DNA of 40,927 nucleotides, taken from contig QKHC01000037.1 in assembly GCA_003251175.1 (NCBI GenBank), positions 1 to 40,927 on the forward strand, written 5' to 3'. Of this stretch, positions 1 to 40,927 are shown piece by piece; the first letter of the stretch is position 1, and each line of letters begins with the position of its first letter. The translations under genes and the position numbers were made by a program. Under the pieces are notes generated by a model, which saw only the letters and a list, made by a program, of their open reading frames with translations, did not search any database and had not been told where the DNA came from. Source of the DNA: Gemmatimonadota bacterium (GTDB lineage: Bacteria > Gemmatimonadota > Gemmatimonadetes > Gemmatimonadales > GWC2-71-9).

Positions 1-1
1 G

Positions 2-1471
2 TTCGCCGGCCGGACGGCGATCGTCGCGCCGGAGGGCCGCTACACCTACGCCTCTTTGCTCGACGCCTCGGCACACGTGGCAGCGAGGCTGCTCAACGAG
101 GCCGCTGACCTCGCCGAGGCGCGCGTCGCGTTTCTCGTGCCCCCCGGCTGGCACTATGTCACGACGCAGTGGGGCATCTGGCGGGCGGGCGGCGTCGCCG
201 TCCCGCTGGCCGTGTCCCATCCGCCAGCTGAGCTCGAATACGTGATTCAGGACGCCGACGCGTCGATCGTGGTGGCGCACGCCGACTATGCCGCCGTGCT
301 GCGCCCGCTCGCCGCGGCGGCAGGCGCCCGGCTCCTGGATGCCGCTGCCCTCGCGGAGCGTCCGGTTCCTAGCTCCCGACTCCCGGCGGTGGGGGAGAGG
401 AGACGGGCCATGATCATCTACACCTCCGGCACGACCGGTCGGCCCAAGGGCGTCGTCACGAGCCATGCCAACATCCGCGCCCAGGTGACCAGCCTCGTCG
501 ACGCATGGGAGTGGTCAGCCGCCGATCGCATTCTCCTCGTGCTTCCCCTGCACCACGTGCACGGGATCATCAACGTGCTCAGCTGCGCGCTCTGGAGTGG
601 TGCCTGCTGCGACATCCTGCCGCGGTTCGACGCCGAAGAGACATGGCGGCGGATCGGGGGCGGAGATCTGACGCTGTTCATGGCGGTGCCCACCATCTAC
701 CGTCGCCTCATCGCCGCATGGGAACGCGCGGCACCGCGGGACCGCGCGTCGTGGGCCGCCGGGGCGCGGGGCATGCGTCTCATGGTCTCAGGCTCGGCCG
801 CGCTCCCGGTCGCCACCCTCGAGCGATGGCGGGAAATCACCGGCCATACGCTGCTTGAGCGCTACGGGATGACCGAGATCGGCATGGCGCTCTCCAACCC
901 GCTGCACGGGGAGCGTCGTCCGGGACGCGTGGGCGGCGCGCTGCCCGGAGTGATCCTGCGAATCGTGGACGAGGATGGCTCCCCGCTTGGCGCGGGCACT
1001 CCCGGCGAGCTCGAGGTGCGCGGCGATGCCGTATTTCGTGAGTACTGGGGGCGACCCGATGAGACCGTCGCCGCGTTTCACGACGGCTGGTTCCGCACCG
1101 GCGACGTCGCCGTCGTGGAGGACGGTGCCTATCGCCTGCTGGGCCGCCAGTCGGTCGACATCATCAAGACGGGCGGATACAAGGTCTCGGCGCTCGAGAT
1201 CGAGGAAGTGCTGCGCGCCCACCCGGCCGTCGGCGAGTGCGCCGTGGTTGGCATGACAGACGAGGAGTGGGGCGAGCGGGTGTGCGTTGCGGTCGAGGCC
1301 CGCGCGGGCGCCACGCTCACGCTCGCCGAGCTGCAACGCTGGGCGAAGGAGCGGCTCGCCCCCTACAAGGTGCCCCGTGCCCTGCGCGTCGTCGACGCGC
1401 TGCCGCGCAACGCGATGGGGAAGGTGACCAAGCCGGCGGTGGCCTCGTTGTTCCGGGGTGGGCCGCCGTAG
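2..1471 (+). CDS. AMP-dependent acyl-CoA synthetase, malonyl-CoA synthetase (MatB/ACSF3)-like; 5' end lies outside the window
   Basis: Frame is open from nt 2 (FAGRTAIVAPEGRYTYASLLDAS), so the listed start at 56 (TTG) is probably internal. Motifs IIYTSGTTGRPKGVV, LPLHHVHGIINVLSCALWSGA, ERYGMTEIGMALSNP, GWFRTGDVA and C-terminal PRNAMGKVTK. Confidence 0.88.
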   Translation, partial: FAGRTAIVAPEGRYTYASLLDASAHVAARLLNEAADLAEARVAFLVPPGWHYVTTQWGIWRAGGVAVPLAVSHPPAELEYVIQDADASIVVAHADYAAVLRPLAAAAGARLLDAAALAERPVPSSRLPAVGERRRAMIIYTSGTTGRPKGVVTSHANIRAQVTSLVDAWEWSAADRILLVLPLHHVHGIINVLSCALWSGACCDILPRFDAEETWRRIGGGDLTLFMAVPTIYRRLIAAWERAAPRDRASWAAGARGMRLMVSGSAALPVATLERWREITGHTLLERYGMTEIGMALSNPLHGERRPGRVGGALPGVILRIVDEDGSPLGAGTPGELEVRGDAVFREYWGRPDETVAAFHDGWFRTGDVAVVEDGAYRLLGRQSVDIIKTGGYKVSALEIEEVLRAHPAVGECAVVGMTDEEWGERVCVAVEARAGATLTLAELQRWAKERLAPYKVPRALRVVDALPRNAMGKVTKPAVASLFRGGPP

Positions 1472-1476
1472 CGCGA

Positions 1477-1860
1477 CTACGTGGTGGCGCTGCTCTCCCC
1501 GTGAATCGTCGGCGACGTCGCGTGCGCGCGGTGTACCCGCAGGGTGCTCAGCGACGCGTCCACCTCGACCGGCAGCTCCGCCAGTCCATCAGGCCCCAGC
1601 TCGAACGCCACGAAACCGGAGTGACTGACGCGCGCGATCCCCACTGGGCCACCCGGACCCGGGTCCACGCGGGCGACTCCGCCGATGCGCGCCAGGATGG
1701 GATGCTCGGGCACGTTGACAGTGACTGGCGCAGCCGACGCCGTCGCGACGTCGCCAAGACGGTGCCCGCCCGATCCGCGCAGGATGGCGTGCAACGTCCG
1801 CAGCGTCGACGTGGCGATCATGCGACGCGGGTCGAGCAGCGATGGTCGGAAGCGAGGCAT
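1477..1860 (-). CDS. Small protein resembling a Rieske base domain without the [2Fe-2S] cluster-binding subdomain
   Basis: 127 aa. VTVNVPEHPILARIGGVARVD..GPVGIARVSHSGFVAF followed directly by LAELPVEVDASLSTLRV; no cysteines. Lies 10 nt after the upstream operon gene. Confidence 0.45.
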   Translation of the reverse strand: MPRFRPSLLDPRRMIATSTLRTLHAILRGSGGHRLGDVATASAAPVTVNVPEHPILARIGGVARVDPGPGGPVGIARVSHSGFVAFELGPDGLAELPVEVDASLSTLRVHRAHATSPTIHGESSATT

Positions 1861-1870
1861 CGGCAGACTC

Positions 1871-3475
1871 TCAGAAACGGTAGCTGAGGCTCAGGTAGAC
1901 CTGATCGAGCCGACCGTCGGGACCAGTTTCGCGGTTGAGGGACGTGACCAGGTACCAGGCACGTCCGATTCCGACGTCCGCTTCGCCGCCGTACCAGACC
2001 ACGCGGCGGGTGCCGAGGCTGACCGGCGGATTGTCCTCCTGCCGCAGCCCGCCCGACAGCTCGAGGTGCAGCGGGTCGAGGGGATCCGCCGCCACACGAA
2101 GAGCGTGGAGCCATCCGGTCAGCTCGCCCGATTCGTAGCGGGTCGATCTCACCGACAGGCCGACGGCGGCCCGGCCGATGCGCTCGACGCCAGCCATGCC
2201 GGTGAGGGCCGTCGCGCGGCCCGCTGTGCCGCCGGCGGTGCTGCGACCCTCGACTCGCAGGCGGAAGTGCCCTCCGGCGAGGCTCGCGCCACCCCACGCT
2301 CCCTGACGGTAGCGGTCGTCGAAGGCCGTCACGGGATCGGTGACGTCGCGATAGAGTCGCACCGTGCGGCGGTTGTCAAAGCCCGCATCGACGCGCAACG
2401 GCCCGCGGGGATGGAACGAGACGAGCGCATAGCTGCTCGTGAAGGACAGCGGTTGCTCGCCGGCGTCCAGTCGCATGCCCCGGTAGAGATCCACCTCCTG
2501 GGCGGCTCGCAGCGTGACGCCGGGCGTCGTGATCATCGCCTGCAGGAAGCCGAATTCGCGGTTGGGATCGCCGGCGCGGTAGGAGCCGACGGCTCCCATG
2601 GTGACCGCCCACAGGGCTCCGCGCCTGGAGCTGCGCGCATCGCTGTGCAGCTGGAGGTATCCGCCGTAGTCGCGGATCGCGCCGTTGTAAGCCAGGTCCT
2701 CGGGCTCGGTGCCGCCGAACACGCCGAGGTTGGCATAGCGTCCCGGTACTTCGACGAACAGACCATCGAGCAGCAGGATCGATGACACGCCGGCGACGTA
2801 CTGCCGCCCCAACGCCGCGCGCACGGGAGCGCGCGCCGGCTGCCACAGCAGGACCAGCTGGTACACATCGGTGTCGGTGCGCGACGACGTACCCCCGGCG
2901 GCAAACTGCGAGCGCGCGGAGCGGGCGCGCACGTCGGCCGCGATGCCGAACGCCGTGCCGCCGAGGCGCGTGCCGGTGAGTCGCAGGTCGATGGCGGGCT
3001 GGGCATACTGTCCGGCATCCGGCGCGGTGCGCGTCATGACGTAGCGCGCGGCGATGCGACCGCGCAGACCGGTCCCCCAGGGGCGGCGCCGCACGGGCTC
3101 GATCGCGGGGGGCGCGGACGGCGGCGCCGGCGTGTCTGTCGCGGCTGTGCCGGCTGCAGCGGTGGGCTCGGCACCGGGGACGAAGCGCACCGGATCGCCT
3201 GGTACCACGTTGCCCACGGTGCCCGCCGCGATCTCGCACGCCGCGCCCTTGGACGACAGGTACCGCACGCGCAGCGTCGCGATCACCGAGTCGCCGCGGA
3301 CCACGCTGAGCTCAGCGCCCTCGGTCAGGCCGGCGTCACGTCCCGCGGTGACATAGATCTGGTCGCCGGACACGTACGACACGCGGGCCCAGCGGACGGT
3401 GGCCGAGTCCTGCGCGGCGCCGGCTGCCGTCATCAGACACGCACAGAGCACGGTGGCGAGTCCGAGGCGGCTCAC
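1871..3475 (-). CDS. Outer-membrane beta-barrel protein with signal peptide and N-terminal SH3-like segment (putative porin partner of multiheme cytochromes)
   Basis: GTG start at 3475 overlaps the upstream TGA (GTGA). 534 aa; signal peptide VSRLGLATVLCACLMTAAGAAQ; alternating amphipathic strands; C-terminal ...QVYLSLSYRF with terminal Phe. The longer 1871..4414 ORF runs into the cytochrome gene in another frame. Confidence 0.75.
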   Translation of the reverse strand: MSRLGLATVLCACLMTAAGAAQDSATVRWARVSYVSGDQIYVTAGRDAGLTEGAELSVVRGDSVIATLRVRYLSSKGAACEIAAGTVGNVVPGDPVRFVPGAEPTAAAGTAATDTPAPPSAPPAIEPVRRRPWGTGLRGRIAARYVMTRTAPDAGQYAQPAIDLRLTGTRLGGTAFGIAADVRARSARSQFAAGGTSSRTDTDVYQLVLLWQPARAPVRAALGRQYVAGVSSILLLDGLFVEVPGRYANLGVFGGTEPEDLAYNGAIRDYGGYLQLHSDARSSRRGALWAVTMGAVGSYRAGDPNREFGFLQAMITTPGVTLRAAQEVDLYRGMRLDAGEQPLSFTSSYALVSFHPRGPLRVDAGFDNRRTVRLYRDVTDPVTAFDDRYRQGAWGGASLAGGHFRLRVEGRSTAGGTAGRATALTGMAGVERIGRAAVGLSVRSTRYESGELTGWLHALRVAADPLDPLHLELSGGLRQEDNPPVSLGTRRVVWYGGEADVGIGRAWYLVTSLNRETGPDGRLDQVYLSLSYRF

Positions 3476-4731
3476 GGTGCGTTCCCCTGAGGATGGCAGC
3501 GCAGGCAGTCGCTCGGCGTCGGCCCATACCCTGCGACCCCCCGATGGTGTTCGTCCATGCGTGCCTGGCTGTGACACTGCGTGCAGGTGAATTGCGCGAA
3601 GTTGTCCGCCACCGTGTGGCAGTCGGAGCACGAGTTCCACCTTCCACGGTGCCTGCCGGAGTAGATCGGAAACCACGTGGCGTCGTGATCGAACCGCGCC
3701 CCGTCCCACGTCACCGTGCCATGGCAGGCGACGCAGTCGGTCGGGATGCCCGCGGCGACATGGCTCGGGTTGGTGGTCCCATCGTAGTCCTGCTGGTGGC
3801 AATCGACGCAGGCCACCGTGCCGCCGCTGAACGAGCCGCTCTGATGGCATTGGGCGCAGGTGAGCGTCGCATGGGCTCCGGTGAGCGAGAATCCCGTCTG
3901 ATTGTGATCGAAATGGGCCCCCTCCCAGCTCGTGGTTCCGTGACACGCGGCGCAGTCGGTCGGGAGCCCCGCCGTGGCATGGTTGGGGTCGCTGGTCGCG
4001 TCGTAATCGCGTTGATGACAGTCCACACACGCCGCGCTGGAGCCGGTGAAGGTGAAGTTGCGATGGCATTGATCGCAGGAGAGCCCGGCGTGAGCGCCGG
4101 TGAGCGGGAAACCCGCCTGGCTGTGATCGAAGCGCGCGCGGGCCCAGTCGATGGTCGAATGGCATTGCGTGCAGTCGGTCGAGAATCCGACCTGCTGGTG
4201 GTCGGGCGTGGCGCTGGCGTAGCGCGTCATGTGGCACGCCTCGCACCGCGACGGTTGTCCCACGAACGTGAGCCGTCCGAGGGCGACGCCGGCATGGCAG
4301 GCACGGCAATCGGCCAGCAGATGCGAGCCGTCGAGCGGGAACCTGGTCTGCGCGTGCTCCTGGACCATCGCGGTACGATCGAAGAAGCTGCGCGGGGTGT
4401 GACAGCGCGCGCACGCCGAGCCCAGTTCACCGCGGTGCAGGTCTTCGTGGCAAGCCACGCATTCGCGGGAGGTGCCGGCGAAGTCGAGCGATACGTGGCA
4501 GGCGCGACAGGCGGCCCGGGCGTGACCGCCGCGCAGCGGGAAGCCCGAGCTCGCGTGATCGAACTCCGGGGTGGTGCGGATCGCGGTCCAGCTGGCCGGC
4601 TGGTGGCAGGCCGCGCACTCGACCGCGAGTGCGCCGTGCGGCGAGGTCGTGGTCTGCTGGGCCGGCGCGCTGCCCGCCGTCGCCAGCGCGACGACCAGCG
4701 CGACCGCCGCGGTCCACAGGGCGCGCGTCAT
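3472..4731 (-). CDS. Secreted 16-heme c-type cytochrome (doubled-CXXCH type)
   Basis: 419 aa from ATG 4731 (ATGA overlap with upstream stop). Signal peptide MTRALWTAAVALVVALATAGSAPAQQ; 16 CXXCH motifs counted by eye. Confidence 0.93.
   Translation of the reverse strand: MTRALWTAAVALVVALATAGSAPAQQTTTSPHGALAVECAACHQPASWTAIRTTPEFDHASSGFPLRGGHARAACRACHVSLDFAGTSRECVACHEDLHRGELGSACARCHTPRSFFDRTAMVQEHAQTRFPLDGSHLLADCRACHAGVALGRLTFVGQPSRCEACHMTRYASATPDHQQVGFSTDCTQCHSTIDWARARFDHSQAGFPLTGAHAGLSCDQCHRNFTFTGSSAACVDCHQRDYDATSDPNHATAGLPTDCAACHGTTSWEGAHFDHNQTGFSLTGAHATLTCAQCHQSGSFSGGTVACVDCHQQDYDGTTNPSHVAAGIPTDCVACHGTVTWDGARFDHDATWFPIYSGRHRGRWNSCSDCHTVADNFAQFTCTQCHSQARMDEHHRGVAGYGPTPSDCLRCHPQGNAP
3694..4131 (-). 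repeat. Two tandem 73-aa (219-nt) protein repeats within the 16-heme cytochrome, three CXXCH per unit
   Basis: FDHSQAGFPLTGAHAGLSCDQCH...ACVDCHQRDYDATSDPNHATAGLPTDCAACHGTTSWEGAH followed by FDHNQTGFSLTGAHATLTCAQCH...ACVDCHQQDYDGTTNPSHVAAGIPTDCVACHGTVTWDGAR. Confidence 0.85.
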
Positions 4732-6383
4732 GACTTCCTTTCGTGGCAGGCTTCGCACTTCGTGGGCACCGGTCGATACACGCGGTCGGCGGGCGGCGCG
4801 GCGACCGCATGGCAGCGGTCGCACGCGACCCGGGCATGCGCGCCGGCGAGCGCGAAGCGCGAGTCGCGGTCGTGGTCGAAACGCGCCGCTGGTCGCCAGG
4901 CACGCTCGTCGTGACACGGCGCGCATCCACCGCGCCGCGCGTCGAACTGCGCGCCGTGGGGTGAGCGGTGACAGGCGGCGCAGGTCTGGGAGGCGCTGAA
5001 CGAGAGAGTGTCGCCCGCTGCCCGCTGCTGGCGACCCATGGAGGCATGGCACGCGCTGCACGCCACCGCGGCGTGCGCGCCAGCCAGTGTGAAGGTGAAC
5101 TTGGCGTGCGTCGCGACATCGACGGTCGAGGGACGGAAGGCAGCCACGGTGTGGCATCCGTTGCAGTCGCGCCCCGCCGGCCCGCGGTGCGGGTCGGTGT
5201 GATGGCAATCGATACAGCGGGCAGAGGCCGGACGCATCACCGTCGACCCCCCGCGTCGCGGGTGACAGGCCACGCAGCGCACCGTGGCATGCGCCCCCTC
5301 CAGGGGGTATCGGGCGGCCGCGTGGCGCGCCGCCGTGAACGTCGACGGCGTGAAGCCAGCGAGCGAGTGGCACGCGTCGCAGTCGACCGCCTTGCCCGCG
5401 AGAGTGGCCGCGCCGCCGTGGGGATCGCGGTGGCAGTCGGTGCAGGCCGCGAACGCCAGGGGCCCCCGCCGGGCGCCCGGTCGGCCGGAGAAGTCGTGGC
5501 AGCGGTCGCACGCGGTCTGGCGATGCGCGCCGCGCAGGGGATAGCGGGTGCGGTCGTGATCGAAGCCCGCCCGATTGAGCGCCGTGAACGCCGTCGTCAG
5601 GTGACAGTCACTACACGCCGCGCCCAGCCGGCCACGGTGCGGGTCGGCGTGACAGGCGGAGCACTCCGCGAACGGCAGCGGCCGGTAGCGGGGGATCCTG
5701 CGGCCCTGGCCATCGGTGGACAGCGACAGGCGTTCCGCGGCATGACAGGCGCCGCACTCGACCTTCACGTGTCGGCCGGTCAACGGGTACCGGGTACGGG
5801 CGTGATCGAACCCCGGCGTCGTGCTCCAGGTGGCGGCGTCATGACAGGATTCGCACCGCGGACCCAAAGCCGACCGATGGGGATCGTCGTGACAGGTCGC
5901 GCAGGCGGTCTCGAGGCCCGTCCAGCCCGCTTCCCGGCGTCGCACCGACTTCGCCGCCGCGGGCGACACGCGGAACTTCGTGGTGTGGCAGTCCCCGCAT
6001 GCGGTGCGAGCATGCTTTCCCGTCAGATTCCAGCCGGCCTCCCCGTGATCGAACGCATCGGGCGAGCCGCCCGGCCACGCGATCAGTCGGAAGTCTTCTC
6101 CTGCGTGGTCCGGATGACACGAGGCACAGTTGTCTCGGCCGGGGGCCGCATGATACCCGCGCCGCTGCGCCACCAGCCAGGCGATGTCTTCATGGCAGGC
6201 GAGGCAGTTCCTCGACAAGGCGTCCCGTCCGCCACTGTGGCACTTCGCACAGCGCAGCGCCCCTTCGAGCTCCGCGTGGGGTCGGGCCAGCTTGCCGGGA
6301 GAGATCTGCGCGGTCACGCGGGTGCCACCGACGAGGAGGCTGGAGGCGGCGAGCACGGTCCACAGGACGGCGACACGACGCAC
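4728..6383 (-). CDS. Secreted 20-heme c-type cytochrome
   Basis: GTG start at 6383, 551 aa. Signal peptide VRRVAVLWTVLAASSLLVGGTRVTAQ; 20 CXXCH motifs counted by eye; repeated FDH..TRYPL.G.H..V.C..CH units. Confidence 0.92.
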   Translation of the reverse strand: MRRVAVLWTVLAASSLLVGGTRVTAQISPGKLARPHAELEGALRCAKCHSGGRDALSRNCLACHEDIAWLVAQRRGYHAAPGRDNCASCHPDHAGEDFRLIAWPGGSPDAFDHGEAGWNLTGKHARTACGDCHTTKFRVSPAAAKSVRRREAGWTGLETACATCHDDPHRSALGPRCESCHDAATWSTTPGFDHARTRYPLTGRHVKVECGACHAAERLSLSTDGQGRRIPRYRPLPFAECSACHADPHRGRLGAACSDCHLTTAFTALNRAGFDHDRTRYPLRGAHRQTACDRCHDFSGRPGARRGPLAFAACTDCHRDPHGGAATLAGKAVDCDACHSLAGFTPSTFTAARHAAARYPLEGAHATVRCVACHPRRGGSTVMRPASARCIDCHHTDPHRGPAGRDCNGCHTVAAFRPSTVDVATHAKFTFTLAGAHAAVACSACHASMGRQQRAAGDTLSFSASQTCAACHRSPHGAQFDARRGGCAPCHDERAWRPAARFDHDRDSRFALAGAHARVACDRCHAVAAPPADRVYRPVPTKCEACHERKS

Positions 6384-6390
6384 GCCCCGC

Positions 6391-7371
6391 TCACCTGAGC
6401 CACGTGGCGCCGACCAGGACCGCCACCGCGACGTGGACGAGCACGGCTCCCAGCGCGGCCACGGCGAAAGGCCGGTGGACCACATGCCAGAGACGCAGCA
6501 GGCGCTGGGTGGCGCCGAGGAGCCGCGCTTGCTGCATCAGCGCCATTTCGCGGCGCGCCAGCTTGCGGATCCGGCGCAGGGTGTGGCGGTTCACGCGGCG
6601 CCCGCAGGCCCTCGCGAGGGCACGCGTGGCGCGCCAGCGCGCGAAGTCGTCCCGTACCAGCTGCACGAGGGTCGCGCCGATCCCCATGCCTTCACAGGGC
6701 CACGGGTCCTCGCCGAGAATCGACTCGACCTGCTCGACGGGCAGTCGCGCGCGGGTCGCGATCTCGGCGAGTAGCGTGTGACGCACCCGTGTGAGCTCCG
6801 CCGCACCCAGCTCGCGACCGGCCCGGCTGCGCGGCACGCGCACGTAGAGGTACCGGCCGATCAGTCCCGAGAGCCAGACCGCGAGCATGGCGAAATACCC
6901 CAGCCCGATGAGTCCGTGGAACTGCCAGCCGGCGTGCACCGCGGCGAGCAACGGGAGCACCAGGGCCAGGGCGACGTGCACGTCCAGCCAGCGCGCCATG
7001 GAGCCGGTGAACGCCAGCCGGCGAAAACGACGGCGCACCGGATAGAGCCACAGCGTGAGAAAGATCGCGAGCGCGAGAATGCCGGCGGCCTGGCCCACGT
7101 ACCCCGACGGCCGCAGCCACGGGTGGAGCGGCGAACGGAGCCGTTCAGCGGCCGGCGCGAAGTAGTAGCTCGCGCCGATCACCGTCAACCCGACCAGCGG
7201 GAGCGCGGCGAGCACGAGCCAGCGGAGCCAGTGGCGGCCCGGCAGCCGCTCCACGGCGCCGGAGGTCCGCGTTTCGGCGGACGGTCGCACCAAGCGGGGC
7301 CCGGGGGCCGCCGGGTCTGTTGCGATGGACGATGAGCGTGGTCGTGTCGGCGCGGTCGCGTGGCGCAGCAT
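6391..7371 (-). CDS. Diheme membrane cytochrome b-like protein (quinol/cytochrome electron-transfer anchor)
   Basis: 326 aa, about five hydrophobic helices. Paired His in two helices at matching 14-residue spacing: DVHVALALVLPLLAAVH and HRPFAVAALGAVLVH. First gene of the cytochrome operon. Confidence 0.75.
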   Translation of the reverse strand: MLRHATAPTRPRSSSIATDPAAPGPRLVRPSAETRTSGAVERLPGRHWLRWLVLAALPLVGLTVIGASYYFAPAAERLRSPLHPWLRPSGYVGQAAGILALAIFLTLWLYPVRRRFRRLAFTGSMARWLDVHVALALVLPLLAAVHAGWQFHGLIGLGYFAMLAVWLSGLIGRYLYVRVPRSRAGRELGAAELTRVRHTLLAEIATRARLPVEQVESILGEDPWPCEGMGIGATLVQLVRDDFARWRATRALARACGRRVNRHTLRRIRKLARREMALMQQARLLGATQRLLRLWHVVHRPFAVAALGAVLVHVAVAVLVGATWLR

Positions 7372-7841
7372 TTCCGGTCCAGTCCTCCCGGTCGATCGAG
7401 TCACGGCGCGTCGCCGTCGGTGCGCCACGGAGACCGCGAGGTCCCAATCTCGTTGTGGCGGCGGTGCGCGGCGTCGCTCGCCGTCACGCCGCTTCGGGTC
7501 AGTTGCCCGTCGGCCGTCACCGGCGCTTTGGTCACATGCCAGCGAGCGCGCTGGCGCGCGGCACGGGCCGTGCACCACGCAAGGCCCACGCCTTCGACAC
7601 CGGGTTGGCTATGACCATTTCTGGCATCGAGTTGGGATGCAAGCGGAGAATGCCCGGCGCGACACGGGTGGCTCGTGCTAGAGCAGCATGCACCGGTACG
7701 ATGCAGGACGCGCAAATCGGGAACGTCGCAGTCGGATTTGTCTCGACAGTCGCCCCACTGACCGGCCGCGTGCAGGTGACCCGGACGTCGGTGACCGGGC
7801 ACCGCGCAGCGTCGGCTCCGGGCGCCGGAGATTGATGCGCG

Positions 7842-9152
7842 ATGCTCGCCAATCTCGCGTTTGGGGTTGTTCTCCTCGCGGCGTTGTGGACGCAGGTGCG
7901 CCGCTTCCGACGTCGCGAGGCAAGCGCCCGGGTCGCGGCAGTTCGCTCCCGCGTGAGCGGCGCGGCCCCGCTCGCTCAGCACCCGCTCATCGACGCGCTG
8001 CGCTGCATCGGGTGCGGGTCGTGCGCCGACGCATGCCCCGAGGGCCAGGTGCTGGCGGTGGTCGCCGGCAAGGCTGCGTTGGTCGAGCCGAACCGGTGCA
8101 TCGGGCATGGGCTGTGTGCCGATGCGTGCCCGGTAGGAGCGATCGAAATCGTGACCGCTCCCCCGGGCGTGCGCGCGGACGCGCCGGTGCTCACGCCGGA
8201 GCTCGAAACCAACGTCCCGGGGCTGTTTGTAGCCGGAGAGCTGGGTGGCCTGGCGCTGATCAAGAACGCGGTGCGAACCGGTCGGGAGTGTGTCGACGCC
8301 GTGGCGCGACGGCTCGCGAGCCAGCGGCTGCGGCGACCGGCGGGGGGCCTGGACGTCTGCATCGTGGGGGCCGGACCGGCTGGACTGTCCGCGGCGCTGC
8401 GCGCGCACGAGCTGGGGCTGTCCTATCTCCTGCTGGAGCAGTCGACGCTGGGCGGGAGCGTGGCCAAGTACCCGCGCCAGAAGCTGGTGCTCACCAGTCC
8501 CATGGAGCTGCCGGTTTACGGGGTCTTCGACCGGCTCGAGATCAGGAAGGAAGCCCTGCTCGAGCTGTGGCAGCGGGTCGCGCGCGAGGTGCGGCTCGCC
8601 GTGCGGACCCAGCAACGGGTGGAGCACCTGAGCTGCGATCCCGACGGCAGCTTCACCGTGAACGCCGCCAACGGGCGGTGGCGTGCCGCCGCCGTCGTCC
8701 TGGCTATCGGCCGCCGCGGCTCGCCGCGCACGCTCGACATCCCCGGCGAGGAGCTCCCCAAGGTGATGTACGACCTGCTGGACGCCGCATCATACCGGCG
8801 CAAGCGCATCCTGGTGGTCGGTGGCGGAGACAGCGCGGTCGAGGCGGCGCTCGGTCTCGCCCACCAGCAGGGGAATCGGGTCACGCTCGCCTACCGGAAG
8901 GACGCATTCACGCGACTCAAGGCACGCAATGAGCAGCGCATCGAGGCCGCCATGCGGCGGGGCGGCGTGGCGGTGCTGTTCGGCGCCACGCCGGTCGCCG
9001 TTCGTACCGACGTGGTGGAGCTCGACGTACGGGGCCAACGCCGGGAGCTGCCCAACGACTTTGTGTGGGTGTTTGCTGGAGCGACTCCGCCCACCGCGTT
9101 TCTCGAGCGCATTGGGGTTACGGTGGGTGGCGGCGCGCTGTCCGCCGCCTGA
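7842..9152 (+). CDS. Membrane-anchored 2x ferredoxin-domain plus thioredoxin-reductase-like FAD/NAD(P) oxidoreductase, apparently circularly permuted
   Basis: N-terminal TM helix MLANLAFGVVLLAALW; CIGCGSCADACP and CIGHGLCADACP; TNVPGLFVAGELGGLALIKNAV..G; then CIVGAGPAGLSAAL and VVGGGDSAVEAALGLA. Confidence 0.85.
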   Translation: MLANLAFGVVLLAALWTQVRRFRRREASARVAAVRSRVSGAAPLAQHPLIDALRCIGCGSCADACPEGQVLAVVAGKAALVEPNRCIGHGLCADACPVGAIEIVTAPPGVRADAPVLTPELETNVPGLFVAGELGGLALIKNAVRTGRECVDAVARRLASQRLRRPAGGLDVCIVGAGPAGLSAALRAHELGLSYLLLEQSTLGGSVAKYPRQKLVLTSPMELPVYGVFDRLEIRKEALLELWQRVAREVRLAVRTQQRVEHLSCDPDGSFTVNAANGRWRAAAVVLAIGRRGSPRTLDIPGEELPKVMYDLLDAASYRRKRILVVGGGDSAVEAALGLAHQQGNRVTLAYRKDAFTRLKARNEQRIEAAMRRGGVAVLFGATPVAVRTDVVELDVRGQRRELPNDFVWVFAGATPPTAFLERIGVTVGGGALSAA

Positions 9153-9154
9153 GC

Positions 9155-10606
9155 TCAGGCTTCTGCGAGCAGCGGGGGACGACCGATCGGCTGGGCCGCC
9201 TGGACGGCGGCGGCCAGCGCCAGCACCCCCTCCTCGTCGCGCGGGCGCCCCACGATCTGCAGTCCCACGGGCAGTCCCTGCCCATCGACGCCGCAGGGTA
9301 CCGACGCCACCGGCAGGCCCGTGAGGCTCAGCACGAACGTCGGCGCGAGCCAGTCGACGTACGTCTGCATGGGGGCGCCCCCGATGGTGTCCGGGTAGTT
9401 CTGCTCGACCGGGAACGGTGCAACCGCCATGGTGGGCGTGAGCAGGTGGTCATGGTGCGCAAACAGCTCGCGGAAACGGTGCCACAGCTGCCCGCGCACC
9501 CGTTCCGCCCGCCCGATGGCTCGCGTTGTCGTCTCGAGCCCCGCTTTGGTGTTGTCGCGGACGTTGACGCCCATTTCCGGGACGTGATCGAGTCGCGGGG
9601 TCATCCAGTTGACGAACCACAGCCCGCGCAGCGCGAGGAACGCGTCCCGGGCGGCGCGCAGATCGAGTGACACCTCCTCGACCGCCACACCGTTGGCCGT
9701 GAGCGCTTCGGCGGCGCGTCGGCACGCCCGCTCCAGCGCCGGATCGATGCCAATACCAGCGAGGTCGGCGCAGTATGCAACCCGCAGGCCCGCACGCGGG
9801 CCCGCGCGCACGGCAGCCACGAAGTCCCGGCCCGCCACCGGTTGGGCCAGGGGGGCGAGCGGCGATGGTCCCGCGATGGCCTGCAGCATCTGCGCCGCAT
9901 CCTCCGCGGTGCGCGCCATCGGTCCCTCGACCTGCAGCGTATCCCACACCCAGTCGTACGGGTGGGTGGGCACGAGACCCACCGATGGGCGCAATCCGAC
10001 GACGCCGCAGAACGCCGCTGGAATGCGCAGCGAACCGCCGAGGTCGGTCCCTTCCGCGAGCGCGATCATGCCGGTCGCGAGTCCCGCCGCGCCTCCACCT
10101 GTAGAGCCGCCCGCGCTCTTCGTGGTGTCCCAGGGGTTTCGGGTGCGTCCGAAGACGTCGTTCCAGGTGTTGCCGCCGGCCGCGAACTCGGGACAGTTGG
10201 TTTTGCCGATGATCACCGCGCCCGCCGCCCGCAGCCGCGCGACGACAGCAGCGTCCTCGCTGGGCACGTAGTCGCGATAGAGCGGCGATCCGTAGGTGGT
10301 GCGCAGTCCCGCCACCGGGGTGACATCCTTGATGCCGACGGGCACGCCGGCCAGGGCCCCCGGATCCTCGCCCTGCGCGATGCGTCGCTCGAGAGCGCGG
10401 GCGTCGTCCCGGGCCCGGGCATTGAGCGTGACGATGGCGTTGATGGTCGAGTTGTGCTGGTCGACCCTCGCCAGCACGGCGTCGACCACGTCGACCGGAG
10501 ACACGTCGCCCGATGCGACGAGATCACGGATCGCCACCGCCGGCAGGTCGGCGAGACCGCCCGCACGGATGCTCACGGATTCACCGCCACGCCGCTCGGG
10601 CACCAC
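9155..10606 (-). CDS. Amidase signature family enzyme
   Basis: 483 aa. GVPVGIKDVTPVAGLRTTYGS, IIGKTNCPEFAAGGNTWNDVFGRTRNPWDTTKSAGGSTGGGAAGLATGMIALAEGTDLGGSLRIPAAFCGVVGLRPS (Lys/Ser/Ser catalytic pattern). Confidence 0.92.
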   Translation of the reverse strand: MVPERRGGESVSIRAGGLADLPAVAIRDLVASGDVSPVDVVDAVLARVDQHNSTINAIVTLNARARDDARALERRIAQGEDPGALAGVPVGIKDVTPVAGLRTTYGSPLYRDYVPSEDAAVVARLRAAGAVIIGKTNCPEFAAGGNTWNDVFGRTRNPWDTTKSAGGSTGGGAAGLATGMIALAEGTDLGGSLRIPAAFCGVVGLRPSVGLVPTHPYDWVWDTLQVEGPMARTAEDAAQMLQAIAGPSPLAPLAQPVAGRDFVAAVRAGPRAGLRVAYCADLAGIGIDPALERACRRAAEALTANGVAVEEVSLDLRAARDAFLALRGLWFVNWMTPRLDHVPEMGVNVRDNTKAGLETTTRAIGRAERVRGQLWHRFRELFAHHDHLLTPTMAVAPFPVEQNYPDTIGGAPMQTYVDWLAPTFVLSLTGLPVASVPCGVDGQGLPVGLQIVGRPRDEEGVLALAAAVQAAQPIGRPPLLAEA

Positions 10607-10612
10607 CGCCGA

Positions 10613-11410
10613 TCACGGCGCGCCCCATTCTCCCACGAACGCGACCGTCCGCGCGAACGCCGCTTCGCCTCCCTTGAACAGCCACGGGAAGCACCCGATC
10701 ACCAGCCGGGTGTTCTGCAGCTCCGGTGCGTCGATCCGGCCGCCGAGGTTCTCGATGTGGATGCAGTCGTGCGGGAACAATGCGTTGTGGGTCAGCTGGT
10801 ACGCCTCGTCAGGAAAGAGCTCGCGGGCACGCTCGGGACCGAACTTCGCTTCGGCCTTGGCGCGCACGCGATCGCAATGGCCGTGCATCCCCTTTCCCAG
10901 GAAGCGGCCGATGGGGAGGTTCATCGGATGGTCGGTAGATATGCAGTCCACGCCCCACAGGTGGATGCGCTTCTCGAGCAGCCACGGGACCATGCTCGGG
11001 TGGGCCCCGGGATGCAGGTGGATGTAGCGCTCCTCGTCGGGGGTCGCGCCGAATTCGCCGTAGCGATGCCAGCCCGTGTGCAGGATGAGGATGTCGCCCG
11101 GCTTCACCTCGACGCGTTGCTCGATCATCTGCGGCGTGTATACGGCGAGCTCGTCCATGTCATCGCGCAAGTCCACAATCACGCCCGGTCCGCACAGCCA
11201 CTCCAGCGGCAGCTCGTCGATCGTCTTGCCGGCCGTCACGAAGTGCCGCGGCGCGTCGAGGTGGGTGCCCATGTGGTTCGAGGTCTGGATGTACTGCGCG
11301 TTCACCCCATGCTCCGCCTTGCGCTTGATGTATTTCACCTCGAAGGGCGGATAGTACGGCCAGAACGAGCAGCGCTCGTTGAGGGGCTGGGAGAGGTCGT
11401 ACAGCTGCAT
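10613..11410 (-). CDS. Cyclase family protein (kynurenine formamidase/isatin hydrolase-like metal hydrolase)
   Basis: 265 aa from ATG 11410. Metal-binding HMGTHLDAPRHF motif; DLSQPLNERCSFWP; DILILHTGW. Confidence 0.85.
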   Translation of the reverse strand: MQLYDLSQPLNERCSFWPYYPPFEVKYIKRKAEHGVNAQYIQTSNHMGTHLDAPRHFVTAGKTIDELPLEWLCGPGVIVDLRDDMDELAVYTPQMIEQRVEVKPGDILILHTGWHRYGEFGATPDEERYIHLHPGAHPSMVPWLLEKRIHLWGVDCISTDHPMNLPIGRFLGKGMHGHCDRVRAKAEAKFGPERARELFPDEAYQLTHNALFPHDCIHIENLGGRIDAPELQNTRLVIGCFPWLFKGGEAAFARTVAFVGEWGAP

Positions 11411-11545
11411 CGATGAACCTCCGGCACAAAGGGTTGCGGAGTGCGGATTAAATCGATCGTGTACCGCGCTCGCTCCCATCCGCACGAAGCGCAACACGCG
11501 AATCCGCCATCCGGCATTCCCAATCCACAACGAGCGGGCGGCCTT

Positions 11546-13051
11546 TCATGCGGACCCGAGCTCCGATCTCATCAGGATCCAGTACAGCGCTCCCGCCACC
11601 AGGGCAGCGGAGAACCATGCGCCGTCGAACAGGAAGCGCACGGCTGGGTGGGTCAGTCCCGCCAAAGCGGTCGCGATGCCCGCGACGAGCGCCACCAGGG
11701 CGCGTGGATTGAGTCCGCGCATGTACGCGTAGGGACCGGCGGGCGCGTACAGCCCGGGTAGGTCGAGCCGACCGCGGCGCAGCAGTGCGTAGTCGCAGAC
11801 CATGACCCCGGCGACGGCGCCGAGCAGTCCCGAATACCCGATGAGCCATGTCTGGTACTGGTCGAGCAACTTCCATGGAAAGATGGCGATCCCGGCAACC
11901 CCGGCCAGGAGACCGCCGAGGCGGAAGCTGATGCGGCTGGGCCGCAGCGCCGCGATGCTGTTCGCAGGGGCCACGACGTTGGCGGCGATGTTGGTGGTGA
12001 GCGTGGCTACGATCACCGCCAGCAGGGCGCCGACGCCGAGCAGGGGGTTGCCGCTCTCGGCCGTCAGCCGTGAGAGCAGGTCGACCGGGTTCCAGATCGC
12101 TTCCCCGTAGATGATCAGCGTCGCGCTGGTCACCGCCACGCCGATGAAGGCGAACAGCGGCATCGTGGTGAGCAGGCCGAGCGCCTGGCCCACGACTTGG
12201 TCGCGCTGACTGCGGGCATAACGGGTGAAGTCCGGGATGTTGAGCGACAGGGTCGCCCAGAACCCCACCATGGCGGTGACCCAGGGAACGAAGGTCGTGA
12301 GCAGGAAGCGCCCGCTCGGCGCCGCGGGTCGCTGCAGCGCATCGGCACGCGCCAGGATGGCGCCGATTCCGCCGGTCCGCGCGGCAGCCCAGCCGAGCAG
12401 CGCGATTCCCATGAGAATCAGCAGCGGCGCCGCCAGAGTCTCGAGGCGCTTGATGCTCTCGGTGCCGGCCCAGACGAAGTACATGTTGACCAGCCAGAAC
12501 AGCAGGAACGCGGCGAAGTGCGGCGCCCCGTATCCCATGAAGCGCCACGGGCCGCCCAGTCCCTCCCAGGCGGGCCATAGGATCGCGAGCAGCGCGTGGA
12601 TCGCGAGTCCGCCAACCCATGTCTGGATGCCGAACCAGCCGCACGCCACGACGGAGCGCAGCAGCGAAGGCACGTGGGCGCCCACAGTCCCGAAGGCGGC
12701 GCGCGCGAAGACCGGGAAGGGCACGCCGTAGCGCGTGCCCGCGTGGGCGTTGATCACCATCGGCACGAGGACGATGGCGTTCCCGAGGAAGATCGCGACC
12801 AGGCTCTGCCGCCACGTCATGCCCGCCCCGACCATGCTCGCGGCAAGCATGTAGGTCGGGATGCAGACGCTCATGCCGACCCACAGCGATGCGAGATGCC
12901 ACAACGTCCAGGTCCGCTGCCGGGCCGTCGTCGGCGCGAGGTCGGCATTGACGAGCGGACCGGGTGGCAGGTCGTGGGTGAGCTCCACGAGACCGTTCAC
13001 CGTGACGGTCGCGGCCTCCCCGGACCCAGCGGTGCGATGGATCTTGCTCAC
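11546..13051 (-). CDS. NCS1 family nucleobase/hydantoin-type cation symporter
   Basis: 501 aa, about 12 TM segments. NADLAPTTARQRTWTLWHLASLWVGMSVCIPTYMLAASMVGAGMTWRQSLVAIFLGN; GTRYGVPFPVFARAAFG; GTG start overlaps the upstream TGA. Confidence 0.92.
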   Translation of the reverse strand: MSKIHRTAGSGEAATVTVNGLVELTHDLPPGPLVNADLAPTTARQRTWTLWHLASLWVGMSVCIPTYMLAASMVGAGMTWRQSLVAIFLGNAIVLVPMVINAHAGTRYGVPFPVFARAAFGTVGAHVPSLLRSVVACGWFGIQTWVGGLAIHALLAILWPAWEGLGGPWRFMGYGAPHFAAFLLFWLVNMYFVWAGTESIKRLETLAAPLLILMGIALLGWAAARTGGIGAILARADALQRPAAPSGRFLLTTFVPWVTAMVGFWATLSLNIPDFTRYARSQRDQVVGQALGLLTTMPLFAFIGVAVTSATLIIYGEAIWNPVDLLSRLTAESGNPLLGVGALLAVIVATLTTNIAANVVAPANSIAALRPSRISFRLGGLLAGVAGIAIFPWKLLDQYQTWLIGYSGLLGAVAGVMVCDYALLRRGRLDLPGLYAPAGPYAYMRGLNPRALVALVAGIATALAGLTHPAVRFLFDGAWFSAALVAGALYWILMRSELGSA

Positions 13052-13947
13052 CGTTTCGTCGCGTCCCCGGCTCCGGCACTCGCCCGCTCGAACGCCGCGG
13101 CGAGCGCGCGGCGGGTGAGCACACCCACGAGCTGGCGGCGATAGGCGCTCGACGCGTGGATGTCCCCCGGAGGATCGACGTCCTTGGCGGCGGCCGCCTG
13201 CGCGGCCTCGCGCAACGCGGCGGGGGTCGGCGGCTCGCCTTTGAGTGCCTTGCGCGCGCGGGCAGCGAGGACGGGCCCCTCACCCACACCCAGTAGCGTG
13301 ATGCGGCTGTCGGCGCAGCGCCCGCGCTCGTCGAGCGTCACGACCGCGGCCACGCCCGCGAGCGCGTAATCACCGTGTCGCCGCGCAACTTCGAGGAATG
13401 CCCAGCCGCTGCGCGGTGGTGGCGGCGGACAGACGACCTCCACCAGCAGCTCACCCGGGGCGAGCGCCGTCTGGAACAGTCCGGTGAAGAACCGCTCGGC
13501 GCTCACGCTGCGCGTTCCCTCACGGCCGCGCACGATGAACCGCGCGTCCAGCGCGAGCAGAACGGCCGGGATCTCCGCTGCGGGATCGGCGTGCGCGGCC
13601 GAGCCGCCCAGCGTGCCGCGGTTGCGGATCTGGGCGTGGGCGACGGACGGCATCGTCTCCGCGAGCAGGGGCGCGCCCCGGATCACGTCGGTGTGGTGCT
13701 CCAGGGTTCGCTGACGGGTCATGGCTCCGCAGTGGATCTCGCCGCGATCGTCGCGACGCACGAAGTCGAGCTCGGTGACGCGGTTCAGGTCCACCAGCAC
13801 ACCTGGCCGTGCCAGTCGGAAGTTCATCGCGGGAATCAGACTCTGGCCGCCCGCCAGCGGCTTCGCGTCGCTGCCATGGGCGTGGAGGATCTCCAGGGCC
13901 TCGTCGACGCTCGCCGGGCGGTGATACGCGAACGCTGCGGGCTTCAC
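13048..13947 (-). CDS. Molybdenum hydroxylase FAD-binding subunit (CoxM/XdhB-like)
   Basis: 299 aa from GTG 13947. AFAYHRPASVDEALEIL, KPLAGGQSLIPAMNFRLARP, HAQIRNRGTLGGSAAHADPAAEIPAVLLALDA. Confidence 0.92.
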   Translation of the reverse strand: MKPAAFAYHRPASVDEALEILHAHGSDAKPLAGGQSLIPAMNFRLARPGVLVDLNRVTELDFVRRDDRGEIHCGAMTRQRTLEHHTDVIRGAPLLAETMPSVAHAQIRNRGTLGGSAAHADPAAEIPAVLLALDARFIVRGREGTRSVSAERFFTGLFQTALAPGELLVEVVCPPPPPRSGWAFLEVARRHGDYALAGVAAVVTLDERGRCADSRITLLGVGEGPVLAARARKALKGEPPTPAALREAAQAAAAKDVDPPGDIHASSAYRRQLVGVLTRRALAAAFERASAGAGDATKR

Positions 13948-16757
13948 GCGCTGGCCTCGCCCGTGCGTCGGCCCGCCAGCTCCCGGTGGACAAGCTCGAG
14001 TCCCTGTCGTGTCATCAGCTTCGCCGCCGTGTCCAGCACCCGCTGGCCGACGCCGGCGATCCGGCCGCCCACCTGCAGCTCGGCGCGGTATCGCATGACG
14101 GTCCCCGCAGCATCCTCCTCCAGCGACACCTGCGCCGTCCCTCTCGTGAATCCGAGCCCGCTGTGCCCATCCACCACCATGGCGAAGCGCTGCGGTGGCT
14201 CGCGGTCCAGCAGCGTGACCCGCACCGTGAATTCCGCCGCCGTCACGGGTCCGATCCCCACCCGCATGGCACCGTGATAGCTCGCCTCGCCCTGCTGCTC
14301 GAGCGCCATGCCGCCGGGCAGGGCCCGCACCAGCACCGCAGGATCCTGCAGGGCGTCCCAGACCACGGCTCGGGGGAGCCGGAACACGTAGCTGCCCTCG
14401 ACGATCACCTGGTTGCGGCGCTGGGGCGGGGTGCGTTGCAGCAGCTGGAAGAGGCGATCCGGGCTGAGGGGGATTTCCGTGATCTCGACGTGGAAGTCTG
14501 CCAGTGCATCCTCCACGGCCTGCGCGAACGCCGCTCCCGTGGGGATGCAGCCGGCCTCGCCGACGCCCTTCAGGCCGATGGGGCTCAGCGGTGACGGCGT
14601 CTCGCGGTGGCCGATCACGATCGGCGGGACCTCGGTGGCTGTCGGCAGCAGGTAGTCCATGAGCGAAGCGTTCTGCAGCTGGCCGTTGTCGTCCCACATC
14701 AACTGCTCGTAGAACGCATTGCCGATCCCGTGGGCGACGCCGCCATGGATCTGTCCTTCAACGAGCATCGGATTGATCAGCCGGCCGCAATCGTGCACGA
14801 CCACGTACTTCTGGATGGTGACCATCGCGGTTTCGGGATCCACCTCGACGATCATCGCGTGCACGCCGCTCGCCGTGCTTCCGCGGTCTGGTCCGTAGTA
14901 GGCCGTCGCTTCGAGTCCAGGCTCGGTCCCCGGCCGCACGGCGCCGCGCAGCGGGTTGGCTTGCGCGGCGAGCGCGCCGAGATCGATGCTGCGGTCGGAT
15001 CCGACGACGCGCACCGCGCCGCCGACCAACTCGAGGCCCTCCGGCGGCGTCTCCAGTAGTCGGCTCGCGAGATCGAAGACCTTGGTCCGGACCGCGGTGG
15101 CCGCCGCATGGCAGGCGGTGCCGGCCACCACTGCGCCACGACTGGCGAAGGTCCCGGTCCCCCAGTTGAACTCGCGGGTGTCACCGGTAACGACATGGAC
15201 GTGCTCGATGCGCACGGCCAACACATCGGCCACGATCTGGGCGAACGCGGTGAAATGGCCCTGTCCCTGCGTGCCGACCCCGGTCGCGACGCGAACCTGC
15301 CCGCTGGGCTCGACGGTCACGCGGGCCCCTTCGTACGGTCCGATTCCCGTGCCCTCGATGTAGGAGACGATCCCGAGGCCGACGTGCCGACCCGCGGCAC
15401 GGGCCCGCGGTTGCTCCTCGTGAAGGAAGTGGTGGTACCCGATCAGCTTTGCGGCCTCTTCGAGCGCGGGTGCGTAGTCACCGCTGTCGTAGACGAGTGG
15501 CGCCGAGTCTTGAAACAGAATGTGGTGATCGTACGGGAACCGGTCGCGCGACAGGTAGTTGCGCCGGCGGATCTCGAGTCGGTCCAGACCGAGTTCCCGT
15601 GCGGCGAGATCGAGCAGCCGCTCCATCACGAACACGCCGTGCTGGCGTCCGGCGCCGCGTACCGGCGTCACGATCGGCTTGTTCGTGAACACGGCGGTGA
15701 ACTCGGTGTCGTAGGCCGGTACGTCATACGGTCCGAGCAGCGTGCACTGGGAATTGATCGGCACGGTGAGCCCGTAGGGATCGTAGGCTCCGGTGTCGTG
15801 CAGGAACACGTCCCGGATGCCGAGGATGCGGCCATCCTGCGCGACCGCCAGCTCGGCATCGTGGACCTGACCCCGCTCCTGCGTCGTCGCGAAGAAGTTC
15901 TCCTGTCGGTCTTCCGTCCACTTCACGGGGCGGCCGAGCTGCATGGCGATCCAAGGGATCAGCACTTCCTCGGGGTAGTGCATCATGATCTTGGGACCGA
16001 AGCCGCCGCCCACGAACGGGGCGATGACGCGCACCTGCGACTCCAGCAGACCCAGGCGCGCTGCCAGCCCGTTGCGAATCGGGATCGGCGCCTGGGTCGT
16101 GTCCCAGATCGTCAGCTCCTCGGCGCGGGCATCCCATTGGGCCACCACGCAACGGTTCTCGATGGCGGCCGAGAGCCCCCGGTCGTACCGGAACCGCCGC
16201 CGGATCACGCGGTGCGCGGCGGCGCGGGCCGCGTCATAGTCGCCGGTGCGCTGTACGACGTGGGCGGCCAGGTTCGACGCGAGATGCTCGTGCACACGCG
16301 CCGCCCCGGCTGCCATCGCCGCCTCGAGATCGACGACCGCCGGCAATGGCTCGATGTCCACCACGACGTCTGCGAGGGCGTCTTCCGCCACGTACCGGCT
16401 CTGCGCCACGATCATCGCGATCGGCTCCCCGACGTGCCGCACCTTGTCGCGAACGAGCGGGACCTGGGTGCAGGTGTGGAAGATCAATCCCGGTATCGGA
16501 GGCGGCGGGACGAGCAGGGGACCGGGGCGCCAGTAGTCGCCCAGATCAGCGGCCGTAATGACGGAGATGACACCCGGCCGGCGGCGCGCTGCCGAGACAT
16601 CGACGTCGCGCAGTCGGCCGTGGGCGTGCTCGCTGCGCACGAACGCCGCGTGCAGCTGGCCATCGAGCTGGACGTCGTCTACGAACAGCGCGCGGCCTGT
16701 GAGGAGGCGCTCGTCCTCGCTCCGGCGTACGCGAGCGCCGACGTAGCGCTCAGGCAC
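13944..16757 (-). CDS. Molybdenum hydroxylase large subunit (CoxL/XdhA-like, form-II-type motif) fused to a C-terminal CoxG/SRPBCC domain
   Basis: 937 aa from GTG 16757. GARVRRSEDERLLTGRALFVDDVQLDGQLHAAFVRSEHAHG; APFVGGGFGPK; PVRGAGRQHGVFVMER; GLKGVGEAGCIPTGAA; then C-terminal VEGSYVFRLPRAVVWDALQDPAVLVRALPGG...GVGQRVLDTAAKLM typical of CoxG. Confidence 0.9.
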   Translation of the reverse strand: MPERYVGARVRRSEDERLLTGRALFVDDVQLDGQLHAAFVRSEHAHGRLRDVDVSAARRRPGVISVITAADLGDYWRPGPLLVPPPPIPGLIFHTCTQVPLVRDKVRHVGEPIAMIVAQSRYVAEDALADVVVDIEPLPAVVDLEAAMAAGAARVHEHLASNLAAHVVQRTGDYDAARAAAHRVIRRRFRYDRGLSAAIENRCVVAQWDARAEELTIWDTTQAPIPIRNGLAARLGLLESQVRVIAPFVGGGFGPKIMMHYPEEVLIPWIAMQLGRPVKWTEDRQENFFATTQERGQVHDAELAVAQDGRILGIRDVFLHDTGAYDPYGLTVPINSQCTLLGPYDVPAYDTEFTAVFTNKPIVTPVRGAGRQHGVFVMERLLDLAARELGLDRLEIRRRNYLSRDRFPYDHHILFQDSAPLVYDSGDYAPALEEAAKLIGYHHFLHEEQPRARAAGRHVGLGIVSYIEGTGIGPYEGARVTVEPSGQVRVATGVGTQGQGHFTAFAQIVADVLAVRIEHVHVVTGDTREFNWGTGTFASRGAVVAGTACHAAATAVRTKVFDLASRLLETPPEGLELVGGAVRVVGSDRSIDLGALAAQANPLRGAVRPGTEPGLEATAYYGPDRGSTASGVHAMIVEVDPETAMVTIQKYVVVHDCGRLINPMLVEGQIHGGVAHGIGNAFYEQLMWDDNGQLQNASLMDYLLPTATEVPPIVIGHRETPSPLSPIGLKGVGEAGCIPTGAAFAQAVEDALADFHVEITEIPLSPDRLFQLLQRTPPQRRNQVIVEGSYVFRLPRAVVWDALQDPAVLVRALPGGMALEQQGEASYHGAMRVGIGPVTAAEFTVRVTLLDREPPQRFAMVVDGHSGLGFTRGTAQVSLEEDAAGTVMRYRAELQVGGRIAGVGQRVLDTAAKLMTRQGLELVHRELAGRRTGEASA

Positions 16758-17253
16758 GCGCGGATTCGCTTTCCGAGTGAGCGCGAGCGTCCGCGGCGGC
16801 CTGCCGCACTGCGACGACAATGTTCTGGTAACCGGTGCAGCGACACAGGTTGCCGGCCAGGGCTTCGCGGATCTCGCGCTCGTCCGGCGCCGGATGGTCG
16901 CGCAGGAAGGGAACGAGCGTCATCAGGATCCCGGGCGTGCAGAACCCGCACTGCAGTGCGTGGGCTTCGTGGAAGGCGGACTGGAGCGGATGCAGCCCGC
17001 CAGGTGATGCCAGGCCCTCGACGGTCGTGACGGCGTGGCCGTCCGCCTGCGCGGCGAACATCAAGCACGAGCGTACCGCTTCCCCGTCGAGCAAGATCGT
17101 GCATGCGCCGCAGACGCCGTGCTCGCACCCGACGTGCGTGCCGGTCAGGCCGAGATCCTGTCGCAGGAAATCGCTGAGCAGCAGACGTGGCTCCACGACC
17201 ACGTCGTGCCGCGTCCCGTTCACCGTCACCTGCACGGGGACTTGCTGGGTCAC
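16750..17253 (-). CDS. Molybdenum hydroxylase 2x[2Fe-2S] subunit (CoxS/XdhC-like)
   Basis: 167 aa from GTG 17253. GCEHGVCGACTILLDGEAVRSCL and CGFCTPGILMT...NLCRCTGYQNI. Confidence 0.95.
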   Translation of the reverse strand: MTQQVPVQVTVNGTRHDVVVEPRLLLSDFLRQDLGLTGTHVGCEHGVCGACTILLDGEAVRSCLMFAAQADGHAVTTVEGLASPGGLHPLQSAFHEAHALQCGFCTPGILMTLVPFLRDHPAPDEREIREALAGNLCRCTGYQNIVVAVRQAAADARAHSESESARA

Positions 17254-17377
17254 GTCTCGCCTCCGGGCCGCAAAAACGGGCGCCCAGGGCGAGCCGCGCG
17301 GGTTCGGCCTGAGCGGGGGCGCTCGAGACAGGGGGCGAGCGTAACGTACGCGCCGGTGCCCGGCCCGCAAGCAGTGA

Positions 17378-18028
17378 CTAGAACTGCAAGACCTGCAGGG
17401 TGGCCTCGAGCCCGAGTCCTGACAGTTGCTCGCGGCGCGTGACGCCATCGCGCGCCGGAAAGTCGTAACGCTCCAGCGCGTACCACACCCCTACCGTGAG
17501 CGGGCCCAGGTGGTAATCCATACCCGCCGCCGCCGTGAAGGCCAGCTCCGGCTGCTCGAGGTCGCTGACGGAGACCAGCGGCAACAGCAGGAACCGGCCC
17601 ACCCCGTCAATGTGACCATCGAGCAGCGCGACGCGCGCCTCGGCGCCGATCTGCAGAGCGGTCCAGCGTTGGCGTGCGATCGGCGCGGTATAGGTGCGCG
17701 TGCGCACGCCCGTGAGGAACGTGAGCCACGGCAGTGCGCGGTATCCGGCGTCGGCGCGCAGCTCCGCCACGTCGCGGTCTTCGGCATTGGAGCTGTCACG
17801 GGTGAACCGCCCTCCGAGGGCGGTCAGGCCGAGGTGCACCCGCGGGGCGAGCGTCGCGCCGATACGGGCGCCGCCCAGGAGTCCTGAAGAGCGCTCCACC
17901 CCGAATCCCACATCGACGCGATGCTCGGTCGATTCGAGCAGCGCCGCCACCGTGAGCGTCTGCGCCGGTGCCGTCGCGGCGTGAGCCAGCGTTACCATCG
18001 CCCACGCGAGCGCGCATCGAGCGCTCAC
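17378..18028 (-). CDS. Secreted outer-membrane beta-barrel protein, unknown function
   Basis: 216 aa. Signal peptide MSARCALAWAMVTLAHAATAPAQ; amphipathic strand pattern; terminal Phe (LQVLQF); GTGA overlap with upstream gene. Confidence 0.6.
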   Translation of the reverse strand: MSARCALAWAMVTLAHAATAPAQTLTVAALLESTEHRVDVGFGVERSSGLLGGARIGATLAPRVHLGLTALGGRFTRDSSNAEDRDVAELRADAGYRALPWLTFLTGVRTRTYTAPIARQRWTALQIGAEARVALLDGHIDGVGRFLLLPLVSVSDLEQPELAFTAAAGMDYHLGPLTVGVWYALERYDFPARDGVTRREQLSGLGLEATLQVLQF

Positions 18029-19068
18029 GGCGCGGTCCCCGCCGCGGGGGCCAGCAGCAGCACGGTGCGAGCGATCCGGTCGGCGTTGCGGGTGCGAATC
18101 GTGTCGTTCTGCGTCCGGCGCTCGGTCTCGCGCCGTTGATTCGCGGCGACGTTTTCGGCGATCACGGGATTCGCCGCCCGGGCGATCATGGCCACAACGC
18201 CGGTGAGCGCAGCGGCACCGGCCACCACGACCGCGGGTCCGCGTTCCGCGTCGAGCTCACTGCTGGAAAGCGCGCTGGAGATCGCCAGCACGCCGGCGGC
18301 CACGCCGAGTCCCTTGGCGAGCTCCCCCGCGGCCGACCATCCGGAGCGGCGCTCGGGCAGCAGCTCACCGGGAGCGTGTGCCGGGAGGGTGTCCTCGAGC
18401 GGCTCCACTTCGTGCCGCAGACCGAAGAACACCCGGGCCGAGTCGGTCTGCTGCCGCGTGGAGCTCCGTCCGATGATCACCATCTCGTAGCGCCCCGGTG
18501 GGGCGAGGTGCCCATCGGCGAGCAATCCATCCCATGCGACTTCCTGTACCCCGCTCACCGTGCCATCGAGCAGTGTCACGGCGGTCGAGTCGCGCCGGCG
18601 CAGCTGCGCGAGCACGCGGGCGTCATGGGTGGTGACGATGGTGAACCGTACTCGCTGCGTGCGGGGGTCCACTCGGGTAACCGCGACGGGTCGCGCGCCG
18701 AGGGCAAAGGTCTCGCGTCGCGCCCGCGCGAAAGTCTGAAGTTGCAGTGGCGTGAAGCGCTGCGCGTCCAGATCGCTGAACGGGTCGCGCTGCAGCGCGG
18801 CGCGGAAGTATGTGACCCCGGAGTCAGCCCGTCCCGCGAGCACCAGCGCGGCACCGAGGTACAGGTAGGCTTCGACCCGCTCGGCGTTGGACACGGCGTG
18901 CGGCCACTGCGGTGAGATCACCTGTCGCAACAGCGGCATGGCCCGCTCGAACTCCAGCCCCTCGTACAGCTCGCGGGCGCGACGCAGCTGATCGGCCGTG
19001 CCGGTCTGGGCGGATAGCGGCGCCACCAGCGCGAGCAGGACGGCGGCCAGCGCGACGACGCGCGTCAC
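18025..19068 (-). CDS. Secreted TPR-type protein of unknown function
   Basis: 347 aa from GTG 19068 (GTGA overlap). Signal peptide VTRVVALAAVLLALVAPLSAQ; TPR-like ARELYEGLEFERAMPLLRQVI..VEAYLYLGAALVLAGRADSGVTYFRAALQRDP. Confidence 0.65.
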   Translation of the reverse strand: MTRVVALAAVLLALVAPLSAQTGTADQLRRARELYEGLEFERAMPLLRQVISPQWPHAVSNAERVEAYLYLGAALVLAGRADSGVTYFRAALQRDPFSDLDAQRFTPLQLQTFARARRETFALGARPVAVTRVDPRTQRVRFTIVTTHDARVLAQLRRRDSTAVTLLDGTVSGVQEVAWDGLLADGHLAPPGRYEMVIIGRSSTRQQTDSARVFFGLRHEVEPLEDTLPAHAPGELLPERRSGWSAAGELAKGLGVAAGVLAISSALSSSELDAERGPAVVVAGAAALTGVVAMIARAANPVIAENVAANQRRETERRTQNDTIRTRNADRIARTVLLLAPAAGTAP

Positions 19069-20582
19069 GGGCGGCTGCTGCGCGGTGCCAGACTGATGCG
19101 GCCGAGGTTGACGAAGTCGCCCGGCGCGACGGCGAGGGTGCTGTCGAACGGCGCGTAGCCGGAGGCGCGGACCTGCACGCGATGGGATCCAGCCGCGAGG
19201 CTCACATCGATCACGCTGCCGACGCCGACCTGGCGGCCGTCGATCGCAATCCGCGCATCTGCGGGAATCGTGTGCAGGCGCAGCGTCGCGGCTCCGGGGG
19301 GGGCGGTGGGAAGCGACGGCCCGGGTGGCGGCGAATCGGCTGCCGCGGAATCGGCCGCGACGGCGGGGGGCGGCACGATCACCGGATTGGCGCGCCGCGG
19401 TTCGTTGGCGCCGATGCGGCCGGAGGCGAGGATCGCCCCGGTGGCGAGCGCGGCGCTGGCGAGTCCGGCCAGCGCCGCAGCGCGCCGCCACGGCCGCGCC
19501 CGCCGTCGCGGCCCGGACACCACCAGTGTGGTTGCGTCGGAGATCTTCGGCAGTGCCCGACTGAGCACGCGCGGCACTTCGTCTCCCCGCGCCAGCTGGC
19601 GCAGCGCCTCCTCGCTGCTGCGGCGATCCTGCTCCGAGAACGGCAATGCCTCGAAGGCCTCCTGCATCGCGCTCGAGGTCTCGAATCGCTCCTCAGGCGT
19701 CTTGGCCAGCAGCCGCTCCACCAGGGCGACCAGCACCTCCGGGATGTCATCCCGCACCCGGCGCAGGTCCGGTACCGGCGAATGCAGATGGTGGTTGATG
19801 AATCCCGGCACCGTATCCGAGTCGAAGGGCACGCTGCCGGTGAGCAGTTCGAACGCCACAATCCCCAGGGCGTACTGGTCGCTCTGGGGCCCCGCCCGCT
19901 GCCCGCGGCACTGCTCCGGACTCATGAACGCGGGCGTCCCGATCACGGCGCCAGCCTCCGTGAGCGTGATGTCGGCCGCGTGGAGGGCGACGCCGAAGTC
20001 CGTCACCAGCACGCGGCCGTCGTGGTCCACCAGGAGATTGGCGCTCTTGATGTCGCGGTGGACGATGGCTCGCTGGTGGGCATACGCCAGCGCGCGCCCC
20101 GCGGCGCGCAATACGTAGAGGGCGACGGGGACCGCGAGCGGACCCTGCGCTTCGAGGATCGAGTCGAGTGAGCGGCCGTCAACCAGCTTCATGGCGATGA
20201 ACAGAACGCCGCCCAGCTGCCCCACACGATACACCGGGACGATGTTCGGGTGCTCCAGCTCGGCCACGACGCGCGCTTCACGCCGGAATCGCTCGGTAGA
20301 CCGGGGCGCCGTTCCGAGACCGGGTGCCAGCACCTTCAGCGCCACCGGGCGGGCCAGCGCGAGTTCCGTCGCGCGGTAGATCACACCCATCCCGCCGCGG
20401 CCCAGCTCGCGCTCGACATCGAACTCACCGGCAAACACCATGCGGAGGCGCTCGAGCTCGGCCTCTCCCTCCGCGCCCTCTACGATGAGCGTCGCTACGC
20501 GCGGATCGGACACCTGCATGCCGCAGCGGCCGCAGAATCGCGAACCGTCGGGGACCGGCGCGCCACACTGGAAGCAGGTCAC
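19065..20582 (-). CDS. Transmembrane Ser/Thr protein kinase with N-terminal zinc ribbon and extracytoplasmic PEGA domain
   Basis: 505 aa. Zn ribbon CFQCGAPVPDGSRFCGRCG; ELGRGGMGVIYRATE; IVHRDIKSANLLVDHDG; TDFGVA; GTPAFMSPEQ; TM AALAGLASAALATGAILA; PEGA-like LHTIPADARIAIDGRQVGVGSVIDVSLAAGSHRVQVRASGY. Confidence 0.93.
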   Translation of the reverse strand: MTCFQCGAPVPDGSRFCGRCGMQVSDPRVATLIVEGAEGEAELERLRMVFAGEFDVERELGRGGMGVIYRATELALARPVALKVLAPGLGTAPRSTERFRREARVVAELEHPNIVPVYRVGQLGGVLFIAMKLVDGRSLDSILEAQGPLAVPVALYVLRAAGRALAYAHQRAIVHRDIKSANLLVDHDGRVLVTDFGVALHAADITLTEAGAVIGTPAFMSPEQCRGQRAGPQSDQYALGIVAFELLTGSVPFDSDTVPGFINHHLHSPVPDLRRVRDDIPEVLVALVERLLAKTPEERFETSSAMQEAFEALPFSEQDRRSSEEALRQLARGDEVPRVLSRALPKISDATTLVVSGPRRRARPWRRAAALAGLASAALATGAILASGRIGANEPRRANPVIVPPPAVAADSAAADSPPPGPSLPTAPPGAATLRLHTIPADARIAIDGRQVGVGSVIDVSLAAGSHRVQVRASGYAPFDSTLAVAPGDFVNLGRISLAPRSSRP

Positions 20583-20986
20583 CGGAGGGTTCCTCCCGCC
20601 ACCCGGATCTCGAACGCCGTATCTGCCACCACGCCGCTAGTGAGCGAGCTGAGCAGCTCGACGAGGATGTCGGCCTGTCCGTTGGAGAGCGGGTGGATCG
20701 AGTCTCCTGCCGCGTTGGTCACCATCACGGTGGAGTCGGACACGCGCACCACGAGGCGAGGCTGCGTCAACGGTTGCCCGCCGATCAGCACGGATATCCG
20801 GATGGGTACGTCGACGCCGGTGCGCAGCATCGATTCGCCCTCCCAGCGGAACGTCACCGCACCCACGTCGGTGGTGGCGAACACGTCTGACAGGCCGCAG
20901 GCCACGACCGCGGCCACCACCAGGAGCGGGGTGACGCGGCGAGCGAGGATCGCGACGGGCGCGTGGCGGGCAGATCGTGGCATCAT
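20579..20986 (-). CDS. Putative lipoprotein, unknown function
   Basis: 135 aa from ATG 20986. N-terminal basic and hydrophobic segment ending in a lipobox-like VVACG; last 4 nt overlap the kinase start. Confidence 0.55.
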   Translation of the reverse strand: MMPRSARHAPVAILARRVTPLLVVAAVVACGLSDVFATTDVGAVTFRWEGESMLRTGVDVPIRISVLIGGQPLTQPRLVVRVSDSTVMVTNAAGDSIHPLSNGQADILVELLSSLTSGVVADTAFEIRVAGGTLR

Positions 20987-21128
20987 CACGAGCGTAGATA
21001 AGAGACCCAGGACCGCCCAAGCTCGCAAGGTGAGCCCGCGTGCCGCAACTCGCGTGCAGCCAGCGCTGTTCGCGTCTCCCGCCGTGCCTCGCTATCTTGC
21101 CCTGCCTGTCCATGCATCGGAGTGCAAC

Positions 21129-22142
21129 ATGGCGGAGGTTCCTCGCGGCCGCTTCGTGTGGCACGAGTTGATGACGACCGAGCCCGACGCGGCGCAGGGC
21201 TTCTATGCCAGCGTGGTGGGATGGGGCTCGACGAACTGGGATCAGGACCCTTCGTATCGCCTCCTCACGATGCAGGGGGCGCCGATGGCCGGGCTGCTTC
21301 GTCTTCCCGACGAGGCCCGGGCGTCGGGCGCGCCACCTCACTGGCTCACCTACATCGCCGTACCCGACGTCGAAGCGGCCGTCTCCCGCGCGACCGGTGC
21401 GGGCGCGAGCGTCTACGTCCAACCCCAGGACGTGCCGTCCGTCGGCCGATTCGCGGTCCTGGCGGACCCGCAGGGAGCTGTCTTCGCGGTCTTCCGCCCG
21501 GCTCAGTCAGGAGGATCCGAGGAGCTGACCCTGGGCGATTTCTCCTGGCACGAGCTGGCCACCACGAACTGGCAGGCCGCATGGGAGTTCTATACCGCGC
21601 TGTTCGGCTGGGAGTTCGACTCCTCGTTTGACATGGGGACGGCCGGCACCTACTGGATGTTCCGCTCGGCGGGGGGTAAGCGGCCGGTCGGTGGGATGTA
21701 CACCAAACCGCCGGAGATGCAGGCACCGGCTCACTGGCTGCCCTACATCCTGGTTCCCAGCGTTGAGCGAACTCTCGAGGCTGTCCACCGTCACGGCGGG
21801 CAGGTGCTCAACGGACCGATGGAGGTGCCCGGGGGTGACTGGATCGCCCAGTGCCTCGACCCACAGGGCGGCGTGTTTGCCATCCACGCCCGCAAGCCGG
21901 TGGCTCGCCCGGCGAGCCCGGCCGTGAAACGACCACGTAAGAAGAAGACAACCGTCAAGCGGTCGGCCAAGAAGGCGGCGAAGAAGCCTGCGAAGAAGCC
22001 TGTCCGCAAGAAGCGCGTGCGTCGCAAGCCGGTTGCGAGGAAAGGCACCCGGAGAAAGCCCCTGCGCCGCCGGCCCAAGCCGAGACCCAAGAAGCGGACC
22101 ACGCGTAAGACGCGCCGCCCCCGGGGTCGCCGGCGCCGCTGA
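21129..22142 (+). CDS. Tandem VOC/glyoxalase-fold protein with C-terminal histone-H1-like basic tail
   Basis: 337 aa from ATG 21129 (GGAG upstream). Two related halves, FVWHELMTTEPDAAQGFYASVVGW and FSWHELATTNWQAAWEFYTALFGWEF; the tail from about residue 255 is Lys/Arg/Pro rich. Confidence 0.88.
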   Translation: MAEVPRGRFVWHELMTTEPDAAQGFYASVVGWGSTNWDQDPSYRLLTMQGAPMAGLLRLPDEARASGAPPHWLTYIAVPDVEAAVSRATGAGASVYVQPQDVPSVGRFAVLADPQGAVFAVFRPAQSGGSEELTLGDFSWHELATTNWQAAWEFYTALFGWEFDSSFDMGTAGTYWMFRSAGGKRPVGGMYTKPPEMQAPAHWLPYILVPSVERTLEAVHRHGGQVLNGPMEVPGGDWIAQCLDPQGGVFAIHARKPVARPASPAVKRPRKKKTTVKRSAKKAAKKPAKKPVRKKRVRRKPVARKGTRRKPLRRRPKPRPKKRTTRKTRRPRGRRRR

Positions 22143-22151
22143 CCGCGACAC

Positions 22152-22826
22152 TCATCGCCGTGGCGGCGACGCTTTCGCCTCCCGGTACGCGCCCGCGAAG
22201 TCGATCACGCAGACGATGCGGTACTGGGCGTGCGGGGCGCAGGCGGCTCCGGCCAGCCGCAGCTCGGGATCGAGGATGTTGGCGCGATGCCCGCGGTCGG
22301 GCACGCCGTCGTCGATCAGCAGATCAATGACGACATCGCGGGCGGTTTCTGAACCGTACGCGATGTTCTCAGCAGCGGACCCGTCCCACGTGCCGTAGCG
22401 ACCGATGCGGTCGACCATGCGGGACCCGTCGGTGCCCGTGTGGCCGATGCCACCATCGCGGCCCTGGTCTACGGCGTGGTCACGTGCGGCCCGGCTGAGG
22501 CCGGGAGAATAGTCGAGGGGTGGAAGCGGTGTGGTGCGGCGCAGCACGGCGATCGCCTCGCGCACGGCCGCCGCCCCTTCCTGGGTCGCGATCGTGACGC
22601 GATCCGGTCGATCGTACAGGACGCCCCGAAAGCGCGGCAGCATCGTCTCCAGCAACCCGGCGTAGGCTGCGGGGCCGGTGCGCGCGCGGTTCAGTTCAGT
22701 GAGGATTTCGCGATCGAGCGAGGCATGCTGGGCGCCGAGCAGCGGCCCGGCGGCTCCGCACGCCAGGAGGAAAGTCACTGCCTGGCGGGCGTACCGGAAG
22801 GGAGGGCGGCGCCGCATCCAGGTCAC
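22152..22826 (-). CDS. Secreted CAP (SCP/PR-1) domain protein
   Basis: 224 aa. Signal peptide; ILTELNRARTGPAAYAGLL; LSRAARDHAVDQGRDGGIGHTGTDGS; AENIAYGSETARDVVIDLLIDDGVPDRGHRANILDP. Confidence 0.85.
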   Translation of the reverse strand: MTWMRRRPPFRYARQAVTFLLACGAAGPLLGAQHASLDREILTELNRARTGPAAYAGLLETMLPRFRGVLYDRPDRVTIATQEGAAAVREAIAVLRRTTPLPPLDYSPGLSRAARDHAVDQGRDGGIGHTGTDGSRMVDRIGRYGTWDGSAAENIAYGSETARDVVIDLLIDDGVPDRGHRANILDPELRLAGAACAPHAQYRIVCVIDFAGAYREAKASPPRR

Positions 22827-23269
22827 TCGGCCAGGGCGGCGGCCACGCGCGCCAGTCCCTCCGCACCGAGCCGCTCCCGGGCGAGCGGAAACAGCACGTC
22901 GTCTTCACGGGCGATATGGGTGCGCAGCAGGTCGATCAGCTCGAACGCCGTGGCGGCGGCGCCGGCGAGGTCTGCCCCGGCCAGCGCCCCATCGAGCTCC
23001 CGCTCGAGCGCCCAGAGGCGCTGGTGCTCCTCAATGAAGATGGCGGTTGGCGCATCCGGGCCGAGGGCCGGAAACAGCGCGCGTTCTTCGTTCTGGTTGT
23101 GCGCTCGCACGGGGCCGGCGAGAAAGGCGTGGGCGTCGCGTGCCGCCGCAACGTGCGCCGCCGCAACATCCGCATTCCGGAATGCGGTTGCGGCCTCCTC
23201 GAGCCGGTCGAGCACGCTGAGGGCCTCACGATGCTCCGCTTCGAACCGGAGGAGCGGGTCCGGGGTCAC
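22823..23269 (-). CDS. Hemerythrin HHE cation-binding domain protein
   Basis: 148 aa from GTG 23269 (GTGA overlap). Helical pattern with FEAEHREAL, VRAHNQNEERALFP, FIEEHQRLWALERELDGAL, LLRTHIAREDDVLFPLA. Confidence 0.85.
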   Translation of the reverse strand: MTPDPLLRFEAEHREALSVLDRLEEAATAFRNADVAAAHVAAARDAHAFLAGPVRAHNQNEERALFPALGPDAPTAIFIEEHQRLWALERELDGALAGADLAGAAATAFELIDLLRTHIAREDDVLFPLARERLGAEGLARVAAALAE

Positions 23270-24288
23270 GGGGTCACCACCCATCGGATGCCGTCGCCCC
23301 GCCGCAGGCGGTCGAATCCGTCGTTGATGTCGGTGAGCGGTATGGTGCCGCTCACAATGGGGTCGAGCGTAAGGCGGCCACTCTCCAGCAGGTGCAGGAT
23401 GTCGGGATAGTCGCCAGCGCCGCACCCGAGACTGCCCATCACCTCGAGCTCGTAGTACATCAGTTTTGCGGCGGAAAGCGTCACCGGCTCGTGCGAGTAC
23501 CCGATCACGCACATGCGGGCGCCCTTGCGCAACAACGAGAACCCGAGCTCCATCGTCCTGGGATTACCGATCGCTTCGAACACCACCTCCGCGCCCCCGT
23601 CCGTCAGCTCGCGGACGCGCTTGTCGACGCGGGACACGGTCTGCGGGTTGATGGTGGCGAACGCACCGAGCCGTGTGGCTAGGTCGAGGCGGGCGTCGTT
23701 CAGATCGACGGCGATCACCCGTGCGCCCGCGGCGACGGCGCACTGCACGACGTTCAGCCCTACGCCACCACACCCGACGACGACCACGGACTCGCCGGGG
23801 CGCACCCGTGCCCGGTTTCGCACCGCGTGAAATGGTGTCGAGAGCGCGTCCGCGATGACTCCGGCCCGGTCGAGCGGCAGGGTGTCGGGCAACGGGATCA
23901 GCTCCCGCGCCGGCACCACGACGTACTCCGCGTAGCCGCCGTCGATGTTGTTCCCCAGCATGATCATGCCGACACAGAGATTCTCCCGGCCCCGCCGGCA
24001 GAACTCGCAGCGACCGCAGCCGTATACCGACGGGATCAGGACGTGATCGCCGACGCGCCGGTCGCTCCCACCGTCGCCGAGTGCCGCGACCGTACCCGCG
24101 ATTTCGTGGCCGAGCACCAGTGGCGGCTGCTTGAACGGCTTCACGCCATGATCGAGGTAGTGCAGGTCGGTGTGGCACATTCCGCATCCCGCCACCCGGA
24201 CTAACGCCTCTGCGGCTCCCGGCCGGGGCGTCGGGACATCTTCGATGGTGAGGGGCTTCCCCGCTTCCCGAAATACCGCCGCCTTCAT
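23266..24288 (-). CDS. had: Zn-dependent MDR alcohol dehydrogenase, candidate 6-hydroxycyclohex-1-ene-1-carbonyl-CoA dehydrogenase (Had)
   Basis: 340 aa from ATG 24288. VAGCGMCHTDLHYLDHG, LGHEIAGTVAALG, structural Zn CGRCEFCRRGRENLC, VVGCGGVGLNVVQCAVAAGARVIAVD. Specific function is inferred from the benzoyl-CoA reductase operon. Confidence 0.75.
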   Translation of the reverse strand: MKAAVFREAGKPLTIEDVPTPRPGAAEALVRVAGCGMCHTDLHYLDHGVKPFKQPPLVLGHEIAGTVAALGDGGSDRRVGDHVLIPSVYGCGRCEFCRRGRENLCVGMIMLGNNIDGGYAEYVVVPARELIPLPDTLPLDRAGVIADALSTPFHAVRNRARVRPGESVVVVGCGGVGLNVVQCAVAAGARVIAVDLNDARLDLATRLGAFATINPQTVSRVDKRVRELTDGGAEVVFEAIGNPRTMELGFSLLRKGARMCVIGYSHEPVTLSAAKLMYYELEVMGSLGCGAGDYPDILHLLESGRLTLDPIVSGTIPLTDINDGFDRLRRGDGIRWVVTP

Positions 24289-24587
24289 GTACCCTCCTTG
24301 CCGTCCCGGGGCCGTCGCGTGTACACGGTCCGGAACATGGTGGCGAGCGCGCACGCGTCGCACCCCTCGTCCAGCTCCTCGGGTCGGACGGGATCGGCGA
24401 CCACGTCGAAGCCGGCGGCCTGGTAGAGGGCCACGGCCTCGGCGACCCGTGTCACGTCCGTCACAAACCGTCGCTCCCACCCCGCGGCGAGCCGGTCGGG
24501 ATTGGCGCGCACCCGTTGCTGCCCCAGGGCACGGAGCGCCTCCGATTCGGCGATGGCGCGGGCCGCGGCATCGCGATCGCCCGTCAT
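24285..24587 (-). CDS. Small conserved-looking CxxC protein within the benzoyl-CoA reductase operon
   Basis: 100 aa. ...VADPVRPEELDEGCDACALATMFRTVYTRRPRDGKEGT; start 1 nt after the bcrD-like stop, end overlaps the had-like start (ATGA). Confidence 0.65.
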   Translation of the reverse strand: MTGDRDAAARAIAESEALRALGQQRVRANPDRLAAGWERRFVTDVTRVAEAVALYQAAGFDVVADPVRPEELDEGCDACALATMFRTVYTRRPRDGKEGT

Positions 24588-24588
24588 G

Positions 24589-25395
24589 TCAGCTGGGCTG
24601 CCCCGCCCGGGCGGCGAGTCGCCGGTGCGCCAGGACGGCCGCGCCCATGGCAGCCACCAGTTGCACGCTGTCGGCAGGGGGCACGTTGACCGCAGTCCGC
24701 AGCTCCTGGCGGATGACGTCCGCCATGCGCTCGAACCGCAGGATGCCGCCGATCAGCGTCAGCTCCGACTCGATGCGAACCCGCTTCAGGAGCTGGATCG
24801 ACCGCGAGACCAGGGAGACGATCGCGCCGTACATGATGTCCGCGGGGGCGGCACCCTGGCTCAGCTGGTTGATCACCTCCGACTCGGCGAACACCGCGCA
24901 GACGCCCGAGATGGGGACCGCTTCCTTCGACGTCGCCACGAGGGGGCCGATTTCGGTGGTCGAGTAGCCCATGTACCGCGCCGTCTTCTCGAGAAACGCG
25001 CCCGTTCCAGCCGCGCATTTGTCGTTGAGCCGGAACGACTGGACCTTGCGGTCCTCACCGACCCGGCTGGCCTTCATGGTCTGTCCACCGACGTCGAGGA
25101 CGGTTCGCGTTCCGGGGAACAGGAGGCCGGTGCCGCGAGCGGCGGCGGTCAGGTCAGTCACCTGGGCATCGCCGGCCGGCACCTGGTGGCGCCCGAATCC
25201 GGTGGCGACGACGTACTCGAGATCGTTGCGGGTCAGGCCCGCCTCCGCCGCGGCGCGCTCCAGTACCCGATCGCTGACCTTGGCGAGCTGAAACCCGGTC
25301 GGCTCGAGCGCCACTCCGGCGACGGTGAGCGCCTCGTCGAGGATGACGGCCTTGGTGTACGTCGAGCCGACGTCGATACCGGCTGCGTACCTCAT
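24589..25395 (-). CDS. bcrD: Class I benzoyl-CoA reductase-type ATPase subunit (BcrD/BzdP-like, BadF/BadG/BcrA/BcrD family)
   Basis: 268 aa from ATG 25395. ASKHA motif [36 protein letters not shown], cluster Cys in [13 protein letters not shown] and [11 protein letters not shown]. Confidence 0.85.
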
Positions 25396-26207
25396 GCGGC
25401 CCCCGGGGTCGGCGCGGGCGCCCGGCCCGCGAGAATGTGATCCAGCGCGAACAGGGCTGCGCCGAGTGCCCCCATGTAGTGGGATTCCTCGGACACGTTG
25501 ACCCCGGTGCCGAGCTTGTCCTGAATGGCGGCGATCATGGCCGGATTCTTGGCAACGCCGCCGGTGAACGTGACAGCCGATTCGATGCCCACGCGGCGGA
25601 GCAGTCCGACCGAGCGCGTGGCGATGGACTGATGCACGCCCAGCAGGATATCCTCGATCTTCTTGCCCTTGCCGAGCCACGACAGCACCTCGGACTCGGC
25701 AAACACGGTGCAGGTGGTGCTGATCTTGACCGCGCGCTCGCCGCGCAGGGCGGTGGGACCGAGGTCGGGCAGGGGGATCTCCAGAGCATTAGCCGCCGCG
25801 CCGAGGAATCGCCCGGTTCCCGCCGCGCACTTGTCGTTCATGCAGAAGTCGAGAATTTCGCCGGCGGGCGACACGCGGATGGCCTTCGTGTCCTGTCCAC
25901 CCATGTCGATCACGGTGCGCGTATCGGGGAACATGTGGACGGCGCCGCGACCGTGACAGGAGATCTCCGTGACCTGCGTATTGCCGAATGTGACCTTGTA
26001 GCGGCCGTACCCCGTCCCCACGACGTACTCGACCTCCTCCTCGCGCCGATCGCCGTCCTCGAGCGCCATGCGGAACGCCGTCTCTGCGGCCCGGGTCACG
26101 TTTGCGCCGGTGTCGGTCAGCGCGCGCGCGACGATGCGACGCGCCTCGTCGATGATCACCGCCTTGGTCTGCGTGGAGCCGACGTCCACCCCGGCTGCGT
26201 ACGCCAT
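25392..26207 (-). CDS. bcrA: Class I benzoyl-CoA reductase-type ATPase subunit (BcrA/BzdQ-like)
   Basis: 271 aa from ATG 26207. [76 protein letters not shown]. Confidence 0.85.
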
Positions 26208-26209
26208 GG

Positions 26210-27508
26210 CTACCTCCGACTCTGCGCGAGCGCCGCGGACGCCTTGCGCGCGGCCAGTCCTTCGAAGAACGCGTCCACGCGGTTCTTGAGCTGTGCCTCC
26301 GAAACGACCCGGCGGTCCATCATGTCCGACTCGATGAACAGCGTCGCCACGTCTCTCTGCTCCATCAGCGCCCGCCGGTTGTCCGCCAGTCCGGTCGACA
26401 CAGTGCGGCAGCTCTTGATGGGGTGGAACACCACCCCGTCCACGTGGAACGCGTCGATCATGTCGGCGAGGATCCCGGTCTGGAAAAACATCGAGTCCAT
26501 GGCGTCGCGGACGGACACCAGCAGGCCTTCGGCGAGGCTCTCGAGCGGGTGCGCGAGATCGTACTGATACCCCAGGTTGGTGCCGCCCGACGCGAACCAC
26601 AGGTAGGTGGAGTTGACGAAGGTCCCACCCCACTCGCCGAACAGTTCGTTGAAGCGACGGAAGATGGGGTAGCACGGGACGCCGACGAACACCAAGCGCC
26701 ACTTTTCCTCGGTGAGCGTCCCGATCCCATGCGCGACCTTGTATTCCATCTCTTCCACCAGGTCCTCGAAGTACGCCGCCCCCGCAGCGGAGCCGCGCAG
26801 GGCGTTGGCGACACCGAGGAAGATCGTGCCGTCGGACAGAGCATTGAAGACGGAGGGTCGGCTGCGGTTCAGCTCGAGCAGCCGCTGCCAGGCACGGCTC
26901 ATTGTGTTCGCGTGCCGCAGCGACTCGCGCAACCGATCGACGTCGAAGCGTTGTCCGGAGACCCGCTCGAGCACCGGGATCAACTCGCGCAGCTGCGCCA
27001 GCACGTAGCGACGGTCACCCTCGAAGTCGGCGTCGCCGGGACCCGGTCGCAGACCCGCGGCGCGCGAGCCAGGCACGTCGAGCACGAAGGCGGGAGTGCC
27101 GTGCATCCGCTCCCAGATCTCCCCCCACTTGATGTAGGTGTTGCACGCGTTCGTGAGCACGCTGACGGCGGGCTTGGGAATGCGCCCCATCGGAAGCGCA
27201 CCGCCCCGCAGCTGGGTGGCGACGTCCGCCTTGACGTAGCCGCAGATGTCCGGGGAGTAGCCGTAGTCCTCGGCCTCTGCGAGGTACTCGTGGGCTACGC
27301 GGCGCACGGCGGTCTGCAGCGAGTTGATCTCCGGAAACACGATCGGGAGGTCGAAGGTCCGCAGGAGCTCCGCCAGGCTCCCCATCACAAACACGTACGC
27401 CGCGCCGCGACCCTCCGCTGCCGCGGCCGTCAGGTCGGCGAACCATTCGCGGAACAGCCGTGCGCCGTCGCTGTTGCCGCGTCCCACGATTTCGGCCGTT
27501 GCAGTCAT
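26210..27508 (-). CDS. bcrB: Class I benzoyl-CoA reductase-type subunit BcrB/BzdO-like (2-hydroxyacyl-CoA dehydratase D-component fold)
   Basis: 432 aa. [80 protein letters not shown]; immediately follows the bcrC-like gene. Confidence 0.85.
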
Positions 27509-27515
27509 CGTCCCC

Positions 27516-28679
27516 TCACTCGAACAGGAGGTTCTCGACGAAGGTCTCCAGCTGGATTTCCAGCTGCTCGAAGCTCGTCATGTTCTCTTCGAACTCGCTC
27601 ACGAAGTATGGAATTCCCGCTTCGTCGAGCGTCCGGGTGTGCACCACCTGCTCCTCGAGGCCGGGCTCGCACATCTTCGCCGCTGTCACGATCGCGGCCT
27701 GGGCCCGTGCCGCGCGGATGCGCTCGAGCAGCATCGGGCCCTTGGGCTTGCGGGCATCATGCTGCACGGGGCTGTGCGACGACTGCTCCAGGTAGGCGAC
27801 CGCTAGGCTTCCCAGTGGGTCGCCGTCCGGCACCACGTCGGACACGATCCAACGCAGACCGATGAGCAGATCGTCGTCCACCACGTGGCACGAGCGGCCG
27901 ATCATGCGGATCAGGTCGAGGGGCGGTTGCTCGCAGAACCCGCCTTCGAACACGACGCGAATGCGATCGCGCGCCTTGGCGGGTCGCCCGCGGATCTGAG
28001 GCAGCAGCGCTCGCAGGATCTCGTTGTGCTCCTCGCGGCGCAGCAGGCCTCCGATCGCCGTGAGCACGTATGCCTCGTCGGCGCCGAGCTGCCAGGGGGC
28101 GTCGCGCTTCAGCGCGTACAGCTCGCGGATCAGCGCGCGGTTCTCGTTATAGACGGCGATCGACGCGGCGAGGTCGGCCTCGCCGATGGCTCGGCCGGCG
28201 ATGGGCTCGAGCACGCGCCGCACCCGGTCGTACTCGTGCCGCAGGTACTCGGCGGCATGGGCCGAGTTGGCGTTCTGCGGCAGGTAGACGATCTGGCACG
28301 GGTACGGGGTGTTGCGACCCCACACGGCGGCGAGGTTGCGCGCGGCATCGCAGATCGGGTGGGTGAAGAACGCCTCCAGCTCCACACGGCCCGACAGCGT
28401 CAGCTCCAGCGACGTCTTGAGGATCGAGCAGAGATACGAGCCGAAGTGTGACTCGGCGCGGGTGGGCTCGACCGCGGCGCCGCGCACCTTGAACGGCAGC
28501 AGCCCCCCGGCGTGGGCGATTTCCTCGGGGAAGTAGACTTGGAAATGCCCGATCACCTTTCCTCCGGCCTCCCGCCAGCGGCGTACGGTGGGAAAGCGGT
28601 CGTCGTCGAGCAGATCGCGGCAGGCGGCCAGCGCGTCGTCGAGCGGGCGGTCGCGCCACTCTGCGAAGAGCGTCGTCAT
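27516..28679 (-). CDS. bcrC: Class I benzoyl-CoA reductase-type subunit BcrC/BzdN-like
   Basis: 387 aa from ATG 28679. GHFQVYFPEEIAHAGGLLPFKVRGA, SYLCSILKTSLELTLSG, FFTHPICDAARNLAAVWGRN, AKMCEPGLEEQVVHTRTLDEAGIPYFVSEFEENMTSFEQLEIQLETFVE. Confidence 0.87.
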   Translation of the reverse strand: MTTLFAEWRDRPLDDALAACRDLLDDDRFPTVRRWREAGGKVIGHFQVYFPEEIAHAGGLLPFKVRGAAVEPTRAESHFGSYLCSILKTSLELTLSGRVELEAFFTHPICDAARNLAAVWGRNTPYPCQIVYLPQNANSAHAAEYLRHEYDRVRRVLEPIAGRAIGEADLAASIAVYNENRALIRELYALKRDAPWQLGADEAYVLTAIGGLLRREEHNEILRALLPQIRGRPAKARDRIRVVFEGGFCEQPPLDLIRMIGRSCHVVDDDLLIGLRWIVSDVVPDGDPLGSLAVAYLEQSSHSPVQHDARKPKGPMLLERIRAARAQAAIVTAAKMCEPGLEEQVVHTRTLDEAGIPYFVSEFEENMTSFEQLEIQLETFVENLLFE

Positions 28680-29431
28680 CGGTCCCTCCATGCGGGTGCC
28701 CGCTTCTCGACAAATGCGCGCAGACCCTCCAGCGCGTCGGTCGTCGCCATCAACTCGCTGAGGTAGCTGGCGCCGGCGTCCCCCAGTGCGGTCCGAGCCT
28801 GCTCGCCGCTGCCGCGCGTGATGCGCTTGGCGACGCGGAGGGCGGCTCCGCTGTGGCGTGCTATGCGTGCGGCGAGCGCATCCGTCGCCGCCTCGAGATC
28901 GGCTGCAGGCACGACTCGCGCGACGAGACCGAGCCGCAGGGCCTCGGTGGCGGGGATCGGGTCGCCCGTGTACACGATTTCGGCGGCGGCTGCGGGGCCG
29001 ACGAGCCCGGGGAGCAGCGCGCATGCCGCCGGCGCGACGACACCGAGCGCGATCTCCGGCTGCCCGAAACTCGCGCCCTCCGCGGCGATGATCAGGTCCG
29101 CTGCCTGCACCACCTCGAACCCGCCGCCGAGGCATCGGCCCTGCACCGCCGCGATCACCGGGACCGGGAACGCCACCAGGGCTGCGATGGTGTCGAGGAA
29201 TTCGGGGATCAGCGCTTCGTGTTCGGGAGGGAGGTGCTCCTTCACGTCGGCACCGGCGGAAAAGTGCTTCCCGGTCGCTGACAGGATGAGCACCCGGAGC
29301 GTGGGGTCGGCCGCGAGGGGCGGGAGCGCCGCGCGGAGCTCGCCGAGCGCGGCACGGGTGAGGACGTTGAGCGGCGGCCAGTCGAGCCGGAGCCGGGCGA
29401 CGCCGCCGTCGCGCGTGCTGAGCAGAGTCAT
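28676..29431 (-). CDS. dch: Enoyl-CoA hydratase family, candidate cyclohexa-1,5-diene-1-carbonyl-CoA hydratase (Dch)
   Basis: 251 aa from ATG 29431. VLILSATGKHFSAGADVKEHLP, VIAAVQGRCLGGGFEVVQAADLIIAAEGASFGQPEIALGVVAPAA; ATGA overlap with the bcrC-like gene. Confidence 0.78.
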   Translation of the reverse strand: MTLLSTRDGGVARLRLDWPPLNVLTRAALGELRAALPPLAADPTLRVLILSATGKHFSAGADVKEHLPPEHEALIPEFLDTIAALVAFPVPVIAAVQGRCLGGGFEVVQAADLIIAAEGASFGQPEIALGVVAPAACALLPGLVGPAAAAEIVYTGDPIPATEALRLGLVARVVPAADLEAATDALAARIARHSGAALRVAKRITRGSGEQARTALGDAGASYLSELMATTDALEGLRAFVEKRAPAWRDR

Positions 29432-29438
29432 GGTGACC

Positions 29439-30155
29439 TCATGGCAGGGCGCCGGTGAGCAGCTGGCCGCCATCCACGGGGAGCACCGCGCCCGTGACGA
29501 AGGCACCGCCGTCACTGCAGAGGAACCGAACGGCGGCAGCGACGTCGGCGGGACGGCCGGCCCGTCCCAGCGGCGTGCGCGCCAGCGCTTCGGCGCGGAC
29601 CCGCTCGGGGAGGCCGGCGGTCATGGCAGTGTCGATGAAGCCCGGTGCCACGACGTTGGCCGTCACCCCGTCGCGTGCCAGCTCCAGGGCCAGCGCGCGG
29701 GCGAGACCCACGAGGCCCGCCTTGGCGGCCGCGTAGTTGGCTTGCCCGGCCTTACCGCGGAGCCCGTTGATCGATCCGATGAACACCAGCCGTCCGGCGG
29801 GGGACCGCCGCAGGTGCGGGGCGGCGGCTCGGGCCACGTGAAACGCGCCCGTGAGATTGACGCCCAGCACCGCGTCCCAGTCGGCGTCGGTGAGCTTCCA
29901 GCTGATGCGGTCGCGGACGATGCCGGCCGCGCACACCACCCAGTCGAGGCCGCCACGCTCGGCGACGATACCGTCCACGGCGCGCGCGACGGCGGTCGCG
30001 TCGCGCACGTCACCGTCGAACCGCGCGCGCGCGGCGCCGAGTCCATCGGGAAAGTCGAGGTCGAATCCGCCCACCCATGCCTCCGCCGCCAGGTCGGCGA
30101 CGATGGCATGACCGATGCCCCGGCCCGCGCCGGTTACGAGAGCGGTGCGCCGCAT
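29439..30155 (-). CDS. Short-chain dehydrogenase/reductase (3-hydroxyacyl-CoA dehydrogenase/FabG-like)
   Basis: 238 aa from ATG 30155. TALVTGAGRGIGHAI, VVCAAGI, GSINGLRGKAGQANYAAAKAGLVGLARALALELA, VNVVAPGFIDT-like VTANVVAPGFIDTAMT. Confidence 0.88.
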   Translation of the reverse strand: MRRTALVTGAGRGIGHAIVADLAAEAWVGGFDLDFPDGLGAARARFDGDVRDATAVARAVDGIVAERGGLDWVVCAAGIVRDRISWKLTDADWDAVLGVNLTGAFHVARAAAPHLRRSPAGRLVFIGSINGLRGKAGQANYAAAKAGLVGLARALALELARDGVTANVVAPGFIDTAMTAGLPERVRAEALARTPLGRAGRPADVAAAVRFLCSDGGAFVTGAVLPVDGGQLLTGALP

Positions 30156-31246
30156 TGCCCGCAGAAATGGTGCCCGGCGGGCAGCGTCTGCGCGCCGCAC
30201 TTGCCGCAGCTGCGCAGCGGCGGACCCCACGGGGTCTCGGTCCACTCGCCGCGCGCAGCGCGCTCCCGTAGCATGCCGTAGCGCGGCTCGCGCTTTTCGA
30301 CGAACGCCTGCATCCCCTCGAGCGGCTCCCAGCACGTGTAGTGCAATGCCAGCCAGTCCTGCGCGTGCCGCACGGTCTGGTGCCACACGAAGTCCTTCAG
30401 CGCATTGGTCTGCTGCTTGGTGTACCGGGCGCACTCCGGGAACGACGCGAGCAGGCGTCGCCCCAGGTCGGCGACGAACTCGTCGAGCCGCGTCAGGTCG
30501 ATGCGGTAGCCGTCCTGGTTCCGCTCCGCCTTGCGGATCTCTTCAGGCGTTGCCTCGTCGAGCCAGGTATCGCCGCGACGCACCGATGGTACCACCCAGT
30601 TGACCAGTCCCCACTCCCGAGCCTTGTGCGCGGGAACCGGCTCGTTGAGGAACAGGATCTCGCGCGCCCGTTTGTCGCCGACTACCAGCGGCAGCCACTG
30701 GGTCGCGCCCCCACAGGCCACCGAGCCGACGTGTGTCCCGACTTGCTTGACGTAGGTATGCTGGGCGATGACCGAGAGGTCGCACGCGAGTTGCGTCTCG
30801 TTGCCTCCCCCGACCGCCATGCCGTTGATGCGGGCCACCACCGGCTTGCCGGTGTTGAGGATGCTCTCGATATAGGCGCGGAACAGCGCCATGTACTTCC
30901 AGTAGTCACGGGGCCGGCCCACGTACTCGGATGCGTATTCCTTCACGTCGCCGCCGGTGCAGAAGGCGCGGTCCCCGGCACCCGTGAGCACGATCACCCC
31001 CACGGCATCGTCGAAGCTCGCGTCGCGGAACGCCGTCGCGAGCTCCTCCAGCGCGGCGGTCGAATAGGCGTTGTAGCGGCCGGGCCGGTTCAGCGTGATC
31101 CGGGCGACGCCGTCCGCCTTGCTGTACAGGACGTCCCGAAAGGCGAGCGCCTCCGGGGTGCGTGGAGCCAGCGGCCCCGATCCGTCAGCGGCAGGCGAGG
31201 CCGTGGATGAGGTGGTCGGCGAACTGGTTACCGAGCTCTGGGGCAT
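30134..31246 (-). CDS. oah: Crotonase-superfamily 6-oxocyclohex-1-ene-1-carbonyl-CoA hydrolase-like protein (Oah) with C-terminal zinc ribbon
   Basis: 370 aa. ITLNRPGRYNAYSTAALEELATAFRDA, GAGDRAFCTGGDVKEYASEYVGRPRDYWKYMALFRAYIESILNTGKPVVARINGMAVGGGNETQLACDL, RIDLTRLDEFVADLGRRLLASFPECARYTK; C-terminal CGKCGAQTLPAGHHFCGQCG. Start codon uncertain (about 60-nt overlap with the TetR gene). Confidence 0.75.
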   Translation of the reverse strand: MPQSSVTSSPTTSSTASPAADGSGPLAPRTPEALAFRDVLYSKADGVARITLNRPGRYNAYSTAALEELATAFRDASFDDAVGVIVLTGAGDRAFCTGGDVKEYASEYVGRPRDYWKYMALFRAYIESILNTGKPVVARINGMAVGGGNETQLACDLSVIAQHTYVKQVGTHVGSVACGGATQWLPLVVGDKRAREILFLNEPVPAHKAREWGLVNWVVPSVRRGDTWLDEATPEEIRKAERNQDGYRIDLTRLDEFVADLGRRLLASFPECARYTKQQTNALKDFVWHQTVRHAQDWLALHYTCWEPLEGMQAFVEKREPRYGMLRERAARGEWTETPWGPPLRSCGKCGAQTLPAGHHFCGQCGAPLS

Positions 31247-31793
31247 GGAGTGAACCCTCCGGGCGATACCACCGGGCGATCCAGTTGATCGCTCCCAGGA
31301 TCGCGAAAACGGGGACCTTGGGATCGACGGGGCGAAACTCGCCGGCGGCGATCCCCCGCTCGATCATCTCGCGCAGCGCGTGCTCGTAGGCGTCACGGCT
31401 GGCAATCACTTCGGCCTGGTGGGCGGGGGCGAGTGCCGTCGTCTCGAAGGCGAGCGGCGAACCCTCCAGGGTGTCGGTCATCACGCGGACGTGCTCGCGG
31501 ATCACGTGTGCCAGCTGCTCGCTGGCGGTGGTGAACCGCTCGCGAGCCTCCGCGACGGTGCGATGGACCTGGGCAAGGCTCTCGAGATGGCAGGCGTACA
31601 ACAACGCTTCCTTGTCGGGGAAGTAGTGGTAGAGGGCGGTTTTGCGAACCCCCAACCGCTCGGCGATGTGCTCCAGCGTGGTGGCGTGGTAGCCCTGCTC
31701 GCGGAAGGCGCGCAGCGCGGCGGACAAGATCTGCGCCCGTCGGCGGCGGCGCTTCTCGCGAATGTGTGGGGATACCTGGCTCGCTGTTGCCAT
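31185..31793 (-). CDS. TetR/AcrR family transcriptional regulator
   Basis: RRAQILSAALRAFREQGYHATTLEHIAERLGVRKTALYHYFPDKEALLYA helix-turn-helix. The second ATG (31793) has GGAG about 9 nt upstream; the ORF track start is 31802. Confidence 0.92.
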   Translation of the reverse strand: MATASQVSPHIREKRRRRRAQILSAALRAFREQGYHATTLEHIAERLGVRKTALYHYFPDKEALLYACHLESLAQVHRTVAEARERFTTASEQLAHVIREHVRVMTDTLEGSPLAFETTALAPAHQAEVIASRDAYEHALREMIERGIAAGEFRPVDPKVPVFAILGAINWIARWYRPEGSLHAPELGNQFADHLIHGLACR

Positions 31794-31818
31794 GCTGCCC
31801 ATCTCCGAGCGCCCCTGT

Positions 31819-31868
31819 CAGAATTTACCGTTGAGTAAGAATTCTACTACACGTTCAAATTCTGTCAA
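31819..31868 (-). promoter_or_regulatory. Candidate sigma70-like promoter with overlapping inverted repeats (possible TetR operator) for the benzoyl-CoA reductase operon
   Basis: Minus strand TTGACA (31868-31863), 16 nt, TAGAAT (31846-31841). Perfect 8-bp inverted repeat CAGAATTT (31819-31826)/AAATTCTG (31857-31864) and central palindrome AGAATTCT (31838-31845) in an unusually AT-rich patch. Confidence 0.6.
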
Positions 31869-31916
31869 CCCTGCTTGCTGGCGCCGCAGAGGCAATTGGG
31901 GTCATTTCATGCGGAC

Positions 31917-34900
31917 ATGGTTCGCACCACGCTGGGCATGCTGGTCCTGCTGGCGATCCCCACCTGTTTGCAGGGCCAAGACACGTTGCCGCCGTCGCAG
32001 GGGGGACGGATCCGCTCCCTGGGTCTCCCCGCCGTGCGCAAACCGTATTTCGGCTTGAGTCTCGGGCTCAACAACTTCCGGCAGGGCGACCTCACTGCTC
32101 ACGCGCGTCTCGGGACGTACCGGGACATCACGCTTCCCACGACCGGCCTGCTCGGCGTCGCCGCTGAGGGCTATCTCGGCGCCGAGGGCGGTGCCAGCGG
32201 CCTCGACGGCGGGGCCCGCGCGCTGCTGGTGAGCAACCTGCTGCGGATCGGGACAGGGCTCGACTACAACGTGCACCATTCGCGTCTCGGGTTTCTGTTG
32301 ACCGTTGACTTCCCGATGCGGCGCGGCGGCGTGCTCGGCCGTGGCAGCAAGTTGCGGCTGGATGTTGTCGCCGCCCGTGATATCGCGGGCCAGCTGACCG
32401 TCCAGTTTCCCATTCGGCAGCCGAACAGCGGCACCACCCGCCCGGCCCGCGACTTCGTCTCCCTCGACGCCGGTCGCTTCACGCCCCTGCCGTTCCGCGT
32501 CGATGACCCCGCCCTCGATAGCGCGACGGCAGAGCTTCGAGAGCGGGCGCTGTGGGTCGGACGGCTGACGACGCCGTCCCTCGGCCGCCTGAGTGGCGAT
32601 GCCGAGCGCGCCGTCGACGACGTGACCCGATCGCTGCGCGAGAGACTCGACGGACGCACGGTCGAGGACGAGATCCGAGAGTATCACGCCGTGCTGCAGC
32701 GCACCTTCGCGCTCGCGGCGGGTGACTCCCTCGCCGGAGCGGTGACCACCTGTTGGGCGCGCGGATTCCTGCTGTACGACGTCCTGTTTCCTTACAACCG
32801 GCTCCTGGGACAGAAGAAGGAGAGCGACACCATCGGGGAGTACGCGGCGCATGCCCGCGGCGTGTTCGTGCGCTGGCTGGTGACGGAATCGAATCTGCCG
32901 ATCGAGCGACACCCCGCCGTGATCGACGCTTTCCAGCGCGTGCTCGAGATCGTGGAAGCCGTGCGTGCCGATGGGCGGCAGCGGTGGGGCGACTCGCGTT
33001 TCGGGTGGCTGCCCCTCCAGCTCGCGCTCCGGCCGGAGGACTACGACGAGCAGACGGAGCTCGACTCGTTGATCAGTCAGGCTGTGGGGCAGCGCATCAT
33101 GCACGGGAACCGGGTGCGATACGTCCACAACCAGCGGTTCCAGCAGGAGCTCCGCACCTCGATCGCGCTGGCGCGTGATTATCACGTGCTGTGGATCCAT
33201 GATTTCGCGGGTCTCAACGAGCACGGTGAGCCAGACCGACTGTCGCTCTACACGGTTGCCCAGGCCTACCTGGCGGCGCTGCGCGACGCGGCGTTGCGCT
33301 ACGATTCCACCGGCCAGGTGCCGGCCTTCATGCTGTTTATCGACCAGCACTACTTCGAGAAGAACCGCAGCCGGCAGCTGCTGGCATTCCTGTCGGATCC
33401 CCTCGGCCGATCCTTGGATCTGCCGGCTCCGTTCGATTCGCTCGCGGGCGTGGTGCTCGCCGCGCAGCGCGATTTGAGCGCCGCCGTGGACGCGTCACGG
33501 CTGCTGACGGCGGAGCGGGCGCAATACGGCGAATCCTGGCTGCGGGCCCTGATGAAAGTGCACGTCAGCGTCACCAACCCCGCCGATCCGTCCTTCCGCA
33601 GCCGCTGGGTGCTACCCCTGATCGGTCTTCCCGACGATGCCATGCGGGATCACCGCAAGCTCGTCGTCTGGGACGTCACCGAAGCCGACCCCTACCGCGG
33701 CTGGGCGATGTACGCCGGCGCAGGTGTGGGGGAGCACTACGTCGGGCCATCGTGGGAGGACCGGGCTGTGGTGCTGCAGGGCCCTGCCGCACTGAGCGTG
33801 CGCCAGGACATCCGGGCACTGCTCGAGAGCCAGGGCATCTCGGGCAACGAAGTGCCGCACGTGCTGCGTGAGCAACCGCTCCCTCGCCACTATGCCGAGC
33901 GGATCAGACAGTACATCGACAGTATGGACCAATGGGGCGGCGTCGCCACCCGAGCAGTCCAGTTGCACAACGGCACGGGGTACGCCTGGAAGAACATCGA
34001 CATCGCCAAGGTGACGCTGTTCAGCCTCACCTCCCCCGGCGCGGTCATCAAGGTCCCCGACTCGCTGTGGCTGTCGGAGTTTCTCGCGTCACTTCTCGCT
34101 GGCGCCGCATTGCGCGGCACGCGCGTGGTGCTCATCGCACCGTCCCGCGCGTCGGCCCCATCCGCGGGAGCCCCGCAGCTGGCGGTCCTCCACGCCGTGC
34201 TGTCACGGGTGTTGGCCATGCGGTACGCACTGAGCCAGCCGATCGAACAGGCTGGCGGCGCCTATCGCCTGGCGCTCTACGATTCAGACACGCCGGTGGA
34301 CGACATCGGAGCCCGCATTGCCATTCTCCGTGGTCATCTCGCGGACACCCCGTTTCTGCGCGAGTTGTACGGCCTGCACCCGAGCACGATCGCCGTCCTG
34401 GCCCATCCCCCCGTCTGCAACGCGGACTCCATGCCGGAGCCCCCGCCCGTCACGCCAGCGAACGTGGTGCGGCCCAAGCTGCACTTCAAGGGATTCCTGT
34501 ACGTGTCGCAGGAACCCTGGAAGAGACTCATCGGCGGGGCCCCGCTGGCCGTCGGCCTCACGGCCTATCTCGAGCAGCGCGCGAGTCAGATCTGCGGCGG
34601 CGGCATCGTAGACGAAGAACAGATGGCGGAAGCGATGATGCTGGCGGGGGCGCAGGCGATCAACCCCGTACTCGACTCCGTGCCCCCCGAGATGCGTGAC
34701 CACTGGGCGTTCTATCTGATGGTCGGCAGTGCCAACGAGGACAACCGCAGCCTGCTCATGGACGGGGAGGCTGCGGTGCTCGTGTCGCGCTGGACCAGCC
34801 TGCTTGCCATGCCCGATTTTCTGCTCCTCGCCGGCATCTCGACCTGGATCGATGAGCAGGCGGAGCTCGACAGGCTGCTGCCCCCGCCGGGAGGGCCGAA

Positions 34901-34937
34901 GCGCTGGCTCGGTCGGATGATCCGCTACGGACTGTGA
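31917..34937 (+). CDS. Large secreted phospholipase-D-superfamily-like protein
   Basis: 1006 aa from ATG 31917. Signal peptide MVRTTLGMLVLLAIPTCLQGQ; one HxKxxxxD motif DHRKLVVWDVTEADPYRGWAMYAGAGVGEHYVGPSWEDRAVVLQGPAAL; second PKLHFKGFLYVS. Confidence 0.6.
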   Translation: MVRTTLGMLVLLAIPTCLQGQDTLPPSQGGRIRSLGLPAVRKPYFGLSLGLNNFRQGDLTAHARLGTYRDITLPTTGLLGVAAEGYLGAEGGASGLDGGARALLVSNLLRIGTGLDYNVHHSRLGFLLTVDFPMRRGGVLGRGSKLRLDVVAARDIAGQLTVQFPIRQPNSGTTRPARDFVSLDAGRFTPLPFRVDDPALDSATAELRERALWVGRLTTPSLGRLSGDAERAVDDVTRSLRERLDGRTVEDEIREYHAVLQRTFALAAGDSLAGAVTTCWARGFLLYDVLFPYNRLLGQKKESDTIGEYAAHARGVFVRWLVTESNLPIERHPAVIDAFQRVLEIVEAVRADGRQRWGDSRFGWLPLQLALRPEDYDEQTELDSLISQAVGQRIMHGNRVRYVHNQRFQQELRTSIALARDYHVLWIHDFAGLNEHGEPDRLSLYTVAQAYLAALRDAALRYDSTGQVPAFMLFIDQHYFEKNRSRQLLAFLSDPLGRSLDLPAPFDSLAGVVLAAQRDLSAAVDASRLLTAERAQYGESWLRALMKVHVSVTNPADPSFRSRWVLPLIGLPDDAMRDHRKLVVWDVTEADPYRGWAMYAGAGVGEHYVGPSWEDRAVVLQGPAALSVRQDIRALLESQGISGNEVPHVLREQPLPRHYAERIRQYIDSMDQWGGVATRAVQLHNGTGYAWKNIDIAKVTLFSLTSPGAVIKVPDSLWLSEFLASLLAGAALRGTRVVLIAPSRASAPSAGAPQLAVLHAVLSRVLAMRYALSQPIEQAGGAYRLALYDSDTPVDDIGARIAILRGHLADTPFLRELYGLHPSTIAVLAHPPVCNADSMPEPPPVTPANVVRPKLHFKGFLYVSQEPWKRLIGGAPLAVGLTAYLEQRASQICGGGIVDEEQMAEAMMLAGAQAINPVLDSVPPEMRDHWAFYLMVGSANEDNRSLLMDGEAAVLVSRWTSLLAMPDFLLLAGISTWIDEQAELDRLLPPPGGPKRWLGRMIRYGL

Positions 34938-35068
34938 GCGGGCTGGCGTCTTGGTGGGAGGGCTCAGCGGCGAGGGTACGACACGGGTGCGACACCCCGA
35001 CGGCGGGCAGATCGGCGACGAGGCCTGCACGTCGCCCTCGCGGCGATCGGTGCTGCGCTACCCTGGTG

Positions 35069-35251
35069 TCACGCCGCGAGGGAAACGGTCGGGCGGCGCC
35101 GCGACAGGACGCGCAGTTCGCGCGCGACGCGCCGCTGCTCGGCCGGCGACCCGCCGCTCAGCACGGCCCAGCGGCTGACGTCGAGCGGAACCACACGCAT
35201 GTCCTCCGCCAGGCCGCTCGGGTAATCCTGAAGCACAGTGACGATCACCAT
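35069..35251 (-). CDS. 60-aa small protein, unknown function
   Basis: MVIVTVLQDYPSGLAEDMRVVPLDVSRWAVLSGGSPAEQRRVARELRVLSRRRPTVSLAA. Strong Shine-Dalgarno AAGGAGG (minus strand of 35260-35266) 8 nt before the ATG. Confidence 0.6.
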   Translation of the reverse strand: MVIVTVLQDYPSGLAEDMRVVPLDVSRWAVLSGGSPAEQRRVARELRVLSRRRPTVSLAA

Positions 35252-35311
35252 GTGTTGGTCCTCCTTGCGGGTTCGTGTCTCGCCCTCCTGTACCTGCCAT
35301 ACACTACCCAC

Positions 35312-35350
35312 CAGACCCGTCAATCCCGTCACGGGTGTGTCACGGGTCTG
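35312..35350 (-). promoter_or_regulatory. Inverted repeat plus direct repeats upstream of the 60-aa gene; candidate operator or hairpin
   Basis: Perfect 9-bp arms CAGACCCGT (35312-35320) and ACGGGTCTG (35342-35350). Inner CCCGTCACGGG and two copies of GTCACGGGT. Confidence 0.4.
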
Positions 35351-35388
35351 CCACAGGCGAGTTGACGGGGGCGGTGCAGCGCGGGCGG

Positions 35389-35730
35389 TCAGGCGTCCGA
35401 GTCTGCGACCCGGTCCAACGTGAAGCGCAGCCTCAGGATAGCGGCGTCGAACCGGCGACGGTCCTCGTCGCCCAGGCGTCCGGGATCGACGCTGAACAGC
35501 AAGTCGATCACCGTGCGGAGTTGTTGCGCTATGGGGAGCGCAAAGCGGCGTTCCAGGCCGGCGCGGCGCTGCTCACGCCGGCGGTCTGGGGGAATCCGGC
35601 GCTCGCTCGCTCCGGGCAGGGCACCGACCGCTCGGGAGCGGCGTTCGGGACCGGTGCGGCGCTCGCGGCCGCCACGGCGATCTTCGCTGCGACGACGGTC
35701 GTCGTCTGCTGGGGAGCTGACCATGCTCAA
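35389..35730 (-). CDS. Small Arg-rich (D/E)RR-repeat protein, unknown function
   Basis: 113 aa. DRRRSEDRRGGRERRTGPERRS...ERRIPPDRRREQRRAGLERRF followed by an amphipathic helical C-terminus. Confidence 0.5.
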   Translation of the reverse strand: MSMVSSPADDDRRRSEDRRGGRERRTGPERRSRAVGALPGASERRIPPDRRREQRRAGLERRFALPIAQQLRTVIDLLFSVDPGRLGDEDRRRFDAAILRLRFTLDRVADSDA

Positions 35731-35989
35731 ATCTGCGCCGTTTCCGCGCGTTCGGCGAGGGTGTCATCGGGCTTCCCCCCGCCACCAGCCGGGACACGGT
35801 GTGCGGCGCAGCCCGACCGATGTGCGCTGCGGCTCCGATCACCGTTCGTCGTCCGCGGCACGGAAAGCCCCGTCGCTGCGTAGTTGCGCGTCACAACGAC
35901 AATCGTGGCGACCGTGTTCCGCGCTGCGCGAGCATCCCGCGGGGTGGCGGGCGCCGCGCCCTGGAGGTTAGGATAGAATTATCACCACG

Positions 35990-37990
35990 ATGCCGAAACA
36001 TTCTTCCGCCCGCGCGCGCCCTCGCGCGGCACGAGCCGGCGCGCGAGCGCCCCGTATCGTCATCGACCGCGTGGGTCCCAGCGTCGATGGCGGCCGATAT
36101 CCCATCAAGCGCGTCGTCGGCGACACCCTGGTGGTGGAGGCCATTGCCTACCGCGACGGACACGATCTCCTCACCGGCCGCGTGCGCTACCGCGGCCCGG
36201 GCGATCGCGGCTGGCGCACGGCACCGCTCCGCTACGAGATCGATTTCGACCGGCTGCGGGGTGCGTTCACCCTCGACCGCGTCGGCTCATGGCGGTTCAC
36301 CGTCGAAGTGTGGACCGACCGGTTCGCGTCCTGGCGCGCCGATCTCGGGAAGCGAGCCGGCGCGGGTCAGGACGTGGCAGCGGAGCTCCGCGAGGGCGGG
36401 GAGCTGATCCTCAACGCGGCGCGGCGCGCGCGCGGTCGGCCGGCCGCGGTGCTGCGCGCGAGCGCGCGACAGCTGGAGGTGCTGCCGCGCAGCGAGGCGG
36501 TGACCGCCGCCTTGGACGATGAACTCGCGGCGCTGGTGTGGGAGCATCTTGCCCCGGGCGATCTCACCTCGCATCCCACGGAGTACGGCGTGACGGTGGA
36601 TCGGGTCCGGGCGGGGTTCGCGGCCTGGTACGAGATGTTCCCGCGCTCGCAGGGCACGAGCCCGGGGCGCCACGCAACGTTTGCCGATGCGGCGCGGCGC
36701 CTGCCCGCCCTCGCCGCGCTGGGGTTCGACGTCGTGTATCTGCCGCCCATCCATCCGGTCGGGCGCACCAACCGCAAGGGGCCCAACAATACGCTCGCGG
36801 CGGGTCCCCGAGACCCCGGGAGCCCCTGGGCGATCGGGAATGAGCACGGCGGGCATACGGCCGTCGAGCCGGCGCTCGGCACGCTGGCGGACTTTCGCCG
36901 CTTCGTCGCAGCCGCCGAGGAGGCGGGACTCGAGGTGGCCCTCGACTATGCGCTGCAGTGCTCCCCGGACCACCCGTGGGTGCGCGAGCACCCCGATTGG
37001 TTCTTCGTTCGCCCCGATGGCTCGATCCGGTACGCGGAGAACCCCCCGAAGAAGTACGAGGACATCTACCCGCTCAATTTCTGGTGCGATGACCATCCCG
37101 CGCTGTGGGAGGCGTGTCGGGACATCTTCCTGTTCTGGATCGAGCAGGGGGTCCGGACCTTCCGCGTGGACAACCCCCACACCAAGCCGTTCGCTTTCTG
37201 GGAATGGACGATCGGGGAGATCAGGCGGGATCACCCGGACGTCGTCTTCCTGTCGGAGGCGTTCACGCGCCCGGCCCGCATGCGGGGTCTGGCGAAGCTC
37301 GGCTTCACGCAGTCCTACAGCTACTTCACCTGGCGCAACACAGCGGCGGAGCTGCGCGAGTATTTCACCGAGATCACGACCACCGCGATGGTCGAGTATT
37401 TCCGGCCGAACCTGTTCGCCAACACCCCGGACATTCTGCACGAATACCTGCAGCGCGGTGGCCGCGCGGCGTTCCGCGTGCGGCTCATTCTGGCGGGTAC
37501 CCTGTCGCCGCTCTACGGTATCTACTCGGGGTTCGAGTTGTGCGAAAACGAGCCGGTGCGTCCCGGATCGGAGGAGTACCTCCACTCCGAGAAGTACGAG
37601 ATCCGCGTGCGGGACTGGAACGCCCCCGGCAATCTCAACGCTGACATCGCCCGACTGAACCGCATCCGCCGGGAGAATCCGGCGCTGCGCCGCTTCGGGA
37701 ATCTGCGATTTCTGGACTCGGAGGACGACAGTATCCTCTTTTATCACAAGCTCGCACCCGACAACGATCTGCTCATTGTCGTCAACCTCGACCCACACCG
37801 CCCGCGCGAGACGATGGTGCATGTGCCGGTGGGGGACCTGGGGCTCGGCAGCGATGAGCCCGTGGAGTTGGAGGACCTCCTCACCGGCGCGCGCTACGTC
37901 TGGCGGGGCGGGCGCAACTACGTACGTCTCGATCCCCAGCGGGAGGTGGCGCACGTGCTGCGCATGGTCGGGTCACGAGCCACGACATGA
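35990..37990 (+). CDS. glgE: Alpha-1,4-glucan:maltose-1-phosphate maltosyltransferase
   Basis: 666 aa. FAAWYEMFPRSQGTSPGRHATFADAARRLPALAALGFDVVYLPPIHPVGRTNRKGPNN; GVRTFRVDNPHTKPFAFWEW; VVFLSEAFTRPARM; CENEPVRPGSEEYLHSEKYEIRVRDW. Confidence 0.96.
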   Translation: MPKHSSARARPRAARAGARAPRIVIDRVGPSVDGGRYPIKRVVGDTLVVEAIAYRDGHDLLTGRVRYRGPGDRGWRTAPLRYEIDFDRLRGAFTLDRVGSWRFTVEVWTDRFASWRADLGKRAGAGQDVAAELREGGELILNAARRARGRPAAVLRASARQLEVLPRSEAVTAALDDELAALVWEHLAPGDLTSHPTEYGVTVDRVRAGFAAWYEMFPRSQGTSPGRHATFADAARRLPALAALGFDVVYLPPIHPVGRTNRKGPNNTLAAGPRDPGSPWAIGNEHGGHTAVEPALGTLADFRRFVAAAEEAGLEVALDYALQCSPDHPWVREHPDWFFVRPDGSIRYAENPPKKYEDIYPLNFWCDDHPALWEACRDIFLFWIEQGVRTFRVDNPHTKPFAFWEWTIGEIRRDHPDVVFLSEAFTRPARMRGLAKLGFTQSYSYFTWRNTAAELREYFTEITTTAMVEYFRPNLFANTPDILHEYLQRGGRAAFRVRLILAGTLSPLYGIYSGFELCENEPVRPGSEEYLHSEKYEIRVRDWNAPGNLNADIARLNRIRRENPALRRFGNLRFLDSEDDSILFYHKLAPDNDLLIVVNLDPHRPRETMVHVPVGDLGLGSDEPVELEDLLTGARYVWRGGRNYVRLDPQREVAHVLRMVGSRATT

Positions 37991-40927
37991 CGGACGACGG
38001 ACTGTGGTACAAGGACGCCGTCTTCTATGAGGTCCGGATCGGGGCGTTCTACGACAGCGACGCCGATGGTAGCGGCGATGTGCGGGGCCTGACAGAGAAG
38101 CTCGACTACATCGAAAGTCTCGGCGTCGACACGATCTGGCTGCTGCCGCACTACCCGTCACCGCTGCGCGACGACGGGTATGACATCTCAGACTACACGT
38201 CCGTTCACCCCGACCTCGGCACGCTCGCCGAGTTCAAGCAGCTCGTGCGCGAGGCGCACCGGCGCAACCTGCGCGTCGTCACGGAGCTGGTGCTCAATCA
38301 CATCTCCGACCAGCACCCGTGGTTCCAGCGCGCGCGTCAGGAGCCGAAAGGGCGCTGGCGCGACTTCTTTGTGTGGAGTGACACCCAGGACCCCTATCAC
38401 GAGGCCCGGGTGATCTTCAAGGATTTCGAATCGTCCAACTGGGCGTGGGATCCGGTCGCGCGCGCCTACTACTGGCACCGCTTCTACTCACACCAGCCGG
38501 ATCTCAACTTCGACAACCCCGCGGTGCGGCGGGCGGTGCTCGATGTGGTGGATTTCTGGCTCGGGCTCGGCGTCGATGGCTTGCGACTCGATGCAGTGCC
38601 ATACCTGTTCGAGCGTGAGGGCACCAATTGCGAGAATCTGCCCGAAACTCACGGGTTTCTGAAGTCGCTGCGCCGCCACGTCGACGAGCGATTCCGGCAC
38701 CGCATGCTGCTCGCCGAGGCGAATCAATGGCCTGAGGAGGCGGCCGCCTACTTCGGCGATGGGGATGAATGCCACATGGCGTTCCACTTTCCCATCATGC
38801 CTCGGCTGTTCATGGCGCTCCACATGGAGGACCGGTTCCCCATCGTGGATATCCTGGAGCAGACGCCGGCCATTCCTGACAACGCGCAATGGGCGCTGTT
38901 CCTGCGGAACCACGACGAGCTCACGCTCGAGATGGTGACGGACGAGGAGCGCGACTACATGTACCGCGTCTACGCCCATGACGCGAAGGCCCGCATCAAC
39001 CTCGGCATTCGCCGTCGGCTGGCGCCACTGCTGGGCAACCACCGCCGCCGCATCGAGCTGATGAACGCGCTGCTGTTCTCGCTCCCGGGCACGCCCGTGA
39101 TCTACTACGGAGACGAGATCGGTATGGGCGATAACTTCTACCTCGGCGACCGCAACGGCGTCCGCACGCCGATGCAGTGGAGCGCCGACCGCAATGCGGG
39201 GTTCTCGCGTGCCAATCCCCAGCGCCTCTACCTGCCGGTGATCGTCGACCCCGAGTATCACTACGAAGCGGTCAACGTCGAGGCGCAGGAAAACAACCCC
39301 TCGTCCCTGCTGTGGTGGACCCGGCGCATGATCGCGCTGCGGAAGCGCTACCGGGCGTTCGGTCGCGGGCCGCTGGAGTTCGTTTCCGGTCGCAACCCCA
39401 AAGTGCTCGCCTTCGTGCGAACGTGGGAAGACGAGCAGGTACTGGTGGTGGCGAATCTGTCCCGCTACGCGCAGTACGTCGAGCTGGATCTCGCCCGGTA
39501 TGCCGGCGCTACGCCGATCGAGGTGTTTGGCAGCACCGAGTTCCGACCGATCGACGCGACGCCCTACATGCTCACCCTGGGACCGCACGGATTCTACTGG
39601 TTTGTCCTGGTTACCCAGCGTCCGAAGGCGGTGATCGGGCCCGACGGGCGCGGCCTGTCGGTGGTCGAAGTTGCTGGCGAGTGGACGACCGCGCTCCGTG
39701 AGGACGGCGGGGAGGCGCTGAGCGGCGCGCTGCTGGCCTTCCTGCGTGTCCAGCGCTGGTACGGCGGTAAGGCGCGGCGGGCGGCGCAGGTGACGGTGCA
39801 GGACACCGTCCGCCTGGCGCTCGACGGCCGGGAGGTGTGGCTGGCCCTCGTGCACGCGACCTACACGGAGGGTGATCCCGATACCTACCTGCTGACGCTG
39901 GGGTGGGCCGAGGGGGACGAAGCGACCGAGCTCGAGCGGACCGCGCCCGAACGCCTCATCGCGAGGATCGGCGTGCGCGTGAACGGGGAGCGCCGGGAAG
40001 GCCTGCTCCACGAGGCCACCGCCGAGCCGGCGGTCGCGCGCGGCCTGCTCGACGCGGTGCTGCGCCGCCGCCGCTTCCGCGGCGCGATCGGCGCAATCCG
40101 GGGAGGCACCACGCAGCGGGCGTCGAGCTATCGCGGGGTGGTGGTGGCGGAGCTCGAGACCCGCGTCGGACGCGCGGAGCAGAGCAACACCTCGATCACG
40201 TTCGGTGATCGGTTGATGCTGAAGGTGGTGCGCCGCGTCGGGCCGGGGATCAACCCGGACCTCGAGATCGGGCGCTTTCTCACGGAGCGGGTCGGATTCG
40301 GCAACATCGCGCCCGTGGTGGGGGCGCTGGAGTATGGTCGTGACGAGGCGGAGCCCGCGACGCTCGCGGTCCTCACGCAGTACGTGGATAACGAAGGCGA
40401 CGCGTGGCGCTTCACCTGTGACGAGCTGGAGCGGTACGTGGAACGGGTGTCCGCGCGGCCCCGTGAAGCGGGCGGACCGCCGCCATCGGACGCCCGGGTG
40501 CTCGCCCTCACCGGAGAGGATCTGCCCCCGGAGGCCCTGGAGCTGATCGGCGGGTATCTCGAAAGCGCGCGCCTGATGGGGAGCCGCACGGCGGAGCTGC
40601 ACATGGCGCTCGCCTCCGCCCCGAAAGATCCGGCGTTCGGCGCCGAGCGCTTCTCGACGCTCTACCAGCGCAGTCTCTACCAGTCGATGCGGACGCTCGC
40701 GCGGCGCGTGCTGCGGGAGCTGGCAGAGGCACAGGGTCGACTGCCCGCCGAGACTGCTAGCCTCGCCGGTCGCGTAGCGAGCTCGGAGACCAGGATCCTC
40801 CAGGCCTTCCGCCGCGTCCTGGGGCGCCGCATCACGGCGATGCGCATCCGCTGCCACGGCGACTACCATCTCGGGCAGCTGCTGTACACCGGGAAGGACT
40901 TCGTGATCATCGATTTCGAGGGCGAGC
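37987..40927 (+). CDS. treS: Trehalose synthase (TreS) fused to maltokinase; truncated by the window end
   Basis: Translated by eye from ATG 37987 (ATGA overlap with glgE); absent from the ORF track because it runs off the edge. MTDDGLWYKDAVFYEVRIGAFYDSDADGSGDVRGL; GVDGLRLDAVPYLFEREGTNCENLPETH; YYGDEIGMGDNFYLGDRNGVRTPMQWS; then FLRVQRWYGGKARRA and IRCHGDYHLGQLLYTGKDFVIIDFEGE. Confidence 0.95.
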   Translation, partial: MTDDGLWYKDAVFYEVRIGAFYDSDADGSGDVRGLTEKLDYIESLGVDTIWLLPHYPSPLRDDGYDISDYTSVHPDLGTLAEFKQLVREAHRRNLRVVTELVLNHISDQHPWFQRARQEPKGRWRDFFVWSDTQDPYHEARVIFKDFESSNWAWDPVARAYYWHRFYSHQPDLNFDNPAVRRAVLDVVDFWLGLGVDGLRLDAVPYLFEREGTNCENLPETHGFLKSLRRHVDERFRHRMLLAEANQWPEEAAAYFGDGDECHMAFHFPIMPRLFMALHMEDRFPIVDILEQTPAIPDNAQWALFLRNHDELTLEMVTDEERDYMYRVYAHDAKARINLGIRRRLAPLLGNHRRRIELMNALLFSLPGTPVIYYGDEIGMGDNFYLGDRNGVRTPMQWSADRNAGFSRANPQRLYLPVIVDPEYHYEAVNVEAQENNPSSLLWWTRRMIALRKRYRAFGRGPLEFVSGRNPKVLAFVRTWEDEQVLVVANLSRYAQYVELDLARYAGATPIEVFGSTEFRPIDATPYMLTLGPHGFYWFVLVTQRPKAVIGPDGRGLSVVEVAGEWTTALREDGGEALSGALLAFLRVQRWYGGKARRAAQVTVQDTVRLALDGREVWLALVHATYTEGDPDTYLLTLGWAEGDEATELERTAPERLIARIGVRVNGERREGLLHEATAEPAVARGLLDAVLRRRRFRGAIGAIRGGTTQRASSYRGVVVAELETRVGRAEQSNTSITFGDRLMLKVVRRVGPGINPDLEIGRFLTERVGFGNIAPVVGALEYGRDEAEPATLAVLTQYVDNEGDAWRFTCDELERYVERVSARPREAGGPPPSDARVLALTGEDLPPEALELIGGYLESARLMGSRTAELHMALASAPKDPAFGAERFSTLYQRSLYQSMRTLARRVLRELAEAQGRLPAETASLAGRVASSETRILQAFRRVLGRRITAMRIRCHGDYHLGQLLYTGKDFVIIDFEGE

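Follow-up and report, generated by a model that had tools for sequence, protein, structure and literature searches.

We found a set of five genes in a Gemmatimonadota MAG that probably encodes a chain of 38 hemes leading from cytoplasmic NAD(P)H across both membranes to the outside of the cell. The genes lie in the window, i.e., the whole 40,927-nucleotide stretch of DNA that was analyzed, and encode a flavoprotein, a diheme cytochrome b, two multiheme cytochromes c (MHC1 and MHC2), and an outer-membrane beta-barrel protein. It is likely that this module forms a trans-envelope conduit of some sort, and we lean toward electron export that is driven by NAD(P)H and independent of quinones.

Gene content of the locus

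Gene calling confirmed six ORFs between positions 1477 and 9152, with the same coordinates as in an earlier sequence-only reading of this stretch (Table 1). That reading had also placed a Fe-S/FAD oxidoreductase divergently to an operon, which the gene coordinates and Pfam matches bear out: the flavoprotein gene is divergent from the cytochrome b gene in the window and on a separate transcript.

Table 1. Features of the conduit locus in the window
Feature	Position	Strand	Remarks
Flavoprotein	7842..9152	+	436 aa; membrane-anchored FAD/Fe-S oxidoreductase
Flavoprotein-cytochrome b divergent intergenic region	7372..7841	.	Presumed promoters; from gene coordinates
Cytochrome b	6391..7371	-	326 aa from ATG; diheme
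MHC1, 20-heme cytochrome c	4728..6383	-	551 aa; GTG start; signal peptide
MHC2, 16-heme cytochrome c	3472..4731	-	419 aa; signal peptide; ATG overlaps the stop of the preceding gene
MHC2 module stretch (aa 187-408), three 3-heme modules in a row	3508..4173	-	From heme spacing
Outer-membrane beta-barrel protein	1871..3475	-	534 aa; GTG start; signal peptide
Rieske-like ORF	1477..1860	-	Relic without the CTH...CPNHG cluster-ligand segment

The flavoprotein (Pfam Pyr_redox_3 and Fer4 dicluster) begins with a helix at aa 1 to 19 followed by basic residues, and carries two ferredoxin motifs (C55 C58 C61 C65 and C86 H89 C92 C96) ahead of FAD and NAD(P) Rossmann domains at aa ~170 to 430. Its C-terminal two thirds share the FAD/NAD(P) fold of YpdA/TrxR-like ferredoxin-NADP reductases, with matches to TIGR04018 (E 1e-49) and PDB 7a76 (E 2e-29). 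It is not a YpdA bacillithiol disulfide reductase, scoring 168.7 bits against a family cut-off of 339.9, and differs from YpdA in its additional membrane anchor and two Fe-S motifs. Judged from its sequence, the protein looks NADPH-type (YpdA/TrxR-like), and we infer that NADPH is preferred over NADH as the donor. Of the two donors suggested earlier, NAD(P)H or ferredoxin, the former is supported, whereas nothing specific spoke for the latter.

Cytochrome b has five hydrophobic segments and a basic loop of ~117 residues joining helices 4 and 5, which we took as lying on the cytoplasmic side. Its motifs are W128-x3-H132-x13-H146, S168-G-x-x-G172, and W295-x3-H299-x13-H313; the two WX3HX13H motifs and SGXXG are present in the window protein and in 19/19 aligned homologues, across which the histidine pairs H132/H146 and H299/H313 are invariant. 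These four histidines in two HX13H pairs agree with the earlier assignment of a diheme protein, and the doubled HX13H is the pattern of transmembrane electron-transfer cytochromes. Pfam gave at most a weak cytochrome b561 match, and a PDB sequence search with the cytochrome b profile gave no meaningful one.

The two exported cytochromes contain exactly 20 (MHC1) and 16 (MHC2) CXXCH motifs within 970 aa, as had been counted before (36 in about 970 residues), while composition-preserving shuffles averaged 0.21 and 0.19, respectively. Both match Cytochrome_C7/Cytochrom_c3_2 in Pfam and pack a heme into every 27.6 (MHC1) or 26.2 (MHC2) residues; PDB sequence searches with either gave a weak cytochrome c match at best. 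MHC1 homologues have 14 to 23 CXXCH, mostly 17, 20, or 23, and we propose MHC1 as a periplasm-spanning wire. MHC2 consists of 7 cap hemes plus k three-heme modules of ~73 residues, with k ranging from 2 to 18 across homologues; the chains seen have 12 to 61 hemes. In the window, k is 3, with modules of 73, 73, and 76 residues and heme spacings of 32/16/25, 32/16/25, and 35/15/26. Judging from these repeats, the number of three-heme modules sets the length of MHC2. The structure model of MHC2 was weak (pLDDT 66.7), and this model, a poor basis for a fold search, had no match in the PDB.

The product of the 1871-3475 gene, previously read as an outer-membrane-type barrel, was modeled alone by AlphaFold2 (mean pLDDT 75.7) and is predicted to form 22 strands at aa 135 to 534, free of a plug. 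The barrel is preceded by the signal peptide, a small beta domain at aa ~28 to 98, and a linker. This protein had zero Pfam matches, and a PDB sequence search with its profile returned nothing meaningful. Its fold matches were generic large barrels, e.g., ushers and TonB-dependent receptors, and were uninformative; MtrB was absent among the 50 PDB fold matches listed.

The remaining ORF had been described as a Rieske-like remnant, and rightly so: exported Rieske proteins from the host's own order align with its residues ~10 to 88 (E down to 4e-9), but it lacks the CTH...CPNHG ligand region. By its sequence, it is a relic outside the conserved module.

Conservation and distribution of the module

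Homologous loci were obtained by an alignment-based search of genome contigs with cytochrome b; one cytochrome b sequence as the query against genome contigs gave zero matches. The census covered 57 long loci carrying cytochrome b. Among these, the flavoprotein was present in 56, two multiheme cytochromes in 56, the barrel in 49, and the complete set in 48, and the synteny search that the sequence-only reading had called for thus found the flavoprotein/b/two-MHC/barrel module kept as a unit. Across 46 loci, the distance matrices for cytochrome b, the flavoprotein, MHC1, and the barrel are mutually correlated (Mantel r 0.82 to 0.91).

The hosts belong to at least eight phyla, including Gemmatimonadota, Eisenbacteria, Acidobacteria, Bacteroidota, Ignavibacteria, Calditrichota, and Neomarinimicrobiota, and the module was found in about a tenth of the Gemmatimonadota and Bacteroidota sampled. 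A complete module is located on a plasmid of Emticicia, a cultured member of Bacteroidota, adjoining a cytochrome c assembly gene. A Rieske gene on that plasmid is not related to the Rieske-like ORF of the window, since the sequences do not align.

Short relatives were found on plasmids of Sphingobium, Acetobacter, Methylophaga, and Spirosoma, in regions for copper or heavy-metal resistance; the proteobacterial plasmids searched held short relatives only. These clusters encode a 2Fe-2S/FNR reductase, a cytochrome b, and a 7-heme cytochrome. They share with the long loci an NAD(P)H reductase as partner, a cytochrome b that is homologous (HMM E 1e-14 to 1e-21), and a cytochrome with homology to the N-terminal part of MHC1. 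Unlike the long loci, they lack the barrel and the second MHC, and their reductase belongs to an unrelated NAD(P)H family (FAD_binding_6, NAD_binding_1, Fer2).

Relationship to known porin-cytochrome conduits

The module matches the PCC3 type of porin-cytochrome conduit (He et al. 2017, PMC5566968; in Gallionellaceae, PMC10734462), as judged against its published description, and is a little-studied relative of it. The inner-membrane protein of PCC3 is ~300 aa long and combines five helices with an SGXXG and a pair of WX3HX13H motifs (cytochrome b here, 326 aa, five hydrophobic segments). PCC3 further has a periplasmic MHC of ~21 hemes (20 in MHC1, putatively periplasmic), a second, extracellular MHC with repeats and a very variable number of hemes, reported as 10 to 85 (repeat modules and 12 to 61 hemes in MHC2 and its homologues, which would be extracellular), 22 to 39 residues per heme (26 to 28 in the window), and an adjacent porin (a predicted barrel here). 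However, PCC3 porins are mostly described as many-stranded, with up to 42 strands compared with the 22 predicted here, and the described hosts are Proteobacteria, whereas our module resides in other phyla. We call it a PCC3 variant because a flavoprotein with Fe-S centers, absent from the four genes described for PCC3, is a constant partner here, linked in 56/57 long loci. The PCC3 description lists those four genes without making them a requirement.

The evidence on PCC3 in the literature found consists of sequence and expression data, mostly from Proteobacteria. He et al. 2017 modeled proteobacterial PCC3 as trading electrons with the quinone pool, with possible Fe(II) oxidation (PMC5566968), and PCC3 clusters are known from Fe(II) oxidizers; in strain ES-1, Fe(II) lowered the expression of PCC3 genes (PMC8788666). 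The expression data do not point to one single role.

Our literature search for the module in Bacteroidota, Gemmatimonadota, and Eisenbacteria, which covered few subscription journals, returned the PCC3 papers and one karst MAG study only, and a prior description is possible. In the accessible part of that 2026 study (PMC13264449), Group 1 pairs a large cytochrome (4- to 5-kb gene) with a ~20-strand porin encoded next to it, and in 7/11 a ferredoxin-NADP reductase is encoded close by; this part labels the cytochromes decaheme and describes no diheme cytochrome b, module rule, or mechanism. Compared by these descriptions, Group 1 is possibly the same module as that of the window.

The MtrCAB, MtoAB, and PioAB systems are alike in principle, joining an outer-membrane barrel to a periplasmic multiheme cytochrome, but have a decaheme MtrA-family cytochrome and an MtrB-type barrel of 26 to 28 strands, with 28 predicted for Mtr itself. 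The window module is not a member of these, given its 20 and 16 hemes, 22 predicted strands, and 29.1 bits against the TIGR03508 (DmsE/MtrA family) cut-off of 192.2. The Geobacter Pcc system (OmbB-OmaB-OmcB) has a barrel of similar size (18 to 22 motifs), but its periplasmic cytochromes have 5 to 14 hemes (PMC4245776), which excludes the 20-heme cytochrome of the window, and the diheme b and flavoprotein, regular partners here, are not obligatory there. The earlier view that the gene content is unlike Mtr, Pcc, or Omb operons therefore held for the features tested, but not as a lack of precedent, given the PCC3 fit, which it did not name, and the karst reductases.

Proposed mechanism and alternative explanations

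Cytoplasmic NAD(P)H would reduce the FAD of the membrane-anchored flavoprotein, whose two Fe-S centers may pass electrons to the inner b heme (H132/H299) and on to the outer one (H146/H313), a stacked pair ending at the periplasmic face. From there, the 20 hemes of MHC1 would carry them across the periplasm, the predicted 22-strand barrel would let the heme chain pass the outer membrane, and the 16 hemes of MHC2 would deliver them to an extracellular acceptor, such as Fe(III)/Mn(IV) minerals, humics, or another cell. The order and direction of flow, the cytochrome occupying the barrel, and the acceptor are given here as we infer them. The net outward flow would discard reducing power without quinones. 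The redox potential of NADPH is about -0.32 V; transfer to Fe(III) or humics should be downhill, and outward flow should run along the membrane potential.

In favor of an NAD(P)H-fed conduit, we count the five-gene conservation, the Mantel correlation, the cytochrome b motifs and basic loop, the N-terminal anchor of the flavoprotein, the predicted plug-free barrel, the residues per heme, and the expected downhill direction, and in favor of NAD(P)H as the entry point, the partner swap to an unrelated NAD(P)H reductase in the short clusters. Counted against it are the position of the flavoprotein gene outside the b/MHC/barrel transcript in the window and the weak MHC2 model without a PDB match, so that the wire geometry is conjectural; the quinone-pool/Fe(II)-oxidation model of He et al. 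and the lack of a single role in the PCC3 expression data speak against NAD(P)H export. The host of the window also encodes terminal oxidases, and the module is therefore not its sole electron sink.

The same conduit might instead serve quinones. In that case, cytochrome b would oxidize quinol or reduce quinone, in line with the proposal of He et al. for PCC3, and the flavoprotein would be accessory or feed another pool; electrons could leave the cell from quinol or enter it from an extracellular donor. HX13H pairs do occur in quinone-active cytochromes b too, and the divergent transcription of the window flavoprotein would fit. A quinone-coupled system, however, would need neither a flavoprotein nor a substitute reductase, whereas the long loci keep the former almost without exception and an NAD(P)H reductase from an unrelated family stands in for it in the short relatives, and we regard this explanation as rather unlikely. 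It is more doubtful still that the conduit runs inward, taking electrons from Fe(II), a cathode, or other cells to reduce a pyridine nucleotide or quinone. Fe(II) oxidizers carry PCC3 clusters and multiheme wires are reversible in principle, but the step from Fe(II) to NAD(P)+ would be strongly uphill and against the membrane potential, and Fe(II) down-regulates the PCC3 genes of strain ES-1.

We give equally little credence to a purely periplasmic role, in which the cytochromes would act as a capacitor or hold a stock of reductant, for instance to detoxify metals or peroxide, and the barrel would be an ordinary channel. The barrel-less homologous clusters in plasmid copper-resistance regions suggest that electrons from the NAD(P)H/b/c core can go to a periplasmic acceptor, but the barrel accompanies most long loci (49/57) with a divergence tracking that of the cytochromes, and a length of up to 61 hemes per MHC2 chain is more suggestive of transfer over distance than of local storage.

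Implications

Returning to NAD(P)H-driven export, we tentatively extend it to a broader proposal, which is possible though short of probable: that the module is an NAD(P)H:extracellular-acceptor oxidoreductase that is widespread and works without quinones, and that a single covalent MHC2 chain with 7 + 3k hemes (k spanning at least 2 to 18) forms a single-molecule wire outward from the outer membrane, its reach tuned in evolution by gain and loss of three-heme modules. The module rule makes wire length countable, which opens it to correlation with habitat and to in vitro tests; a cultured bacterium holds a complete copy on a plasmid. Gemmatimonadota and Bacteroidota are seldom regarded as electroactive. 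For this PCC3-like version, the electron source would follow from its constitutive flavoprotein that takes NAD(P)H.

Organization of the module in the window

In this purely sequence-based analysis, all gene positions proposed in the sequence-only reading were confirmed (see table), as were its counts of 20 and 16 CXXCH motifs in the two multiheme cytochromes c, MHC1 and MHC2, which lie far above the expectation from shuffled sequences. The cytochrome b stop and the MHC1 start are 7 bases apart, and the ATG of MHC2 and the GTG of the barrel gene each overlap the preceding stop by 4 bases, a spacing that makes an operon likely. A gap of 470 bases separates the flavoprotein and cytochrome b genes. 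Across residues 10-88, the ORF described as a Rieske-like remnant is genuinely related to Rieske proteins; the segment that would hold the cluster ligands is deleted, and the ORF is outside the conserved module. The adjoining region (window 9155-16757) is a catabolic neighbourhood that encodes an amidase, a cyclase, a cytosine/purine-type permease, and a CoxM/CoxL-like molybdenum hydroxylase gene set.

Features of the module in the window
Feature	Position	Strand	Remark
Cytochrome b gene	7371-6391	-	First in transcription order
MHC1, 20-heme cytochrome	6383-4728	-	Second in transcription order
MHC2, 16-heme cytochrome	4731-3472	-	Third in transcription order
Barrel gene	3475-1871	-	Fourth in transcription order
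Small Rieske-like ORF	1860-1477	-	Last in transcription order
Flavoprotein gene	7842-9152	+	Divergent from cytochrome b gene
Flavoprotein ferredoxin motifs	8004-8129	+	aa 55-96

Distribution and gene order

About one tenth of the sampled Gemmatimonadota (roughly 25/298 at strong E-values) and Bacteroidota (roughly 29/297) carry cytochrome b homologues. A profile search of the contig collection, with E-values relative to candidate stretches only, returned 550 places; among the best 80, the hosts with names belong to Gemmatimonadota, Eisenbacteria, Krumholzibacteriota, Acidobacteria, Bacteroidota, Ignavibacteria, Calditrichota, Neomarinimicrobiota, Zixibacteria, and others. Among the 93 distinct loci, 57 were on contigs long enough to judge neighbours, with genes called by a simple script: 56 had the flavoprotein, 56 at least two multiheme cytochromes, 49 the barrel, and 48 all components, and several absent barrels may lie beyond contig ends. 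In Bacteroidota and in one family (f2) of the host's order, the genes commonly run cytochrome b-flavoprotein-MHC1-MHC2-barrel. The flavoprotein is commonly divergent in the host family and placed after the barrel in other families of the host's class. For the four non-repetitive proteins, distances are correlated with one another (Mantel r 0.82-0.91, 46 loci), as expected from joint inheritance; the correlation alone is no proof of interaction. In the cultured bacterium Emticicia oligotrophica DSM 17448, the complete module lies on plasmid pEMTOL02 (NC_018749.1 72341-91069), where its neighbours are ccsA (cytochrome c assembly), YceI, a Rieske gene, and a sigma factor. At one further locus, L075, a barrel follows each of two MHC2-type cytochromes, suggesting that the outer half of the module was duplicated.

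The host MAG (2.2 Mb, 56% complete), whose module-bearing relatives are named Gemmatimonadetes/Gemmatimonadales, encodes haem-copper oxidase-family proteins and further multiheme clusters. One (L157, contig 49, 1-5853) is a second cluster of the cytochrome b561 type and comprises, besides that protein, a 503-aa barrel-like protein and 10-, 11-, and 16-heme cytochromes, with a heme spacing unrelated to the module's. A similar 11-heme/barrel/16-heme trio directly adjoins the module at another locus, L044. Exported octaheme proteins occur in pairs on host contigs 130 and 64, and their heme spacing is nearly identical.

Protein features

All four HX13H histidines are invariant in the aligned cytochrome b homologues, and so are SGXXG and the tryptophan that precedes each histidine pair. 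Hydropathy gives five membrane segments, and the side of the 117-residue loop is taken as cytoplasmic because basic residues lie there (positive-inside rule). The flavoprotein has Pyr_redox_3 and Fer4 domains, and its closest solved structures are YpdA/TrxR-like. Its second Fe-S motif, C-x2-H-x2-C-x3-C-P, has His for the second Cys in 45/46 loci, and the first keeps its second Cys in only 23/46; these motifs may bind [3Fe-4S] or His-ligated clusters.

The barrel is predicted, from an 11-sequence alignment, to have 22 strands, with a small N-terminal beta domain and no plug. MHC1 homologues have 14-23 hemes, mostly 17, 20, or 23. MHC2 combines a cap (spacing near 36/16/16/35/21/25) with repeats of about 32/16/25, the last about 35/15/27, giving 7 + 3k hemes (13 to 61) in 53/73 called genes; among those that deviate are genes with miscalled starts, fragments, and other cytochrome types. 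Heme number evolves rapidly in MHC2, with 13 versus 30 hemes at 67% cytochrome b identity, and is constant at 20 in MHC1.

Proposed electron donor and relation to known conduits

Short plasmid clusters in four genera (L161-L164), lying close to copper-resistance or heavy-metal genes, combine a 2Fe-2S/FNR reductase with a cytochrome b homologue and with a 7-heme cytochrome that corresponds to the N-terminus of MHC1. This partner swap is the strongest argument that the module may be coupled to NAD(P)H, and the retained pair suggests that the MHC1 N-terminus docks on cytochrome b. The putative direction of electron flow is argued purely from thermodynamic inference. Similar clusters without a porin were described by He et al. 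(PMC5566968). Genes for ferredoxin-NADP reductases are reported in a 2026 study (PMC13264449) to lie close to clusters resembling the module.

In a search of open-licence papers, the four-gene core was found to agree with published descriptions of PCC3, a porin-cytochrome conduit type, in those features that could be compared. The module differs from PCC3 in its flavoprotein, its host phyla, and the size of its barrel. Together with the 2026 reductase report, this points to the module as a probable variant of the already known PCC3 type.
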